From Stutzerimonas stutzeri (lineage in GTDB: Bacteria > Pseudomonadota > Gammaproteobacteria > Pseudomonadales > Pseudomonadaceae): a DNA stretch of 64,000 bases. The notes beneath the pieces were generated by a model. It saw only the letters and a program-made list of their open reading frames with translations. It ran no database searches and had not been told where the DNA came from. Position 1 is the first letter of the stretch; each line of letters opens with the position of its first letter. Position numbers and translations under genes: made by a program. Below are positions 1 to 64,000 of the stretch, piece after piece. Location: assembly GCF_015291885.1 (NCBI RefSeq), contig NZ_CP036186.1, positions 1,691,001-1,755,000 of the forward strand. Direction: 5' to 3'.

Positions 1-94
1 GATAGACCAATGTCGCGCGGCTGCAGCCGGTCAACACCATTGTGGTGAGCAGGGTCAGCAGGGTCAGCAGGAGCAGTTTGGCGGTGGGGCGCAT
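1..94 (-). CDS. Lipoprotein N-terminus (partial, runs off the window)
   Basis: Only the first 31 codons are inside the window. They encode a short basic N-terminus (MRPTAK), a Leu/Thr-rich hydrophobic stretch and a lipobox L-T-G-C, so the mature protein should be lipidated at Cys24 and exported. A GGGAGGAAGAG ribosome binding site lies about 3 bases before the ATG on the minus strand, which fixes the start. The residues after the Cys (SRATLVY) resemble the beginning of the DUF6279 lipoprotein family, but too little is visible to assign a family with confidence. Confidence 0.7.
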   Translation of the reverse strand, partial: MRPTAKLLLLTLLTLLTTMVLTGCSRATLVY

Positions 95-273
95 CGTCTC
101 TTCCTCCCGGTACGGCGCTTTTCTGTAGAGCAGCGGGACCGCCAGGGGTTCGCGCGCGGGAGTGTTTCGTCGGTGCGAGCGAGCAAAGGCGCCCGGCGTG
201 TGGTCTTCATTACATGCGCCAGCATCGCGCAAGCGAGGTGGTAGACCTATCCCAGCAGCAATGGAGAAACGCC

Positions 274-462
274 ATGACGTCTCAAGTCAAACATCTAAGC
301 GGTGAAGATGTGCCTAAAGCCTGGCGCCCGACCTGGGCCGTATGTTGGGTGGTGGAGTTGAACGGCACCGTTGTCGGCGGCCCCTACGCCACCGAAGAGG
401 AGGCTAGGGCAGTCCTTGAAGGCAAGGAAGAGCCGCGTATTTCACAAACCCCTACGCCCTGA
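274..462 (+). CDS. Small hypothetical protein, 62 aa
   Basis: A 62-residue soluble protein with no signal peptide or membrane segment. The upstream in-frame ATG at 214 has no obvious ribosome site, whereas the ATG at 274 is preceded by GGAG with a 7-base spacer, so the shorter form is chosen. The middle reads like a small beta unit (WAVCWVVELNGTVVGGPY) followed by a helix rich in Glu and Ala (TEEEARAVLEG), a pattern seen in small conserved Pseudomonas proteins of unknown function. It stands alone between divergent lipoprotein genes. No function can be assigned. Confidence 0.55.
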   Translation: MTSQVKHLSGEDVPKAWRPTWAVCWVVELNGTVVGGPYATEEEARAVLEGKEEPRISQTPTP

Positions 463-482
463 CCACCACCTCGTGCCCGCAG

Positions 483-1031
483 CTAGCGTGACTGCTCCAG
501 GCAGTGCTGCGGGCAAGGAGCCTGATAGGGTACCGATGGCGGAGGCGGTGCGACCAGCTGGTTCACCAGCTCCAGCGATTTATCGAATGACGGGTAGCCG
601 CTACGCGCGACATCCAGTTCGCCATAGGCCTGCTTATAGCGCTCGGCCTTGGTAGTGTCGGCCACGTCCAGCAGGTAAGGCTCCTGGTAAATCTTGTAGA
701 GCAGCGCCACTGCATGGGGATGGCCTTTGCTCTTGGCCTTCTCCAACAGCTGTAAAACTTCCGACGGCTCCGGCCCTTGCCGAATCAGCAGCAAGGCCTG
801 ATAGAACTCGGTCTCGCCGCGCCGATCCAGTTTCGCGCTGCGATCGAGCAGTGCCTGGGCCAGGTCATAGCTGTCTTCATCTGCAATGGAAATCAGAATT
901 TTCGCCTGCATCAGGTCGTTCTGGTAAAGCAGGCGCTCGGCGCGACAGTTGTCGTTCCACAAGCGATCACAGGATTGGCTGGCGCAGCCGCCAAGGGTCA
1001 ACAGCAGGCCGAACAGCAGTGCCTTTTTCAT
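483..1031 (-). CDS. Outer-membrane-type lipoprotein with helical (Sel1/TPR-like) repeats
   Basis: The 182-aa product begins with a classic lipoprotein signal: MKK, a Leu-rich core and the lipobox L-G-G-C with the lipidated Cys at residue 16. The body (about 35-150) is helical, with repeats such as YDLAQALLDRSAKLDRRGET and VLQLLEKAKSKGHPHAVALL that resemble Sel1/TPR units, which usually mediate protein contacts. The C-terminus is proline rich (APPPPSVPYQAPCP). It is transcribed in the same direction as the next upstream gene (solute-binding protein), with 77 bases between them. Function is unknown; envelope localisation is well supported. Confidence 0.75.
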   Translation of the reverse strand: MKKALLFGLLLTLGGCASQSCDRLWNDNCRAERLLYQNDLMQAKILISIADEDSYDLAQALLDRSAKLDRRGETEFYQALLLIRQGPEPSEVLQLLEKAKSKGHPHAVALLYKIYQEPYLLDVADTTKAERYKQAYGELDVARSGYPSFDKSLELVNQLVAPPPPSVPYQAPCPQHCLEQSR

Positions 1032-1108
1032 GGCTGACTCATTCTCCGTTTTCTTTTAGCCAGTATGGGCCGTGCCAGCTTCGATCCGCTAGAACCGCTT
1101 ACGTTCGC

Positions 1109-1879
1109 TCAAAAGTAGGAGCAGGGTGCGTTCATCGGTTGCAGACCGTAGCGTCTGAGCAGGGTCTGCCAGCGCGCACTGTGCGGCAAATCGGCGATGA
1201 GCTGCTGCACGAACTGAGTGGCGTCAGCGTTGAGGCTGGCTGTCATGAGCACATGGCGATCGAACACATACAGTGGGCTTGGCGATACGTGCAGCTGCCC
1301 TTCGGGTATCTCCGTGAGACTGTAGAACAGTCTGGACGACCGTGGAATCAGCGCAACGTCGAGCCGCTCGGAGAGCAGTTTGTTCAGGTTCTGCAAGTCG
1401 CTGTGCACGTCTTCGCGCTGTATCAGTCCCTTGTCGATATCGTTCTCCAGGGCTCGGTACCGGTGCCCGAGAATCCCGCCCAAACGCAAGCCGTGCAAGG
1501 AACGCGGCCCGTCGTAGTTCACCGGCGCATCACTGCGAGAAACGAAATCCTGAATATCGCACAGCAGTGGACGAGTCCAGCTAGCGTGGGCCGTCAATCG
1601 CTCGGGAAAGAACTCTGGCGTAGCCCACAGCAGAACGCCCGGCTTATTGGCGGCGAGTCGGGCATCGACGCGTTTGCGTGGCAGTTGTGTCAGCTGGAAA
1701 TCGTAGCGGCCGTGATTGGTCGGATGCTCGTTGAGCAACTGCACCATTGCCTCGGATAGCCCCACGCTGTGCCCGGAGGCGAAAGGAGGGGATGGCTGAT
1801 AGGCCCAGACGGCGATAGGCTCGGCTGCCAGAACATGTAGCGGAAATACGGCCAGCAGCAACAGCAGCAATTTCTGCAT
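1109..1879 (-). CDS. Periplasmic solute-binding protein (SBP family 3-like)
   Basis: A 256-aa protein with a Sec signal peptide (MQKLLLLLLAVFPLHVLA, cleavage after ALA near residue 19). The mature part resembles the amino-acid-type transporter substrate-binding family: an early PSPPF segment, a central ligand-loop region and the late DVALIPRSSRLFYSL stretch of lobe 2. No permease or ATPase gene is adjacent, so this may be one of the orphan binding-protein paralogues of Pseudomonas rather than part of an ABC transporter. Its ligand cannot be read from the sequence. Confidence 0.7.
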   Translation of the reverse strand: MQKLLLLLLAVFPLHVLAAEPIAVWAYQPSPPFASGHSVGLSEAMVQLLNEHPTNHGRYDFQLTQLPRKRVDARLAANKPGVLLWATPEFFPERLTAHASWTRPLLCDIQDFVSRSDAPVNYDGPRSLHGLRLGGILGHRYRALENDIDKGLIQREDVHSDLQNLNKLLSERLDVALIPRSSRLFYSLTEIPEGQLHVSPSPLYVFDRHVLMTASLNADATQFVQQLIADLPHSARWQTLLRRYGLQPMNAPCSYF

Positions 1880-2009
1880 CGCGATCCTGTCGTAGCGAAG
1901 AAAGCTGTCGTGGCGAATTGCCGCAACGAGCCGGCCAAGACTGATTCAGCGTGGCTTGTAAAGCAAGCGCACTCCGTCAGCCAGTGCTAAAGCAGGGCGA
2001 GGGGCGGGT

Positions 2010-2735
2010 TCAAAAACGCTCGTGTTCGCCCAGAAAGCGCCACTCATTGAGTGGCAGCTTGGCCATCGACAGACGACCGATCCGGATGCGCTTCAAAGCG
2101 ATTACTTGCAGGCCGATGGCTTCGCAGAGCAAGCGAACCTCGCCGGGTAAAGGTTCCTTGATTACCAGGCGCAGGCGGTTTTCGCTCTGCCAGCTGACCT
2201 TGGCCTTGGGCAGTATCTTGCCGCGGTGGCCGATACCTTTGGCGAGCAGCGCCAGCCCATTCTCTTCAGCTTCACCGCTGACTTCGATGACGTATTCCTG
2301 TTCCAGCTTGTCACGCGTGCTGGTCAGCAAGCGGATCACGTCGCGCTGCTGGCTGAAGATGGTCAGGCCGCTGGCATCCTCATCCAGTGGCAGCTGCAAG
2401 TTCTGCTGAAGCAGATGTCGCTGCAGGGGCTCGATTCGGCCGGGATCGTCATTCCAGTGGGCGCGGGCCAGGAGCGCGCGCCGAGTACTTTCGGCATCCA
2501 CGCCGATTGGCGTGTCGGCCGGCTTGTGCAGCAGCAGTGTCACTGGTGGTATTTCTTTTGCCGTGGCACCGGGTTGCAGCGCGATGTGCTGTTCCGGTCG
2601 CACCTTGATGAATGGCGCTTCGACCAGTTCGCCGTCAACGGTTACCCAGCCACCCTCGATGTACAGCTCCGCTTCGCGCCGGGAGCAGCCGAGTTGTTCG
2701 GCGAGGCGTTTGGCAAGGCGTACGGGATCGGTCAT
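2010..2735 (-). CDS. rRNA pseudouridine synthase, RsuA/RluB/RluF type
   Basis: The 241-aa protein has an N-terminal S4 RNA-binding domain (about 1-60: LGCSRREAELYIEGGWVTVDGELV). This is followed by an RsuA-family catalytic domain with LLLHKPADTPIGV and the motif PLDEDASGL, where the Asp after Leu aligns with the catalytic Asp of the usual GRLDxDTxGL. It should isomerise a specific uridine in ribosomal RNA. The active-site loop is less canonical than in RsuA or RluB, since the Arg before Leu-Asp is replaced, so the exact target site is not predicted. It is followed by a short conserved gene read the other side of its start. Confidence 0.8.
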   Translation of the reverse strand: MTDPVRLAKRLAEQLGCSRREAELYIEGGWVTVDGELVEAPFIKVRPEQHIALQPGATAKEIPPVTLLLHKPADTPIGVDAESTRRALLARAHWNDDPGRIEPLQRHLLQQNLQLPLDEDASGLTIFSQQRDVIRLLTSTRDKLEQEYVIEVSGEAEENGLALLAKGIGHRGKILPKAKVSWQSENRLRLVIKEPLPGEVRLLCEAIGLQVIALKRIRIGRLSMAKLPLNEWRFLGEHERF

Positions 2736-2830
2736 GGTGCGCTCGGGACGGGGAATGGACGCGGAAGGAAGGTGGAACGCGGCGAGCCAGGCATACAGCG
2801 GCTCGCCGAAGGCGGTTCGAGTTCAGATCA

Positions 2831-3010
2831 TCACTTCTTGCTGATGGTGATCTGCCGGGACGGGCCCTGGGTCTGGCCGCTCACGCCGTTGGGGATGGTC
2901 TGAACCTCGCCGCCGGCCTTGATAAAGGCGGCCATCTGCGCAGCGAGGGACTGGCTGGTTTCAGAAGCGGGTTCGGGTTTGCGCTTGGCGCTAGTGGTTT
3001 TCGTGGCCAT
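2831..3010 (-). CDS. Small basic conserved protein, 59 aa
   Basis: A 59-residue reading frame (MATKTTSAKRKPEPA... ending SRQITISKK) starts at the minus-strand ATG at 3010 and stops at TGA 2831-2833. The N-terminal third is Lys/Thr/Pro rich and disordered. The C-terminal half contains AAFIKAGGEVQTIPNGVSG, a pattern of short conserved gammaproteobacterial proteins of unknown function. It lies upstream of the pseudouridine synthase gene in the same orientation, with about 95 bases between them, and could share its transcript. Coding potential is judged from amino-acid composition and lack of a better frame. Confidence 0.6.
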   Translation of the reverse strand: MATKTTSAKRKPEPASETSQSLAAQMAAFIKAGGEVQTIPNGVSGQTQGPSRQITISKK

Positions 3011-3191
3011 GGATCGCTTGTCCTTGAATCAGTCGAACCGGGCATTATACAGATTTGATCAAAATTTGTTCAGTTATTTGTGCTCCGTCATTTCTTGAAG
3101 CGTTTTTGCAACCACCGAGCGCGCTGTCTGGTCTTCAATGAAGCCGCGAAACGTGGGTTTCACGACCGAACTGTCTACCCGGAGGACCAAC

Positions 3192-4340
3192 ATGCTGCGC
3201 CATGCCATTCGTACCACGCTCTGCGGTTTCGCCATCGCCGCTTCGTTGCAGGCCACCGCCGAACCGCAGCGCTATTCAAGCGAGGCCGGTCAGGTGACGG
3301 TCAAGGAGATTGCGTCGGGTTTGGAGAACGCTTGGGGGCTGGCCTTCTTGCCGGACGGTGAGCGCATGCTGGTGACGGAGCGGCCCGGCCGGCTGCGTGT
3401 GGTGGGCCTGGACGGCAGTCTGTCCGAACCTCTTGCAGGCGTGCCGGAGGTGTTTGCTCGCTCCCAGGGCGGGCTCCTCGATGTGCGGCTGTCGCCGTCG
3501 TTCGATAATGATCGCCTGGTTTATCTGACCTATGCCGAAGCTGGTGAGCAGGGCAAGGCCGGAACCGCCGTGGGGCGTGGACGGCTGAGTGACGATCACT
3601 CGAAGCTCGAGAACTTCGAAGTGATTTTCCGGCAGATGCCGAAGCTGTCCACCGGTATCCACTTTGGTTCGCGGCTGGTCTTCGATAACGACGGTCATCT
3701 GTTCGTCGCGCTCGGTGAGAACAATCAGCGCCCGACCTCGCAGGAGCTCGACAAGCACCAGGGCAAGGTGGTGCGCATCGGGCTGGACGGTAGCGTGCCG
3801 GACGACAACCCCTTCATTGGCCAAGAAGGAGTCCAGCCGGAGATCTGGTCCTACGGCCACCGTAACCAACAGGGCGCGGCACTCAACCCGTGGAGCGGTG
3901 TGCTCTGGACCAATGAGCACGGTCCGCGTGGAGGCGACGAGGTGAACATTCCGCAGGCTGGCAAGAACTATGGCTGGCCGCTGGCAACCCATGGGATCAA
4001 CTACAGCATGCTGCCAATTCCAGAAGCCGAGGGTAAAACCGTCGAAGGCACCGAGCCGCCGCACCATGTCTGGGCGAAGTCGCCGGGGGTCAGCGGGATG
4101 GCGTTTTATGACGCCGAGCGATTCCCCGCCTGGCAGCGCAGCCTGTTCATCGGCGCTCTGGTAGACCAATCGCTGATTCGCCTGCAGCTCGATGGCGATC
4201 GCATAGTGGGTGAGGAGCGCCTGCTCAAGGACCTGGGAGCTCGCATCCGTGATGTACGCGTCGGGCCAGATGGTTACCTCTATCTGCTCACAGATGCGGG
4301 GAGCGGTAAATTGTTGCAGGTTGGCCTCGACGCGAAATAA
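3192..4340 (+). CDS. Periplasmic PQQ-dependent sugar (aldose) dehydrogenase
   Basis: A 382-aa soluble quinoprotein of the GSDH/YliI family, a six-bladed beta-propeller that binds PQQ and calcium and oxidises aldose sugars in the periplasm. The ATG at 3192 is chosen because it has GGAGG 6 bases upstream and begins a Sec signal peptide ending in LQATA. Family signatures are present: LAFLPDGERMLVTERPGRL, the GGLLDVRLSP strand, WSYGHRNQQG and HGPRGGDEVN. The next gene downstream is Gcd, another PQQ enzyme on the same strand 168 bases away. No pqq biosynthesis genes are in the window. Confidence 0.88.
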   Translation: MLRHAIRTTLCGFAIAASLQATAEPQRYSSEAGQVTVKEIASGLENAWGLAFLPDGERMLVTERPGRLRVVGLDGSLSEPLAGVPEVFARSQGGLLDVRLSPSFDNDRLVYLTYAEAGEQGKAGTAVGRGRLSDDHSKLENFEVIFRQMPKLSTGIHFGSRLVFDNDGHLFVALGENNQRPTSQELDKHQGKVVRIGLDGSVPDDNPFIGQEGVQPEIWSYGHRNQQGAALNPWSGVLWTNEHGPRGGDEVNIPQAGKNYGWPLATHGINYSMLPIPEAEGKTVEGTEPPHHVWAKSPGVSGMAFYDAERFPAWQRSLFIGALVDQSLIRLQLDGDRIVGEERLLKDLGARIRDVRVGPDGYLYLLTDAGSGKLLQVGLDAK

Positions 4341-4508
4341 TCCAGCAGTTTCGCGGGGTCGCTGGCCCCGCTGTCTTCCAATCGTGCCAATCTCCGCGCT
4401 GCACGGAGCAATCCCGCTCGTCGCCTGTCCCACTCTCAATCGATGGCCACTTCTGCTGGTCGTCGAAACGTTTTGTGGGTTCGATAACAAGATCGAGGGA
4501 GAAAGGCC

Positions 4509-6839
4509 GTGGCTGTGGTTATCAGCGGATTGTTCTGCATTATCGTCGGCATTGCGCTTGGCGTCGGGGGCGCGAAGGTCGTCAGCCTGGGTGGCACCTG
4601 GTACTTCGCGCTCGTAGCGGCTGGATTTCTGCTGACAGGCGCATTGTTGCTCATGCGCCGCCGTGCTGCGCTTTGGGTGTACGCACTGTTGATGCTCGGC
4701 ACGCTCGGCTGGGCGCTGTACGAAGTGGGACTGGACTGGTGGCAACTGGCGCCACGCGGCAGCATCATCGCGCCGCTCGGGTTGTGGCTGCTGACGCCGT
4801 GGATCGCGCGGCGCCTCGGCTGGCAGCACTTCGGTTTCCGTGCCTGGGGCGGCGCAGCGTTGCCGTTGATGCTGGCGGTCGTACTCTGGGGTGCGACGGC
4901 AGTTTATGCGATAGGTCATGACAGCCACGACATCAAGGGCATGTTGCCGCCACCCTTGGCCGAAGCGCCGGCCGCCGACGACAGCGTGCCGGCCGGGGAC
5001 TGGCATGCCTACGGGCGTAGCCAGCACGGCCAGCGTTATTCGCCTTTGGCGCAGATCACGCCGCAGAACGTCGAGCGCCTTGAGCCGGTCTGGCATTACC
5101 AGACCGGCGATCTGCGCGGCCCGGAAGACCCGGACGAAACCACCTATGAAGTCACGCCGCTAAAGGTCGATGACAGCCTGTACCTGTGCACTCCGCACAA
5201 TCTGGTGATCGCTCTGGACGCAGAAACCGGCCAGGAGCGCTGGCGCTTCGACCCCAAGGTGCCGCACTCGGTCAACCGCCAGCATCTGACCTGCCGCGGG
5301 CTTTCCTACCACGCTGCGCCGCAGGGCAGCGGTGTCCAGGCCTGCCGGCAGCGGCTGTTCATGCCGACCGCCGATGCCAGGCTGATTGCGCTCGATGCCA
5401 AGACCGGTGAGATCTGCCCCGGTTTCGGCGATAACGGCGAGATCGACCTGTGGGCAAACATGCCGCACGTGAAAGAAGGCTTCTATTACTCCACCTCACC
5501 GCCGGTGGTGGCGCGAGATCTGGTCATCATTGGCGGCGCGGTGAACGATAACGTGCGTGCGCAGGAGCCGTCGGGCGTCATCCGCGCCTATGACGTCTAT
5601 ACCGGCGAATTGAAATGGAACTGGGACCCGGGCAATCCAGAAGCCACCGCGCCTATCTCCGCCGGGCAGACCTACAGCCCCAGCAGCCCGAACAGTTGGA
5701 GCATCTCCAGTGCCGACGAGGCCTTGGGTATGGTCTATGTGCCGCTGGGCAATCAGGTGCCGGATCAGTGGGGTGGTCGACGGAGCGAGAACAGCGAGCG
5801 CTTTTCCTCCTCCATCGTCGCGCTGGATCTGGACAGCGGCCGATTGCGCTGGGTCTTCCAGACCGTGCGCCATGACCTCTGGGACATGGATGTGCCAGCG
5901 CAGCCGAGCCTGATCGACATCCAGACCGAGGACGGCCCCGTACCGGCTCTGGTGGCGCCGACCAAGCAAGGCGACATTTATGTACTCGACCGTCGCAATG
6001 GCGAGCCGATCCTGCCGGTGCGCGAAGTACCTGCTCCGCAGGGCGCAGCCCAAGGCGACTGGGTTGCCAAGACGCAGCCGGCGTCGGCGCTGTCCTACGA
6101 GCCGCCAAAGCTGCAGGGCAAGGACCTTTGGGGTGCGACACTGGTCGATCAGATGATGTGTCACATTCAGTTCCATTCCCTGCGCTATGAGGGCCGCTAC
6201 ACGCCGCCATCGACCCAGGGCACCTTGGTCTATCCCGGCAATTTCGGCGTGTTCAACTGGGGCGGCGTGGCGGTGGACCCGGTGCGGCAGATGGTTTTCA
6301 GCACGCCGGCCTATTTGGCCTTCACCTCGAAACTGATCCCGCGCGAGGATGCCGAGACGACCTACGTATCCGAGGAGGAGCCGTTCCTCAACGAGAACTT
6401 CGGCTCGCCATTCGCCGTGGAACTGGAAGCCTTCGTGTCGCCTATCGGCCTGCCATGCACGGCCCCGCCATGGGGCTATGTGGCTGGCGCGGATCTGCGC
6501 ACCGGCAAGACTCACTGGCTGCGCAAGAACGGCACGGTACGCGACCGCTCGCCGATTCCGCTGCCGTTCAAAATGGGGGTGCCGAGCCTTGGCGGTCCGA
6601 TGATCACCGCCGGTGGTGTTGCGTTTCTTAGCGGCACGCTGGACTACTACGTGCGTGCTTACGATGTAACGACCGGCCGCGAGCTGTGGAAATCACGCCT
6701 GCCAGCTGGCGGCCAGGCCACGCCGATGACCTTCCAGAGTCGCTCGGGGCGGCAGATGGTCGTGGTAGTTGCAGGTGGTCATGGCTCGCTCGGCACTAAA
6801 GCTGGCGATTCGGTGATCGCCTATGCACTGCCGCGCTGA
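4509..6839 (+). CDS. gcd: Membrane-bound PQQ-dependent glucose dehydrogenase
   Basis: The 776-aa product oxidises D-glucose to gluconolactone in the periplasm and passes electrons to ubiquinone. The first ~150 residues form five hydrophobic segments (the quinone-reactive membrane domain). The rest is an eight-bladed quinoprotein propeller with repeated W-motif strands (WHAYGRSQHGQRYSPL, ALDAETGQERWRFDP, YDVYTGELKWNWDPG, LRTGKTHWLRKNG) and a C-terminal VVVVAGGHGSLGTKAGDS. The start is GTG at 4509, with GGGAGAAAGG just upstream; length matches the family (about 800 aa). It follows the soluble sugar dehydrogenase gene, which suggests a locus for direct periplasmic sugar oxidation. Confidence 0.93.
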   Translation: MAVVISGLFCIIVGIALGVGGAKVVSLGGTWYFALVAAGFLLTGALLLMRRRAALWVYALLMLGTLGWALYEVGLDWWQLAPRGSIIAPLGLWLLTPWIARRLGWQHFGFRAWGGAALPLMLAVVLWGATAVYAIGHDSHDIKGMLPPPLAEAPAADDSVPAGDWHAYGRSQHGQRYSPLAQITPQNVERLEPVWHYQTGDLRGPEDPDETTYEVTPLKVDDSLYLCTPHNLVIALDAETGQERWRFDPKVPHSVNRQHLTCRGLSYHAAPQGSGVQACRQRLFMPTADARLIALDAKTGEICPGFGDNGEIDLWANMPHVKEGFYYSTSPPVVARDLVIIGGAVNDNVRAQEPSGVIRAYDVYTGELKWNWDPGNPEATAPISAGQTYSPSSPNSWSISSADEALGMVYVPLGNQVPDQWGGRRSENSERFSSSIVALDLDSGRLRWVFQTVRHDLWDMDVPAQPSLIDIQTEDGPVPALVAPTKQGDIYVLDRRNGEPILPVREVPAPQGAAQGDWVAKTQPASALSYEPPKLQGKDLWGATLVDQMMCHIQFHSLRYEGRYTPPSTQGTLVYPGNFGVFNWGGVAVDPVRQMVFSTPAYLAFTSKLIPREDAETTYVSEEEPFLNENFGSPFAVELEAFVSPIGLPCTAPPWGYVAGADLRTGKTHWLRKNGTVRDRSPIPLPFKMGVPSLGGPMITAGGVAFLSGTLDYYVRAYDVTTGRELWKSRLPAGGQATPMTFQSRSGRQMVVVVAGGHGSLGTKAGDSVIAYALPR

Positions 6840-6880
6840 CTGGCGCTAGAATCGCCGCCTTTGATATCGGGACAGCCCAC

Positions 6881-7717
6881 ATGGCCGCAATCGGACGTTA
6901 CAACAGCCTGCAAATCGTCAAGCACACCGGTTTCGGCCTCTATCTCGATGGCGGCCCGGACGGCGAAATCCTGCTGCCCAACCGCTACATCCCCAAGGAC
7001 ACGCCGACCGAGGTGGATGACTGGCTCAACGTCTTCATCTACCTCGACAGCGAGGACAAGCTGATCGCCACCACGGAGAAACCCAAGGTGCAGGTCGGCG
7101 AGTTCGCCAGTCTCAAGGTCGCAGAGATCAATCGCGTCGGACTGTTCCTCGACTGGGGGCTGCCCAAGGATCTGCTGCTGCCGCATTCCGAAGAGAAGCG
7201 GCCGCTGCAGGTCGGCGATTACTGTGTGGTCTACGTCTATATCGACAAGCGCACCCGGCGAATCACCGCTACCGCGCGCCTGGATCGCTATCTGGACAAG
7301 ACCCCGGCCAACTACAAGGTGGGTGAGGCGGTGGACCTGCTGATCGTCGAGGCAACCGATCTGGGCTACAAGGCGATCATCAACGGTCAGCATTGGGGAC
7401 TTGTCCACAAGAACGAAGCGTTCAAGTTTCTGCGTGGCGGCATGCGTGAGCGTGGCTACATCAAGGAGCTGCGGGCCGACGGCAAAATCAGCCTGAGCCT
7501 GCAGCCGGTAGGCAGCGAGGCGACCGACGCGCTGCAGGCGTTGATCCTGCAGAAGCTGGAAGAAAATCAAGGCTCGCTGGATGTCAGCGACAAGAGCCCG
7601 GCAGAGGAAATCGCCCGCCGCTTCGGCGTCAGCAAGGGCAACTTCAAGAAGGCCATCGGCGGGCTGTACAAGCAGGGCCGCATCATCATCCACCCGGATC
7701 GCATCGAACGCGTGTGA
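6881..7717 (+). CDS. cvfB: S1 RNA-binding domain protein, CvfB/YitL family
   Basis: The 278-aa protein matches the CvfB architecture: repeated S1-like OB folds (YNSLQIVKHTGFGLYLDGG; VAEINRVGLFLDWGLPKDLL; VDLLIVEATDLGYKAIINGQ) and a C-terminal winged helix (PAEEIARRFGVSKGNFKKAI). CvfB in Gram-positives binds RNA and affects virulence gene expression. The role in Pseudomonas is not defined, so a post-transcriptional function is an inference. The gene starts 41 bases after gcd and ends before a palindrome shared with the convergent DUF488 gene. Confidence 0.85.
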   Translation: MAAIGRYNSLQIVKHTGFGLYLDGGPDGEILLPNRYIPKDTPTEVDDWLNVFIYLDSEDKLIATTEKPKVQVGEFASLKVAEINRVGLFLDWGLPKDLLLPHSEEKRPLQVGDYCVVYVYIDKRTRRITATARLDRYLDKTPANYKVGEAVDLLIVEATDLGYKAIINGQHWGLVHKNEAFKFLRGGMRERGYIKELRADGKISLSLQPVGSEATDALQALILQKLEENQGSLDVSDKSPAEEIARRFGVSKGNFKKAIGGLYKQGRIIIHPDRIERV

Positions 7718-7727
7718 TGGAGTGTCG

Positions 7728-7748
7728 GGGCGGTCGCAATGACCGCCC
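7728..7748. terminator. Hairpin between convergent genes
   Basis: A perfect 8-bp stem, GGGCGGTC / GACCGCCC, with a 5-base loop GCAAT lies in the 50-base gap between the cvfB-like gene (plus) and the DUF488 gene (minus). There is no U-tract on either strand, so it is at best a weak intrinsic terminator or an mRNA 3'-end stabiliser. Confidence 0.4.
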
Positions 7749-7767
7749 AGCGGCAAGCTCGACGCCG

Positions 7768-8349
7768 CTACAGATCCAGATCGATCTGCCCGCTGCCGAT
7801 TTCCTTTCTCAGCGATTCCCCGCCACTAGCCGCATAGCTTAGCTGCCCGCCAATCAGTCGCGCTGGGGCGGTGAAAGGGTGGACTACGGGCGGCTTCTCA
7901 TCCTGGATGTGCAGCACTTCGATGCCGCGCGTTTTCAACACGTCGGATACCAGCGAGCGATGACAGCGCCACCAGAGCACCTCCGCACACATCATCGCGG
8001 TGCGTTCATTGGCAGCCATTTGCAGCAGGCATTGCAGGCCCCGTTGAAATTCGGCGCTCTGCAGGTGGTCGGCGTAGCCCTGAAACGAGCTATTGCGCCA
8101 CGCCAAGTTGGTTGAATCTTTTACGGGACGGCGCCGGCCGCCCAACTCCTCGATCCAACAATAGTGCACTCCATGCGGCGCCAACGCTTCGCGTAGCGCA
8201 TTTTCGCCGAACTGTGGAAGTCGCCTGGAGCCTGGGAAACGCCGGACATCGGCGATGGCTTCGATCTGGTGGTGGCGCAGCACATCGATGAACTGCTCCA
8301 GCGTGCGTGTGGAGTGGCCGATGGTCCACACCGTCATTGGCTGAGTCAT
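7768..8349 (-). CDS. DUF488 family protein
   Basis: A 193-aa protein with the DUF488 hallmarks: the start VWTIGHSTRTLEQFIDVL, DVRRFPGSRRLPQF, a central HYCWIEELGGRR, and the Cys/His cluster CAEVLWWRCHRSLVSDVL. The family is widespread and of unproven function; the conserved Cys and His suggest a catalytic or metal-linked role. The start codon follows the DUF2945 gene on the same strand by 3 bases, so the two are almost certainly co-transcribed. Confidence 0.85.
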   Translation of the reverse strand: MTQPMTVWTIGHSTRTLEQFIDVLRHHQIEAIADVRRFPGSRRLPQFGENALREALAPHGVHYCWIEELGGRRRPVKDSTNLAWRNSSFQGYADHLQSAEFQRGLQCLLQMAANERTAMMCAEVLWWRCHRSLVSDVLKTRGIEVLHIQDEKPPVVHPFTAPARLIGGQLSYAASGGESLRKEIGSGQIDLDL

Positions 8350-8352
8350 GAC

Positions 8353-8565
8353 TCAGTCCAACTTTCGCAGTGCCGACTCTTTATGCATCGCCACATGGTC
8401 GGTCTTGTCGCTCTCGATCTCGTACTGGGGAGCGTCTGGGCTGGCGCGCCGTGTCCGGCCCATGAACTCGGTGTCGGCCGTATGCACGCGAATGATGCGC
8501 CCACGAACCCGTCCTGCCTCGGAATTCCAGCTCACATGATCACCTACTTTATAGCGCTGGCTCAT
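8353..8565 (-). CDS. DUF2945 (hypervirulence-associated Tudor-like) protein, 70 aa
   Basis: A 70-residue protein beginning MSQRYKVGDHVSWNSEAG, with VRGRIIRVHT and a late YEIESDKTDHVAMHKESALR. This matches the DUF2945/HVA1 family, small SH3/Tudor-like barrels often paired with DUF488 or stress genes. It is the first gene of a two-gene minus-strand unit with the DUF488 gene. An AGGAGGC-like site on the minus strand precedes the ATG. No biochemical function is established for the family. Confidence 0.82.
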   Translation of the reverse strand: MSQRYKVGDHVSWNSEAGRVRGRIIRVHTADTEFMGRTRRASPDAPQYEIESDKTDHVAMHKESALRKLD

Positions 8566-9097
8566 AGTGCCTCCTCGTTTGCTTGGTCATCAGGCGTTGG
8601 ACCGCAGCAGGTCCATGACTCTCCACTGGAAAAGCCGGTGGCCGAACTGAAGCGCGGGGAGTTGTATCGCGCAAAATCCATATACCGTTCGTCGCCTCGA
8701 TAAATAGGATTTAATCCCTCCGCAGAGTTTGATGATTCAAAAAAACGGCGCTTTTTGAACGCCAAAATACCAACTAAAGCGGTTCGGCGTAGTATCACTT
8801 CGACACCTTACCCTGAGTGAGTACTGGCAAGTTAATGTTATAAGTAGGTTTGTGGCGTTTTTCTGGCGATCTAATAGCGCCATAAAAATTTCCATTATTT
8901 TCTGAAAGCTATTATAAAACCGCCACGCAAGACGTTTGACCGGTTTGTTCAGGGGGTGGACGACGGGAAATTTCTTGTTGAACGGTTCGTTTGTTGTGAT
9001 TTAGCGGCTTCCTTTCAAGCATCGCCCCACGACTTATCGACCTCCCGTCACTTTTTAAAGGCTCTGCCTTTGAAGTAGTAAGTTCCGGAGAGACTCA
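8566..9097. other. 532-base AT-rich intergenic region upstream of the GH5 gene
   Basis: No convincing gene is seen here; a 78-codon minus-strand frame lacks family features and a ribosome site. The stretch 8,820-9,010 is clearly richer in A+T than its surroundings (for example CATAAAAATTTCC and GCTATTATAAAACC) and probably holds the promoter and regulatory sites of the secreted glycosidase. An imperfect dyad TGGCG(N9)CGCCA occurs near 8,863-8,882. The GH5 gene has a clear Shine-Dalgarno (CCGGAGAGA) just before its ATG. Confidence 0.4.
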
Positions 9098-11152
9098 ATG
9101 TCCACCAACCTGTTTTTCGGTGCCCGCAAGGCACTCGTAGCTTCCATCGCCACTGCCGTCCTCCTGGGTGGCTTTACCGTTGCAACTGCACCTTATGCGG
9201 CTGCGTCCACTACAGTTGCTGCAGCATCGGCTTCTGCCAAAATCAACGCTTTCACTAATGCCGACTGGCTCAATGGTGTGTGGCGTACCGGTGCTGGCTT
9301 CTCGATCCCCGCTACCGCCGTCAACCAGGCTGCTTTCAAGGCTGGCGTTTCGGTACGGCTGGCTGATGGTCAGGTGCGCAAGATCAGCCGCGCGCAGATC
9401 GTCGGCAGCAACATGAGCATCTTCCTGGAAGGCGCAAAGCTCGACGGCAACAAGGTCGGCGCTCCACAGGTGGTGAGTATCGGCAACGTGGGTGTAACGG
9501 CTCCGGTGACCACTGCACCGGCAACCATCGCCGCGCATTCGACCAACATTAACGCTTTCACTAATACTGATTGGCTCAATGGTGTATGGCGCAAGTCTCC
9601 TGGCTTCTCGATTCCTGCCAGCGAGGCGAACAAAGCAGCGTTCAAAGTGGGTGCCTCGGCAAAACTGGCTGATGGCCAGGTTCGCAAAGTTACGCAAGTA
9701 CAAATCGTCGGCGCCAATATGAGCGTCTATCTAGAGGGCGCGGCGGTAAATGGAAGTGTTGTAGGTGCACCTAACAAGTTGGTAACGGCTGGCACTACTA
9801 CTGCCACTCCGGCTCCAACTACGCCGACAGCTTCGGTCATTGCAACCAGCAACCTGAACAACTTCACCAACACCGATTGGCTCAATGGCGTGTTCCGCGC
9901 ATCCGCAGGCTTCTCAATTCAGGCAAGCACTGCCAACGTCGCTGCGTTCAAGGCTGGCGCTCTGGTGAGGCTGGCTGATGGCCAGACGCGCAAGGTGCTG
10001 CGCGCTCAATTGGTTGGCAGCAACATGAGCGTTTTCCTCGAGGGTGCAGCAATCAACGGCACATCCCTCGGTTATCCGAAAACGGTGTCGGTAGTCAGCA
10101 CATCGACCAGCGCTCCTTCGGGCCCCGCTTTGACTACTCCGCCAGCAACGGTGACTCCGGCTCCTTCGGCCCCCGATACCACTAACGGTAAGCCGCTATT
10201 GGTTGGCGTCAACCTGTCCGGTGCAGGCTTTGGTCCTTCCGTAGTCCCGGGTACCCACGGCACTAACTACACCTACCCGGCTGAGTCGTACTACAAGAAG
10301 TACGCCGATCTGGGCATGCCACTGGTTCGCCTGCCGTTTCTCTGGGAGCGCATTCAGCCCAAGCTGGGAACGCCGCTGAACACTGTAGAGCTGGCGCGCC
10401 TGAAGCAGTCGCTGGATTTTGCCCAGAAGCACAATGTCAAAGTGATTCTCGACCTGCATAACTACTACCGCTACTTCGGTAAGTTGATCGGCTCCAAGGA
10501 TGTACCGATCAGTTCCTTCGCTGCAGTTTGGAAGCAGATTGCGCAGGAAGTGGTCAATCATCCCGCCGTCGAAGGTTACGGTCTGATGAACGAGCCGCAC
10601 TCCACCAATGGACTCTGGCCGCAGGCTGCCCTGGCTGCCGCTCAGGCGATCCGTACCGTCGACTCCCAGCGCTGGATCTACGTAGCGGGCGATCGTTGGT
10701 CGAGTGCCTTCCACTGGCCTCACTACAACACTCAGCTGATCACCAATCCGTGGATGCGCGATCCGAAGAACAACCTGGTCTACGAAGCGCATATGTATGT
10801 CGACAAGGACTTCTCGGGTAACTACTTCGACAAGACCGAGAAGTTCGATCCGATGATTGGTGTCAATCGCGTCAAGCCCTTCGTTGAATGGCTGAAGCAG
10901 AACAAGCTGCGCGGTTACATCGGTGAGCACGGCGTACCAGACTTCTCGCCCTCGGCCATCGTCGCAACTGACAACCTGATGACTTACCTGCGTCAGAACT
11001 GCATCCCCAGCACCTATTGGGCAGCTGGTCCCTGGTGGGGCGAGTACGCACTGTCTCTGGATGTAGTGAGTGGCAAGCACCGTCCGCAGCTTCCGGTTCT
11101 TCAGAAGCACGCCAAGACTGCGCACAACTGCACCAGCATCGGTCCGCTGTAA
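9098..11152 (+). CDS. Secreted glycoside hydrolase family 5 protein with three N-terminal repeat modules
   Basis: The 684-aa protein has a Sec signal (about 1-36, ending APYAAAS) and three copies of a ~75-aa module starting at residues 49, 151 and 253, exactly 102 residues apart. Each runs from a FTNxDWLNGV motif to VGSNMSxFLEG and is followed by a Thr/Pro/Ser linker. A GH5-type (beta/alpha)8 domain occupies about 366-680. The catalytic acid is Glu499 in GLMNEPHST and the nucleophile is probably Glu610 in YIGEHGVPDF; DLHNYYRY is also GH5-like. It should cleave a beta-glucan type polymer outside the cell, perhaps its own exopolysaccharide. The gene is monocistronic and ends at a strong terminator. 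The repeat modules match no domain I recognise. Confidence 0.85.
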   Translation: MSTNLFFGARKALVASIATAVLLGGFTVATAPYAAASTTVAAASASAKINAFTNADWLNGVWRTGAGFSIPATAVNQAAFKAGVSVRLADGQVRKISRAQIVGSNMSIFLEGAKLDGNKVGAPQVVSIGNVGVTAPVTTAPATIAAHSTNINAFTNTDWLNGVWRKSPGFSIPASEANKAAFKVGASAKLADGQVRKVTQVQIVGANMSVYLEGAAVNGSVVGAPNKLVTAGTTTATPAPTTPTASVIATSNLNNFTNTDWLNGVFRASAGFSIQASTANVAAFKAGALVRLADGQTRKVLRAQLVGSNMSVFLEGAAINGTSLGYPKTVSVVSTSTSAPSGPALTTPPATVTPAPSAPDTTNGKPLLVGVNLSGAGFGPSVVPGTHGTNYTYPAESYYKKYADLGMPLVRLPFLWERIQPKLGTPLNTVELARLKQSLDFAQKHNVKVILDLHNYYRYFGKLIGSKDVPISSFAAVWKQIAQEVVNHPAVEGYGLMNEPHSTNGLWPQAALAAAQAIRTVDSQRWIYVAGDRWSSAFHWPHYNTQLITNPWMRDPKNNLVYEAHMYVDKDFSGNYFDKTEKFDPMIGVNRVKPFVEWLKQNKLRGYIGEHGVPDFSPSAIVATDNLMTYLRQNCIPSTYWAAGPWWGEYALSLDVVSGKHRPQLPVLQKHAKTAHNCTSIGPL
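9242..10078 (+). repeat. Three in-frame tandem repeats within the GH5 gene (306-bp period)
   Basis: Three coding repeats begin at 9242, 9548 and 9854, with a constant 306-base period (102 codons: about 75 of module and 27 of linker). Shared elements are INAFTN-DWLNGV, a GFSI segment, AFKAG, RLADGQVRK, the QIVGSNMS segment and FLEGA. The copies are similar but not identical at the DNA level, which indicates old duplications under protein-level constraint. Confidence 0.85.
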
Positions 11153-11176
11153 CGGCTGGATACCTTGCAAACCTCT

Positions 11177-11199
11177 AACGGGCCTTCGGGCCCGTTTTT
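11177..11199 (+). terminator. Rho-independent terminator of the GH5 gene
   Basis: Stem ACGGGCC / GGCCCGT with a TTCG tetraloop, followed by TTTTT, 25 bases after the GH5 stop codon. Confidence 0.9.
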
Positions 11200-11602
11200 G
11201 CGTTTCGGCCGTTTGTAAGGCCTTGCAGCTCGTCGGCTCGACAGTTCAGCGGAATCTGCAAGTGCGCTGACCAGTCAGTCAAAATTGTAGTGATTCTTGC
11301 CGTTTCGCTTGTTTCATCGCGTCAATGTCGTAACCCGCCTAGCGCGCCGCGTGCGTACTTTTTATAGGCAGATGGCCATCAGGCCGCTGCTCCGCGTTAC
11401 CCACCCGCTTGCCGTAGGTGCCCACTCAAACCCGGCGCCAATGTCTTGAACCGCCTGGCTAAAACCACGGAACTCAAAAAATGGGGTCCGGTCACCATTT
11501 ATGTGCGCACTGACAATTGCACGGCCGCGGCAACCCCGCATTGCTGTGCTTCAACGGACCGTGGTCATCCGGCCAATCTATGAACCTATAAAGGTGGACA
11601 AA
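11200..11602. other. Intergenic region upstream of the YqjD/YqjE-like operon
   Basis: About 400 bases without a credible gene. The reading frame of the next gene is open back to 11501, but the extra N-terminal residues look unlike a protein start and the ATG at 11603 has its own AGGTGGA ribosome site. The late part (11,440-11,500) has GAAC-containing stretches that could belong to a stress sigma factor promoter, but I cannot define one firmly. Confidence 0.35.
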
Positions 11603-12361
11603 ATGACGACACCCGATGAAGAGATCACAGGTTACGGCGGCCAAGCCAAAACCGATTCCCCGCTGACGGGCGCGCCGTCCGGACAGACCAATCCCCAAGC
11701 GAGCTCTGCTGGTTCTGATCGGATGAGCAGCTCCGGTGCTGCTCCGAGCGCGGAGGACTTGAAGGCGAAAGCCCGTGAGGCTGGCGAGCAGGTTAAGAGC
11801 CAGGGGAAAGCCCAGCTCGATAGTTACCGCGGCACTGCTGCCGACGAGCTTGAGAAGGTTGCGCAGAGCGTGAAGGCTGCAGCCGGTGAGCTGGAGAATC
11901 AGGACAGTACCGGGCTCTCGCATTACGTTTCAGATATGGCGCAAAGCATGGTCGACCTGGCCGACAACCTGCGCGGCAAAAGTGTCGATGAGCTCGTCGG
12001 TGACGTAAACCGACTGGCGCGGAACAATCCCGGGTTGTTCATCGCGGGTAGCATCGCGTTGGGCTTCGGGTTGACCCGTTTCGCCCGCGCATCGAGCCAT
12101 CGTGCTGACTCTGCGGCCCGAGAACCTACTACCGACTACGGACACTCCGATGCCAGTCGTCCGCATCCCACCTCACCGTTGGGTGTCCCTGCTGACGTGA
12201 CCGCTGAAACCTTGCCGAGCCAGTCCGAACTGGACTCGCGTATCGCAAGCGGTACGCCAAGTACGCCTGTTGGCGGCAACCCAGGCATGTCACCGACTAC
12301 CGGCACCACGACCGGCGTCGGCAGCAATGGCAAAGGCACTAACGGAGGGCTTAATCGATGA
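11603..12361 (+). CDS. Membrane-anchored helical protein (YqjD-like), first gene of envelope operon
   Basis: A 252-aa protein with a disordered Gly/Ser/Thr-rich N-terminus, a long amphipathic helical region (about 55-130: AEDLKAKAREAGEQVKSQGK and onwards), and a single hydrophobic segment near 145-165 (NNPGLFIAGSIALGFGLTRF) followed by another low-complexity tail. This architecture resembles YqjD/ElaB-like proteins, which anchor to the inner membrane and in E. coli bind ribosomes in stationary phase. It overlaps the next gene by 4 bases (ATGA), so it is translationally coupled to the holin-like and DUF3618 proteins. Function is inferred only from architecture. Confidence 0.7.
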   Translation: MTTPDEEITGYGGQAKTDSPLTGAPSGQTNPQASSAGSDRMSSSGAAPSAEDLKAKAREAGEQVKSQGKAQLDSYRGTAADELEKVAQSVKAAAGELENQDSTGLSHYVSDMAQSMVDLADNLRGKSVDELVGDVNRLARNNPGLFIAGSIALGFGLTRFARASSHRADSAAREPTTDYGHSDASRPHPTSPLGVPADVTAETLPSQSELDSRIASGTPSTPVGGNPGMSPTTGTTTGVGSNGKGTNGGLNR

Positions 12362-12783
12362 ACGAGCAACGCAACCTCAACACGCCCTACGAACCGGGCA
12401 ACGCCGAGCATGACAATTCGGTTGGTGGCCTGTTGCGCCAGCTGACCCGTGAAGTGCCATCCTTGTTCACCAAAGAGCTGGCGCTGGCCAAAGCTGAGCT
12501 GACTGAATCGCTTCGCGCTACGAAAGCCGGTGCTGCCAGTGTCGCAACCGGCGGTGCTGTACTGTTGGCAGGCTTCATCATCCTGTTGATGTCTGCCGTC
12601 TACTTCCTCAGCACTATGATGGAGCCCTGGCTTGCTGCTTTGATCGTCGGGGTTGTTGTCGTCGTTATCGGCATGGTCATGGTTTCGGCTGGCAAGAAGA
12701 AGTTCGAAGCCTCTTCACTCAAACCCGACCGCACCATTCATTCGCTGCAGAAGGATAAAGAAGCAGTCAGGGGGCACGCATGA
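12358..12783 (+). CDS. Phage-holin-family / YqjE-like membrane protein
   Basis: A 141-aa protein with two adjacent transmembrane helices (AASVATGGAVLLAGFIILLM and a second one around AALIVGVVVVVIGMVM), preceded by the amphipathic segment LLRQLTREVPSLFTKELALA typical of the actinobacterial phage holin-6/YqjE superfamily (PF07332-like). Despite the name, chromosomal members are not lysis proteins; they accompany YqjD-type genes. It overlaps both neighbours by 4 bases (ATGA junctions), so the three genes form one tightly coupled operon. Confidence 0.8.
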   Translation: MNEQRNLNTPYEPGNAEHDNSVGGLLRQLTREVPSLFTKELALAKAELTESLRATKAGAASVATGGAVLLAGFIILLMSAVYFLSTMMEPWLAALIVGVVVVVIGMVMVSAGKKKFEASSLKPDRTIHSLQKDKEAVRGHA

Positions 12784-13541
12784 GCACACATAACCAGGTA
12801 GATGTAGAAGCGCAAAAGGACCCGAGCACGCTGGAGCGCGAGATCGACCAGCAGCGTGCAGAAATCGGCAACATCGTCCATGCGCTGGAGAGCAAGCTTT
12901 CTCCCGGCCAGATGATCGATACCGCACTGGGCTATGCCAAAGGTGGCGGCAGCGAGTTCCTGCATAACCTCACCGATACCGTCAAAGCCAATCCGGTGCC
13001 GACGTTGTTAACCTCCGTTGGGTTGGTATGGCTGATGGCAGGGCAGAATCGGCGCCCCGACTACAGCGCGAGTACTGCCACCTCAGGTCCGTCCATGACG
13101 GACAAGCTGGCAGCCAAAGCCTCGGGCCTCAAGCAGCAGGGCACGGGCATCAAGGATAAGGCGGCGCAGATGAGCCACGACGCTTCCAGTTCACTGGGTA
13201 GTGCGCGTCACCGGGTCAGCGACTCCAGCCGGCATGCTGCCGAGAGCCTTCGCCATACCGCAGACCGTGCTCGAGGCGGGTTCACTCAGCTGCTCAACGA
13301 ACAGCCGCTGGCGCTAGGTGCCATAGGCATCGCGCTGGGAGCCTTGCTGGCCGCTTCGGTACCCCCTACACGTCGTGAAGACGAATTGATGGGGCAGCAG
13401 AGCGACCAGCTGACCGGCAAGCTCAAAGACAAGGCCCGCGAGGGTTATGAGATGGTCAGTAACGAAGGTGAGCAGCTGGCGAGTCAGGTCAAGCACGATA
13501 TCGAGCGCGACCATGGCCAACCGGCTTCGCGACCGCACTGA
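12780..13541 (+). CDS. DUF3618 domain membrane protein
   Basis: The 253-aa product begins with the DUF3618 pattern: an acidic helix STLEREIDQQRAEIGNIVHA, LSPGQMIDTALGY and a hydrophobic segment around NPVPTLLTSVGLVWLMAG. A long Ser/Ala/Lys-rich helical region (85-165) follows, then a second hydrophobic segment PLALGAIGIALGALLAASVP. It is the third gene of the coupled envelope operon. The family is associated with stress-inducible membrane proteins; its molecular role is unknown. Confidence 0.8.
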   Translation: MSTHNQVDVEAQKDPSTLEREIDQQRAEIGNIVHALESKLSPGQMIDTALGYAKGGGSEFLHNLTDTVKANPVPTLLTSVGLVWLMAGQNRRPDYSASTATSGPSMTDKLAAKASGLKQQGTGIKDKAAQMSHDASSSLGSARHRVSDSSRHAAESLRHTADRARGGFTQLLNEQPLALGAIGIALGALLAASVPPTRREDELMGQQSDQLTGKLKDKAREGYEMVSNEGEQLASQVKHDIERDHGQPASRPH

Positions 13542-13632
13542 GACTGGCGCAGGCAGGTAATGCGGATTGTTGTGTTGGGGCGTACACGGGCTTGAGTCCT
13601 ATTACAGAACCCCCGATAATCCGCCACCTGGC

Positions 13633-13708
13633 GCCGGTGTAGCTCAGTAGGTAGAGCAGCGCATTCGTAATGCGAAGGTCGCAGGTTCGACTCCTGTCTC
13701 CGGCACCA
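13633..13708 (+). tRNA. tRNA-Thr (anticodon CGT)
   Basis: A 76-base cloverleaf with acceptor GCCGGTG/CTCCGGC, D arm GCTC...GAGC, anticodon loop TTCGTAA with anticodon CGT (34-36), T arm GCAGG-TTCGACT-CCTGT, discriminator A and encoded CCA. There is one U-U mismatch in the acceptor stem. Its 3' 49 bases are duplicated at 34,420, marking it as the integration site of the genomic island. The intact copy is kept on the side away from the integrase. Confidence 0.95.
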
Positions 13709-13715
13709 ATGAAAT
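13660..13715 (+). repeat. attL: 56-bp direct repeat within tRNA-Thr
   Basis: Begins at the anticodon stem (CGCATTCGTAATGCG), runs through the CCA end and 7 bases beyond (ATGAAAT). It is identical to 34,420-34,475 except for A instead of G at 13,690, in the T loop. Confidence 0.92.
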
Positions 13716-13718
13716 CAA

Positions 13719-13747
13719 GGCTCGCAGCTATGCGGGCCTTTTCTTTT
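13719..13747 (+). terminator. Terminator after tRNA-Thr supplied by the island
   Basis: Stem GGCTCGCA / TGCGGGCC (one G-U pair) with loop GCTA, followed by TTTTCTTTT, 10 bases after the tRNA CCA. The corresponding hairpin at the far end (34,481) is the perfect version and probably the original chromosomal one; this copy would have been brought by the island. Confidence 0.75.
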
Positions 13748-13754
13748 CTGGGTC

Positions 13755-13773
13755 GGGGTTACGCCGGGGTTAC
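13755..13773 (+). repeat. Paired GGGGTTAC repeats, likely integrase arm-type sites (left)
   Basis: GGGGTTAC occurs at 13,755-13,762 and 13,766-13,773, 11 bases (one helical turn) apart. The same pair with the same 11-base spacing is found at 34,284-34,302, just upstream of the integrase gene. Such end-specific iterated sites are typical of tyrosine-integrase arm-binding sites. Confidence 0.6.
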
Positions 13774-14418
13774 GTTTCGGTAGCCTTCCCGAGTGAGCTG
13801 GGCCGATGAGCGATGCTGGCAGATCATTGGCTTCGTATGGGTTGCTGAAACACACGCAATTGAGTTCCTCCGTCATTCCGTGGACGAAGTGGCCTTGGGG
13901 CTGCTCCTTTGCCGGCTGCGCTCTGCGCCACGCCGCCCAGGCTGGGATGCGAACGTGGCATTTGTCTGGTTTGGGTGGATACCGTTTTGGATACCGCCGC
14001 TTGGATACCACCTCAGTGCTGGTACGCAAAACGTGGTGCGCAAGGTGGTACGCACGGAAATGGACATTTCAGCGATGCGTACCGGCTCTCCGGGCTGACC
14101 ATATCGGCGGCCGTCCAATTCCTGTTTTGATGGCAAAGACGCTGAGCTTTTTCTTATGCAGCCTACAGCCTCGGTATGAGGCATGCGTCTGCGGGCTTCG
14201 CCGGCCGTACCCAGACCTGCACGAGCTCTGGACCTGGATGATCCCGCTCGAAAACTTTACCTGTACACGTAGCCAGACTAGATGTGTCTTCTCCGTAGAC
14301 ATATTGTGTGAGCGGCTGACTCATTAAGCAGAGCCGTCCACTCTGCGACTGCAACAGCGGGTGCCAAAGGCAACTGCAGTACAGAACTCACCAACGCGGT
14401 AGCAAGGAGCAAATACAG
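13774..14418. other. Left-end non-coding region of the island
   Basis: About 650 bases without a supported gene. Several 80-170 codon frames on both strands lack family features and are Trp/Arg/Cys rich in a way that suggests non-coding DNA. The region holds two sets of short iterated sequences (see 13,977-14,054). The last 20 bases contain AAGGAG, the ribosome site of the gene at 14,419. Confidence 0.5.
13977..14054 (+). repeat. Iterated GGATACC and GGTRCGCA sites
   Basis: GGATACC occurs at 13,977, 13,989 and 14,003 (steps of 12 and 14). GGTRCGCA then occurs at 14,021, 14,035 and 14,047 (steps of 14 and 12). An inverted GGTATCC lies at 34,404-34,410, ten bases before attR. The helical-turn-like spacing suggests a protein-binding array, perhaps for recombination or regulation. 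Confidence 0.5.
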
Positions 14419-15066
14419 ATGAAAAAGCCGGCTACGGTAGCCGCCCTAGAGGATCTAGGACGCGTAAGACTATCCAAGCACTTCTTCATGCGAGATTTCC
14501 TGTACTCGGAAATCTCGCAGATTGAAGGCATTCCCAACATCCCGGATTACCCTGACCGTGCCATTGAGGCTGGGCGTCAGCTTTGCGAATTATTGCTGGA
14601 GCCGCTCCAAGATCGTTTTGGCCGGATCTGCATTCGCTCCGCCTATCGGGCTCCGGCAGTCAATGCGAAGGGCGCAGAAAACAAAAACCAATATAGTTGC
14701 GCCGCAAACGAGAGCAACTACGGTGGGCATATTTGGGATTACTTGGATACCGATGGCTATCTGGGTGCGACCGTTTGTGTTGTGGTGCCCGCGTTGTTGC
14801 CCTGGTATGAGGAGCGGCAGGACTGGACGCCGCTGGCTTGGTGGATTCACGACAATTTGCCGTACGCCAGCCAATTCTGGTTTCCCAAATTGGCGGCGTT
14901 CAATTTACGGTGGAGCGCGAACCCGAACACGCTGCCCTCTATAAACACCTATGTGGCAAACCCGCATACTGGAGATAAGCGGGCGCTGGTGAAGGAGGGC
15001 GTCGCCACGCTTAGTTTGGAGGAGCGCAAAGCGATCATCCGGCCTTGGTTAGCCAGCTTGGGGTAA
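14419..15066 (+). CDS. Peptidase M15-like protein of unknown role
   Basis: A 215-aa protein without signal peptide. The central part (about 70-115) reads RICIRSAYRAPAVNAKGAEN, then NYGGHIWDYLDTDGYLGA, reminiscent of the M15/hedgehog-type DD-peptidase fold (S-x-Y-R-S/A-P-x-V-N, then a GxxxD-type metal site). The usual H-x(6)-D motif is altered to GGHIWDYLD, so zinc-dependent activity is uncertain. The C-terminus is aromatic rich (LAWWIHDNLPYASQFWFPKL). AAGGAG precedes the ATG. It is the first gene inside the island, upstream of hsdR by 276 bases. Without export it may act on something other than peptidoglycan. Confidence 0.55.
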   Translation: MKKPATVAALEDLGRVRLSKHFFMRDFLYSEISQIEGIPNIPDYPDRAIEAGRQLCELLLEPLQDRFGRICIRSAYRAPAVNAKGAENKNQYSCAANESNYGGHIWDYLDTDGYLGATVCVVVPALLPWYEERQDWTPLAWWIHDNLPYASQFWFPKLAAFNLRWSANPNTLPSINTYVANPHTGDKRALVKEGVATLSLEERKAIIRPWLASLG

Positions 15067-15342
15067 ATTCACACCGACGTGATAGATCGCTCGACGTTGC
15101 TTCAAGTTGAGCAAGTGGATCTGAATAGATCCGTTTAGCGGGCCGCTAGGGGTTTAGCTTTACCCGATGATGGCACAAAGATATTGTGGCCATCGCAGCA
15201 TCTCTTAGCGGTGCTGCTGCACGTCAAGGATGGCCTTCAAGCGCGCTGTCATTAATGCATACTCGCTTCCTCAGGCTGTTCGGCTCGGGCATGTATCGCC
15301 CTTGTCGGGGCGTCCGAATTGCTATCGTTTTGGGACCGGCGC

Positions 15343-17706
15343 ATGGACAAGAAGTCATTATCCGAGCGGGATATCTGCAGCAAATACATCTCGCCTGCGA
15401 TCGCCATGGCGGGCTGGGATATTCAGAAGCAGGTCCGTGAAGAAGTCAGCTTCACCAAAGGGCGCATCATCGTGCGCGGCAAGCTACACAGCCGCGGCGA
15501 GTCACGCCGAGCTGACTACATTCTCTATCATCAGCCGAACCTTCCGATTGCTGTCATTGAGGCGAAGGACAATAAGCACTCCCTGGGCTCGGGTATGCAG
15601 CAGGCGCTGGGATATGCCGAAGCGCTGGACGTGCCCTTCGTGTTCTCCAGTAACGGCGATGGCTTTTTGTTTCATGACCGCAGCGGCACGGGTGATCAGG
15701 TCGAAACGGAGCTGAGCCTCGGCCAGTTCCCCGGCCCCGCCGAACTCTGGCAACGCTATTGCCGCTGGAAAGGCCTGAAAGGTAATGCCCAACAGAAGGC
15801 CGAGGCGCCGTACTACGACGACGGCTCCGGGCGCATGCCGCGCTACTACCAGACCAATGCCATCAACCGCACAGTAGAAGCGGTCGCACGAGGGCAGGAT
15901 CGCGTCCTCTTGGTCATGGCCACCGGCACCGGCAAGACCTACACCGCATTCCAGATCATCTGGCGGCTGTGGAAGTCGAAGCAGAAGAAACGCATCCTTT
16001 TTCTGGCCGACCGCAACATCCTCGTCGACCAGACCAAGAACAACGACTTCAAGCCCTTCGGCGCGGCGATGACCAAGATCGCAAAACGGCAGATCGACAC
16101 GTCCTACGAAATCTATCTGTCGCTGTATCAGGCGGTCACCGGCGCCGAGGAAGAGCAGAACGTCTACAAGCAATTCTCCCGAGACTTCTTCGATCTGATC
16201 GTGATTGACGAATGCCACCGAGGCAGCGCAGCGGAGGATTCGGCCTGGCGAGAGATTCTTGACTACTTCTCTGGTGCTACCCATATCGGCCTCACCGCTA
16301 CGCCGAAGGAAACCAAAGAGGTTTCCAGCATCACCTACTTCGGTGAGCCGGTGTACAGCTACACCTTGAAGCAAGGTATCGAAGACGGCTTTCTCGCACC
16401 GTACAAGGTGGTTCGGATCGATTTCGACAAGGACCTGCAAGGCTGGCGGCCACCGAAGGGCATGCTCGATAAGAATGGCGAGCTGATCGAAGACCGTATC
16501 TACAACCTCAAGGACATGGACCGCACCCTGGTCATCGAGGCGCGCACTCAGCTGGTAGCGCAGAAGGTCACCGAGTTTCTCAAAGCCACCGATCCGTACC
16601 AGAAGACCATCATTTTCTGCGACGACATCAACCACGCCGAGCGTATGCGGCAGGCGCTGGTCAACCTCAATCCCGAGCGCGTGACCGAGAATCGCAAGTA
16701 CGTCATGCGTATCACCGGGGATGATCAGGAAGGCAAGGCCGAGCTGGACAACTTTATCGACCCTGAGTCGCGCTATCCGGTCATCGCCACCACCAGCAAG
16801 CTGATGACCACCGGTGTTGATGCCCAGACCTGCAAGCTGGTAGTGCTCGACCAGCACATCAAATCCATGACCGAGTTCAAGCAGATCATCGGACGGGGCA
16901 CCCGCATCAACGAGGATTTCGGCAAATACTGGTTCACTATCATGGATTTCAAGAAGGCCACCGAGCTGTTTGCCGATCCGGCCTTCGATGGCGATCCCGT
17001 TGTGATTTACGCTCCGTCAGGCGATGAGCCTCCGGTCCCGCCGGACGATCTGCTGGAAGGCGACGGTATCAGCGCAGGCAGCGAGGCCGAGGCCGGTGAG
17101 CTGGAGTTCACCGGCGAGGAGGGCGGCAAAAAGCGCATCAAATACGTCATCGACAGCATTCCGATCTATGTCATCGCCGAGCGCGTGCAGTACTACGGCC
17201 CGGACGGCCGGCTCATTACTGAGTCGTTGAACGACTACACCCGCACCTGCGTGAAAAAGCAGTTCGCTTCGCTGGACGAATTTCTCCGTCGCTGGAGTGA
17301 TGCCGAGCAGAAGAAGGCGATCATTGACGAGTTGGCTGCTCAGGGCGTGATGTGGGAAGCCCTGGCCGAAGAAGTGGAAAAGAAGCAGGGCAAGGAGCTC
17401 GATCCGTTCGACTTGATCTGCCACGTCGCCTTCGACCAGCCCGCCCTGTCTCGTCGCGAGCGTGCTGACCAGGTAAAGAAGCGCAACTACTTCGCCAAAT
17501 ACTCCGGCGCGGCCCGCCAGGTATTGGAGGCGCTGCTGGATAAATATGCCGATACGGGTATTGAGCACATTGAAGACATCAAGATCTTGCAGCTTGAACC
17601 CTTCAGCCAGTTAGGTGCACCTGTGGAACTTGTGAGGGCGTTTGGCGGTAAGCCTGGCTATCAGCAAGCCATTCACGATCTGGAGGCTGAGTTGTATGGC
17701 TCTTGA
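15343..17706 (+). CDS. hsdR: Type I restriction enzyme, endonuclease/translocase subunit HsdR (EcoEI-like)
   Basis: The 787-aa product is the motor-nuclease subunit that translocates and cleaves unmodified DNA in complex with HsdM and HsdS. An N-terminal PD-(D/E)xK nuclease shows [21 protein letters not shown] helicase core follows with Walker [12 protein letters not shown] (~residue 195), the DECHRG box (~290), [11 protein letters not shown] and motif [16 protein letters not shown]. It ends in an HsdR C-terminal interaction domain. The length fits the compact EcoEI/type IB-like HsdR. The ATG at 15,343 is chosen over an upstream TTG; neither has a strong ribosome site. An HNH gene separates it from hsdM. 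Confidence 0.92.
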
Positions 17707-17786
17707 TGCCTTCGGCTAGCCGCGCTGTCCGCTAAGCGACAGCCACTCAAAACGTAACCGACTTGCAGCCTTCTTTGGAAATACAA

Positions 17787-19079
17787 ATGGCATCAGCGTC
17801 TAAGGGTTCCACGCTACGTGGAATTACCCCTCCGGGCACGGACGAATACATCCGTGCGCTACGCACCATCGAGCCAGAAATAACAGCGCTACAGCGTGAC
17901 ATGCTCATCGCGCACGCTCGCTTTCCTGGGCACGCATGCACAATGACGCAGCTGGCTGCCCTAGTAGGGAAAGCCAGCTTCCAAGTAGCGAATATCCAAT
18001 ATGGAAGATTGGGAGGCAGACTTATTACAGCGCTTGGTATCCCTAGCCCGAAGTGGAAGGTTTATGCCATTGCTGGCTTTGATGATGATCCCGAAACAGG
18101 GGAAAGTAGAGCCTACATGTACCCAGAGGTTAACGCTGCACTGCAGCAAATGGGATGGATATCGGGCGAAGCGTCCACCGAAGCACCGCAGTCAAGCGAG
18201 CTGCAGTCGGTAGCAAAGCAAGCAGTGCCGACCTCAGATGTCGGCATGCTTAGCATTAACGAAGTCATTACGACTTTGAAGCAGCGAGGGTTCACGAAAC
18301 CTGCCCAATCGGGTCTCAAAGTGATCCGCCTGGATCATCCAGGCTTGGCGTCCCCTGTGTACGTCAAGCAAAGCAGCAGTATCCACGCTCGCCTGCAAGC
18401 GCCTCTCGTGCTTCATCCCCAGTACGAGGCTGACGTGCAAGACCTGCTATCGCTGCCCGGTATCGAAAGGGGGAATACGCGCTACTACCACAACAGCAAT
18501 CTGCGCGGCTTTCCTAAGCGGCGCAACGGAGGGGCAAGCGACATTGCCTATGGTGTGGATGTAGGGTTCCACAGCAGCGCGGCCTTGCTGGTGCTGGTGG
18601 ACCAGTTACTAGGCGAGCCGCGGACGCTGGTTTCGAATACGGAGCACTTCGCTGAGTTAGCTCAGGTTCTACCAGAAGACATCGCGCTGACAGACACCGA
18701 ACGCGACGCCTTGATCAAGGCGCGCGTCGGTCAAAGCGGCTATCGCGATGAACTGCTTGGGTATTGGGGCGGCTGTGCCGTCACCGACTGCTGCGTGCCG
18801 ACGCTGTTGCGCGCCTCTCACATCAAACCCTGGCGCGCCGCCAGTGGGGCAGAGCGGCTCGACAAGTTCAACGGGCTCCTGCTGACACCGAACCTCGACC
18901 TGGCTTTCGACCAGGGCCTGATCAGCTTCGACGACCATGGGCAGATTCTCCTTGGCGAGGATCTGGACCCCGACAGCGCTCGAGCGCTCAATATCACCCC
19001 CGACCTTCGCCTGCGCCAGATCGACCCGCGTCATCGCGGTTACCTGGCTTGGCATCGTGACAATCTGTTTAGGAAGTAA
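17787..19079 (+). CDS. HNH endonuclease embedded in the type I RM locus
   Basis: A 430-aa protein whose C-terminal third carries an HNH_2-type nuclease: GGCAVTDCCVPTLLRASHI followed by KPWR, then NGLLLTPNLDLAFDQGLISF. The His of ASHIKPWR and the Asn of FNGLLL are the expected catalytic or metal residues. The N-terminal ~120 residues (TMTQLAALVGKASFQVANIQ) and a middle domain (about 200-270) have no family I recognise and may sense DNA. It lies between hsdR (80 bases upstream) and hsdM (2 bases downstream), so it is expressed with them. It could be a modification-dependent nuclease or an accessory restriction factor. Confidence 0.75.
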   Translation: MASASKGSTLRGITPPGTDEYIRALRTIEPEITALQRDMLIAHARFPGHACTMTQLAALVGKASFQVANIQYGRLGGRLITALGIPSPKWKVYAIAGFDDDPETGESRAYMYPEVNAALQQMGWISGEASTEAPQSSELQSVAKQAVPTSDVGMLSINEVITTLKQRGFTKPAQSGLKVIRLDHPGLASPVYVKQSSSIHARLQAPLVLHPQYEADVQDLLSLPGIERGNTRYYHNSNLRGFPKRRNGGASDIAYGVDVGFHSSAALLVLVDQLLGEPRTLVSNTEHFAELAQVLPEDIALTDTERDALIKARVGQSGYRDELLGYWGGCAVTDCCVPTLLRASHIKPWRAASGAERLDKFNGLLLTPNLDLAFDQGLISFDDHGQILLGEDLDPDSARALNITPDLRLRQIDPRHRGYLAWHRDNLFRK

Positions 19080-19081
19080 GC

Positions 19082-20548
19082 ATGTCCATCAGCTCCACCA
19101 TCAAATCCATCCAGGACATCATGCGCAAAGACGTTGGCGTCGACGGCGACGCCCAGCGCATCGGCCAGCTGGTCTGGCTGCTGTTCCTCAAGATCTTCGA
19201 TGACCGCGAGCTGGAATGGGAGCTGATGGACGACAACTACCGCTCGCCCATCCCCGAAAGCTGCCGCTGGCGCACCTGGGCTGCCGACCCGGAAGGCATG
19301 ACCGGTGATGCGCTGAAGGACTTCATCGACAACAACCTGTTCCCGCAGCTGCAGAACTTGCACGAGTACAGCAACACGCCATCGGCCTTCGTGGTGCGCA
19401 GCGTGTTCGAAGACGCCTACAACTACATGAAGTCCGGCCAGCTGCTGCGCCAGGTGATCAACAAGATCCAGCAGGGCGTGGACTTCAACAAGGCGCAGGA
19501 GCGTCACGAGTTCGGCAACCTCTACGAACAATTGCTGCGCGACCTGCAGAACGCAGGCAATGCGGGCGAGTTCTACACCCCGCGCCCGGTCACCGAGTTC
19601 ATGGTGCGCATGGTCGATCCCAAGCTGGAGGAGAAGGTGATGGACCCGGCCTGCGGCACCGGCGGCTTCCTCACCTGCACCATCGAGCACAAGCGCAGCC
19701 GCTATGTGAAAACCGCCGAGGATGAACGGGTACTTCAGGCGAGCATCTACGGCGTAGAGAAGAAACCGCTGCCGCACCTGCTGGCCACCACCAACATGAT
19801 CCTGCACGGCATCGAGGTGCCGAACCAGATTCGCCACGACAACACCCTGGCCCGTCCGCTGATCAGTTGGGGGCCGAAGGAGCGGGTCGACTGCATCGTC
19901 GCCAACCCGCCGTTCGGTGGCATGGAAGAGGACGGTATCGAAACCAATTTCCCCGCTGCCTTCCGTACCCGTGAAACCGCTGACCTATTTCTCGTACTGA
20001 TCATGCAACTGCTGAAAGAGGGCGGCCGCGCTGCGGTGGTGCTTCCTGACGGCTTCCTGTTCGGCGAAGGCATCAAAAGCCGCATCAAGGAAAAGCTGCT
20101 CACCGAGTGCAACCTGCACACCATCGTTCGCCTGCCCAACGGTGTGTTCAACCCCTACACCGGCATCAAGACCAACCTGCTGTTCTTCACCAAGGGCACG
20201 CCGACCAAAGAGGTGTGGTTCTACGAGCACCAGTACCCAGCCGGCGTGAAGAACTACTCCAAGACGCGCCCCATGCGTATCGAAGAGTTCGCCGTAGAAG
20301 AGGCGTGGTGGGGCAGCGAGGCCGATGGTTTTGCCGCACGCGTGGAAAACGAGTTCGCCTGGAAGGTCAGCCTGGATGACCTGAAAGCTCGCAACTGGAA
20401 CCTCGACTGCAAGAACCCCCATGTCGGCGAGCAGATCAGCCACGACCCGGACCAACTGCTGCGGGACTACGCCCAGCTGCAAGGCGAAATCAGCCAGCTG
20501 CGCGACCAGCTCAAGGCCGTGCTGGCCGAGGCGCTGGAGCGGCCATGA
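19082..20548 (+). CDS. hsdM: Type I DNA methyltransferase subunit HsdM
   Basis: The 488-aa N6-adenine methyltransferase has an N-terminal HsdM helical domain (IGQLVWLLFLKIFDDRELEW), the SAM-binding motif I DPACGTGGF (~190) and the catalytic motif IV NPPFGG (~276). With HsdS it methylates the host recognition sites and licenses HsdR. AGGAAG lies just before the ATG. Its stop overlaps the start of the RhuM-Fic gene (ATGA), so translation is coupled. The short C-terminal coiled coil (LRDYAQLQGEISQLRDQL) should contact HsdS. Confidence 0.94.
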   Translation: MSISSTIKSIQDIMRKDVGVDGDAQRIGQLVWLLFLKIFDDRELEWELMDDNYRSPIPESCRWRTWAADPEGMTGDALKDFIDNNLFPQLQNLHEYSNTPSAFVVRSVFEDAYNYMKSGQLLRQVINKIQQGVDFNKAQERHEFGNLYEQLLRDLQNAGNAGEFYTPRPVTEFMVRMVDPKLEEKVMDPACGTGGFLTCTIEHKRSRYVKTAEDERVLQASIYGVEKKPLPHLLATTNMILHGIEVPNQIRHDNTLARPLISWGPKERVDCIVANPPFGGMEEDGIETNFPAAFRTRETADLFLVLIMQLLKEGGRAAVVLPDGFLFGEGIKSRIKEKLLTECNLHTIVRLPNGVFNPYTGIKTNLLFFTKGTPTKEVWFYEHQYPAGVKNYSKTRPMRIEEFAVEEAWWGSEADGFAARVENEFAWKVSLDDLKARNWNLDCKNPHVGEQISHDPDQLLRDYAQLQGEISQLRDQLKAVLAEALERP

Positions 20549-21513
20549 GCGACGTCGCGATCTATGAAAGTGCCAGCGGCCAGATCGCCGTCACCGTCGA
20601 GCACGACAGCGTGTGGCTACGCCAGGAGCAGCTGGCCGAGCTGTTCGGCCGTGACCGCACTGTGATCGGCCGGCATATCCGCAACGTCTTTGCCGAGGGC
20701 GAGCTGGAGCGTGAAAGCAATGTGCAAAATCTGCACATTGCTGGCTCTGACAAGCCGGTGACCTTTTACAACCTCGACGTGATCATCTCTCTCGGCTACC
20801 GGGTGAAGTCCCGTGAAGGCACGCGCTTTCGCCAATGGGCCAATGAGGTACTCAAGCAACACCTGACACGCGGCTACAGTCTCAACCGCGAACGCTTCGA
20901 GGCCAACGCTCGCGAGCTGGAGGCGGCATTGGAACTGGTGCGCAAGGCCGCTCGCACGCCCGAACTGGGCGAAGCCGGCGGGCGTGGGCTAGTGGAAATC
21001 GTCAGCCGCTACACCCAGACCTTCCTCTGGCTGCAGCGCTACGACGAAGGCCTGCTCACCGAGCCAACGGGCAGCCCCGGCGGTGAGTTGCCCGACGCAG
21101 CCCAGGCGCGCCGGCAACTGGCTGAACTCAAAGCCCAGCTGATGGCCCGTGGCGAAGCCAGCGACCTGTTCGCCCGCGAACGCGGCGATGGCCTGGCTGC
21201 ATTGCTCGGTAACCTCGAACAGAGCGTATTCGGCGAGCCGGCCTACCCGAGCCTGGAGAGCAAAGCGGCGCACCTGCTGTATTTCGTGGTCAAGAATCAT
21301 CCCTTCGCCGATGGCAACAAACGCAGCGGCGCCTATCTCTTCGTCGACTTCCTGCACCGCAACGGCCGCCTGCTCGATGCTGAGGGCAATGCCGTGATCA
21401 ATGACACCGGTCTGGCAGCCCTAACCCTGCTGGTTGCCGAATCCGCCCCCGCACAGAAAGACACCCTGATCCGCCTGATCATGAACATGCTTGCCCCGGA
21501 AAATCGCCCATGA
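20545..21513 (+). CDS. RhuM-type DNA-binding domain fused to a Fic/DOC domain
   Basis: The 322-aa protein has an N-terminal RhuM/Bro-like domain (about 1-125: VWLRQEQLAELFGRDRTVIG, then VTFYNLDVIISLGYRVKSRE). A Fic/DOC domain follows, with the core HPFADGNKRSGAYLF near residue 252. Fic enzymes transfer AMP or other nucleotides onto target proteins; the intact HPFxxGNxRxG motif implies catalytic competence. No separate antitoxin gene is present. It is wedged between hsdM and hsdS with ATGA overlaps on both sides, so it is made in step with the modification enzyme and may regulate or guard the RM complex. That role is inferred. Confidence 0.85.
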   Translation: MSDVAIYESASGQIAVTVEHDSVWLRQEQLAELFGRDRTVIGRHIRNVFAEGELERESNVQNLHIAGSDKPVTFYNLDVIISLGYRVKSREGTRFRQWANEVLKQHLTRGYSLNRERFEANARELEAALELVRKAARTPELGEAGGRGLVEIVSRYTQTFLWLQRYDEGLLTEPTGSPGGELPDAAQARRQLAELKAQLMARGEASDLFARERGDGLAALLGNLEQSVFGEPAYPSLESKAAHLLYFVVKNHPFADGNKRSGAYLFVDFLHRNGRLLDAEGNAVINDTGLAALTLLVAESAPAQKDTLIRLIMNMLAPENRP

Positions 21514-23156
21514 CCGCTCTGCTGACCGACAACCTGCCGCTGCTGGCCGGTGCACCTAATGGCATCAAGAAACTGCGCGAACTGATTCTGGAACTGGCGG
21601 TGCGCGGGAAACTAGTGCCGCAAGATCCGAATGATGAGCCGGCCAGTGAGTTGCTAAAGCGCATTGCCGAGGAAAAGACGCGGTTGGTGGTCGAGGGCAA
21701 GATTAAGAAGCAGAAGCCGCTTGCGAAGATTGAGGACCAAGAAAAGCCATTCGTCATACCCACTGATTGGGAGTGGGTAAGGCTTGATTCTCTGCTCAAA
21801 AAAATTGGGGCCGGTAGCACTCCATTAGGCGGGAAGCAGGCTTACGTGGCTAAAGGGGTCAAATTCCTTCGATCTCAGAACGTTTGGAATGAAGGACTTC
21901 GTCTTAATGACGTTGCTTTCATACCTGAAGCAACACACCAAAAAATGTCAGGAACACATGTTGAAGCAGGTGACCTGCTTTTCAATATCACAGGCGCGTC
22001 CATTGGGCGCTGTGCCGCAGTTCCTTCTAACTTTGATACAGGTAACGTTAGTCAGCACGTAACTATTATTCGGCCAGTTTCAAGCAACACTCAGCCGTTC
22101 CTTCATGTGGTGCTGGTCTCGCAACTGGTCCAGCAGACCGTTATGGATGTGCAGGTAGGGGTTTCGCGTGAAGGACTCAGCATTGGGAAGCTGTCTCAAT
22201 TTCTAATACCTTTCCCCCCCGAAGCCGAACAACACCGCATCGTCGCCAAAGTCGATGAGCTGATGGCCCTGTGCGACCGCCTGGAAGCCCAGCAGGCCGA
22301 CGCCGAAAGCGCCCACGCCCAACTGGTGCAAGCGCTGCTTGATAGCTTGACTCAAGCCGCCGATGCCGAGGACTTCGCCGCCAGCTGGCAGCGCCTGGCT
22401 GAACACTTCCACACCCTGTTCACCACCGAATCCAGCATCGACGCCCTCAAGCAATCCCTGCTGCAACTGGCTGTGATGGGCAAACTGGTGCCGCAAGATC
22501 CCAGCGAGGAGCCAGCCAGTGAATTGCTTCAGCGCATAGCCGTGGAGCGGCTGGACAGGGAAGGCTCGCGCAGATCGAAAAGTCAGGTCGAACTTAGAGA
22601 AATCGACGGTTCGGAAAAAAAGTTCGAGCTTCCTGCAGGCTGGGAGTGGGTTCGACTTCAACAGATAGTTTCAGTCTCCTCTGGAGATGGTCTTGTATCT
22701 GCAAAAATGAATACCGAGGGCAGTGTCCCTGTCTATGGCGGTAATGGAGTTACTGGTCACCATGATAGACAGAACGTTGAAAAGGAAACCCTAGTTATCG
22801 GTCGCGTAGGTTACTACTGCGGATCCATACATCTAACGCCGGCGAGTGCTTGGGTTACGGATAATGCTCTGATTGTTAGATTTTCAGAGAGAAATATCGA
22901 TAAGAGTTTTCTCTTTTGGCTCCTTAAAGGGACGAACCTTAAAGAGCAAGAAAATGCTACTGCGCAACCTGTAATTTCTGGTCGAAAGATATACCCCATC
23001 GTGTTAGCCATTCCCCCACTCGCGGAACAACGCCGGATTGTCGCCAAGCTCAACCAACTTATGGTCCTCTGCGACCAGTTAAAAACCCGCCTGACCCAGG
23101 CTCGTCGACTCAACGAACAGCTGGCCACCGCATTGGTCGAGCAGGCCGTGGCCTAA
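21510..23156 (+). CDS. hsdS: Type I RM specificity subunit HsdS
   Basis: A 548-aa DNA recognition subunit with two target-recognition domains (about 80-235 and 370-510), each followed by a conserved coiled-coil region: PFPPEAEQHRIVAKVDELMA with LCDRLEAQQADAES, and IPPLAEQRRIVAKLNQLMV with LCDQLKTRLTQAR. The internal repeat is typical (two copies of LxLAVxGKLVPQDPxxEPASELL). The TRD segments are visibly more A+T rich than the conserved parts, as usual for swapped recognition modules. Recognition sequence is not predictable here. It overlaps the RhuM-Fic gene by 4 bases. Confidence 0.93.
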   Translation: MTALLTDNLPLLAGAPNGIKKLRELILELAVRGKLVPQDPNDEPASELLKRIAEEKTRLVVEGKIKKQKPLAKIEDQEKPFVIPTDWEWVRLDSLLKKIGAGSTPLGGKQAYVAKGVKFLRSQNVWNEGLRLNDVAFIPEATHQKMSGTHVEAGDLLFNITGASIGRCAAVPSNFDTGNVSQHVTIIRPVSSNTQPFLHVVLVSQLVQQTVMDVQVGVSREGLSIGKLSQFLIPFPPEAEQHRIVAKVDELMALCDRLEAQQADAESAHAQLVQALLDSLTQAADAEDFAASWQRLAEHFHTLFTTESSIDALKQSLLQLAVMGKLVPQDPSEEPASELLQRIAVERLDREGSRRSKSQVELREIDGSEKKFELPAGWEWVRLQQIVSVSSGDGLVSAKMNTEGSVPVYGGNGVTGHHDRQNVEKETLVIGRVGYYCGSIHLTPASAWVTDNALIVRFSERNIDKSFLFWLLKGTNLKEQENATAQPVISGRKIYPIVLAIPPLAEQRRIVAKLNQLMVLCDQLKTRLTQARRLNEQLATALVEQAVA

Positions 23157-23172
23157 ACGAAGGAGTGCAGGG

Positions 23173-24258
23173 ATGCCTATTCGCACGCAAGTCTGGACTG
23201 TCGGCGCGCAGCCCGTAGCCCTCAAGGCTGCGCGGCTAGTCAGCGAGCAGCTACTGGAAAACATGATTGTCGCTGCGCCAGCGCTGCTGTCGGAGGACTG
23301 GCTGCTGATCGGCCAGCAGGAAAGCACCGGCTACGGCGGCCGTATCGACCTGCTGGCGCTAGCGCCAGATGCGTCGCTAATACTGATCGAACTCAAACGC
23401 GACCGCACTCCGCGCGAAGTGGTGGCGCAGGCGCTGGATTATGCCGCCTGGGTCGAGCATCTTGAGGCGGACGAGATTGCCGCCATTTATCAGCGCTTCA
23501 AGCCGCAGGGCGATCTGGCTGCTGATTTCCAGGCGCGTTTCGGCGCGCCATTGGATATCGAGTCGCTCAATCAGAGCCATCAGATCGTCATCGTCGCCGC
23601 CGAGCTGGATGCCAGCAGCGAGCGCATCGTCAGCTACCTCAGCGAGCGCGATATAGCGATCAATGTGCTGTGCTTTCAGGTGTTCCAACTCGGTGAGCAG
23701 CAACTGATCAGCCGCGCTTGGCTACTCGACCCAGCCGAGACGCCGCAACCCACAGCTGTGGCCAAGCCCGGTACACCCAGCGAGCCCTGGAACGGCGAGT
23801 TCTACTGCTCCTTCGGCCACGGCCCCAGCCGCTCCTGGCCCGAGGCACGGCAGTTTGGCTTCATCTGCGGCGGTGGTGGCAGCTGGTACAGCAACAGCCT
23901 GAAGGTACTCAGCCCTGGCGACCGCATCTGGGTAAACGTCCCCGGCGCCGGCTATGTCGGCGTTGCGCGGGTTACAGGCCATGCCACCCCAGCCATCGAG
24001 TTTCGTATTCCCTATCAAGGCACCGAGGTGCCGGCGCTGGAACTGCTCAACGGCGCTAATTATCACCGTGACCTGGCCGATGACCCGGAGCGTTGTGAGT
24101 ACTTCGTCTCAGTGGAGTGGCTGTTCAGCCTACCGCTGAACGAAGCCATCAAGGAAGTCGGCCTGTTCGGCAACCAGAACACCATCTGCCGCCCAACCAC
24201 CCCGAAGTGGCGCTGGACGGTGGACCGATTGAAAGAACGCTTCGGCGTGAAAGCCTGA
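23173..24258 (+). CDS. NucS/DUF91-like PD-(D/E)xK nuclease with C-terminal EVE-like domain
   Basis: The 361-aa protein has an N-terminal nuclease-like domain: LLIGQQESTGYGGRIDLLAL followed by ASLILIELKRDRTPREVVAQ, matching the D-(x)n-E-x-K core of the NucS/DUF91 group. The C-terminal part (about 205-345) contains GEFYCSFGHGPSRSW and LKVLSPGDRIWVNVPGAGYV, reminiscent of PUA/EVE-like barrels that read modified bases; this second assignment is tentative. AAGGAG precedes the ATG 16 bases after hsdS, so it is the last gene of the restriction operon. It could be an auxiliary, possibly modification-sensing nuclease. Confidence 0.7.
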   Translation: MPIRTQVWTVGAQPVALKAARLVSEQLLENMIVAAPALLSEDWLLIGQQESTGYGGRIDLLALAPDASLILIELKRDRTPREVVAQALDYAAWVEHLEADEIAAIYQRFKPQGDLAADFQARFGAPLDIESLNQSHQIVIVAAELDASSERIVSYLSERDIAINVLCFQVFQLGEQQLISRAWLLDPAETPQPTAVAKPGTPSEPWNGEFYCSFGHGPSRSWPEARQFGFICGGGGSWYSNSLKVLSPGDRIWVNVPGAGYVGVARVTGHATPAIEFRIPYQGTEVPALELLNGANYHRDLADDPERCEYFVSVEWLFSLPLNEAIKEVGLFGNQNTICRPTTPKWRWTVDRLKERFGVKA

Positions 24259-24304
24259 TTCGCGAATTGCTTTGATCCCTCTGCTTTAAACGGACGCTTT
24301 GGTC

Positions 24305-26650
24305 ATGATGGATTTGCTGCAACACCTGATCCCCGATTTCGCCCATATGTTCAGCGCCAACCCTAACGGCATCAGTGCCTGGTTCTGGTTGGTCACTGCA
24401 CTGATCTTCGGGTTTTCGCTGTTCTTCCTGATGCTGCATTTCCGGCATTTCAAAGCGCGCATGCGAGCACTGCGCTCGCTGCTGGACGGGCAGAGCAAGG
24501 ACGCCCTGGCTGCCAGCCGAAGAGAAACGCTGCACAAGGCGCAGGAGCTGAAGGCATCCAATGTCGGCATGCTCTGGCGCGAATTCGATGAAAGCCTCGT
24601 GCAGTCGTCCGACCAGCAAAAGCTGTTCAACACTCTGGATGCCGAGCATTTCTTCAATGCGCGCACGCTGGCGAGCGGTCTGACTGCCAGCCGCCTGCTG
24701 GCTGCGGCGCCCAGCTTCCTGGTGGCGGTCGGTGTGTTGGGTACCTTCGTTGGTTTGACCGTTGGGCTTGAGGGGCTGGTGGGCACGTCCGACGAGATCG
24801 AAGCGCTGAAGGGCGGCATCAACAAGCTGATCTCCGGCGCTGCTGTGGCGTTCATGACATCTGTGTGGGGCGTTGCCTTCAGCCTGCTGCTGAACATCAT
24901 CGAGAAGATGTTCGAGCGTAGTGCGCTGATCGATATCCAGAAGTTGCAGCACGATATCGATTTTCTCTACCCACGCATTCCCGCCGAGCAATCGCTGGTG
25001 CATATCGCGGAATACGGGAAGGAGAGCAAGGAAGCGCTGCAGGAATTGCACGAGCGCATTGGCGATCGGCTGCAGGAAACCCTCAATGGCATGAATGAGG
25101 CCATGCAGACAGCGCTGACCGATGCGCTGAACAACATCATGGCTCCCGCTATTCAGACTTTGGTTAGCACTACCAGCCAGCAATCTACCCAGGTGCTGGA
25201 AACCCTGGTTGGAAGCTTCATGGACGGCATGACGTCGGTTGGCCGGGAGCAGGGCAGCCAGATGCAACAGGCCGCTGCCGACGTGAACGCGGCCGTAAGC
25301 GGCATGAGTGAGCGACTAAACCAGCTGTTCACCAGTTTGAGCGAGCAACAGGGACGGCAGATGGAGGCGGCGCAGCAGCAGAGCACCCAGTTCGAAGCTC
25401 AATTGCAACGCATTGCCGGCTCTGCAGATCAGCGGCAGGAACAGCTGGAGCAGCGTTTCAGCGAGCTGATGGCCGGACTGTCGAGCCAGTTGCAGGGGCA
25501 ATTGGGCTCTGCGCAGCGCCGCGATGAAGAGCGGCAGGCGATGTTCGAGCGTTTGCTGAGTGAATCCAGTGCCAATCAGGCTGCGCTTCTGGAGAAGTTC
25601 TCCAGTTCCACTCAGGACCAGATGCGAGTGATGGCCGAGGCGGGCAATGAGCGCCATAACAACCTGGAGAAGGTGTTCTCCCGGTTGATGATGAACCTGA
25701 ACACGCAGCTCGATACGCAGATGGGGGCCGCCGAGCAGCGTGAGCAGGCCAGGGCGCAGCGCCACGAGGAGCAGCAAGCGGCGGCACTGGCGCAACAGCA
25801 GCAGCTGATCGGCAATCTGGGCCAGACCAGCCAACAGCAGATCGGCGCCATTGCCGAATCCGCGGCGACGCAACAGCGCAATCTCGAGGAAACGTTCAGC
25901 AAGCTGCTCGGCAGTTTCAATGAGCAGGTCAGCGGGTACGGCGTGCAGGCGGAGCAGCGTGAGCAGAGCCGCCAGCAGCGCTTTAACGAACAACTGGAAA
26001 ACATGGCTGCGCAGCAGCAGGAATTGCTGGCAGGTATCGCGTCCGCCGTTCAGGTTACGCAGCAGCAGAGCAGGCAAATGGCTGAGCAGCATCAGCAGCT
26101 GATGACGCGCCTGCAACAGGCTACTGAAGCGGCCGCGACCAGTAGCAAGCACATGGATAGCAGCGCCAATCAGTTGGGCCTGCTTTCTGCCAACCTTCGT
26201 CAGGCCTCCGACGCGCTTGGCCAGCGCCTGGAGGCAGTAACCCAGAGCGTGGAAGCTGCGAGCACACAGAATGGCGCGTTGGCTGCACAACTGCAGGGCC
26301 AGGCAAGTTCGCTGTCGCAGCTGCAGGCAGCACTACTCGAGGGCGCGCAGCGCTTCGAGCAGGCCGCAAGCGAAGCACGCAATGGCTTTGGTGACATGAA
26401 ACAAACTCAGCAGGAATTCCTGTCCGGCGTAAGGCATGAATTTACAACGCTGGGTGAGACGCTGCGTGCCCAAGTGGAGGCAGTTGAAAAGCAGGCTGAA
26501 GAGTGGCTGCGCAGCTACGCCACCGAAGTGCGTACGCAGACTGAGGACCGCATGAACAAGTGGAACGAGGTCTCGCTTGCCTATGCCGATCAGATGCATC
26601 GCAACGTCCAGGCCGTCAGCGGCATTTTGGATGAGCTGGAGGCCCGCTGA
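24305..26650 (+). CDS. zorA: Zorya defence protein ZorA (MotA/ExbB-like channel with long cytoplasmic tail)
   Basis: The 781-aa protein has an N-terminal membrane helix (FWLVTALIFGFSLFFLMLHF) and two more forming the MotA/TolQ-like channel (FLVAVGVLGTFVGLTVGLEG; ISGAAVAFMTSVWGVAFSLL). More than 550 residues of Gln/Glu/Ala-rich coiled coil follow. In Zorya, ZorA and ZorB form a proton-driven rotary motor in the inner membrane whose long intracellular tail is needed for anti-phage signalling. The tail here has several approximate repeats (QQRNLEETFSKLLGSF, EERQAMFERLLSE, HNNLEKVFSRLMMNL). Its stop overlaps the zorB start. The ATG at 24,305 is chosen over an upstream TTG. Confidence 0.92.
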   Translation: MMDLLQHLIPDFAHMFSANPNGISAWFWLVTALIFGFSLFFLMLHFRHFKARMRALRSLLDGQSKDALAASRRETLHKAQELKASNVGMLWREFDESLVQSSDQQKLFNTLDAEHFFNARTLASGLTASRLLAAAPSFLVAVGVLGTFVGLTVGLEGLVGTSDEIEALKGGINKLISGAAVAFMTSVWGVAFSLLLNIIEKMFERSALIDIQKLQHDIDFLYPRIPAEQSLVHIAEYGKESKEALQELHERIGDRLQETLNGMNEAMQTALTDALNNIMAPAIQTLVSTTSQQSTQVLETLVGSFMDGMTSVGREQGSQMQQAAADVNAAVSGMSERLNQLFTSLSEQQGRQMEAAQQQSTQFEAQLQRIAGSADQRQEQLEQRFSELMAGLSSQLQGQLGSAQRRDEERQAMFERLLSESSANQAALLEKFSSSTQDQMRVMAEAGNERHNNLEKVFSRLMMNLNTQLDTQMGAAEQREQARAQRHEEQQAAALAQQQQLIGNLGQTSQQQIGAIAESAATQQRNLEETFSKLLGSFNEQVSGYGVQAEQREQSRQQRFNEQLENMAAQQQELLAGIASAVQVTQQQSRQMAEQHQQLMTRLQQATEAAATSSKHMDSSANQLGLLSANLRQASDALGQRLEAVTQSVEAASTQNGALAAQLQGQASSLSQLQAALLEGAQRFEQAASEARNGFGDMKQTQQEFLSGVRHEFTTLGETLRAQVEAVEKQAEEWLRSYATEVRTQTEDRMNKWNEVSLAYADQMHRNVQAVSGILDELEAR

Positions 26651-27414
26651 TGCGCTTTCGCAAGTCGCATGATGTGGCCGTCGATGAGGAAAACCCGTAC
26701 TGGATGTCCTTCTCGGACATTATGTCGGCGCTGCTGGTGATCTTCATTCTGGCCTCGGTGATCCTGATCCTGCAGCTGATGGACATTCAGCAGAAGCTGG
26801 AGGAGCGGCAGGTCCAGTTCGAACAGGAAATCGAAGAGCTGAAAAAGGCGGAGCAAGTGCGCCGCACCATCCTCGATGAGGCAGTTGAGGCACTGCGCAG
26901 GCGCGGCATCAAGGTGGAGGTCAGCGAGAATCACACGGTGCTGAGTATTCCCAACGACCTTCTTGGCTTCGATACCGGTGCCTATGAAATCCATTCGGCC
27001 TATCAGGCGCGAGCGCTTGAGATCGGCAAGGTCATCAATGAGGTGATCTCGCGTGATGACCGGGTGGAATTTCTGGACACGATTTTTATCGAGGGCCACA
27101 CGGATAATCGCCCGTTGCAGGGATTCATGGGCAAAGGCAACTGGGGGCTTTCCACCTTTCGTGCTATTTCGCTCTGGCAGTTCTGGGGCGACGCCTTGGC
27201 GCGCGAGGAGCAGTTGTCGCGCCTGAACAACAAGGACGGAAAACCGCTGTTCTCGGTCAGCGGGTATGGCGAAACACGTCCGGCCGTGGCCGATCAGGTC
27301 ACGGAGGAAGACTTCAAACGTAATCGCCGAATCGACATTCGTTTCACCATCCGTCGTCCGGATAGCGCGCAGTACGAGCAAGTCAAGGAGCGGCTGGGGG
27401 AGGCCAAGCCATGA
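26650..27414 (+). CDS. zorB: Zorya defence protein ZorB (MotB-like with OmpA peptidoglycan-binding domain)
   Basis: The 254-aa protein has one N-terminal membrane helix with a membrane-embedded Asp (PYWMSFSDIMSALLVIFILA), as in MotB and ExbD, a coiled plug/linker (QQKLEERQVQFEQEIEELKK), and an OmpA-like domain with IFIEGHTDNRPLQG, SVSGYGETRPAV and FKRNRRIDIRF, the peptidoglycan-contacting residues. It should anchor the ZorA motor to the cell wall. The zorA stop and zorB start share TGATG, and zorB overlaps zorC by 4 bases. Confidence 0.93.
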   Translation: MRFRKSHDVAVDEENPYWMSFSDIMSALLVIFILASVILILQLMDIQQKLEERQVQFEQEIEELKKAEQVRRTILDEAVEALRRRGIKVEVSENHTVLSIPNDLLGFDTGAYEIHSAYQARALEIGKVINEVISRDDRVEFLDTIFIEGHTDNRPLQGFMGKGNWGLSTFRAISLWQFWGDALAREEQLSRLNNKDGKPLFSVSGYGETRPAVADQVTEEDFKRNRRIDIRFTIRRPDSAQYEQVKERLGEAKP

Positions 27415-29666
27415 GGCTGCCTCCAGTAGAGTTTCCTGCGGCCAGCTGGGGCGCTCAGATGCTCGAGCGCTGGACTGTACTGGCAAAAAAGGCTGCCACT
27501 ATGGAGGCGAGTGTCGGAAACAATGATGCCTATGAGCGCACGAGCGCCGAACTGCATCGTATGGCTCAAACACTGCGCTTTGATGCGCTGCCGGAGATGT
27601 TAAAGCGCCGGATAACGGCTCGGACGCTGACCTCGCTGTGGCTCAAAAACGAAGTAATCGAACTTCTAAATGCACGCTTGCTAACCACCATGCTGAGAGC
27701 GCAGCAGCCACGTCTTACGCCGATGACGCTGCGGCAGCTGGCACAGCTGTATTTTCGGCGATTCGATCGATTGGGCGAAAAGGAAGGGGTGCGCGAGCTT
27801 CTGGAGCGAAGCCTGTTACAGCAGCTTGACCTGATACCGCCGTCGAAGATCCAGACATCGCGAGCCGATCCACTGGTTACGCTCAAGCGCGAGGGGCATT
27901 GGTTGCTAAGCCTCGATGGTCCACGTTATCTCGCTGAACGAGTACGTCAAGGCGGACGTGAGCTTGGCGAGACGTTCATGGAGCTCGGTCTGCACGGCTT
28001 TGATGATGGCCGTTATGGTGATATCTGCAGGGCGCACTTTTATCTCGAAACGTTACGACACTTGCCCCTTGGCGAGTCCGATCCGGTGCTGGATGAGTTG
28101 CTTAAGCCTACAGTGGCCAAGGCGCCCTTTGAAGGCACACGGCGAATCGGCCATGTTGCGCTTGAGATTCTGATCGACCGTGCTGGCCAGGAACCCGGCG
28201 AAGTCTGGCAGAACTTCATTCTTAACTTGGCTGGCGATCCTCGTATCTCCAGCTCCGCGGTGAACTTCCGGGAGTGGTGGCAGCCGTTGGGTGAAGAGCG
28301 CATTCAAAAGGTTCGGGGCTGGTTGTCCAAAGAGGACCTGCGGCTGTTCCTGCAGGCCGTTGAGCAATACGGGCTTGAAACAGCCAATACGGAAATGCAG
28401 CGGATGTTCCCCGCCCGCAAGCGATTCCTTGAAGGGCTCTTCAAGCTGAAGTTAATTCGTAACACTCGCCTCCTACTGGGCGGCAAGGCTCAACAATCGG
28501 TCAAGCGGATCCTGGGTAAGGACGTTAAGACCAGCTTCGCGCGGATGGATGGGCAGATGACGGACAAGGCCGTCATTTATCTGGACTGCGGTGACTTCCA
28601 TCTGGTCGAGGGCTCACATAGTTTCAAAATCTGGGTCTACTTGGCCGCGCCTGGTGAAGCCCTAAGAACTTATGAGCGCAATACCTTCAGTCACTACGAC
28701 CTGACCACCACGGTCCCCGGAACTTATAAGAAACTCTACCCTGGGTTGCCTTACGATGCTTTTGTGCACACCCCACACGCCTGGCAGAACAAAGTCTTCA
28801 CCTTCCTAGCCGAGAATGGCATTGCTCTTGATGTCGAGCAGCTTCTGAGCGCTGAGGACTACCGCCTTCAGCTCCGTAAATTCGGAATCCCTGCCGTAAG
28901 TGCAAAGCGCACGGTGGTTCCCGCTCCGGCGAAAGAAGGAGCCAAAGCGGTAACGCGATCGCCGAAGGCTGCTCAACAAGGAACTGAACACGCTGCGGCG
29001 CTGCCGTCACGCAACGCCGATGTGCCAACCCCACCAGGGCGTTCAGCTGATGTATCAGTGGCTGCAAATGGTGCGGTGAGTTCAAGCGCCGTTGCCTCCG
29101 GGCGCGACAACCCGGTTCTGCAACGAACGAAGCTGCCGCCTTTTAGCTCGCTCCAGCTGGCGGCCCTGCGTTATCTCGAGACTCATCCACGTTGCGGTTT
29201 CTATGCGTTGCTGGAAGCAGTAAGCAACCAGGGCGGCAATGTGTTGAACGTGAAAACAATGTTGGAGAGCAGCCTCTCTCAGTACGTCCAGCAGGACGAA
29301 GAGAGGAAGTGGTTGCTGTCGACCCATGGTGAGCAGTTGTTAGCCGAGCTGGCCAGGTCGGAGCCATCGGATGCAAGTCAGAGCGTGCCGAGCGCGGCAG
29401 ATATGAACGCAAACGACAACGCAGGCTCGAGGGTCGCTAGGCTAGAGCCATTTGCGCTGGCCGTATTGCGTTATTTCGCGGCCAACCCAGGCGATAAGGT
29501 TCGTTATGCGGCAAATGTACTTGAAGTCGACGCGAGGCTGGTAAATCAGGCTCTATACGGGCCATTGAATGGGATCTGTACGCAGGATGACAAGTACGGA
29601 TGGCAGCTGACGGGCGCGGCTCAACGGGAGCTGGAAGCGTTCGAGGCTGAGGGGAGAGAGCAGTAA
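27411..29666 (+). CDS. zorC: Zorya type I protein ZorC (EH-signature) with an extra C-terminal tandem-domain extension
   Basis: The 751-aa product carries the EH-signature fold of ZorC in roughly 30-500. Recognisable stretches are GFDDGRYGDICRAHFYLETL, then VNFREWWQPLG, ARMDGQMTDKAVIYLDCGDF with FHLVEGSHSFKIWVYL, and YPGLPYDAFVHTPHAWQNKV. ZorC is a DNA-binding effector thought to be activated by the ZorAB motor. A low-complexity Pro/Ala/Thr linker (about 505-570) then leads to two similar ~75-residue units that look like winged helices: LPPFSSLQLAALRYLETHPR near 573 and LEPFALAVLRYFAANPGD near 678. From memory, canonical type I ZorC is nearer 560 aa, so the extension is unusual. It overlaps zorB by 4 bases and zorD by 1. 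Confidence 0.88.
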   Translation: MRLPPVEFPAASWGAQMLERWTVLAKKAATMEASVGNNDAYERTSAELHRMAQTLRFDALPEMLKRRITARTLTSLWLKNEVIELLNARLLTTMLRAQQPRLTPMTLRQLAQLYFRRFDRLGEKEGVRELLERSLLQQLDLIPPSKIQTSRADPLVTLKREGHWLLSLDGPRYLAERVRQGGRELGETFMELGLHGFDDGRYGDICRAHFYLETLRHLPLGESDPVLDELLKPTVAKAPFEGTRRIGHVALEILIDRAGQEPGEVWQNFILNLAGDPRISSSAVNFREWWQPLGEERIQKVRGWLSKEDLRLFLQAVEQYGLETANTEMQRMFPARKRFLEGLFKLKLIRNTRLLLGGKAQQSVKRILGKDVKTSFARMDGQMTDKAVIYLDCGDFHLVEGSHSFKIWVYLAAPGEALRTYERNTFSHYDLTTTVPGTYKKLYPGLPYDAFVHTPHAWQNKVFTFLAENGIALDVEQLLSAEDYRLQLRKFGIPAVSAKRTVVPAPAKEGAKAVTRSPKAAQQGTEHAAALPSRNADVPTPPGRSADVSVAANGAVSSSAVASGRDNPVLQRTKLPPFSSLQLAALRYLETHPRCGFYALLEAVSNQGGNVLNVKTMLESSLSQYVQQDEERKWLLSTHGEQLLAELARSEPSDASQSVPSAADMNANDNAGSRVARLEPFALAVLRYFAANPGDKVRYAANVLEVDARLVNQALYGPLNGICTQDDKYGWQLTGAAQRELEAFEAEGREQ

Positions 29667-32600
29667 TGAGACTTTTCGATGTTCTGAAGTCGTTGATTGG
29701 CGAACGTGATGTGGCGGTCGGTAGTCAGGAGGGGTTTGCGTCGAGTGCAGACTCCAACGGAGTCAATTTTTATCTTCCCGTCCAGACGTTCAAAGCGTTG
29801 CAGGAAGGCAAGGGCAACGCGCTGCAGAAAATTCAGCTGATTGTCCTGAACATGCTCGCTGAGCAGGGCATAGCAGAGCATACGGCCAACGGCTTTCATA
29901 TCGGCGCTGAAGATATTGCCGGTATGGACAGTGAGCAGGCCGATATTCTGCGGCTGCCACGGCGGTTCACGGGGCGCTTTCAGACTTCCATCAGCGGGCG
30001 CACAGGTAACAGCGGCTTTCGCGTTGGGCTTGCCGTTGAAGTGGCTGAAGGCGTTACACCTTTCTCGCGCAAAGGCCCGTATTTATACCTGACGAGTACC
30101 GAGCGCTACTGGCTTACGCCAGCTGAGCTAATGGGGCTGATGGCTTGGGAAAAGCATGAATCTCTCGATCCTGCACAGCGAGGGGAGGCGGCTAACCTTC
30201 GTTTGATGGCCGAGCTACAGACAGCTGCCCGAAGCGGTATGCGCATCGATCTGAGTCATTTCGATCGGCTTGATGTTGTCGTGCCGGAAAATGTTGGCGT
30301 CATTGCGACCCGACTGCCAGATGGCAGCCTGATGCTGTGCCCGAGTCTGGGGGATGGATCGACGCCCGATCAGCTGGAGAAGCGCTGGTCGCAGCTCGAC
30401 ATGAGCGCTGGCGGGGGTGTGCTGCGAATCGACAATCGTGTGGTGTTGCTCGATCAGGCCAAGATGGACGGCATTCGCAATGTGCTGGCCAACAAACGAA
30501 TCCCGCCAGATAAGGTCGCCGAGTTCATCGCCTCGCCTACGGCCTTTCTGGATGCTGCACTGGTAAATCTCGAGGTCGGTTTCTCGGTCCGCGTAGCTGG
30601 CATTGGCAAGCTGCAGCATATGGACTTTGGCGCGTTGGATACGGCTAAGAATGACTGGTTTGCCTTGGATAAGCGCCCCGCACCGGCTGAAATCATTGCC
30701 AAGGTGGTTCAGACGCCGGAAGAACTGCAGCGCTTCGAGGAAGTATTACAGGCCGCGTTGGAACAGGGTGCAACGAGTCTGAGCTTTGCCGGCGAGGTCA
30801 TCGACATCTCGGACGTGCCCCTTGTTGCGCGTCAATTGGAACGGGTGAGGGAGACGTTCGACAAGTCCGAGCTGACGGACCAATTCGACACACTGGAAGA
30901 CGACTTTGACGAGCTAAAGGAAAAGGTTGCCGTTATTCTTAAAGATGCCGGCGAGATCAACTCAACGCTGCTGGCAAAAGCCAGCAACGCTCGTTTGCTG
31001 GACTCGCCAAACTGGTCCGCTTATGCGCGGCAGCCATTCCCGCATCAGGTCGAAGGTGTTGAGTGGATGCTCAGGCTGATGAGCGTCGCGTTATCCGACG
31101 ATCATGATGACCTCTATCGCCTGCAGGGCAGCCTTCTTGCCGATGACATGGGGCTGGGCAAGACATACATGTCGCTGGTCGCAATCGGTGAATACCTGGC
31201 GGCCCAGCGGCGTAGCGAAAAGCCGCAGAAACCAGTCTTGGTAGTCGCACCACTTAGTCTGTTGGAAAACTGGGAAGACGAAGTAGGAAAGACATTCCAC
31301 GGCATTCCGTTCCGTGATCTGGTGGTGCTGCAATCTGGAAGAGATTTAAACAGTTACCGCGTCAAGGGCGCCGAGCGGGAGTCGGTTCAGCTTGCTGCCT
31401 TGGCCGATGATGACGGCATGATGGATGCCCAGAGCATTCGTTATGCGTTAACCATTGGGCCAGAGGCGGGTCCTCAGCGTCTGGATATGGATCGTCGTTT
31501 GGTTTTAACAACGTACCAGACGCTGCGTGACTACCAGTTTTCTCTGTGCAGGATCGACTGGGGCATGGTCATTTTCGACGAGGCGCAGAACATCAAGAAC
31601 CCTAACGCACTGCAAACCCGTGCGGCAAAGGGGTTAAAGGCTGACTTCAAATTGTTGGCCACAGGCACGCCCGTGGAGAACAGCCTCGGCGACTTCTGGT
31701 GTTTGATGGATACGGCTCAGCCAGGGTTGTTTGGCAGCTGGGAAAACTACCGAGACACTTGGATCAAGCCGATTCTCTCGGCCGGCGAGGAGGAGCGCGA
31801 CGAGGTCCGTGTTCGTCTGGGTGAGCAACTGCGCAAGGCTGTCGGGCCGTTCATGCTGCGTCGCGTGAAGGAAGACCAGCTCAAAGGCCTGCCCAGCAAA
31901 ACTATCCGTAGTGGGGTAGAGCAGGTCGATCGAGGCATTCAGCGTTACGCGCCTGAGTTGGGTGTCTCAATGCGCGGGATTCAATTGCAGGTGTATGACG
32001 ATGTGCTAGATGGATACCGTGCTCGACGCGCCAGCGCAGATGACATGCGTGGTTCGGCTCTAGCGGCGCTTACGCAGTTGCGCTCGGTATCGTTGCACCC
32101 TCGTTTGGATGATGAACCATCGCTCTACAGTCGGGATGGCCACCATGCGCGGCAGTTGATGTCCGAGTCCGGCAAGCTAGCCGTGATGCTCAAACTGCTG
32201 GACGAGATTCGGGATAAGGGCGAAAAGGTCATCCTGTTCATGATGACCAAGCGCCTGCAAAGGGTTTTGAAACTGTGGCTTGATCAGATCTACGGCCTGG
32301 ACATTGCAGTTATCAACGGAGATACAAAAGCGGTAGCTACCAAAGCGGAAGAAATGACTCGTAAGAAGCTCATTTCAGCATTTGAAGCGAAGTCAGGATT
32401 CAATCTCTTGATCATGTCTCCGGTCGCAGCGGGTGTAGGGTTGACGGTTGTCGGAGCTAACCACGTTGTTCACCTGGAACGGCACTGGAACCCAGCAAAA
32501 GAGGCGCAGGCCTCTGACCGTGTCTATCGCATCGGGCAGCAGAAGGAGGTGTTTATTCATCTGCCCGCCGTAACGCATCCGCAATTCGATTCTTTCGATG

Positions 32601-32704
32601 TGCATCTGGATCGGCTGCTGCGCGGAAAGTTAATGCTCAAGGACGCGGTGGTGACACCGGAAGCGGTTAGTGAGAGCGAGATGATTTACTCAATGGGGCT
32701 TTAG
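29666..32704 (+). CDS. zorD: Zorya type I protein ZorD (SNF2/Swi2 helicase effector)
   Basis: The 1012-aa protein has a ~440-residue N-terminal region followed by a complete SNF2 ATPase: PFPHQVEGVEWMLRLM, Walker A LADDMGLGKTYMS (~492), the DEAQ box VIFDEAQNIKNPNALQ (~637), LLATGTPVENSLGDFW, and motif VI QASDRVYRIGQQKEVFI (~953). ZorD is the DNA-targeting effector of type I Zorya, acting with ZorC once ZorAB senses envelope perturbation. Start TAATG overlaps the zorC stop. Presence of ZorC plus SNF2 ZorD, rather than HNH ZorE, makes this type I. Confidence 0.93.
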   Translation: MRLFDVLKSLIGERDVAVGSQEGFASSADSNGVNFYLPVQTFKALQEGKGNALQKIQLIVLNMLAEQGIAEHTANGFHIGAEDIAGMDSEQADILRLPRRFTGRFQTSISGRTGNSGFRVGLAVEVAEGVTPFSRKGPYLYLTSTERYWLTPAELMGLMAWEKHESLDPAQRGEAANLRLMAELQTAARSGMRIDLSHFDRLDVVVPENVGVIATRLPDGSLMLCPSLGDGSTPDQLEKRWSQLDMSAGGGVLRIDNRVVLLDQAKMDGIRNVLANKRIPPDKVAEFIASPTAFLDAALVNLEVGFSVRVAGIGKLQHMDFGALDTAKNDWFALDKRPAPAEIIAKVVQTPEELQRFEEVLQAALEQGATSLSFAGEVIDISDVPLVARQLERVRETFDKSELTDQFDTLEDDFDELKEKVAVILKDAGEINSTLLAKASNARLLDSPNWSAYARQPFPHQVEGVEWMLRLMSVALSDDHDDLYRLQGSLLADDMGLGKTYMSLVAIGEYLAAQRRSEKPQKPVLVVAPLSLLENWEDEVGKTFHGIPFRDLVVLQSGRDLNSYRVKGAERESVQLAALADDDGMMDAQSIRYALTIGPEAGPQRLDMDRRLVLTTYQTLRDYQFSLCRIDWGMVIFDEAQNIKNPNALQTRAAKGLKADFKLLATGTPVENSLGDFWCLMDTAQPGLFGSWENYRDTWIKPILSAGEEERDEVRVRLGEQLRKAVGPFMLRRVKEDQLKGLPSKTIRSGVEQVDRGIQRYAPELGVSMRGIQLQVYDDVLDGYRARRASADDMRGSALAALTQLRSVSLHPRLDDEPSLYSRDGHHARQLMSESGKLAVMLKLLDEIRDKGEKVILFMMTKRLQRVLKLWLDQIYGLDIAVINGDTKAVATKAEEMTRKKLISAFEAKSGFNLLIMSPVAAGVGLTVVGANHVVHLERHWNPAKEAQASDRVYRIGQQKEVFIHLPAVTHPQFDSFDVHLDRLLRGKLMLKDAVVTPEAVSESEMIYSMGL

Positions 32705-32915
32705 TCACGTTACGGGCATGCCTAGTCGGAAGCGGGGCTTGCTGCAAGGTCCGCATTCGCCCAAGGGGCAGTCAAGCGACCGTTGCACTGCCTGCTAGGC
32801 AACGATATCGCCCCCGGGCCGCGCTATTACATCTCTTCTGTAACGATGCTGTGACCCACCTGCTCAGCCAGGACCACTAACCTTGCGTTGGTGTGCTAGA
32901 TATCGCTAGAGCAGT

Positions 32916-34265
32916 CTACGAGACGTCATGATATGGGTGCTTCATCCCGGCAGCCGCTAGCATTGCCTGTGTTGCCGTATTAACCGATTGGCGTACCGGG
33001 TCCAGATCGAGACGGGCGTAGATGGCCGTTGCTTGGTGGGTCTTGTGGTTAAGCGACTTTCCAATAATGGACAGCGACGCCCCGGTCTTGGCTTGCCAGC
33101 TCCCAAGCGTGCGCCGCAAATCATGGATGCGTAGATCAGTCATGTCGTAAAGCGCCGGGTCAATATTTAGCGTATCGGCTATGCCTCGATAACGTTTCTC
33201 CGCTGCGGCTGCCGCGACGATGACTTCCGCGTTTGCCTGCTGGCGCTCCTCGGCGGTCAGTTTGCCCAGTTCTTCCATACGGTCGAACAGACGACGCATG
33301 CTGGCACGCCGCAGGATGGCGGCCCAAGCTTTCTTGGGTTCGACCAGGTGGCCAGTCTTGCCGTCGCCTGGAAATACGAAAGCTGACGCGGAGCTTGTTT
33401 GTTTGCGGGCGCGTAGAACGGAGACTGCCTCGGGGGACAGAGTCACGTTCTGCGGAGTGCGATTCTTGGTCATGCCGATGCGCCAGACATGAGCCTCTAG
33501 GTCGAGGTCGCGCCAGGCCATCGCCTGTACATTTGAGCGCCGCGCCCCGGTTAGCAGTGCTAGCAGAAAAAAATCACTCAAGCTCGACTCGCCGATTGCT
33601 TCAAATAGGTAGGGCAGTTCTACCCCTTGGGCGAAGCGGTCACGAGATGGCGCATGGTTCTTCTGGACGCGGCTCGCGGGACTGGTACCTTCGAATAGCT
33701 CCATGTCCGCGGCGTAGCTGAAAACCGAAGAAACGACAGCAAGTGCGCGATCGGCTTGCGCGGCGCTCCTCTTGGTGACCTTGGTGTGGATTGCCTTGAT
33801 ATCTGCGCGCGTAATCTGCGAAAGCTTCCTTGCCTTGATTGGCTCTAGGTACAGGCGTAACACGTCCGAATAATCACGCTTCGTACGCTCGCCGAGTGGT
33901 GTGCCGTCGCGCTTGCGCTTTTTCTTGAGAAAGTCATCGAATACCTCGCCGAAACTTTGCTCCACTCGGATAGCTCGACGGGCTGCTGCTGGGTTCCCGC
34001 CGGCTTCAATTTCGGCATTAACGGCAGTGGCCTGTTTGCGCGCCTGCTCGACAGTCATGGCAGGGAATCGGCCAAGGGTAACGCGCTCGGGCTGGCCACC
34101 TTTCATGCGTCGATAAATGGAAAACGTCTTTACGCCGCTCGGTGACACTCGAAGCTGTAGCCCCTGAATCTTGGTGTCGTGATAAGTGGCACGCTTTCCT
34201 ACCTCGGGCGGCGGTAGCGCCAGCAGCCTTTCTTTGCTGAATGCAATGTGGGTCGCGCCGCTCAT
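32916..34265 (-). CDS. int: Tyrosine site-specific integrase of the island
   Basis: A 449-aa P4-like integrase: N-terminal DUF4102/arm-binding domain (GLQLRVSPSGVKTFSIYRRM, then VTLGRFPAMTVEQARKQA), SAM-like core-binding domain (about 110-200) and a catalytic domain with Arg in LLTGARRSNVQAM, H-x-x-R in IHDLRRTLGSW, His in GKSLNHKTHQAT and the nucleophilic Tyr in AIYARLDL. It would insert the island into the tRNA-Thr 3' end. It is transcribed inward from attR, at the end away from the intact tRNA, whereas integrases of such islands are more often beside the intact tRNA. No excisionase gene is seen. Confidence 0.94.
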   Translation of the reverse strand: MSGATHIAFSKERLLALPPPEVGKRATYHDTKIQGLQLRVSPSGVKTFSIYRRMKGGQPERVTLGRFPAMTVEQARKQATAVNAEIEAGGNPAAARRAIRVEQSFGEVFDDFLKKKRKRDGTPLGERTKRDYSDVLRLYLEPIKARKLSQITRADIKAIHTKVTKRSAAQADRALAVVSSVFSYAADMELFEGTSPASRVQKNHAPSRDRFAQGVELPYLFEAIGESSLSDFFLLALLTGARRSNVQAMAWRDLDLEAHVWRIGMTKNRTPQNVTLSPEAVSVLRARKQTSSASAFVFPGDGKTGHLVEPKKAWAAILRRASMRRLFDRMEELGKLTAEERQQANAEVIVAAAAAEKRYRGIADTLNIDPALYDMTDLRIHDLRRTLGSWQAKTGASLSIIGKSLNHKTHQATAIYARLDLDPVRQSVNTATQAMLAAAGMKHPYHDVS

Positions 34266-34283
34266 GCCTTCCTCGCCGCCTCT

Positions 34284-34339
34284 GGGGTTACACTGGGGTT
34301 ACATATTTGGTCGAAATATGGATATTTCGGTGTAACCCC
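34284..34339. repeat. GGGGTTAC repeats upstream of the integrase (right arm sites)
   Basis: Direct GGGGTTAC at 34,284-34,291 and 34,295-34,302, 11 bases apart exactly as at the left end, and an inverted copy GTAACCCC at 34,332-34,339. They lie between the integrase start and attR and overlap its likely promoter, so integrase binding here might also control its own expression. Confidence 0.6.
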
Positions 34340-34419
34340 GTTAAGCCTAGAATAGGCTTGAAGCCGCGCTCTGTATAGGTCCGTGAAGCTTCATAAATGC
34401 GTGGGTATCCATACACCCT

Positions 34420-34475
34420 CGCATTCGTAATGCGAAGGTCGCAGGTTCGGCTCCTGTCTCCGGCACCAATGAAAT
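34420..34475 (+). repeat. attR: 56-bp direct repeat with tRNA-Thr 3' fragment
   Basis: A truncated copy of the tRNA-Thr 3' half (from the anticodon arm through CCA) plus flank. It differs from attL only at 34,450 (G instead of A, T-loop position). It lacks the acceptor 5' strand and D arm, so it is not a functional tRNA. Confidence 0.92.
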
Positions 34476-34480
34476 TGAAA

Positions 34481-34510
34481 GGCCCGCATCGCTGCGGGCC
34501 TTTTTTGTTT
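34481..34510 (+). terminator. Perfect terminator, probably the original tRNA-Thr terminator
   Basis: Stem GGCCCGCA / TGCGGGCC with loop TCGC, followed by TTTTTTGTTT. It sits just past attR. Before integration it would have followed the tRNA directly; it may also act on the convergent minus-strand MFS transcript. Confidence 0.85.
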
Positions 34511-34526
34511 CCGACGGTCAGGCGCG

Positions 34527-36005
34527 CTAACGCGTTCCGCGGGTGCTCAAGGCGATGCCGACCGATGTGATGCCAAGCAGGGCGACCACGACGATCATTA
34601 CGGTCACGAAGGCGCCATCGAAAGCGCTTTTTGCCAGGGTGATTAGAGGGGCAGCAATGGCGTCGGGTAGGGTTTCGGCGGCAATTAGGGCGCCGTCAAG
34701 GCTGTCGCGGGCCAGGGCTGGTGTCTGCATGCCGGCGGGAGTGAGGAAGGCTGCGGTATATACCGCGGACATCACGCTGCCGAGGATGGCGATGCCCAGT
34801 GCACCACCTAGCTCGTACGACACCTCTTCGATGGAGGCGGCCATGCCGGCGCGGTCGGGCGGGGCATGCAGCAGCATGGCGCTGGAGGCAGCAGTCATTG
34901 CCGCGCCGACGCCAAAACCGAGCAGGCTGAACGACAGTATCTGCACCCATTGCGAAGCCCCGTAGCCCAGCAGGTAGAGCAGGGCGCCGGCGGCGGACAG
35001 TGCGAGGGACGCGCTCAGAATCCGTTCGGCACCGATGCGCGGCAGCGCCAGGCCGGCGAGTGGGCCTGCGATGAAGGCGCCGAGTGGGATTGGCAGTATG
35101 GTCAGCCCTGCTTGCAGGGGCGACAGACCGACTACCAGCTGCAGCCGCTGGCTGACGACAAGCTCCATGCCCATCAGCGCTGCCGAAGCAACCGAAGCGG
35201 TAACTACGCCAGCCGAGAAGCTGCGGTCGCGGAACAGCGTGAAATCGATCATCGGCACGGTGGTCTGGCGCTGGCGGCGCAGAAAGGCCAGCGCGCAAAC
35301 GACAGCGGTGATTGCCGCTACGCTGGCTTGCAGTGCGGAAGGGTCGGCCTTGCCGGCTTCCTTGATGGCTAGCGTCAGTCCGACCAGTGCGCCCATGACC
35401 CACAAGGAGGCGAGCAGGTCGAACGGCCGCCCGGGATTACCGGGGCGGGTCGGCACCCAGATCACGGCAAGCACCAGCGCCAGCAGGACGATGGGCACGT
35501 TGATGATGAACACCGAGCCCCACCAGAAATGTTCCAGCAATACACCCCCAACTACTGGGCCGAAAGCTGCTCCGCCCGACGCGATGGCCGCCCAGATTCC
35601 GAAGGCCAGGGCGCGCTCGCGGGCGTCTTCGAAAACATGGCGGATGATTGCCAGGGTTGCTGGCATCATCATCGCTGCACCTACGGCTAGCGCGACACGG
35701 GCGCCGATCAGCAACTCGGGCGTCGGGGAGAAGGCGGCGCCGAGCGAGGCGCAGCCGAATACCACCAGGCCGGCGATGAACATGCGTTTGTGGCCGAAGC
35801 GGTCACCCAGTGCCCCCATCCCGGGTAGCAGGCCGGCAACGGTGAGGGCGTAGGCGTTGACGATCCACAGCTTTTCATTGGCTGATGCTTGCAGCTCGTA
35901 GGTCAGGCTGGGGAGGGCCAGGTAGATTACCGTCATGTCGATGACGATCAGCAGCAGCGCGCTGGACAAGATGCCCAGGACCAGCCAGCGAAGAGGGGAG
36001 TTCAC
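34527..36005 (-). CDS. MFS drug exporter, DHA2 (14-TMS) family
   Basis: A 492-aa polytopic membrane protein with about 14 hydrophobic segments. It has the start LVLGILSSALLLIVIDMTVI (with the Asp of motif D1 of DHA2 proteins), motif A GALGDRFGHKRMFIAG and FGPVVGGVLLEHFWWGSVFI, a motif C-like stretch. This fits QacA/SmvA/LfrA-type proton-driven exporters of cationic biocides and dyes. It is divergent from a TetR-family regulator across a 97-base gap containing a palindrome, so it is probably repressed by that regulator and induced by a substrate. Confidence 0.87.
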   Translation of the reverse strand: MNSPLRWLVLGILSSALLLIVIDMTVIYLALPSLTYELQASANEKLWIVNAYALTVAGLLPGMGALGDRFGHKRMFIAGLVVFGCASLGAAFSPTPELLIGARVALAVGAAMMMPATLAIIRHVFEDARERALAFGIWAAIASGGAAFGPVVGGVLLEHFWWGSVFIINVPIVLLALVLAVIWVPTRPGNPGRPFDLLASLWVMGALVGLTLAIKEAGKADPSALQASVAAITAVVCALAFLRRQRQTTVPMIDFTLFRDRSFSAGVVTASVASAALMGMELVVSQRLQLVVGLSPLQAGLTILPIPLGAFIAGPLAGLALPRIGAERILSASLALSAAGALLYLLGYGASQWVQILSFSLLGFGVGAAMTAASSAMLLHAPPDRAGMAASIEEVSYELGGALGIAILGSVMSAVYTAAFLTPAGMQTPALARDSLDGALIAAETLPDAIAAPLITLAKSAFDGAFVTVMIVVVALLGITSVGIALSTRGTR

Positions 36006-36070
36006 GGTGCAATCCTCGGTTTGGTGCTACAAGCTCGATTGGCGGGAGGAACACGTTGCGGCAGAATATA

Positions 36071-36084
36071 AATACATACGTATT
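36071..36084. promoter_or_regulatory. Candidate TetR operator between exporter and regulator
   Basis: AATACATACGTATT has 5-bp inverted arms AATAC/GTATT around a 4-base centre and lies in the 97-base divergent promoter region, 19 bases before the regulator's GTG start. Its location suits repression of both genes. Binding is inferred from position and symmetry only. Confidence 0.5.
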
Positions 36085-36102
36085 GAATTGAAAGGGGCGC
36101 GC

Positions 36103-36648
36103 GTGGGTAGAAAGAAAACGATCGATCGCGAGGCACTGCTGGATGTGGCCGAAGGCATCGTCAATCGCCAGGGCGCTGCAGCCTTGACCATCGATGCTGT
36201 CGCCAAGGCGGCGGGTATTACCAAAGGCGGCGTGCAGTACAGCTTCGGCAGCAAGGACGACTTGATCAACGCCATGTTCGAGCGGTGGGGCAAGGGTTAC
36301 ACCGAGCAGTTCCAGCGCATCGCCGGGGATGCGCCCGATGCGCTGACAGCAGTGCGTGCTCACGTGGAGGCGACACGTGCTTCTGACTCCGGATCGCACG
36401 CCAAGGCGGCGAGTCTGATGGCTGCGTTACTGCAGACCCCCGAGCACCTGGTATCGACTCAGGCGTGGTATCAGGAACGTCTTGCGGGGCTCGATACCTC
36501 CACCGAAGAAGGTCGCCGTGCCCGGCTCGCCTTTTTCGCTACGGAAGGGATTTTCACGCTGCGCTTTTTTCGCCTGATGGATATAGGCGAGGAGGAATGG
36601 GCGGATGTCATGAGCGACATTGCCGCGCTGGTCCGCTCGGACAGCTGA
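36103..36648 (+). CDS. TetR/AcrR family transcriptional regulator
   Basis: A 181-aa repressor with an N-terminal HTH (LTIDAVAKAAGITKGGVQYS, then FGSKDDLINAMF) and a C-terminal ligand domain of the TetR_C type (about 75-181). The start is GTG at 36,103 (VGRKKTIDREALLDVAEG), preceded by AAAGGGG. It is divergent from the DHA2 exporter and is expected to repress it and itself through the shared palindrome. Confidence 0.87.
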   Translation: MGRKKTIDREALLDVAEGIVNRQGAAALTIDAVAKAAGITKGGVQYSFGSKDDLINAMFERWGKGYTEQFQRIAGDAPDALTAVRAHVEATRASDSGSHAKAASLMAALLQTPEHLVSTQAWYQERLAGLDTSTEEGRRARLAFFATEGIFTLRFFRLMDIGEEEWADVMSDIAALVRSDS

Positions 36649-36811
36649 CGGCCCGATCGGCCGCTGGCGTGATTACCTGCTGGCAATATGGAAGAAGCGC
36701 ACGGGGGCTTGGCAGGTTCTATGAGTAATCCGAGCGCCGAGCACGCCGCTGCGATTTACTGGGTTACCTGCGATGCAGGGAAGATTGGATGCCGGAACCG
36801 GCACACCTGAC

Positions 36812-36849
36812 CGGGGCGCAGCCGCACTGACTGCGCCCCGATCTTTTTT
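36812..36849 (+). terminator. Terminator downstream of the TetR gene
   Basis: A perfect 10-bp stem CGGGGCGCAG / CTGCGCCCCG with a 9-base loop, then ATCTTTTTT. It is about 160 bases after the TetR stop and abuts the stop codon of the convergent TonB receptor gene, whose transcript would also form the hairpin but without a U-tract. The 36,649-36,811 stretch before it holds no gene. Confidence 0.75.
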
Positions 36850-38977
36850 ACAGTGTGACCGAGATGCCCGCCTGCAGCGTGCGGGGGGCGCCTGGGTAGG
36901 CCCAGATGTTGCCCCAGGCGCGCTCTTCGTACTCTTCGTCGAACACGTTGTTCAAGTTCAGGTTCAGGCGAACCCGTTCGGTCAGTGGGTAGTAAGCGAG
37001 CAGATCGACGGTGGTGTAGGCATCCATGTCGAAGGCCGTAGTGGAGGCGCTGCCCTTGCGGTCGCCGACGTATTTGACGCCCATGCCGATGCCGAGCCCT
37101 GCCAGCGGACCATCGGCGAATTCGTAGGTGTCCAGCAGGTTGAAGCTGTGGCGTGGCACGTTGGCCAGGCGCGTGCCGACCGGCATCGATGCGCTCGAGC
37201 TTTCGGTAACCTCGGCGTCGACATAGGCGTAGCCGCCGATCACGCGCCACTGCGGGGTGATGTTGCCTGCCACGCTGATATCGAAGCCACGGCTGCGTGC
37301 TTCGCCGGCGGCGACCTGGTAATTGCTGTCGAGCGGGTCGCTGGTCAGCACGTTTTCCTTGGTGATATGGAACAGCGCCGCAGTGATGCTGAGGTCGTGC
37401 TCCGGTAGCGCGTACTTGATGCCGACTTCGTGGGCGATGCCTTTTTCCGGGTCGAACGCCTGGCTGCTGCGGTCGGCGCCGCGGTTGGGCTTGAACGAGC
37501 GCGAGGTGTTGGCGTAGACGGCCAGCTCCTCGGTCAGGTCGTAGATCAGCCCGAAACGCGGGGAGACGGCGTTGTGCGCCTGATCCCAGCTGCCGGCGGG
37601 GGTGAGCTTGTTGTCGTAACGCTGCTCGAAACGCTCCAAGCGCGCACCGACTTGCGCCTTCAGGCGCTCGGTGAGGGCGATCTGATCCTGCACGAAGAAT
37701 GCGTAGGACTTCAGGTTCTCGTCATCGTAGGTGGTAGTGCGGGTCAGCGCCGGCAGCGGCTGGCCATAGACCGGGTCATAAAGGTCGATGGGGAAGTCGC
37801 TGGTCAAGCCGCCGGAGCGACGGATCAGCGAGTCGTAGTTGTATTCATCGAACTCCACCCCGAGCAGCAGCGTGTGCGCCAAACCTGCGGCGTCGAAATG
37901 CCCTTCCAGATTGGCCTGCACTGCCAGGTCATTCCAGTTCAGCCAGCGCTCGCTGTAGTTGCGGCCTACCGTTCGACCATCGCTGGCCAGACCGTTGTTC
38001 TCCACTGCGCCGCCGTCCAGGCTGCCGTCGAGGTACTGGATGCCGCCGCGCAACATCCATTGGCTATCCAGTTGGTGTTCCAGGCGCAGTTGGGTCGTGG
38101 CGTTCTTGTTGGTCAGCTTGCCGGCACTTTCCTCCCCGAGGAAGCGATCGCGCGACAGGTCGCCGGCCTGGTTGGGGTAACGGGTCAGACCGCGGTCCAT
38201 GGGGTGGCGGTTGTGCAGATAATCGCCTTCGAGGATCAGCGCGGTGTTGTCGCTGAGCTGCCAGCGCAGCACTGGCGCAATGTTGTAGCGCTCGCTTTCG
38301 ACGTGGTCGCGGAAGCTGTCGCTGCCTTCGGCGACCAGGTTGAGGCGATAGGTAAAGGCTGCGCTTTCGTCCAGTGCCCCGGTGGTGTCCAGTGTGCCGC
38401 GGCGCAGGCCGTCGGTGTTCACCTGGCTGCCGAGCACCGTGCGCCGCTCCGCCTGCGGCTGTTTGCTGACGATGTTGAAGGTGCCGCCCGGGTCACCGCG
38501 CCCGTACAGCATCGATGCCGGGCCGCGCAGCACTTCAATGCGCTCCAGCGTGCTGGCGTCGGGCATGTTGGGGTAACCGCGGTTCACCGCAAAGCCGTTG
38601 CGGTAGAACTCCTGGGTGCTGAAGCCGCGCACCAGGAATTCGGTCAAGCCCTGGCCGCCGAAGTTGTTGCCGCGTTCCACGCCGCCCGCGTAATCGAGCG
38701 CATCTTCCAGGCGCGTTGCGCCGATGTCTTCGACGACCTGCGCCGGCACGACACTGATCGATTGTGGGGTTTCATGGATGGCGGTGTCAGTGCGCGTGGC
38801 GCTGGCCGAGCGAGTCGCGCGATAGCCTTGCACGGGGCCGTCGGCGCGCTCGGCGGAGGCGGTGACTTGCATCTCCTCCAGCGCCAGCGGCTCAGCGGGC
38901 GGTGCGTCGTTGGCTGAAGCTGCGATAGGGCAGGTAAGGGCGGGAATTGCGAGCATCGGGAGGAGAAGGCGCCGCAT
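36848..38977 (-). CDS. TonB-dependent siderophore receptor
   Basis: A 709-aa outer-membrane protein. The start at 38,977 gives a signal peptide (MRRLLLPMLAIPALTCPIAA, then SAND) and has AAGGA upstream. A plug domain follows (SISVVPAQVVEDIGATRLED, RGFSTQEFYRNGF, IEVLRGPASMLYGRGDPGG), then a 22-strand barrel ending in LQAGISVTL. The plug sequence fits the ferrichrome/ferrioxamine-type siderophore receptor group. The final residue is Leu rather than the usual aromatic, which is uncommon for a Bam-inserted barrel. A Fur-like box precedes it. No siderophore biosynthesis genes are nearby, so it may take up xenosiderophores. Confidence 0.9.
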   Translation of the reverse strand: MRRLLLPMLAIPALTCPIAASANDAPPAEPLALEEMQVTASAERADGPVQGYRATRSASATRTDTAIHETPQSISVVPAQVVEDIGATRLEDALDYAGGVERGNNFGGQGLTEFLVRGFSTQEFYRNGFAVNRGYPNMPDASTLERIEVLRGPASMLYGRGDPGGTFNIVSKQPQAERRTVLGSQVNTDGLRRGTLDTTGALDESAAFTYRLNLVAEGSDSFRDHVESERYNIAPVLRWQLSDNTALILEGDYLHNRHPMDRGLTRYPNQAGDLSRDRFLGEESAGKLTNKNATTQLRLEHQLDSQWMLRGGIQYLDGSLDGGAVENNGLASDGRTVGRNYSERWLNWNDLAVQANLEGHFDAAGLAHTLLLGVEFDEYNYDSLIRRSGGLTSDFPIDLYDPVYGQPLPALTRTTTYDDENLKSYAFFVQDQIALTERLKAQVGARLERFEQRYDNKLTPAGSWDQAHNAVSPRFGLIYDLTEELAVYANTSRSFKPNRGADRSSQAFDPEKGIAHEVGIKYALPEHDLSITAALFHITKENVLTSDPLDSNYQVAAGEARSRGFDISVAGNITPQWRVIGGYAYVDAEVTESSSASMPVGTRLANVPRHSFNLLDTYEFADGPLAGLGIGMGVKYVGDRKGSASTTAFDMDAYTTVDLLAYYPLTERVRLNLNLNNVFDEEYEERAWGNIWAYPGAPRTLQAGISVTL

Positions 38978-39023
38978 CGAATGATCCTTGAACGGAGGGA
39001 GCGAGGGCGGGCATCCTAATCGC

Positions 39024-39042
39024 AACGAAAATGATTATCAAA
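39024..39042 (-). promoter_or_regulatory. Fur-box-like site upstream of the siderophore receptor
   Basis: The stretch AACGAAAATGATTATCAAAT, read on the minus strand as TTTGATAATCATTTTCGTT, matches the Fur consensus core GATAAT(N)ATTATC well. It lies about 50-65 bases before the receptor start, consistent with iron repression. Confidence 0.65.
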
Positions 39043-39205
39043 TAGAAGGTAATCTCAACTCTTCTGGTCTATCGCGGGTTGCGGTGAGGCATGGTGGGGG
39101 GCAGGCAGATCGTGCGCGCGTCGGCAGGCGCACGGTACTTCGCGCAGTTCACACGGGCTGCGGCTGCCAAGTGGCTCGGGCGTCACCCCGGCGTCTGCTC
39201 GGCGC

Positions 39206-40650
39206 TCAGGTGGAGGCGAGGACGACGCGATCACGGCCGGCTCTTTTCGCCTGATAAAGCGCATCGTCCGCGGCTTTGAATGTTGCTTCAACGGTTGGAT
39301 AGCTACCGCTGCAGGCAATGCCGATGGACGCCGTTACCGGGGCACCGGTCGGACTTGCGGTCTGCCGAAGCCGTGCGAGTAGTCGCTCTGCGGCAATGCT
39401 GGCTCCGATCGCGTCGGTTTCGGGGAGCAGCATCAGAAACTCTTCGCCTCCCATCCGGCAGAGCACGTCGGTGGGGCGTGAGCATTCCTTCATTTCCGCT
39501 GCCAGAAAGCGCAGCACGTCGTCGCCTACATCGTGGCCGTGCTGGTCGTTTACCTGCTTGAAATGATCGATATCCAACGTCACCGCCGCGTAGCGTTGAT
39601 CGAGCAGGTCGAGCTGCTTGAGCGCCAGAACCAACCCGCGACGGTTGCGCAGGCCTGTCAGCGGGTCGGTCATGGATGCGGCTTCCAGGGCGCCCATCTT
39701 CTGCTGCAGCAGGGAAACGCCGGCAAGCATCGCGATCTTCAATCGAGAAACCTCGAAATACCAGGAGTTCACCGTCGAGATACGGGTGCTTGCTTCCGGC
39801 GCGCCCCAGTGCTCGGCGGTATCGGCCAGCGCGCGAATAGGCCCGGATATGAGTCTGGAGAGCCACCAGAACACGGCAAGTGAAGCGATTGTGAACGGCA
39901 CCGCATTGAGCAGTGTCGAGCGTGCCAGTTGAGAGAGCTTGGCGGTGATTGCCGACGTGGGGCGTTGGGCGACGATGCCCCAGCCAGTGCTCTGGACCGG
40001 CGCGTAACCTGCCAGCATGTCCACACCACGGGTATTGATCACCCGCTGGCTGCCTTCCCGACCCAGCAGCACCTGTTGGACCACCTCATTGCTCGTCACC
40101 TTTTGGCCGACCCGCTGGCCGTCTTCATGAAAGACCAGATGCCCCTGGGTGTCGACCACGTACAGGTAGGAGCCGTCGCGGTAGTAGTGCACGCCGAGCA
40201 GGCCGTGCAGTGCATTGCGCTCGCGCAGGAACAGCGAGGCGCTGATGTAACCGAGATAGCTTCCATCGGGGGCGAAGATGGGGTGGGTTACCGCGATCAG
40301 GTAGGTGCCGTCTGTGGCGACATAGGGATCGCTGGTCAGCGGCTTGCGCTCCTTCAGCGCGCGTGTCGCCCCTACGCTGTTGACCTTGAGGCCGACCAGG
40401 GCGGCGCTTTCCGGCGACGCTGAGTCGAAAGCACCTCCGCGGCATAGGCGAGTTCGCGGTGGCTATTGAGGAAGAACTGGTCGGTGGTTTCAGCCAGCTT
40501 GCGTGCGTAAGCCCGGTTGGCCTCAAGTGTCTGCTCGAACAGCTGGTCACGCTGAGAACTGTAACCGGCGAAGAAGCTGTTGCCGAACGTCAGCAGACCG
40601 GCCAGCAGGGCTAGCAGCAGGGTGAGTTTCTGTAGATCCAGCCGAGACAT
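39206..40650 (-). pseudogene. Membrane-bound diguanylate cyclase, disrupted by a frameshift in its sensor domain
   Basis: Two minus-strand frames together form one protein. Codons from 40,650 encode a membrane helix and the first half of a periplasmic sensor (LLLALLAGLLTFGNSFFAGY ... HRELAYAAEVLSTQ). From about 40,440 a different frame continues the same Cache-like domain (FDSASPESAALVGLKV, SDPYVATDGTYLIAV, HYYRDGSYLYVVD). A second membrane helix and a GGDEF domain follow, with TDPLTGLRNRRG and active site RMGGEEF. The junction near 40,425-40,440 changes frame and, by family length as I recall it, seems to have lost about 25-30 residues. Either the gene is dead, a sequencing error is present, or an internal start gives a GGDEF protein without a full sensor. 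Confidence 0.7.
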
Positions 40651-40816
40651 GAAGCTTCCATCTCCGAATGCATGCTTGGCCTGGCGCCAATGGACGTTGC
40701 TGTCAGACTTCGTATCGCGCGGAAGCCAAAAGGGCGGGAATGATACAGGCAGTGTGCCGCTCGTGAGCAGTCAGCGTATGTACGGAATCCCGCGATTTAC
40801 TGGCATTGGGCTTCTG

Positions 40817-40839
40817 TGTGGATAATAATCACTCGCATT
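40817..40839 (+). promoter_or_regulatory. Fur-box-like site upstream of pfeR
   Basis: TGTGGATAATAATCACTCGC has a GATAAT half-site and a degenerate second half, matching about 11 of 19 positions of the Fur consensus. It lies about 22-40 bases before the pfeR start. Iron control of the pfeRS operon would fit known biology. Confidence 0.5.
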
Positions 40840-40860
40840 TCCTTCTCTCGTTCGATCCCC

Positions 40861-41568
40861 ATGCCAGACACTACCGCGCCTGCTACCCGGCTCCTTGCCG
40901 TGGAAGACGATCCTGTCTTTGCCCGTCATCTGGTCGACCATCTGGAGTCGATCGGTTATTCGGTCAGCCATTGCCAGGATGGCGAAGATGGCCTGTCGCG
41001 GGCGCAAACCGAGCACTTCGACCTGATTCTGATGGACATCATGCTGCCCGGCGCCAGTGGGCTGGATGTGCTGCAGCGGCTGCGCCGTCGACGTGGTGTG
41101 CCGGTCATCCTGATGTCTGCGCTGGGTAACGAGCAGGACCGTATCACCGGTTTCAGCCAGGGCGCCGATGACTATTTGCCCAAGCCCTTCAGCCTGCGTG
41201 AGTTGAGCGTTCGCATCGAGGCAGTGTTGCGTCGCGTGGCGTACGAGCGCTCGGATGGACAGCCGGCACTCGACGACGACCAGCTGCAGTTCGACGAGCA
41301 GCATCGAGACGTTGCACTCGCTGGCCGTTGGGCAGGACTGACACCTAGCGAATACCGGGTGCTCGCTATGCTGTGGCAAAACGCTGGAATGGCGCTAAGC
41401 AAAGCCCACCTGTATCAGCAGGCTTTGCACCGCAACTACTCCAGCCACGACCGCAGCCTGGACATGCATGTCAGCCATGTGCGGCGCAAGCTGAAGACGC
41501 TTGGCACCACGCTGCAGCTGGAGACGGTGTGGGGTACGGGTTATATGGTGAGCCGAGGCGAGCGATGA
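40861..41568 (+). CDS. pfeR: OmpR-family response regulator, PfeR-like
   Basis: A 235-aa regulator with a receiver domain (LLAVEDDPVFARHLVDHL; phospho-acceptor Asp in LILMDIMLPG; Lys in DDYLPKPFS) and a C-terminal winged helix (GLTPSEYRVLAMLWQNAG; DMHVSHVRRKLKTLGT; VWGTGYMV). It overlaps the kinase gene by 4 bases (ATGA) and precedes a FepA/PfeA-type receptor. This is the arrangement of pfeR-pfeS-pfeA in P. aeruginosa, where the pair activates the receptor when ferric enterobactin is present. The name rests on order and neighbours as well as family. Confidence 0.87.
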   Translation: MPDTTAPATRLLAVEDDPVFARHLVDHLESIGYSVSHCQDGEDGLSRAQTEHFDLILMDIMLPGASGLDVLQRLRRRRGVPVILMSALGNEQDRITGFSQGADDYLPKPFSLRELSVRIEAVLRRVAYERSDGQPALDDDQLQFDEQHRDVALAGRWAGLTPSEYRVLAMLWQNAGMALSKAHLYQQALHRNYSSHDRSLDMHVSHVRRKLKTLGTTLQLETVWGTGYMVSRGER

Positions 41569-42908
41569 GCCTGCCCTCGCGTCACTCGCTGTTCTGGCGC
41601 CTGGCGCTGTTACAGATCGGCTTTTGCCTGTCGCTGATCTGGTTGAGTCAGTCCTGGACGCAATATGTATACGAGCGCAGCAGCCACCTGCCGGCCGGTT
41701 CGCGGGAGGAGCTGGTGCGCTACGCGGCAGGCGCCGAGCAAGCTTGGCGCCGCGGCGGTCGCGAAGGCCTGCAGCGTTGGCTGGATGAGTTTCGCCACAC
41801 GCAAGGCAGCTGGGCCGCCGTACTCAGCCTGGATCTGCATTCGCTGAGCGCCCAGCCACTCGGCCCCGATGACTATGTACGGCTGAAGTTGGTGCGCGGG
41901 CTGGACTGGCGGATCAGCCGCCGCAGTGGCGAACCTCCTTATATGAGCGTGCCGTTCCCGTCGCACCCGGATAGCGGCCAGCTGGTCCTGCAATTGCCCG
42001 AGCGGCTGATGCCCAGCAGATCCATGTCCCAGCTGCAGGTGCTGATCAATATCGTGATGCCGGGCGTGCTGGCGCTGCTGTTCTGCGGGCTGATCTACCG
42101 ACTGCTGATCGAACCTTTGAAACGCCTGCAGGCACAGGCCAACGCGCTGCGTGCAGACCAGCTCGGCATGCGGGGCGGCGTGCTGATTGATCGCCGTGAC
42201 GAGCTCGGCGAGCTGGCGCAGGCGTTCGACCATATGGCTGAACGCCTGCACAGCGCCGTGTCTTTCCAACGCCAGCTACTGCGTGACCTTTCCCATGAGT
42301 TGCGTGCACCGCTCAGCCGCCTGCGTGCCGCTGCCGAGCGTGAGCCGGGCGCCGACGCGTTGAGCCGGCGGGTGACTCAGGAAGTTCAGGGCATGGAGCA
42401 GCTCATAGGCGGCATTCTCGAACTGGTCTGGCTGGACACCGAGTGTCCTTCGCTGCCCCGAGAGGAGGTTGATGTTGCGGCGCTATGGGACGTGTTGCGC
42501 GACAACGCCTGCTTCGAATCTGGCTGGGCGCCGGCTCGCTTGCCCTGTGATTTACCGGAAGGTTGCCGGGTCTACGCGCATCTTAACGGGCTGGCCCAGG
42601 CATTGGAGAACGTCCTGCGCAATGCCATCAGGCATTCGCCGGCCGAAGGCGTTGTGCGTCTGGCAGGCCGCTTGGAGGAGGGGCGCTGGCATCTGTGGAT
42701 TGAAGACGCTGGGCCAGGAGTACCGCCGGACAAGCTCGAACTGATTTTTCGCCCCTTTACCCGGCTCAATGCGGCTCGACCCGGAGATGGTGGCTATGGG
42801 CTGGGACTGGCGATCGCTCGACGCATGGTGCGCCTGCAAGACGGCGAGCTATGGGCTGAGAACCTGGGCGAGGGGCTGCGGGTGCACCTGACTCTGGCAA
42901 CTGTATAG
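41565..42908 (+). CDS. pfeS: Sensor histidine kinase, PfeS-like
   Basis: The 447-aa kinase has TM1 (FWRLALLQIGFCLSLIWL), a periplasmic sensor of ~130 residues, TM2 (NIVMPGVLALLFCGLIYRLL), a HAMP domain (LQAQANALRADQLGMRG), the phospho-His in LRDLSHELRAPLSRLR (~H244), and an ATPase domain with N box NVLRNAIRHSP, G1 DAGPGVPP and G2 GYGLGLAIARR. It should sense catecholate siderophore at the periplasm and phosphorylate PfeR. It starts within the pfeR stop codon. Confidence 0.87.
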   Translation: MSLPSRHSLFWRLALLQIGFCLSLIWLSQSWTQYVYERSSHLPAGSREELVRYAAGAEQAWRRGGREGLQRWLDEFRHTQGSWAAVLSLDLHSLSAQPLGPDDYVRLKLVRGLDWRISRRSGEPPYMSVPFPSHPDSGQLVLQLPERLMPSRSMSQLQVLINIVMPGVLALLFCGLIYRLLIEPLKRLQAQANALRADQLGMRGGVLIDRRDELGELAQAFDHMAERLHSAVSFQRQLLRDLSHELRAPLSRLRAAAEREPGADALSRRVTQEVQGMEQLIGGILELVWLDTECPSLPREEVDVAALWDVLRDNACFESGWAPARLPCDLPEGCRVYAHLNGLAQALENVLRNAIRHSPAEGVVRLAGRLEEGRWHLWIEDAGPGVPPDKLELIFRPFTRLNAARPGDGGYGLGLAIARRMVRLQDGELWAENLGEGLRVHLTLATV

Positions 42909-42928
42909 TTTGTAAATGATGTTTGCTA

Positions 42929-42950
42929 TCAATTGATAATCAATATCATC
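42929..42950 (+). promoter_or_regulatory. Fur box upstream of pfeA
   Basis: TCAATTGATAATCAATATCA is a good match to the Fur consensus (GATAATnATAATCATTATC family) and lies about 95 bases before the pfeA start, in the gap after pfeS. It suggests that pfeA is both iron-repressed through Fur and PfeR-activated. Confidence 0.65.
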
Positions 42951-43042
42951 TGCGTCGCTTCCGGCTGGCTGGTCGGGGCGTCGCGGTTGGTTCGGTGGCG
43001 CCGCTCGACTCTGGCTGGCCGGTCATTCGACAGGAGAGGAAG

Positions 43043-45295
43043 ATGCAACCGGACTTCAGATTGAGCACCATGGCGCTGGCTGTTCTGCTGGCGGCTTCGC
43101 CACTGGCAATGGCGGATGAAAACGCTGACGGAGCGACACTTGAGTTGCGCGATACCTGGGTATTGGGTACGGCGGAGGAGGAGCTGAAGCAGGCGCCTGG
43201 CGTATCGATAATCACCTCGGAAGATCTCAAGAAGCGCCCACCGGTAAACGACATCTCCGATATCGTGCGCAAGATGCCCGGCGTCAACCTTACCGGCAAC
43301 GGCACCACCGGTTCACGCGGCAACAACCGGCAGATCGACCTGCGTGGCATGGGGCCGGAGAACACGCTCATCCTGATCGACGGCAAACCCGTCACCTCGC
43401 GCAACTCGGTGCGCTACACCCGCGCCGGAGAGCGCGACACCCGCGGCGATAGCAATTGGGTGCCGGCCGAGCAGATCGAACGGATCGAGGTGCTGCGCGG
43501 TCCGGCGGCGGCGCGCTATGGGTCTGGTTCCATGGGCGGGGTCGTGAATATCATCACCAAGCGGCCGACCGACAAACTGAGTGGCTCGATCACTGCCTAC
43601 ACCAACATCCCCGAGGATGACGCCGAGGGCGTGACCAAGCGCACCAACTTTAGCCTGGCCGGCCCGCTGACCGAGTCTCTGACTTTCCGGGTGTTCGGCA
43701 ACCTCAGCAAGACCGACGCCGATGACGCCGATATCAATCTGGCGCATACCGATACTGCATCCGGTGCATCGCTGGCGGCGGGGCGCGAGGGTGTGCGCAA
43801 CAAGGACATCAACGGCCTGCTGAGCTGGGCGCTTGACCCCAACCAGACCCTGGATTTCGAGGCTGGCTACAGCCGCCAGGGCAGTATCTACACCGGCGAC
43901 GTCGGTACTGGCGGCACGGAATCGCTCGATCCTGGCAGCAACATCAATCCGTGGTTGGGCCGTGAAACCAACACCATGTACCGGCAGAGCTACTCGGTGA
44001 CGCACAACGGCAACTGGGACTTCGGTACGTCGCGGCTGATGGCGCAGTACGAGCGCACCGATAACCGCCGGCTGCTCGAGGGGCAAACCGGCGGCGTGGA
44101 TGGTGATATCAGCGCGGGCAGCGACAAGCAGACCAGTGTCTATGAGCGCTATCTGGTTCAGGGCCAGCTGGACATACCGTTGGAAATCCTGCGGCACCAG
44201 GTGCTGACGGTTGGCGCAGAGTGGAATCGCCAAGAGCTGGACGATCCATCCACCTTCAATCGCAATATTGGCGATGACGGTTGGTATGAATTGCCCAACT
44301 CGTCCGCCGATGCACGCTCCAGCGAGATGGATGCAACGCTGATGGCAATCTATGTAGAAGACAACATCGAGTTGACGCCGAGTTGGATCCTGACCCCTGG
44401 TCTGCGCGTGGATCACCACGACCAGTTCGGCTTCAACTGGAGCCCGAGCCTTAACAGCTCCTATCAGCTGACCGACAGCATTACTCTGAAAGGCGGCGTC
44501 GCCCGCGCGTTCAAGGCGCCGAACCTGTATCAGTCGAACCCTAATTATCTGTATCGCAGTCGGGGCAATGGTTGCGCTGACGGAACCCAGAATGGCGGCG
44601 GCTGCTACGTGCTCGGCAACGACAATCTCGACCCGGAAGTAAGCATCAACAAAGAGCTGGGTATTGCCTTCGCCCGAGACGGCTGGCGTGCCGGTATCAC
44701 CTACTTCCGCAACGACTACGACAGCAAAATCGTCTCATCCAACCGGGTGACCGGCACCGTGGTCAACCCCAGTAACCCGGCGCAGTACGCCGGCATTCTG
44801 CAGTGGGAAAACGCTACCGACGCTGTGATCAAGGGATGGGAGGGGCATGTCGGAATTCCGCTGCTGGGTACCGATGGTGAGGTGCTGAGCTGGAACACCA
44901 ACTTCACCTACATGCAGGACAACAGCGACAGCTCCGGCAATCCGCTATCAGTGGTGCCTGAGTACACCATCAACAGCATGCTCGACTGGCAGGCCACACA
45001 GCAGCTGGCGCTGAGCCTGACCGGTACTTTTTACGGCAAGCAGGAGCCGCGTCGTTTCAATAGCACGAGCGCTGTGGCAGTGACCGATGAGAATCAGCTG
45101 CAGACACGTGATCCGTACCATATCTGGAGCCTGGGCGGCACATATGCGGTGAGCGAAAAGCTGTCGTTTGGTGCAGGCATCAACAACCTGTTCGACAAGC
45201 GTCTCTACCGCGAAGGTGCGGGGACTAGTGCTGGTGCCAACACCTATAACGAGCCGGGCCGGTCGTTCTATGCGTCGGTGACGACTTCCTTCTGA
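43043..45295 (+). CDS. pfeA: TonB-dependent catecholate siderophore receptor, PfeA/FepA type
   Basis: A 750-aa receptor. The start at 43,043 has GGAGAGGAAG upstream and a signal peptide ending PLAMA. The TonB box region is TLELRDTWVLGTAEEE. The plug has FepA-type signatures: DISDIVRKMPGVNLTGNGTT, RQIDLRGMGPENTLILIDG, KPVTSRNSVRYTRAGERDTR and VLRGPAAARYGSGSMGG. The barrel ends in the canonical aromatic FYASVTTSF. It should import ferric enterobactin or related catecholates using TonB energy. It is followed by a terminator and the PepSY operon. Confidence 0.92.
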   Translation: MQPDFRLSTMALAVLLAASPLAMADENADGATLELRDTWVLGTAEEELKQAPGVSIITSEDLKKRPPVNDISDIVRKMPGVNLTGNGTTGSRGNNRQIDLRGMGPENTLILIDGKPVTSRNSVRYTRAGERDTRGDSNWVPAEQIERIEVLRGPAAARYGSGSMGGVVNIITKRPTDKLSGSITAYTNIPEDDAEGVTKRTNFSLAGPLTESLTFRVFGNLSKTDADDADINLAHTDTASGASLAAGREGVRNKDINGLLSWALDPNQTLDFEAGYSRQGSIYTGDVGTGGTESLDPGSNINPWLGRETNTMYRQSYSVTHNGNWDFGTSRLMAQYERTDNRRLLEGQTGGVDGDISAGSDKQTSVYERYLVQGQLDIPLEILRHQVLTVGAEWNRQELDDPSTFNRNIGDDGWYELPNSSADARSSEMDATLMAIYVEDNIELTPSWILTPGLRVDHHDQFGFNWSPSLNSSYQLTDSITLKGGVARAFKAPNLYQSNPNYLYRSRGNGCADGTQNGGGCYVLGNDNLDPEVSINKELGIAFARDGWRAGITYFRNDYDSKIVSSNRVTGTVVNPSNPAQYAGILQWENATDAVIKGWEGHVGIPLLGTDGEVLSWNTNFTYMQDNSDSSGNPLSVVPEYTINSMLDWQATQQLALSLTGTFYGKQEPRRFNSTSAVAVTDENQLQTRDPYHIWSLGGTYAVSEKLSFGAGINNLFDKRLYREGAGTSAGANTYNEPGRSFYASVTTSF

Positions 45296-45315
45296 TTGGC
45301 AACTCGCCACCCAAC

Positions 45316-45345
45316 GCCTCGCCGGGCTCATCGGCGGGGCTTTTT
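45316..45345 (+). terminator. Terminator of pfeA
   Basis: Stem GCCTCGCCG / CGGCGGGGC (one G-U pair), 7-base loop, then TTTTT, about 20 bases after the pfeA stop. Confidence 0.85.
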
Positions 45346-45393
45346 GAGGTTTGGCGCCAGTAACGCAGGCCTCGTCAGGGCTCCTTGCTGGCC

Positions 45394-45699
45394 ATGGAAA
45401 TGTTGAAGATGAAAACCCATTTGCGGCCCTGGTGGCCGGTAACCTCGCGGCTGCTGGCAGCCGTTTTCGGCGGCTACGTATTCAGCTACGCATTCACTGC
45501 CGCGCTCGCCCGCTTGTTGCCGCTGGCGGCCGTCGATGCCTTGATCGTCGCGACGCTGCCGGCGTATCTCGTCTATACCGCCGCGATTCTCTGGGCATTT
45601 GCGGCCCGTAATCTGTGGCACGCCTGGGGCGGTGTAGTGACGGCGCTGCCCCTGGCGTTGATAGGCTTCTGGCCGCGGCTGCTGGAGCATATCGGATGA
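45394..45699 (+). CDS. DUF3649 inner-membrane protein
   Basis: A ~101-aa protein with three hydrophobic helices (VTSRLLAAVFGGYVFSYAFT; VDALIVATLPAYLVYTAAIL; WHAWGGVVTALPLALIGFW), the pattern of DUF3649. The start is uncertain: ATGs at 45,394, 45,400 and 45,409 are all in frame with weak ribosome sites. It overlaps the PepSY gene by 4 bases. DUF3649 genes are typically found with PepSY-TM and DUF3325 genes next to siderophore receptors, suggesting a role after ferrisiderophore uptake. Confidence 0.82.
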   Translation: MEMLKMKTHLRPWWPVTSRLLAAVFGGYVFSYAFTAALARLLPLAAVDALIVATLPAYLVYTAAILWAFAARNLWHAWGGVVTALPLALIGFWPRLLEHIG

Positions 45700-47261
45700 A
45701 GAAGCAGAGTTTTACGCAGTCCATGGCCTGGCTGCACACCTGGGGCGGCCTGCTGCTGGGCTGGGTGCTGTTCGCCATTTTTCTCACCGGCACCCTGGCG
45801 GTGTTCGACAAGGAAATCGACGGCTGGATGCGCCCGGAAGTGCCGGCTTACATGGGCACTCAGGAGGACGCGCTGCGACGCGCAGTCGATTACCTGCAGG
45901 CACGTCATGCCGATGCGCCGAGCTGGAACATCAATCTACCGACAGCGCGTTCGTCGAACCTCAGCGTGTCGACTGGCGAGCAGCGTCGCGGGGGAGGGCA
46001 ACTGCTCGATCCGACTACTGGCGAGCCAGTCACTGCGCGGGAAACAGCGGGAGGTGGCTTCTTCTTTCGCTTTCATTTCACGCTGAACATGCCGCGTACC
46101 ATCGGAATATGGATCGTCGGCGTGGCTGCCATGGCGATGCTCGTGGCGTTGATCAGCGGCATCGTGATTCACAAGAAGATCTTCAAGGATTTCTTCACCT
46201 TCCGCCCCGGCAAAGGACAGCGCTCCTGGCTCGACGCGCATAACGCCAGCGGTGTGCTGTTACTGCCGTTCCACTTGATGATCACCTATACCGGGCTAGT
46301 GATCTTCTTTCTGCTCTATATGCCTGCAGCGGTGGATGCGCTTTACGCTGGCGACCGCCAGGCAGCCATCGACGATCTTCGCGGTGGTGCAGTGGCGCAA
46401 CGGGCCGCACGAGCCGGTGCTGTGAATCCCCCGATGGCGGATGTTCCGCTTGCGCCGCTCGGGCCGATTCTGACGCAGGCCGAGGCGGCGATGGGGCCGG
46501 TTGGTGGGCTTTCCATTCAGAACCCGGGGCGGAGTGGTGCACGTATCGAGGTGCGCCCCGTGCTTGGTAATCGCATTGAGCTGACCAAGGGCCGCAGCAT
46601 GTCCTTCGATGGCGTCAGCGGCGCTGTGCTGCGAGCACCTGACGAGAGTAGGCCGAGCCTGCTCACGCAGAGGGTCATGGCCGGGCTGCATTTCGCCCAG
46701 TTCGGTGGTTACCCGATGCGCTGGCTGTATTGGCTGTGCGGCATGGTCAGCTGCGGCATGATCGCCACCGGCCTGGTGCACTTCTGTATCAAGCGCCGGC
46801 GCAAGTACGCCGAGCAGAGCCAGGCTTCCCGGCGTTTCCATCGGCTTGTCGAGTCGCTCAACCTCGCTGCGGTGGTCGGCCTTTCCTTGGCTTGCATCGG
46901 TCTGTTATGGGCCAATCGCCTGTTGCCGATGCAGTTGCCGCAGCGTGGCGATTGGGAGGTGCGGGTGTTCTTCATCGTCTGGGCGGCGGGCTTGGCCCAC
47001 GCCCTATGGCGGCCATCGCTGCGCGGTTGGGTGGAGCAGCTCGTTCTGCTGGCGCTGCTCTGCCTGGGGTTGCCTGTGCTGAGCCTGGCGACCACCAGTG
47101 AAGTGCCATGGACAGACCCTGTGCGGCTCTGGCTGGAACTCACTTGCGTGGCGATGGGCGCGGCCCTGCTGTGGCTGGCGCGCAAGGTGGCTTTGCGTGC
47201 CGCTGTTGCGCAGCCGGCACCTCGGCGAGCCGCTATGAAGCTCAAGGAGATGCACTCATGA
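45696..47261 (+). CDS. PepSY-associated TM protein (putative ferrisiderophore reductase-like)
   Basis: A 521-aa polytopic protein beginning MAWLHTWGGLLLGWVLFAIF then LTGTLAVFDKEIDGWMRPE, the PepSY-TM signature. Further helices include MPRTIGIWIVGVAAMAMLVA, ending IHKKIFKDFFTFRPGKGQRS with DAHNASGVLLLPFHLMI, a cluster with His residues that could bind haem. Related Pseudomonas proteins (FpvG-like) take part in periplasmic reduction and release of iron from siderophores. It is coupled to the DUF3649 gene (ATGA) and the DUF3325 gene (ATGATG). Electron-transfer activity is inferred from homologues. Confidence 0.85.
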   Translation: MKKQSFTQSMAWLHTWGGLLLGWVLFAIFLTGTLAVFDKEIDGWMRPEVPAYMGTQEDALRRAVDYLQARHADAPSWNINLPTARSSNLSVSTGEQRRGGGQLLDPTTGEPVTARETAGGGFFFRFHFTLNMPRTIGIWIVGVAAMAMLVALISGIVIHKKIFKDFFTFRPGKGQRSWLDAHNASGVLLLPFHLMITYTGLVIFFLLYMPAAVDALYAGDRQAAIDDLRGGAVAQRAARAGAVNPPMADVPLAPLGPILTQAEAAMGPVGGLSIQNPGRSGARIEVRPVLGNRIELTKGRSMSFDGVSGAVLRAPDESRPSLLTQRVMAGLHFAQFGGYPMRWLYWLCGMVSCGMIATGLVHFCIKRRRKYAEQSQASRRFHRLVESLNLAAVVGLSLACIGLLWANRLLPMQLPQRGDWEVRVFFIVWAAGLAHALWRPSLRGWVEQLVLLALLCLGLPVLSLATTSEVPWTDPVRLWLELTCVAMGAALLWLARKVALRAAVAQPAPRRAAMKLKEMHS

Positions 47262-47596
47262 TGCTGCCGTTAGTGGCTGGCCTGCTGTTCGCCTATGGCG
47301 GCATGGTCGGGTTGTGTCAGGGCATGGAGCGTAACTTCAAACTGGTCTGGCAGTGCGAACCATCGCCGCTGCTGCGTCGTGCCTTGCGCATGGCTGGGTG
47401 GGGGCTACTGCTGGCGAGTTTCGCCAGTTGCGTCTGGGCCTGGGGTTGGGCGATAGGGCCGGTCGGTTGGTTCGGTGCGATCTCGCTGGCGGCGCTGGTG
47501 TTGGCGTGGCTGTTGCCCTATCAGGCGCGGATCGCCGTAGTCTTCCCTGTCGTGGGTATTCCGCTGTGGCTGTTGGTCTGGGCAGTGGTTGCCTGA
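47258..47596 (+). CDS. DUF3325 inner-membrane protein
   Basis: A 112-aa protein with four hydrophobic stretches (LVAGLLFAYGGMVGLCQGM; GWGLLLASFASCVWAWGWA; WFGAISLAALVLAWLLPYQA; VVFPVVGIPLWLLVWAVVA), matching DUF3325. It starts inside the end of the PepSY gene and finishes the three-gene operon. It usually accompanies PepSY-TM proteins near siderophore receptors; its individual role is unknown. Confidence 0.83.
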   Translation: MMLPLVAGLLFAYGGMVGLCQGMERNFKLVWQCEPSPLLRRALRMAGWGLLLASFASCVWAWGWAIGPVGWFGAISLAALVLAWLLPYQARIAVVFPVVGIPLWLLVWAVVA

Positions 47597-47602
47597 CGAC
47601 GA

Positions 47603-47628
47603 AACAGGCCCGCTGATGCGGGCCTGTT
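47603..47628. terminator. Strong hairpin between the PepSY operon and the monooxygenase gene
   Basis: An 11-bp perfect stem AACAGGCCCGC / GCGGGCCTGTT with a TGAT loop lies between the convergent DUF3325 and monooxygenase genes. U-tracts are short on both strands, but the stem can serve both transcripts. Confidence 0.7.
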
Positions 47629-47654
47629 CGTGTTGTGCGTGAGACTGCGCTAAC

Positions 47655-49535
47655 TCAGCCCTGGTGGTAGCTCGGCGCGAGCTTGTAGACCGAGGTATTT
47701 AGCCCCTCGAAGCGTGCCTTCAGCTGCAGTGCCAGGTACAGCGAGTAGTGCCGTGACTGGTGCAGGTTACCGCCGTGGAACCACAGGTTCTGCTGCTGGG
47801 TGGGCTTCCACATGTTGCGCAGCTCACCTTCGTACGGACCCGGGTCCTTGGTGGTGCCGGAACCGAGGCCCCAGCAGCGGCCGACCTTGTCGGCCACTTC
47901 CTGGGAGATCAGCCGCGCCGCCCACCCATTCATCGAGCCGTAGCCGGTGGCGTAGACGATCAGGTCCGCCGGCAGGCGGCTGCCATCGTTGAGTACCACG
48001 GCATCCGGCTCGATGTGATCGACACCGAGCCCGGGCCCGCTCTTCAGCTTGATGGTGCCGTCGGCGATCAGCTCGCAGGCGCCGACGTCGATGTAGTAGC
48101 CCGATCCGCGGCGCACGTACTTGAGGAACAGGCCGGATTCGTCATCGCCGAAGTCGAGCATGAAGCCCGCTGCGGTCAGGCGATCGTAGAAGGCCTTGTC
48201 GCGCTCCTTGACCTGCTCGAAGGCCTGGCGATGGAACTGCGGTAGCACCTTGTAGGGGATCGAGGCGAACAGCATGTCGGCCTTGTCGGTGGTCAGTCCG
48301 CTCTCGACCGCATCCTCCGAATAGAGCGGGCCGAAGACCACTTCCATCAGGGTATCGGAGCGCACGATATGGGTGCTGGAGCGCTGCACCATGGTGACGT
48401 CCGCGCCGTTCTCCACCAGGTCTGCGCAAATGTCATGAGCCGAATTGTTGGCACCGATGACCACCGCGCGCTTGCCGCGCCAGGCGTCGCCGCCAGGGTG
48501 CTGGCTGGAATGGTGCTGCTGGCCGGCGAAGGTCTCCGCGCCCGGATAGACCGGCACGTTGGGCACGCCGGACATGCCGGTGGCGAGGATCAGCTGCGCG
48601 GGTTTGAGCGTCATCGGCTTGCCGTCGCGCAGCACCTCGACCGTCCAGCGGCCTTCGGCTTCGTCGAGGCTCGCCTTCACGCATTCGGTTTTCGCCCAGT
48701 AGTTCAGCTCCATGACCTTGGCGTACATCTCCAGCCAGTCACCGATCTGGTCCTTGGGCGTGAAGATCGGCCAGTGCTCGGGGAAGGGCAGGTAGGGCAT
48801 GTGGTCGTACCAGACCGGGTCGTGCAGGCATAGCGACTTGTAGCGCCCGCGCCACTGATCACCGGGGCGCTCGGCCTTGTCGACGATCAGCGTCGGCACG
48901 CCGAGGCGCTTGAGCCGCGCACCGAGGCCGAGGCCGCCTTGGCCGCCGCCGATGACCAGGCAGTAGGGCTGTTCGGTGATGCCCAGCGCGGCTTCCTCGT
49001 CGCGGCGCTTTTCCAGCCAGTTGCGCTTGTCGGCCAGGCCGTGGCCGTGTGCGGCGCCCAGTGGGCGACGGCGTCCGAGCGGTTCCTCGTGCCCCTTGAG
49101 TTCACGCATGGTGGTCAGCAGCGTCCAGCACAGGCCGTCCTTCAGCCGCACATAACCCTTGCCGCGGGCGACATCGGTTTCCAGGCTGATCCAGCCTTCG
49201 AGCACGCCATCAGCCAGGCTCGCCTCGCCTTCGAGCTTCCAGTTGTCCGGCTGGGTGGCTTGCAGACGGCTTTCCAGCAGGTCGCGAATGTCGGCCTTGC
49301 CTTCGAGGGTGACCAGGTTCCAGCTGAATAGCACCAGGTCACGCCAGTGGCAGTCGTCGGCGAACAGCTCAAGTGTGCCGTCGATGTCGCGCTGCGCCAG
49401 TCGCTGGCCGAGGCGTTCGACCCAGGCGGCCAGTTGTTCGGTAGGTGTGCGGGTGACGCTGGCCTGGCTGTCGCCGCCGAGGTCGCTGCCGTTATCGGTT
49501 TTCAGATCGAAGGGAACGTCGTTGCTGGGACGCAT
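47655..49535 (-). CDS. Flavin-dependent monooxygenase fused to an N-terminal SnoaL-like domain
   Basis: A 626-aa protein. Residues ~25-150 form a SnoaL/NTF2-like domain (LAQRDIDGTLELFADDCHWR). The rest is an FMO/YUCCA-like flavoprotein with FAD site CLVIGGGQGGLGLGARL, the WRGRYKSLCLHDP segment, an FMO-like fingerprint FAGQQHHSSQHPGG, NADPH site AVVIGANNSAHDICADL and IVYATGYGSMNGW. It would oxygenate a small substrate using NAD(P)H and O2; the substrate is unknown. The ATG at 49,535 is preferred because AGGAGA lies 6 bases before it. It is divergent from an AcoR-like activator and has a sigma-54 promoter. Confidence 0.87.
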   Translation of the reverse strand: MRPSNDVPFDLKTDNGSDLGGDSQASVTRTPTEQLAAWVERLGQRLAQRDIDGTLELFADDCHWRDLVLFSWNLVTLEGKADIRDLLESRLQATQPDNWKLEGEASLADGVLEGWISLETDVARGKGYVRLKDGLCWTLLTTMRELKGHEEPLGRRRPLGAAHGHGLADKRNWLEKRRDEEAALGITEQPYCLVIGGGQGGLGLGARLKRLGVPTLIVDKAERPGDQWRGRYKSLCLHDPVWYDHMPYLPFPEHWPIFTPKDQIGDWLEMYAKVMELNYWAKTECVKASLDEAEGRWTVEVLRDGKPMTLKPAQLILATGMSGVPNVPVYPGAETFAGQQHHSSQHPGGDAWRGKRAVVIGANNSAHDICADLVENGADVTMVQRSSTHIVRSDTLMEVVFGPLYSEDAVESGLTTDKADMLFASIPYKVLPQFHRQAFEQVKERDKAFYDRLTAAGFMLDFGDDESGLFLKYVRRGSGYYIDVGACELIADGTIKLKSGPGLGVDHIEPDAVVLNDGSRLPADLIVYATGYGSMNGWAARLISQEVADKVGRCWGLGSGTTKDPGPYEGELRNMWKPTQQQNLWFHGGNLHQSRHYSLYLALQLKARFEGLNTSVYKLAPSYHQG

Positions 49536-49589
49536 GGTGGTTCTCCTGGTCATTGTTGTTATTCACGGGGATACCGTGCTTTGCAGCAG

Positions 49590-49605
49590 AGCAAGCGGCG
49601 GGCCA
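49590..49605 (-). promoter_or_regulatory. Sigma-54 (-24/-12) promoter for the monooxygenase gene
   Basis: On the minus strand TGGCCCGCCGCTTGCT fits the consensus TGGCAC(N5)TTGCW, with GG at -24 and GC at -12 separated by exactly 10 bases. Its -12 element lies about 55 bases before the monooxygenase start. The divergent gene encodes a sigma-54 activator, the expected partner. Confidence 0.78.
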
Positions 49606-49793
49606 GCAAGCGGCGCACCGCGTCGTGGCTGGCCTGGAGTCGTATCGGGACTGGCCGGTCGGGACTGCGCTGCGCCATCCCTGGCGCGGCGGGGGTGACA
49701 CTCTGTACCAGCCGTGGCACAGCATGCGGCGGCCGGGCGATTGGCCTATGCTGAGCGCGAAACCGCCTCGAAACATTGCGGAGAACAACAAGA

Positions 49794-51683
49794 ATGACCT
49801 CTCGCCTCAGTCAGCACGCGCACCAGGTCCTCAGCTTCGGTGAAGGCGCCGCAGCCAGCCAGGGCCCCGCTGCCGATCCCGCCATAGCGCGCTCCTGGCG
49901 CCGTTGCCTGGAACAGCATCAGCTCGACCCGACCAGCCCGCGTGCGCCCTGCGTGATCGAGCGTCCGCGACTGAACGAGCACCGCGAGCGGCTCGATCGG
50001 GTTATCGCTGTCGCCCACTGGCAGATGAACAGCCTGCACCAGCAGCTGGGCAGCAGCGGCCACGCAGTATTGCTGACCGATGCCAGCGGCGTGGTGATCG
50101 ACAGCGTGGCCGATCAGGCCGAGCGTGCGGAATTCCAGCGCGCCGGGCTCTGGCTCGGTGCGGTGTGGAACGAGGCGACCGAGGGCACCAATGGTGTCGG
50201 CCTGTGCCTGCTGGAGCGCCAGGCGCTGACCATTCGGCGTGACGAGCACTTCCGTGGCCGGCACGCAGCACTGACCTGTTCGGCGAGCCCTGTGTTCGAT
50301 GCCGAAGGCGGTTTGCTTGCCGTACTCAATGTGTCGTCGGCGCGCGAAGACCTGTCGCGCCAGCGGCGTTTTCACACCATGGCGCTGACCAATCTCTCGG
50401 CCAAACTCATCGAGAGCTGCTTCTTCCTGCAGCACTGCGAGGGCGACTACCTGTTGCGCTTCCATGCCCAGCCGGAATACATCGGCCTGCTCAGCGAAGG
50501 CCTGCTGGCGTTCGATGGCGACGGACGCATCACGACCATCAACGAAACCGCACTGAACCTGCTGGGGAGCAACCGCGAGGCGCTATTGGGCCAACCGCTG
50601 GAAACCCTGCTGGATGTGCGTCTGGATCAGTTGCTGCAGCGCGCCAGGCCGCAGCCCGGCACCTGCTGGCCGCTGCATACCCACAACGGTCAGCGGTTGT
50701 ACTGCCAGTTGCGCGGACCGCAGATGCGCGTGGTGGCCGCGCCGCCGAAAGAAGCGGCAGCGCAGGTGGGTGGCCTGTGCCTGCTCGACCCGTCAATGCG
50801 CGCAGATTTCGGCCGCGCGCTGAAGGTTCTCGAGCGGGACGTGCCGGTGCTGCTGCAAGGCGAAACCGGCACCGGCAAGGAGGCGTTTGCCAGCGCGCTG
50901 CATCGCGCCAGCAGCCGCGCCGGCCGGCCGTTCGTGGCGCTCAACTGCGCGGCGATTCCCGAGACGCTGATCGAAAGCGAACTGTTCGGCTATCGCGGCG
51001 GCAGCTTCACCGGCGCGCGGCGCGAGGGCATGGTCGGCAAGCTGGAGCAGGCCAACGGCGGGATTCTCTTTCTCGACGAGATTGGCGACATGCCGCTGGC
51101 GCTGCAGACGCGCTTGTTGCGGGTGCTGGAGGAACGCAAGGTCACCGCGCTGGGGGCTGCCGCGCCGACCGAACTGAATATCCGCCTGATCAGCGCCAGT
51201 CATCACGACCTGCGCGCGCTGGTTGCCAGCGGCGCGTTCCGCGAAGACCTGTATTACCGCCTTGGCGGGCTGATGATTGCGTTGCCACCGTTGCGCGAGC
51301 GCAGCGACAAGGCTGCGCTGCTCGATCACCTGCTGGCGGAAGAAGCGCAAGGCGAATCGATCTGTCTCGAGCCGGCCGCGCGGCAAGCCTTGCTGCGCTA
51401 CAGCTGGCCGGGCAACGTGCGGCAGCTGCGCAATCTGCTGCGCACGTTGGTCGCGCTGAGCGAGCAGGGGCGCATTGGGCTGGACGACGTGCTTGCCGTG
51501 CTGCCGGCCGAAATGGGCGAGGTCGAGGTACCGCGCGACCCGTTGCAGTCGGCCGAGCGCGAGGCCCTGCTCACGGTGCTACGCGAACGGCACTGGCAGG
51601 TCAGTCGGGTGGCGGAACAGCTGGGGATCAGTCGCAATACGCTCTATCGCAAGCTGCGCAAGCACGGCATCTCGCGCAACTGA
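49794..51683 (+). CDS. Sigma-54-dependent activator, AcoR family
   Basis: The 629-aa regulator has an N-terminal GAF-type sensor domain (about 60-220), a PAS-like segment (YIGLLSEGLLAFDGDGRITT), an AAA+ sigma-54 interaction domain with Walker A GETGTGKEAFAS, the loop GSFTGARREG (equivalent of GAFTGA) and Walker B GGILFLDEIGD, and a C-terminal Fis-type HTH (VSRVAEQLGISRNTLYRKLR). Ser replaces Ala in the first loop position. It should respond to a small molecule and activate the -24/-12 promoter of the divergent monooxygenase gene. The start at 49,794 has GGAGA upstream. Confidence 0.9.
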   Translation: MTSRLSQHAHQVLSFGEGAAASQGPAADPAIARSWRRCLEQHQLDPTSPRAPCVIERPRLNEHRERLDRVIAVAHWQMNSLHQQLGSSGHAVLLTDASGVVIDSVADQAERAEFQRAGLWLGAVWNEATEGTNGVGLCLLERQALTIRRDEHFRGRHAALTCSASPVFDAEGGLLAVLNVSSAREDLSRQRRFHTMALTNLSAKLIESCFFLQHCEGDYLLRFHAQPEYIGLLSEGLLAFDGDGRITTINETALNLLGSNREALLGQPLETLLDVRLDQLLQRARPQPGTCWPLHTHNGQRLYCQLRGPQMRVVAAPPKEAAAQVGGLCLLDPSMRADFGRALKVLERDVPVLLQGETGTGKEAFASALHRASSRAGRPFVALNCAAIPETLIESELFGYRGGSFTGARREGMVGKLEQANGGILFLDEIGDMPLALQTRLLRVLEERKVTALGAAAPTELNIRLISASHHDLRALVASGAFREDLYYRLGGLMIALPPLRERSDKAALLDHLLAEEAQGESICLEPAARQALLRYSWPGNVRQLRNLLRTLVALSEQGRIGLDDVLAVLPAEMGEVEVPRDPLQSAEREALLTVLRERHWQVSRVAEQLGISRNTLYRKLRKHGISRN

Positions 51684-51685
51684 AA

Positions 51686-51705
51686 GGCGGGCGCGAACGC
51701 CCGCC
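51686..51705. terminator. Hairpin between the AcoR-like and LpxR genes
   Basis: Perfect 8-bp stem GGCGGGCG / CGCCCGCC with a CGAA loop, immediately after the activator stop codon and before the convergent lpxR stop. No U-tract, so termination strength is uncertain. Confidence 0.5.
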
Positions 51706-51714
51706 GTCATGGTG

Positions 51715-52698
51715 TCAGAGTGCGGTGGACAGGGTGATCGAACCGAACTGGTCGTGTTCCCGCTGGCTCTGGAATTCGCGGGTGCGCCAGACGTTGGCGA
51801 ATGCCAGTTGCCAGCGGCTCCAGGTCAGTGCCACGCCGACCTTGGCATCCCCGACCCACTCGCGGCGGTCAACCGAATGGCTGTCCTCGAAGGTGTTGCC
51901 GTCGAGCAGCATGTTGTGCGCCATGTAGCGGCCCTCGAGATTGGCGAAGCCGTACCAGGCGAAATCCCCACCCGGCCGGAAGAACTGGCTGCCGCTCTGC
52001 GCCGGCGTCACCGCCGGAATGCTGAAGCTGCGCTGCAGGTTCTGCCCCAGGCGCAGGCCCAGCCCGGCAGAGCCATAGCGATAGAGGTTGCCGAGGGCGA
52101 AGCCCACGCTCGGGCCATATTCCAGCTCCAGCCCGGCGAAGCGTTCCTGCAACCACCAGCGGTGCTGATAGCCCAGGTTGACGAAGGGCTCGTTCTCCAG
52201 CTGGTTATCCCAGCCGTTGGGCTCGTCGCTGTCGGTTACCTTGTGCACGGCACGCTGCAGGCGCTTGCCGCCCGCCGCCGGGCCGACGATGCCGACATCC
52301 AGGTGCAGCCCTTGCGCGGCGCGCCAGCCGTCGTACTGGGTGTCGGAAAACATCGACATGCCGGCGAACAGCAGGCCGGCGTAAGGGCGGTCGTCTTCGA
52401 TCAGATTTCGGGTTTCGATTTCCTCTGGCGTGTAGATCTGGTGGCCGAAGCGGTAGGCGACGTTGTCGACGGCATTGCCCGACCAGCCGGGCAGCAGATC
52501 GGCGAAGCGCCGCGTCCAGCTCTGGTCGTCCGGTTCGAAACCCCAGCTGACTTCCAGGCCGTTGGTGTAGTGACCATCGCTGCCCGAGGCGATGATGTCG
52601 TTCTCCGCCTTGATGGCGAGGATGTCCGCATGGCTGACGGCGGGGGCGGTGATGGTTGCGGCGAGCAGGCACAAGCACGGCAAAGAACGAGAATGCAT
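51715..52698 (-). CDS. lpxR: Outer-membrane lipid A deacylase, LpxR family
   Basis: A 327-aa protein with a Sec signal (ends AVSHA) and a beta-barrel body matching LpxR/DUF2219. Conserved stretches are IKAENDIIASGSDGHYTNGL, YTPEEIETRNLIEDDRPYAG, and C-terminal strands with alternating hydrophobics. LpxR removes the 3'-acyloxyacyl chain of lipid A at the outer surface. The Asn-Asp near residue 33 and the RPYAG loop correspond to the family active-site region. It follows the MBOAT/ACP operon on the same strand after 77 bases, so it may be co-expressed with that envelope-acylation locus. Confidence 0.87.
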   Translation of the reverse strand: MHSRSLPCLCLLAATITAPAVSHADILAIKAENDIIASGSDGHYTNGLEVSWGFEPDDQSWTRRFADLLPGWSGNAVDNVAYRFGHQIYTPEEIETRNLIEDDRPYAGLLFAGMSMFSDTQYDGWRAAQGLHLDVGIVGPAAGGKRLQRAVHKVTDSDEPNGWDNQLENEPFVNLGYQHRWWLQERFAGLELEYGPSVGFALGNLYRYGSAGLGLRLGQNLQRSFSIPAVTPAQSGSQFFRPGGDFAWYGFANLEGRYMAHNMLLDGNTFEDSHSVDRREWVGDAKVGVALTWSRWQLAFANVWRTREFQSQREHDQFGSITLSTAL

Positions 52699-52775
52699 GA
52701 TTCAACTCCTGGCTTACGTTCTTGTTTGTATGTTCTTTCTCGGATCATCACCGCTTCCAGCGGTTCGCTTGTCGA

Positions 52776-53840
52776 TCAGGGCGTGTCGTACCCGTCGTTT
52801 CTGGCCAGTCCCGCCTTGCTGACCATCTCCTGTCTGGCTTCCTGCAGTTGCTCGGCCAGTGCCGCGGAAAAGTCATGCACGGCTGACCAGCGCAGGTGAA
52901 TGGCGTCGACGAAGGCAGCCGGTGGAGCAACCCATTCGCGATCGGCGTTCCAATACTGAGCCCCGTCATGCCCGGCGATGGCGGCGTTCAGCTTGGCGTC
53001 GAAGCGGGCGAGAAAGCTGCCATCGGCATCGACCTTGGCTTTCCACTGCGGGTGCAGGGGCGTGGAAACCACAAGCAGCTGACGTCGCTCGCTATCCAGG
53101 CGTTTCGACAGTTCGCCCAGGGCGACAAAGCAGCTGTCATCCAGCGCATCCGGTTTGTCGTAGAACAGGCCGCGATCACCCTGCGGCTCCAGCGGCCCGT
53201 CGCCGTGGCGGGTGAACACCAACGGGTCCCATTCGATCTCGTTGGCCCGCTGCGCCTTGACCGTCTGCGCATTGCGCAACAGCGAACGCGGCGAGAAGTA
53301 GCGCATGTAGTAACCCCAGCGTGAGGCCTGCTGATAAACGTAGTGATCGGCATCCTCGCGGTCGAACACCGCATCCGGCACTTTCCAGCAGCCGGCGAAG
53401 TCCAGCGGATCGACGATCATCACCACCTGGCGGACGCTCGGTTCACGATCCAGCAGCCAGTTGGCGACATAGGTCGACTGGTTGGCGTGCAGGCCGCAGA
53501 ACGCACCGTTGAGCGGACGCAAGCCGGGCGTCTGCTCGATCAGCACGTCACCATCGACATGGCGCCAGGCGACCGAGGAGCCGACGATCAGCAGGTTCGG
53601 ATCGGCGATGGGGTTGTGCCGCAGAAAGTGCAGCTTTTCGTCCACGCACAGGCTGTTGGAGAAGGCCGGTGGCGGCAGGTTGTCGGTGTGATTGAGCCAG
53701 GCAAGCAGGGCGGCAAAGCCGCAGAGCATCCCGAACAGCCCGACGAACATGCCCAGCAGGTAGCCGGCACGTACCGGCCGCCGGTCTGCCTCGGCCCGGG
53801 TGGCGTCGCCGCCCGGGCATGTATCGACGGATCTGGCCAT
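52776..53840 (-). CDS. Membrane-anchored SGNH-type transferase (DltD/AlgJ-like)
   Basis: The 354-aa protein has one N-terminal membrane helix (GYLLGMFVGLFGMLCGFAAL, about 26-48), then a periplasmic SGNH-like domain. A block-I serine is in LLIVGSSVAWRHV (Ser88/89) and the C-terminal D-x-x-H dyad in FVDAIHLRW (Asp312, His315). This is the logic of DltD and AlgJ/X proteins, which receive an acyl group from an MBOAT partner and pass it to a polymer. It is 3 bases downstream of the carrier-protein gene and last in the MBOAT-FkbH-ACP operon. Confidence 0.78.
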   Translation of the reverse strand: MARSVDTCPGGDATRAEADRRPVRAGYLLGMFVGLFGMLCGFAALLAWLNHTDNLPPPAFSNSLCVDEKLHFLRHNPIADPNLLIVGSSVAWRHVDGDVLIEQTPGLRPLNGAFCGLHANQSTYVANWLLDREPSVRQVVMIVDPLDFAGCWKVPDAVFDREDADHYVYQQASRWGYYMRYFSPRSLLRNAQTVKAQRANEIEWDPLVFTRHGDGPLEPQGDRGLFYDKPDALDDSCFVALGELSKRLDSERRQLLVVSTPLHPQWKAKVDADGSFLARFDAKLNAAIAGHDGAQYWNADREWVAPPAAFVDAIHLRWSAVHDFSAALAEQLQEARQEMVSKAGLARNDGYDTP

Positions 53841-53843
53841 GAC

Positions 53844-54092
53844 TCAACGCCCTCCGAGTTTGGTCTGGATCAGTTGGGCGAAGTGGCCAACGTTCTTCAG
53901 CGATTCCAGTTCGGCGGTGCGGAACTTGATGCCGAAGCGTTGCTCGGCGGCCACGATCAGCAGGACATGGGTCTGACTGTCCCAGCCATCGATGTCGTCG
54001 GCGGTGGTTTCGGAGGTGAGGACGATATCGTCATCGTCGAACACGTCGTGGAAGACCTGGGTCAGCGCCTGGAGAATTTCCCTTTCGTTCAT
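53844..54092 (-). CDS. Acyl carrier protein
   Basis: An 82-aa acidic four-helix carrier protein. The phosphopantetheine attachment Ser39 lies in DDIDGWDSQTHVLLIV, the equivalent of the DSL motif with Gln in place of Leu. It is not the fatty acid AcpP, being encoded in an operon with an FkbH-like loading protein (4-base overlap upstream) and the SGNH transferase (3-base gap downstream). It should carry the acyl unit from FkbH to the cytoplasmic face of the MBOAT, as DltC does in D-alanylation. Confidence 0.88.
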   Translation of the reverse strand: MNEREILQALTQVFHDVFDDDDIVLTSETTADDIDGWDSQTHVLLIVAAEQRFGIKFRTAELESLKNVGHFAQLIQTKLGGR

Positions 54093-55990
54093 GCTTGCAC
54101 CTGGATGTGGTGGTTGATGGAAGCGCGCGAGGCCAGCTCGTAGCGCCAGAAACTTGCATCGGCGGGGGCGTTGGCAGGGGCGGGGCGCTGCTCGAAGCCC
54201 AGCCGCGGGTAGTGCTCGGCGACCATGCCGTTGCGTTCGCTGGGGCGGTACTCGCCAACCAGGGCACGCCAGCCGGCAGCCGCGGCTGCCTCGGCCAGCA
54301 CTTCCAGCACCGCCGCCTCGACCTGGCGGCCCAGCACGCGGCAGCTCATCGGCCAGCTGTCGATCAGCAGTTCATCAGCCTCGATGGCTGCATCCGCTCG
54401 CGCCAGCACCACACTGATCAGGCCGTTGTCACCGAACTTGTCCTCCAGCCGCAGCGCCAGGGCGATGGCTTGCGGATTGCTGGCCATGCGCTCGACTTCG
54501 GCTTCGGTATAGCGGCGGGTGGTGAGGTTGAACTGGTTGGTCTTGTTGATCAGCTGGGTGGTGCGCGCCAGCTCGGCGGCGCCGATGCGGCTGACGCGCA
54601 GCACCATCTGCAGCCCGCGCAGGTAGCCGTCCATGTCAGTCGCCTGGCTCTGCGCGGCCTTGCGTTCGGCATTCAGCGCATAGCTGCGGCCGCGCTCGGC
54701 GTCATCGGAGGTAAAGGACACGGCCTCGAAATAGCCCGCCGCGGCGATGCGGGCAGGGTAATTGGCGACATCGTCGGGCAGCTCCGGTACGGCGACTTCC
54801 GGCAGCTCGCGGCGCACGATGTCGCGCTCTGCGGGGTTGTCGTCGACGAACACCAGGCTGTCCAGACCGATATCGAGCATGCTCGCAATGCGCCGCAGGT
54901 TGCCCGCCTTGTCTTCCCAGTTGGCGACGAATGCCGCGATATCGCTGCGCTTGAGCGCCATTTCCGGATGCGCGAATGCCGCCTCGGCGACGTGCAGGTC
55001 GTTCTTGCTGCACACCGCGAGGATCACCCCGCGGCGCGCCAGTTGCGCGGCATAACGCTGGAAGGCGAGAAACGCCTCGCCGCTGGGGCTGCCCTGGCCG
55101 AGCTGGATTCCGTCGATGCCGTCATCACCGATCACGCCGCCCCAGAGGGTGTTGTCCAGATCGAGTACTAGGCACTTGCGTGACAGCCCGGCAGTGGCCG
55201 CCGCGATCCGCGCCAGATGTTCGCCATATAGCGGAGCCAGGGTCGGGCTGACCAACTGCTTGGCCTGATGCCAGCGCACCGGCTCGGCCAGGCCGTCGCC
55301 ATAAGCGGCTGCGTGCCAGGCCAGATCGAGCAGCAGCACGCCATCCTCGCGGGCAGCGGCGCGGATGGCCGCATTCAAGCGTTCGATGACTGCCCGCGGC
55401 GATGCTGGCACCAGTGCTTCGTAAGAGCCGAACAGTGGCGGCGCGACCGGCACCAGGGTTTGCTGCACCACCTGTGCGGCGTATCGCTCACGGGCCCGGC
55501 GCCAGAGCATGCGCAGTTCATCGACGCGCTCCGCCACCGCGGCATCCACTTCTGCCTGGCCTGCCTGCAAGGGCAGTTGCAGCGGCGCGTCATGGGCGTC
55601 CAGCGCCAGCAGCACCAGTTGCGGGGCGAAGGCGTTCAGCGCCGGGTCATCGGCCAACAGTGCCTGGCGGTACATGCCGTAGGGCGCAACGTGCAGCGAC
55701 AGCGCCAGCCGCCGCTGCAACCCGGCAACGCGAATGGCCGGTAGCAGGTGATCCACCGTATGCGAGGACAGCAGCGCCACCCGCAGCGGCGTCAGTCGTG
55801 CTGCCGCGGCATGCTGTTCGATACCGGTGGCGACCAGCTTGTCCAGCCGAGCGGTCAGGGTGAAATCCCGTTGAAAGGTCGCCAACCGCGCGGCTTCGTG
55901 CAGGCGCGGCAACGGGTCATCGATACGTTTGGCTTGGCCGATTGCAGCGGAGAGATCCGGGTGCGCCGGCAGCCAGGAGAGTTGTTGCAT
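54089..55990 (-). CDS. FkbH-like HAD-IIIC protein, presumed carrier-protein loading enzyme
   Basis: The 633-aa protein has an N-terminal SGNH-like region (about 1-250), a HAD-IIIC phosphatase/acyltransferase core with DLDNTLWGGVIGDDG (~residue 275, D-x-D-x-T), AVCSKND with the conserved Cys, and VFVDDNPAERD. A C-terminal GNAT-like domain follows (NKTNQFNLTTRRYTEAEVER, DKFGDNGLISVVLA). FkbH proteins convert 1,3-bisphosphoglycerate into a glyceryl thioester on a carrier protein in polyketide pathways; relatives handle other C3 units. Here no polyketide synthase is present and an ACP gene overlaps its stop, so it probably loads that ACP. Confidence 0.85.
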   Translation of the reverse strand: MQQLSWLPAHPDLSAAIGQAKRIDDPLPRLHEAARLATFQRDFTLTARLDKLVATGIEQHAAAARLTPLRVALLSSHTVDHLLPAIRVAGLQRRLALSLHVAPYGMYRQALLADDPALNAFAPQLVLLALDAHDAPLQLPLQAGQAEVDAAVAERVDELRMLWRRARERYAAQVVQQTLVPVAPPLFGSYEALVPASPRAVIERLNAAIRAAAREDGVLLLDLAWHAAAYGDGLAEPVRWHQAKQLVSPTLAPLYGEHLARIAAATAGLSRKCLVLDLDNTLWGGVIGDDGIDGIQLGQGSPSGEAFLAFQRYAAQLARRGVILAVCSKNDLHVAEAAFAHPEMALKRSDIAAFVANWEDKAGNLRRIASMLDIGLDSLVFVDDNPAERDIVRRELPEVAVPELPDDVANYPARIAAAGYFEAVSFTSDDAERGRSYALNAERKAAQSQATDMDGYLRGLQMVLRVSRIGAAELARTTQLINKTNQFNLTTRRYTEAEVERMASNPQAIALALRLEDKFGDNGLISVVLARADAAIEADELLIDSWPMSCRVLGRQVEAAVLEVLAEAAAAAGWRALVGEYRPSERNGMVAEHYPRLGFEQRPAPANAPADASFWRYELASRASINHHIQVQA

Positions 55991-56011
55991 GCCTGTGACT
56001 CCTTGTCGTGG

Positions 56012-57550
56012 TCAGAACTGGAAGTAGAGGAATTCGGTCGGCGCCATGGAAAAGGCGATCGCCAGGGCGAAGAAACCGAGCACACCAATCGCCATGCCGT
56101 GGATTGCCGTCGGGCGCCAGGCGCTGACCGGCAGCAACCGCTCGGTCCAGTGCGGCTGGGCCTGGAAGTTGAGCGCGGTTCGGAAATGGCCCATCCACTG
56201 CTGCACGTTCGGCATGCCCCAGACGAACACCAGCAATGCGGCGATATAGACGAAGTCGGAGCGATCCATCGCCGTGCTGATCGGGCTCAGGCCGAGCATG
56301 CCGGCGAGGATCGCCATGGCGGTCGGCACGTCGCTGGCGCGGAAGAACACCATAGCCACCACCACGCAGCCAAAGGTCAGGGAGACGGCCGCCGCCTTGT
56401 GCCACCAGATGTCGCTGTCCAGCTTCCAGCCCTGACGTGCCTTCCAGGCACGCCAGCCGTGGGCGACCACCAGATAGAAGCCATGCAGCAGGCCGAAGGC
56501 GACGAAGTGCCAGCCGGCGCCGTGCCAGATGCCGGAGATGAACATGGTGAACACGGTGGGGTAGGCAACCAGTGCGAAGAAGGTGCCGGCGGTCATCTTG
56601 CCCCGTCGCGGCTGCGGCTTGCCGGCCGCCATGCGCGCGCGGGTCACGCGCAGCACGATAGGGTTGTAGATGTAGGCCGTGAGAAAACGCGTCAACGTCA
56701 TGTGCCAGCGCGACCAGTAGTCGATGACGTTGCGCGCCTTGAACGGGCTGTTGAAGTTGGCCGGCAGGCTGATGCCGAACAGCAGCGCCAGGCCGATGGC
56801 CATGTCGCTGTAGCCGGAGAAGTCGAAGTAGATCTGCAGTGTGTAGGTCAGCGCGCCGGTCCAGGCATCGAAGAACGCCGGGATGGTGCCGTCGGCGGCC
56901 AGGCTGAAGACCGGCGTGGCTTTTAGCGCGAGGGTGTCGGCGATCACCACCTTCTTGAACAGGCCGAGCAGAAACACCGTGGCGCCCAGCGACAGGTTGT
57001 CGATGCGCGCGCGGAAGCTGTTGCGGTCGTTGAACTGCGCAAGCATCTCGCCGTGGTGGGTGATCGGCCCTGCGATCAGCTGCGGAAAGAAGCTGATGAA
57101 CAGGCAATAGTTGGCGAAGTCGTGTTCTTCCACCACGCCATCATGGGCATCGACCAGGTAGGCGATCTGCTGGAAGGTGAAGAAGGAGATCGCCAGCGGC
57201 AGGATGATGTCTTCCACCCGCCAACCGAGATCCAGCGCCGCATCCAGCGTGCCGAGTAGAAAACCGGTGTACTTGTAGTAGACCAGCAGCAGCACGTTGG
57301 CCGCGACCGCCAACCCGAGCACCAGGCGTGAGGGGTGCCGGCGCAGGTAGCCACCGAGCAGATAGTTGACCAGCATGCTGCCGACCAGCAGCGGTACATA
57401 GACCGGGTTCCACCAGCCGTAGAACACCAACGAGACGACGGTCAGCCAGATCACCGCGAGCCGCTGTCGGCCCGATCCGGTCAGCACGAAGAATCCAATC
57501 AACACCACCGGAAGAAATCCGGCGATGAATTCCACTGAATTGAAAAGCAT
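56012..57550 (-). CDS. MBOAT-family O-acyltransferase with C-terminal acyl-shuttle-like motif
   Basis: A 512-aa polytopic inner-membrane protein of the DltB/AlgI family. It starts MLFNSVEFIAGFLPVVLIGF, has SLVFYGWWNPVYVPLL, and carries the catalytic His region FISGIWHGAGWHFVAFGLLH (His of LLHG). The protein ends TEFLYFQF: the last six residues fit the FxYxxF acyl-shuttle motif that in Dlt-like systems takes the acyl group on its Tyr and hands it to the SGNH partner. It is the first gene of the operon, 21 bases before the FkbH-like gene, with AGGGA before the ATG. Confidence 0.9.
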   Translation of the reverse strand: MLFNSVEFIAGFLPVVLIGFFVLTGSGRQRLAVIWLTVVSLVFYGWWNPVYVPLLVGSMLVNYLLGGYLRRHPSRLVLGLAVAANVLLLVYYKYTGFLLGTLDAALDLGWRVEDIILPLAISFFTFQQIAYLVDAHDGVVEEHDFANYCLFISFFPQLIAGPITHHGEMLAQFNDRNSFRARIDNLSLGATVFLLGLFKKVVIADTLALKATPVFSLAADGTIPAFFDAWTGALTYTLQIYFDFSGYSDMAIGLALLFGISLPANFNSPFKARNVIDYWSRWHMTLTRFLTAYIYNPIVLRVTRARMAAGKPQPRRGKMTAGTFFALVAYPTVFTMFISGIWHGAGWHFVAFGLLHGFYLVVAHGWRAWKARQGWKLDSDIWWHKAAAVSLTFGCVVVAMVFFRASDVPTAMAILAGMLGLSPISTAMDRSDFVYIAALLVFVWGMPNVQQWMGHFRTALNFQAQPHWTERLLPVSAWRPTAIHGMAIGVLGFFALAIAFSMAPTEFLYFQF

Positions 57551-57918
57551 CTTCCCTATCCCTGCTCAGCGTACGTGCATCGCTGCTCAGGCCGTCTATG
57601 CGACGGAGCGGACATCCTCCCTGGTCCGTGTGCTGCAGTCGCGCTACCGGGATTTCATCCTCGCTCCGGTGTCGCGGCATCCTCGGTCCCTTGGTGGATG
57701 CATCGCTCGGGCGACAGTCTTTCGACTGGCATCCTCTGAGCTCCTATGGCTCCGACTGGAAGATGTAAAAAAAAGTTTCAGATTCGGGCGGTACCGTTGG
57801 GCGTCCAGTTGACGCAGGGCAAACAGCCCCTTGCTGGCGCGGCTTGCAGCTTGTTCCCGTCGGTCGGTAAAGTTCCCCACGGCTAATTTGAATGGCATCG
57901 GCGCCGCTTATCGAAGCA
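57551..57918. other. Intergenic region upstream of the MBOAT operon
   Basis: About 370 bases with no supported gene; short frames on both strands lack family features. A run of eight A at about 57,767-57,774 interrupts otherwise GC-rich sequence and may lie in the operon's promoter region. I see no clear -35/-10 or sigma-54 element. Confidence 0.4.
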
Positions 57919-57966
57919 ATAAAAAGGCCGACTGCGACGGATGGAATTCCGTCTGCCAGTCGGCCT
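57919..57966 (-). terminator. Terminator of the small membrane protein gene
   Basis: On the minus strand, stem AGGCCGACTG / CAGTCGGCCT with an inner GACGGA/TCCGTC pairing and a short loop, followed by TTTTTATT, 17 bases after the stop codon. Confidence 0.85.
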
Positions 57967-57982
57967 GGAGACCGCCAGTACC

Positions 57983-58213
57983 TTAGCGGGCGGTGCTTAG
58001 CCCTACGCTACGCGCTCGCTGGGCCGGTTTCGGCCTTGCGCTAGGCGGCTCTATCTTGCTCTGCAGGTGCCTTATCGTGCGCTTGAGGCGCTGCACCTTG
58101 TCTTCCAGTTGGAAGACCTTGCGATTGTTGTAGAACATGCCCAGCACGAATCCCACCGAAGTGAAAACCAGGCCATAAATGAGTGCGGCTTCATAGAGAT
58201 AGCTGGAAAACAT
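57983..58213 (-). CDS. Small single-pass membrane protein with coiled coil, 76 aa
   Basis: One N-terminal hydrophobic helix (YEAALIYGLVFTSVGFVLGM) is followed by a basic, heptad-like stretch (FQLEDKVQRLKRTIRHLQ) and a Pro/Arg/Ala tail. The ATG at 58,213 is chosen because AGAGGA lies 7 bases upstream. It resembles LapA-domain-like or other small Pseudomonas membrane proteins, but I do not recognise a specific family. It is transcribed alone with its own terminator, divergent from the YihY gene. Confidence 0.65.
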   Translation of the reverse strand: MFSSYLYEAALIYGLVFTSVGFVLGMFYNNRKVFQLEDKVQRLKRTIRHLQSKIEPPSARPKPAQRARSVGLSTAR

Positions 58214-58427
58214 CCTGTCATCCTCTGCGGGTAATGGCGGCATCGCACAATGCGTAATGCGGCCCAGAACGGCCTGATGCCAATCTGCCCCTATGTGACA
58301 TGGCGCACATTAAAATCGTTCCCGACCTCGCGGCCGCCTGCAAGGCCCGCGTGACTAGCAGCGAACTCTCCAGCAGAGCGGTCGTCCCATTTTCTAGACC
58401 GCACATTCACCGACTGGGGAAATACTA

Positions 58428-59303
58428 ATGGCCATGCTGGACACCCGCGGCATCGGGGCCTTCACCTTGTTAAAGCGAACCGTCAAGGAATTCGGCGACG
58501 ACGACATGTCGACCTATGCCTCGGCGCTGGCGTATCGCGCCTTGTTCGCAATGTTTCCGTTCATGGTGTTTTTGATTGCCCTGCTGGGATTTCTCGACCT
58601 GCAGAATTTCTTCGATTGGTTGCGCTTGCAGGCCGAGCTGGCACTGCCTCCGATGGCCATGGAGCAGATTAATCCGGTGATTGAGCAACTGCAGGAGCAA
58701 CAGGCCGGGTTGTTGTCCTTCGGTATTCTGGTGGCATTGTGGACCGCCTCCATCGGTTTCCGCTCGCTGATGATCGCTATGAACAAGGCCTACGACGTTG
58801 AGGAGGGGCGACCGAGCTGGAAGCTGATCCTGCTGTCACTGGCTTACACCGTGGGCGTGGCAATACTGCTGCTGTTCACCGCCGGACTGATGATTATCGG
58901 TCCGCAGGCCATGGAGTGGCTGGCTGGGCAAGTCGGCATGCGTGATGTGGTAGTGGTGCTTTGGACCTGGCTGCGTTGGCCGGTGATCGTGCTGATGCTG
59001 ATGCTGGTGGTGGCACTGCTGTACTACGTTACGCCTGACGTGGAGCAGGACTTTCGCTTCATCACTCCCGGTTCGGTGATGGCCGTGCTGGTGTGGATCA
59101 TCGCGTCGATCGGCTTCGGCATTTACGTGCAAAACTTTGCGGATTACAACGCCACCTACGGCAGCATCGGCGCCATCATCGTGCTGCTGCTCTATCTGTA
59201 TATCTCCGCTGCTGTATTGCTGTTCGGTGCCGAGTTGAACGCGGTCATTGAGCACGCCTCGGTCGAGGGCAAGGACGAGGGCGACAAGCAGCTCGACAGC
59301 TGA
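58428..59303 (+). CDS. YihY/BrkB family inner-membrane protein
   Basis: The 291-aa protein has six hydrophobic segments and the BrkB/YihY signatures: DDMSTYASALAYRALFAMFP near the start, GILVALWTASIGFRSLMIAM, VVALLYYVTPDVEQDFRFIT and YGSIGAIIVLLLYLYISAAV at the end. The family is widespread and was once thought to be RNase BN; its transport or envelope role is unproven. It precedes a glycosyltransferase operon in the same orientation by 155 bases. Confidence 0.88.
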   Translation: MAMLDTRGIGAFTLLKRTVKEFGDDDMSTYASALAYRALFAMFPFMVFLIALLGFLDLQNFFDWLRLQAELALPPMAMEQINPVIEQLQEQQAGLLSFGILVALWTASIGFRSLMIAMNKAYDVEEGRPSWKLILLSLAYTVGVAILLLFTAGLMIIGPQAMEWLAGQVGMRDVVVVLWTWLRWPVIVLMLMLVVALLYYVTPDVEQDFRFITPGSVMAVLVWIIASIGFGIYVQNFADYNATYGSIGAIIVLLLYLYISAAVLLFGAELNAVIEHASVEGKDEGDKQLDS

Positions 59304-59458
59304 GGCGCCGTCTGGCGCTCCGCGGCGAACAACCCTTGTACGTAACGGTCATCTATTTCATTACAGAATTATTCCGCAAGGATGCGGAGCAGGCCGCCAT
59401 TGGGCGGCGTGGCCGGCGGTAGACCGGGTTCTGCAACGGAACGGACCGGAGAAGTACC

Positions 59459-60574
59459 TTGCATATCGCGGATGTGACCATGTTTTACGCGCCCGCTAGT
59501 GGTGGCGTGCGCACGTACCTCGAGGCCAAGCATCGCAGGTTGCAGCTCTATTCGGGCGTGCGCCATAGCATTCTGGTACCGGGCGATGACTACCACCATA
59601 ACGATGGCATCTATCAGGTGCCGGCGCCCATTCTGCCGTTCGGCAAGGGCTATCGCTTTCCGATCAGACGTGCGCCTTGGCGCAACCTGTTGCGGTCTTT
59701 GCGACCTGATCTTATCGAGGTGGGTGACCCTTACATGACGGCCTGGGCGGCGCTGGACGCCGGGCGTCAACTGAATATTCCGGTGATCGGTTTCTATCAT
59801 TCCGATCTGCCGCTGTTGGTCAGCAACCGCATCGGCGGCTGGCTAGGGCCCAATTTCAATGGGTACGTCTCGCGGCTGTACGGCAGCTTCGACCGGGTGC
59901 TTGCCCCCAGCGAAGTAATGGCTGACAAGCTGATTCACCTAGGCGTCAAGAATGTATTCGTGCAGCAGTTGGGGGTCGATCTGGATACCTTCTGCCCCGA
60001 GCGTCGTGATCCAAACCTGCGCCGCGAACTGGGGCTGGCCGACGACACCCGGTTGATGATTTTTGCCGGCCGCGGTTCGCGGGAGAAGAACCTGCATATC
60101 TTGCTAGAAACCGCGCGCCAGCTCGGCAGGCCCTACCACTTGTTGCTGGTGGGTTCGAGTATGCCGCAACGGGTGCCGGACAATGTCACTGTGATTGACC
60201 GCTTCTGTTCCGCCAGCGAAGTGGCGCGCTACATGGCTAGCTGTGATGTGCTGTTGCACGCAGGCAATCAGGAAACCTTTGGTCTGGTGGCGCTGGAGGC
60301 CATGGCCAGCGGCATTCCAGTGGTGGCCGCGCGTGCCGGAGCGCTGCCTGAGTTGGTGCCGTTCTACAGTGGGCGCCTATGCCGGCCGCTTGACCCGAGG
60401 GCCATGGCGCATACCGTGCGTGAATTGTTCGAGGACGACCCCAGGTTGCTGGGCGTGCAGGCGCGCCAACATGTCGAAGCTCATCATGCCTGGGATGCGG
60501 TGGTGGCAGGACTGCTCGCGCACTACCACGCTGTACTGGGAACGGCGGACGTACCGGTAGCCGTACATGGTTGA
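59459..60574 (+). CDS. GT4-type glycosyltransferase
   Basis: A 371-aa GT-B glycosyltransferase. The N-terminal domain begins MHIADVTMFYAPASGGVRTY and the C-terminal domain has LMIFAGRGSREKNLHILLET, PDNVTVIDRFCSASEVARYM and the nucleotide-sugar motif HAGNQETFGLVALEAMASGI (E-x7-E). The start is TTG at 59,459 with GGAGAAG 5 bases upstream. It overlaps the following deacetylase gene by 8 bases, and that gene overlaps a UPF0104 membrane protein, so the three likely build or export a glycolipid. Donor and acceptor are not known. Confidence 0.87.
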   Translation: MHIADVTMFYAPASGGVRTYLEAKHRRLQLYSGVRHSILVPGDDYHHNDGIYQVPAPILPFGKGYRFPIRRAPWRNLLRSLRPDLIEVGDPYMTAWAALDAGRQLNIPVIGFYHSDLPLLVSNRIGGWLGPNFNGYVSRLYGSFDRVLAPSEVMADKLIHLGVKNVFVQQLGVDLDTFCPERRDPNLRRELGLADDTRLMIFAGRGSREKNLHILLETARQLGRPYHLLLVGSSMPQRVPDNVTVIDRFCSASEVARYMASCDVLLHAGNQETFGLVALEAMASGIPVVAARAGALPELVPFYSGRLCRPLDPRAMAHTVRELFEDDPRLLGVQARQHVEAHHAWDAVVAGLLAHYHAVLGTADVPVAVHG

Positions 60575-61328
60575 GGCTGCTCTGACGGTGGTGCTGCACG
60601 ACGTGGCTGCGGAAACCTGGCCGGATTACCAGCCCTTCGTAGAGGCGGTGGACGCCATCGGCGGCGTGCCGATCACCTGGTTGGTGGTCCCGGATTTTCA
60701 TCAGCGCAATTCGCTGGAGCAGCAACCGGATTTCTGCAATCTGCTGGATCAACGCGTGCAACGCGGTGATGAACTGGTGTTGCACGGCTGCTATCACGCC
60801 GATCTCGAGCCCGCGCCGAAGACACCGCGGGACTGGTTCATGCGCCGGGTGTACACCCATGAAGGCGAGTTCTACGGCCTGGACGAACAGGCGGCGGGTG
60901 AGCGCCTTGCGCATGGCCTGGAGTTGTTCCGGCGCCAGCAATGGCCGCTGCACGGCTTCGTCGCGCCCGCCTGGCTGATGAGCGAAGGAACGCGGCGAGC
61001 ATTGGCCAGCAGCGATTTGGTCTATACCAGCGATCCGGGCCATCTTTATCTGCTGCCCGATTTCTCCGCGATCACCGCTCCTGGGCTTGTCTGGAGTGCT
61101 CGCAGCCCTTGGCGTCGTGGCGTGTCCTGGCTGGTCAGTGAACGCCAGCTACGGCAGAGTCGCAGCGCGCCATTGCTGCGCCTGGGCTTGCACCCGGTGG
61201 ATATGCGCCATGAGTTTTCCCGTCGATACTGGCTCGGTGTACTCGAACGCTTGCTGCAGGAAGGTAGGCAACCGATGACCAAGATTGATTGGCTGCGCCA
61301 GTATCGGTCGAAGAGCGCCGTGGCATGA
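60567..61328 (+). CDS. DUF2334 polysaccharide-deacetylase-fold protein
   Basis: A 253-aa protein with the NodB-like fold of DUF2334: an early metal-site region LTVVLHDVAAETWPDY, then LVLHGCYHADLE (H-G-x-x-H-like) and GFVAPAWLMSEG. No signal peptide is visible, so it is likely cytoplasmic. It might deacetylate the sugar added by the upstream glycosyltransferase, but activity is inferred. Starts inside the GT gene and overlaps the next gene by 4 bases. Confidence 0.83.
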   Translation: MVEAALTVVLHDVAAETWPDYQPFVEAVDAIGGVPITWLVVPDFHQRNSLEQQPDFCNLLDQRVQRGDELVLHGCYHADLEPAPKTPRDWFMRRVYTHEGEFYGLDEQAAGERLAHGLELFRRQQWPLHGFVAPAWLMSEGTRRALASSDLVYTSDPGHLYLLPDFSAITAPGLVWSARSPWRRGVSWLVSERQLRQSRSAPLLRLGLHPVDMRHEFSRRYWLGVLERLLQEGRQPMTKIDWLRQYRSKSAVA

Positions 61329-62317
61329 ACCGCCGTTGGTGGATTATGGGCGGCGCGTTGCTCGGCGCGGCCATGGTGCCGCTGTTGCTTGGCGGCACCG
61401 GCCTGTTCGAGCGTCTGCGCAGTTTTCCCGGCAGCCTGCTGGCGATGATGCTCGGCATGATAGTCGTAGGGTGGAACCTCAATGCGCTGCGCTTGCGCTT
61501 GCTTCTGGGGCGTCGACTACTGGGCCAACGCCGCGCATTCGGCATCGTCGTCGCAACCGAGTTTGCCATTTGCGCGACGCCTGGCGGCGCGGGTGGGCCG
61601 CTGACGCTTATGGCACTGCTGATGCGCCAGGGCGTGGCGCCGGCCAAGGGCACAGCAACCTATGCCGTCGAGCAGCTGAGTGATCTGCTGTTTTTCGCCT
61701 GCGCATTAATAGGTGTGCTGTTCTATGCGTTGACCCACAAGCTGAACGCGCATATCGCCAGCCTGCTAGGTTTCAGTGTGGCGCTGCTCATCGGGGTACT
61801 GGTGCTGCTAGCACTGCTCGGGCGCTTTCATCGCCAGGTGTTTCTGCTCAACGGTTGGCTGGTCAGCCGCCTGGGTATGAAGCAGCCGCGCAAGCGCCGA
61901 TGGGCTCGCAAGGTGCTGGGTTTCCGCAACGCGCTGATCGATTGCTTTCGCCTGCCGCGCCGGATCTTGCTGGCGGTATTCGGTCTCACCACGCTGCACT
62001 GGCTACTGCGTTTCAGCGTGCTGTACCTGACGCTGCAGGGGCTGGGCAGCGAACTGGCGTGGGCGTGGACGTTCCTCGTGCAGCTGTTGGCGCTGACTGC
62101 CGGCCAGCTCAGCCTGTTGCCGGGTGGAGCGGGCAGTGCAGAGTTGGCCTCGGCGGCGCTGCTGACGCCGATGGTGGGCAAGTCGACAACTGCAGCGGCG
62201 ATTCTGATCTGGCGCTTCGTGACCTATTACTTCTACCTCATCGCCGGCGCGCCAGTGTTTATGCACCTGGCGGGGCGGCCGCTGCTGCGCCGATTGATGC
62301 CATCGCGTCACGTCTAA
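61325..62317 (+). CDS. UPF0104 / lysylphosphatidylglycerol synthase TM-region family protein
   Basis: A 330-aa membrane protein with about eight helices, including IMGGALLGAAMVPLLLGGTG, SLLAMMLGMIVVGWNLNALR, ATEFAICATPGGAGGPLTLM (conserved CATPGG-type motif) and LLPGGAGSAELASAALL. It corresponds to the membrane part of MprF/LPG synthase without the catalytic domain. Such proteins are candidates for lipid or glycolipid flipping. It is coupled to the deacetylase by ATGA, so it may translocate the product of that pathway. Confidence 0.85.
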   Translation: MNRRWWIMGGALLGAAMVPLLLGGTGLFERLRSFPGSLLAMMLGMIVVGWNLNALRLRLLLGRRLLGQRRAFGIVVATEFAICATPGGAGGPLTLMALLMRQGVAPAKGTATYAVEQLSDLLFFACALIGVLFYALTHKLNAHIASLLGFSVALLIGVLVLLALLGRFHRQVFLLNGWLVSRLGMKQPRKRRWARKVLGFRNALIDCFRLPRRILLAVFGLTTLHWLLRFSVLYLTLQGLGSELAWAWTFLVQLLALTAGQLSLLPGGAGSAELASAALLTPMVGKSTTAAAILIWRFVTYYFYLIAGAPVFMHLAGRPLLRRLMPSRHV

Positions 62318-62405
62318 ACCATCCCTGGGCCGATGGCCGGGGGAAACTATCGTTTCGATTGGGCGGTCCACTCTACGTCACCAATGAATAAGCTAGGAGT
62401 CCGCC

Positions 62406-62597
62406 ATGAGCAGTACTGAAGACAAGATCAAGGGCAACACTAACGAAGCCGTTGGCAAGATCAAGCAAGGCGTGGGCGAAGCGACTGACAACGAGCGCAT
62501 GAAAGGCGAAGGTCAGCGTCAAGAGATCAAGGGCGAAGCCCAACAGGTCAAGGGTGATGTGAAAGACACCCTGAAAAAAGGCATCGACAAGGCCTGA
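62406..62597 (+). CDS. CsbD family stress protein
   Basis: A 63-aa, highly charged protein, MSSTEDKIKGNTNEAVGKIK and onwards, with the CsbD repeats KGEGQRQEIKGEAQQVKG. CsbD proteins are abundant general-stress proteins of unknown mechanism. TAGGAGT precedes the ATG. It is monocistronic, ended by a strong terminator. Confidence 0.92.
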   Translation: MSSTEDKIKGNTNEAVGKIKQGVGEATDNERMKGEGQRQEIKGEAQQVKGDVKDTLKKGIDKA

Positions 62598-62625
62598 TCT
62601 GTCACCGCCTAACGGCAGTACGAAT

Positions 62626-62657
62626 AAAAATGCCCGCAGCGATGCGGGCATTTTTTT
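62626..62657. terminator. Bidirectional terminator between csbD-like gene and fdxA
   Basis: A 13-bp perfect stem AAAAATGCCCGCA / TGCGGGCATTTTT with GCGA loop. It has T-runs on both strands and so serves both convergent genes. Confidence 0.92.
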
Positions 62658-62676
62658 GTCTGGATTCGGCTAAGAA

Positions 62677-63000
62677 CTAGCGCTCCAGGTACTGCAGCTT
62701 GTCCTTGACGCCATCCCACTCCTCGGCATCGGCCAGGGCATCTTTCTTCTCGGTGATGTTCGGCCAGACTTCCGCCAGATCAGCGTTGAGCTCGATGAAC
62801 TCCTGCTGATCCTCCGGTACCTCATCTTCGGAGAAGATCGCCTGAGCCGGGCACTCCGGCTCGCACAGTGCGCAGTCGATGCACTCGTCCGGGTGAATCA
62901 CCAGAAAGTTCGGGCCTTCGTAGAAGCAGTCCACCGGGCAGACTTCCACGCAATCGGTGTATTTGCACTTGATGCAGTTGTCGGTGACGACGAAGGTCAT
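62677..63000 (-). CDS. fdxA: Ferredoxin FdxA (7Fe-8S)
   Basis: A 107-aa ferredoxin beginning [20 protein letters not shown] with CPVDCFYEG, and the second cluster [16 protein letters not shown]. The Cys spacing of the first site (C-x7-C-x3-C-P) fits a 3Fe-4S cluster plus one 4Fe-4S. It serves as a low-potential electron carrier. It lies beside mutS as in Pseudomonas and Azotobacter. Confidence 0.95.
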
Positions 63001-63121
63001 GTCTAGCTATCTCCTCAGGCGTGTCAGGTAGGCGTTACGGTGACGCCCCTGTGAGTAGGCGGCACAGGCAAACGCCGCTTATCAAAAAAATGCGCGCGAT
63101 TCTAGCAGCTTTCGCGGCGTA

Positions 63122-64000
63122 TCAAATGCGAGTTTTCAAGCTGTATAGCAGTTCCAGCGCTTGACGCGGCGTTACATCATCGGGATTGATCCGCCCCAAT
63201 TCCTCTAGCACCGGATGTGGCAGGCTGGCGAACATGTCGCTCTGCATGGGTGGTGCAGGCTGGCCGGGCGTTATTCTCGGTGCTTCGTGGGACAGGCTGG
63301 TGGTTTCCAGGCGCGACAGATGGTCGCGCGCGCGCTGGATGACTTCGCCCGGCACGCCGGCCAGCTGTGCCACCGCCAGGCCGTAGCTCTGGCTCGCCGG
63401 CCCCGGCAGTACGTGGTGCAGGAAGACGATGCGCTCGTTGTGCTCAGTAGCAGAAAGGTGGACGTTGGCCACCACTGGCTCGCTTTCTGGCAATACGGTC
63501 AGCTCGAAGTAATGAGTGGCGAACAGGGTAAACGCACGCAGTTTGGCGAGGTGCTCGGCGGCAGCCCAGGCCAGCGAAAGGCCATCGAAGGTACTGGTGC
63601 CGCGGCCCACTTCGTCCATCAGCACCAGGCTGCGATCGCTGGCGTTGTGCAGGATGTTGGCAGTTTCGCTCATTTCCACCATGAACGTGGAGCGGCCGCC
63701 GGCCAGATCGTCCGAGGAGCCAATACGGGTGAAGATGCGATCCACCAACGACAGCTCGCAAGCCGCAGCCGGGACGAAGCTGCCGATCTGTGCCAGCAGC
63801 ACGATCAGCGCGGTCTGGCGCATATAGGTCGATTTACCGCCCATGTTCGGCCCGGTGATCACCAGCATGCGGGTTGCGTCGTCGAGACCCAGATCGTTGG
63901 CCACGAAAGGTGTCTCCAATACCTGCTCCACGACTGGATGGCGACCCTGCTCGATGCGCATGCACGGTTGCTCGACGAAACGCGGGCGATTCAGGTCGAG
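63122..64000 (-). CDS. mutS: DNA mismatch repair protein MutS, C-terminal part (5' end outside the window)
   Basis: The frame is open to the window edge and reads [12 protein letters not shown] then the canonical [13 protein letters not shown]. The ATPase domain is complete: Walker [18 protein letters not shown], the signature loop [19 protein letters not shown], Walker [17 protein letters not shown], and a late HTH dimerisation region ([17 protein letters not shown]). The last residues ([11 protein letters not shown]) match the MutS C-terminus. MutS recognises base mismatches and recruits MutL. Confidence 0.97.

Follow-up and report, generated by a model that had tools for sequence, protein, structure and literature searches.

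A four-gene operon of Stutzerimonas stutzeri probably encodes a four-part transmembrane acyl relay, in which a carrier protein charged by an FkbH protein would deliver its acyl group to the tyrosine shuttle of an MBOAT protein, for transfer to an envelope glycan by an SGNH protein. We give this reading, drawn from sequence comparison, a probability of about 0.6. The operon lies within the window, by which we mean the whole stretch of 64,000 nucleotides that was analysed, and its features and those directly downstream are the following.

56012-57550, minus strand: MBOAT protein, DltB-like, 512 aa, with the C-terminal motif FLYFQF
54089-55990, minus strand: FkbH protein, 633 aa
53844-54092, minus strand: free-standing acyl carrier protein (ACP), 82 aa
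52776-53840, minus strand: SGNH protein, membrane-anchored, 354 aa
51715-52698, minus strand: LpxR family protein, with 77 nt between its gene and that of the SGNH protein
51686-51705, minus strand: terminator-like GC hairpin of 8 pairs with a loop of 4, directly after the LpxR stop (pattern match only)

The coordinates and spacing bear out the view, put forward in a preliminary description, that the first four are coupled genes: from the ORF coordinates, the MBOAT and FkbH genes are separated by 21 nt, the FkbH and ACP genes overlap by 4 nt, and 3 nt lie between the ACP and SGNH genes. Pattern matching found no terminator-like site between any two of the five genes and no promoter-like site in the region, with three terminator-like sites found against 4.5 expected in shuffled sequences. 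The four genes may share a transcript that ends with the LpxR gene. The whole genome holds a single PF03062 match and a single FkbH match. Because these two adjoin, and because an MBOAT gene also stands beside FkbH at 70 of 80 loci elsewhere (the best 80 of 572 confirmed FkbH matches), their neighbourhood is more than chance.

This genome scan, which answered the call for a search of conserved MBOAT-FkbH-ACP-SGNH synteny, drew on named genomes, with many loci coming from metagenome bins. Near-copies from the Stutzerimonas group, the Gram-negative nearest relatives, account for 22 of the 80 loci, and 48 of 58 loci retain the MBOAT neighbour when this group is set aside. An ACP gene is found near FkbH in 77 of the same 80 loci (50+18+9). 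Ten of these 80 loci have no nearby MBOAT gene, five of them with some 8-10 kb of sequence on both sides. The order of the genes differs by lineage while the set stays together: besides MBOAT-FkbH-ACP-SGNH, we observed SGNH-MBOAT-FkbH-ACP (L154, L162) and FkbH-ACP-MBOAT-SGNH (L170, L171, L183). An SGNH gene was not found by profile at 20 of the 70 MBOAT loci (again from the best 80 of 572 FkbH matches). Two of these contigs end inside FkbH (L129, L152); of the other 18 loci, 16 carry an SGNH candidate recognised by motif or ALGX domain only, and two (L186, L188) carry none. Within the genus, MBOAT, ACP and SGNH genes occur together in all 34 further loci, accompanied by FkbH in 24, while the FkbH stretch is unreadable in the other ten. 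The idea that some members of the genus carry a different gene in the place of FkbH was rejected, these gaps being unreadable bases and not biology.

The MBOAT protein matches PF03062 at 81.7 bits. Its sole NCBIfam match is the DltB model TIGR04091, at 191.5 bits and thus under the equivalog cut-off of 375, and its PDB matches are DltB-type entries only. The C-terminal FLYFQF occupies residues 507-512, with F507, Y509 and F512 fitting the fused acyl-shuttle hexapeptide FxYxxF, as had been proposed. This motif forms the C-terminal end in 68 of the 70 FkbH-linked MBOATs found among the best 80 of 572 FkbH matches, and both H343 (69/69) and Y509 (68/69) are conserved in relatives. No FkbH match lies beside the distant MBOATs of the order (L052-L057, L072-L077), although an ACP gene adjoins one of them (L076) on the opposite strand. 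The tails viewed at four of these loci end in FxYxxF at L073 (two genes), L074 and L076 and do not at L057. Since distant MBOATs without an adjoining FkbH also end in FxYxxF, this motif alone is no marker of the system.

The residues named in the preliminary description, namely the MBOAT histidine, Ser88/89 and Asp312/His315 of the SGNH protein and Ser39 of the carrier, were each confirmed. The ACP reaches 20.1 bits with the PP-binding model, slightly below the cut-off of 20.8, and the triplet W37-D38-S39 is conserved in 77 of 77 relatives. The SGNH protein has a single hydrophobic segment (residues 28-46) and the motifs G87-S88-S89 and D312-x-x-H315, with both serines found in 50 of 50 relatives and the aspartate and histidine in 48 of 49. 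On its own it matched no Pfam or NCBIfam model, and relaxing the threshold to E 1 brought up neither a Pfam family nor a PDB sequence. With a profile of 35 sequences, the only PDB matches were DltD (E 0.003-0.073), PatB not being among them. Nine of the 35 members have a weak PF04914 match (best E 0.0027), three match Lipase_GDSL_2 (0.0018) and one ALGX (0.0036). The SGNH label follows from the motifs, from the source names of some relatives ('SGNH/GDSL hydrolase family', others being 'hypothetical') and from the DltD-only profile matches in the PDB. By profile, the protein may be a distant relative of DltD, a weak attribution. This type of SGNH protein is rare: of 274 genomes examined in the class, 2 have it.

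The FkbH protein scores 288.6 bits with TIGR01686, whose cut-off is 146.65. The FkbH domain (residues 271-600) follows an N-terminal part that resembles GDSL/FkbH_N (FkbH_N at 25.6 bits, under the cut-off of 27). The HAD aspartates D277 and D279 are present and conserved in 80 of 80 relatives (the best 80 of 572). The sole PDB match, 3slr, is an uncharacterised Bacteroides protein and is of no help on the cargo. No AMP-binding match was found in the four proteins, and the loader is of the FkbH/HAD-IIIC type. A quick tree search, with very long outgroup branches, placed the protein inside a group of 48 rows that are all MBOAT-linked (SH-aLRT 82), including a subset of 36 rows with an SH-aLRT of 99. 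MBOAT linkage changes 6 times over this tree against 17.2 times with shuffled labels; nine further MBOAT-linked rows fall outside the group, in an unresolved part.

FkbH proteins are known from polyketide and aeruginosin-type pathways, as described in parts of PMC7489565, PMC10143770 and PMC13122637. FkbH and the ACP might then supply a glycerate-derived building block to a small molecule, and the MBOAT/SGNH pair would tailor or export that molecule. The genus relative L057, where an MBOAT gene is clustered with genes for an AMP ligase, a P450-like protein, an ACP and a carbamoyltransferase, could favour such a role, but its MBOAT shows 32% identity across a part of the protein, and the reading frame does not finish in FxYxxF. 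Regular expressions for ketosynthase or adenylation motifs in flanking DNA matched none of the 70 MBOAT-linked loci (among the best 80 of 572), compared with 4 of 12 when FkbH loci of the order's other genera were scanned. The homologous clusters are thus not consistently those of secondary metabolites. A ketosynthase search of the whole genome gave six matches, none in a frame longer than 449 aa, in agreement with the initial remark that no polyketide synthase is nearby. On this search and the motif scan of the 70 loci, a polyketide or peptide pathway was rejected, and we hold a role in secondary metabolism to be very improbable.

The acyl relay is best appreciated by comparison with known systems. 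DltA is the adenylating ligase of the Dlt pathway. The parallel drawn earlier between MBOAT, FkbH, ACP and SGNH and DltB, DltA, DltC and DltD checks out, with FkbH in the place of DltA among the four proteins and a weak likeness of the SGNH enzyme to DltD. Both systems combine, within one operon, a carrier-protein donor, a DltB-like MBOAT and the tyrosine hexapeptide FxYxxF. This motif is fused to the MBOAT here, whereas it belongs to a separate DltX microprotein in Dlt; the host is also Gram-negative and the MBOAT below the cut-off of the DltB model. As summarised in sections of PMC12148441, the Dlt pathway (DltB, DltC, DltX, DltD) D-alanylates teichoic acids and PatA/PatB O-acetylate peptidoglycan, PatA using acetyl-CoA. 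Like Pat, the operon pairs, in a Gram-negative host, an MBOAT that ends in its own FxYxxF with an SGNH transferase as a distinct protein. Unlike Pat, which relies on acyl-CoA and no carrier protein, ACP and loader genes are found in the operon and its relatives, and the SGNH profile picked DltD, not PatB, in the PDB. The MBOAT-fused motif, the dedicated carrier and the non-adenylating loader therefore set the operon apart from both.

Alginate O-acetylation, carried out by AlgI, AlgJ, AlgF and AlgX, also joins an MBOAT to periplasmic SGNH enzymes acting on an exopolysaccharide; this set is not known to include a carrier protein or FkbH. An ALGX search gave no match in the genome of the window, nor in the control genomes, which makes this result uninformative. 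In the tetronate and methoxymalonyl pathways, FkbH and an ACP would form glyceryl-ACP, as proposed in part of PMC7489565. The operon shares with them the FkbH protein and stand-alone ACP and differs in having no ketosynthase partner, the MBOAT/SGNH pair being the apparent consumer. The suggestion that no Gram-negative pathway with this part list has been described agrees with our search of open-licence papers.

By analogy with its family (glyceryl-ACP formation is proposed in a section of PMC7489565), FkbH would take the acyl-phosphate 1,3-bisphosphoglycerate and form glyceryl-S-ACP. The DltB-like MBOAT would then collect the acyl group from the phosphopantetheine arm of the ACP onto its own Tyr509 on the periplasmic side, following the PatA and Dlt mechanisms (the acyl-tyrosine shuttle is described in a section of PMC12148441). 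The membrane-anchored SGNH protein may accept it on Ser89 and esterify an envelope glycan. A glyceryl-type C3 acyl is thus the presumed cargo and an outer-envelope glycan the presumed acceptor. The same relay could carry another acyl, either because another phosphorylated C3 acid is the substrate of this FkbH branch or because the glyceryl group is altered while on the ACP, to lactyl for instance. The cargo is fixed by none of the residues examined, and a MaoC/short-chain-dehydrogenase gene between ACP and MBOAT in L158 and L189 (the SDR match of L189 being under cut-off) implies processing in these relatives, as expected if an ACP-bound C3 hydroxyacyl were reworked before transfer. We consider this version unlikely for the present operon, which holds no MaoC/SDR gene and whose FkbH domain scores well above cut-off with invariant HAD residues.

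The acceptor would most likely be a polysaccharide. A hint comes from the Alcaligenaceae locus L187, where an alginate likeness appears: two ALGX-domain genes, a weakly AlgF-like gene, a GT2 gene and one for an NfrA_C protein are followed by FkbH-ACP-MBOAT. In 6 of 35 loci the module has sugar-nucleotide genes at most five genes away, and no glycan gene cluster adjoins the operon of the window. The neighbours of the latter are the LpxR gene, a BrkB gene and, about 2 kb upstream and divergent, a gpgSDF-like GlcN-PG operon (compare PMC12713373). With LpxR so close downstream, lipid A or a membrane lipid such as GlcN-PG might be the acceptor instead. We judge this quite improbable: LpxR is present in only 11 of 34 genus loci, which places it outside the core module, and is absent at the second copies L034 and L039, where the four-gene unit persists; the MBOAT-SGNH pairs treated in the relevant part of PMC12148441 also act on polymers. 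Neither the GlcN-PG operon nor LpxR was retained as a part of the core module, their adjacency being regional only. The portions of the literature that we searched held nothing usable on gellan glyceryl transfer or on glycerate in Pseudomonas or Stutzerimonas glycans.

The polysaccharide-directed relay may represent a third and widespread way to power envelope acylation, a proposal to which we give even odds. Here the glycolytic acyl-phosphate 1,3-bisphosphoglycerate, rather than acyl-CoA or an ATP-made acyl adenylate, would directly charge the carrier via FkbH, and an MBOAT with its own tyrosine shuttle would, with an SGNH protein, place glyceryl, or a reworked C3 acyl in the MaoC/SDR branches, on surface polysaccharides in several phyla. 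If true, surface polymers would be decorated with a unit drawn straight from central glycolysis, and the acyl-tyrosine relay, with its acyl-CoA and D-Ala-carrier donors, would come to include FkbH-charged carriers. The operon would then offer candidate genes for the O-glyceryl modification of bacterial glycans. It would also break the rule, stated in a section of PMC12148441, by which no MBOAT/SGNH pathway except Dlt has a carrier protein.

On another aspect, a PF21135 (DRL) oxidoreductase is a possible partner of the module. In 8 of 35 loci, the module has a member of a certain protein cluster at most five genes away, the scanned member of this cluster being a PF21135 match. Of 37 genus genomes, 35 have the family, including two in which no MBOAT was matched (G005, G029), and in eight a copy sits on the contig of the module, some 4-31 kb from it. 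The only copy in the genome of the window lies 0.8 Mb away, beside genes encoding proteins of about 1030-1060 aa.

The module is real and conserved, and it is a variant of the Dlt/Pat principle whose cargo and acceptor we infer. The four genes recognized in the preliminary description were all recovered on the minus strand, and each residue it had named (the MBOAT His, Ser88/Ser89 and Asp312/His315 of the SGNH protein, Ser39 of the carrier) occupies the position reported there:

56012–57550, minus strand: MBOAT protein; DltB is its only NCBIfam match (191.5 bits against a cut-off of 375)
54089–55990, minus strand: FkbH protein (288.6 bits, well above the cut-off of 146.65)
53844–54092, minus strand: ACP, with a weak PP-binding match (20.1 against a cut-off of 20.8)
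52776–53840, minus strand: SGNH protein, without Pfam or NCBIfam match

Their tight spacing is that of one operon, with a 21-nt gap between MBOAT and FkbH, a 4-nt overlap between FkbH and ACP and a 3-nt gap between ACP and SGNH. In the host genome (4.64 Mb on one contig), the MBOAT is the sole PF03062 match and the FkbH protein the only TIGR01686 match. Relatives of the latter at 93–98% identity, from Pseudomonas songnenensis, Stutzerimonas kunmingensis, S. chloritidismutans and further Stutzerimonas, place the host in this group.

The MBOAT aligns with DltB to about residue 404, leaving 108 residues that contain a single hydrophobic stretch above threshold (482–500); a second, near 433–447, is seen by eye only and stays below it. 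Two extra helices are described for MBOATs with a fused motif in the relevant part of PMC12148441. The sources name the relatives of the SGNH protein 'hypothetical protein' or 'SGNH/GDSL hydrolase family'. Of 120 listed, about 40 carry the precomputed Pfam accession PF27429.1. As a single sequence it had no match in the PDB at E 1, while a profile of 35 relatives, searched at E up to 10, matched three distinct sequences, all DltD. Judging from the usual G-x-S position within G87-S88-S89, its nucleophile is probably Ser89.

Among 37 genomes of the genus, the window's own included, 32 encode an MBOAT of at least 73% identity across 489 residues or more. In a further genome the match is a fragment, another has just a distant MBOAT (32%), and none was found in the remaining three. 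Across 34 loci from 31 genomes, excluding that of the window, MBOAT, ACP and SGNH genes always adjoin (34/34, tblastn), with FkbH beside them in 24 and its sequence unreadable in the other 10. Three genomes carry the module in two copies at separate places. The window's SGNH type was present in 2 of 274 genomes of the class, both within the genus, so this version is patchy.

The proposed synteny was borne out beyond the genus. Of at least 572 confirmed matches in a genome-contig scan with the window FkbH, the best 80 were used, and an MBOAT lies within 4.5 kb in 70 of them: 50 loci with ACP and a profile-detected SGNH, 18 with ACP but no profile-detected SGNH, and two whose contig ends inside FkbH. 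Nine others have ACP alone and one has neither; five of these ten have about 8–10 kb of DNA on each side and five less than 3.4 kb downstream. The Stutzerimonas group contributes 22 loci, all with MBOAT (22/22), and its removal leaves 48 of 58. Hosts of the 70 loci, many of them metagenome bins, are alpha-, beta- and gammaproteobacteria, Acidobacteriota, one Gemmatimonadota, one cyanobacterium and one Ca. Binatota bin. Gene order varies from group to group, hence it is the grouping itself that is maintained and not just a fixed arrangement. The FxYxxF tail is found in 68 of the 70, the exceptions being L158 (cut by the contig end) and L186 (a different tail). Where no SGNH was detected by profile and the contig continued, 16 of 18 loci have an SGNH candidate beside the module. 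These candidates (318–367 aa) show G-x-S plus a late D-x-x-H in 11 cases and one of the two motifs in four, as motif matches only, with noise-level scores against the SGNH profile; at the Alcaligenaceae locus L187 they are two ALGX-domain genes. No candidate was found beside the module at L186 and L188.

In the order, 14 of 293 genomes have an FkbH above the cut-off, and 12 genomes outside the genus account for 16 such matches; taking one locus per genome, none of 12 has an MBOAT within 7 kb and four show ketosynthase or A-domain motifs by regular expression, while the other four matches sit in open frames of 4240–4547 aa. The preliminary description had considered a consistent secondary-metabolite setting as counter-evidence; the same expressions found such motifs in 0 of the 70 MBOAT-linked loci, within the DNA available for each. 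In a quick-search FkbH tree of 76 sequences (16 near-copy or short loci and the short protein L110 excluded), with several outgroup sequences on very long branches, the window protein falls inside a group of 48, MBOAT-linked throughout (support 82; 99 for a subset of 36). Nine more MBOAT-linked sequences lie outside this group, among those lacking an MBOAT, and the linkage label changes six times against a shuffled mean of 17.2.

The order also holds other MBOAT arrangements. L073:7824-14215 is one, with two MBOAT genes ending in FxYxxF, each followed by a 505–525 aa gene without clear Pfam match, and no FkbH. In L057:6748-14031, from a genus relative, a distant MBOAT that lacks FxYxxF lies with a FAAL-like AMP ligase, a P450-like protein, an ACP and a carbamoyltransferase; this looks like an unrelated small-molecule cluster.

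A Dlt relative in a Gram-negative is the dra locus of Bordetella. In the sections of PMC12148441 on these systems, DltB transfers D-Ala from the carrier DltC to the Tyr of the DltX FxYxxF and then to a Ser of DltD, whereas PatA combines an acetyl-CoA donor with a fused motif and passes to PatB; MBOAT/SGNH pathways other than Dlt are said there to have no carrier protein. Set beside this account (PMC12148441), the module joins a motif fused to the MBOAT, as in Pat, to a dedicated carrier, as in Dlt. Taken together, the Dlt/Pat model, the fused motif with carrier and the DltB and DltD matches lead us to propose a glyceryl relay, in which an FkbH-charged carrier would feed the MBOAT shuttle and then the SGNH protein. 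Its load and shuttle steps are deduced from homology, and glyceryl is the presumed cargo because the loader belongs to the FkbH family.

Gene context in relatives favours a polysaccharide acceptor. L187:2-13785 carries genes for a UDP-GlcNAc 2-epimerase, a GT2, NfrA_C, an AlgF-like protein (weak, E 0.0021, below its cut-off) and the two ALGX-domain proteins, then FkbH-ACP-MBOAT, and by its gene content resembles a set for acylating an exopolysaccharide in which FkbH is the loader. When neighbours were clustered by BLASTP and one member per cluster was scanned with Pfam, nucleotidyltransferase, dTDP-sugar-isomerase-type and epimerase genes each turned up no more than five genes from the module in 6 of 35 loci. 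Genes of these kinds, in some loci with DRL-type oxidoreductase genes and in differing orientations, lie near the module at L136:3904-7646 and in clusters at L141, L146, L154, L157, L170 and L171; they may make the acceptor sugar. A MaoC/short-chain-dehydrogenase gene between ACP and MBOAT in L158:3644-5185 (Acidobacteria) and L189:12144-13634 (Hyphomicrobiaceae) suggests that the acyl group is sometimes reworked on the carrier.

Full-text searches of the open-licence literature found no paper bringing HAD-IIIC together with MBOAT. MBOAT and FkbH occur together in two papers on aeruginosin/suomilide, where they serve separate steps of a peptide pathway (PMC10143770, PMC13122637). One of these and PMC4432689 name at least three of MBOAT, SGNH, glycerate and acyl carrier protein, and only PMC12148441 names four of MBOAT, SGNH, DltC, polysaccharide and acyl carrier protein. 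The module is apparently, and provisionally as judged from that literature, a new combination of known parts, surprising for envelope-acylation specialists and easily tested.

Directly 3' of the SGNH gene, on the minus strand, lies an LpxR-family gene followed by a GC hairpin (51686–51705; 51686–52698 together). LpxR occurs in 11 of the 34 genus loci and is missing from the second module copies L034 and L039; it is possibly a fifth gene of the transcript in the window's lineage. Upstream, at 59459–62317 on the plus strand, a three-gene operon scores above the model cut-offs for GlcN-PG synthase, deacetylase and flippase (NF053787-9), the case described in part of PMC12713373 being gpgSDF of P. 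aeruginosa.
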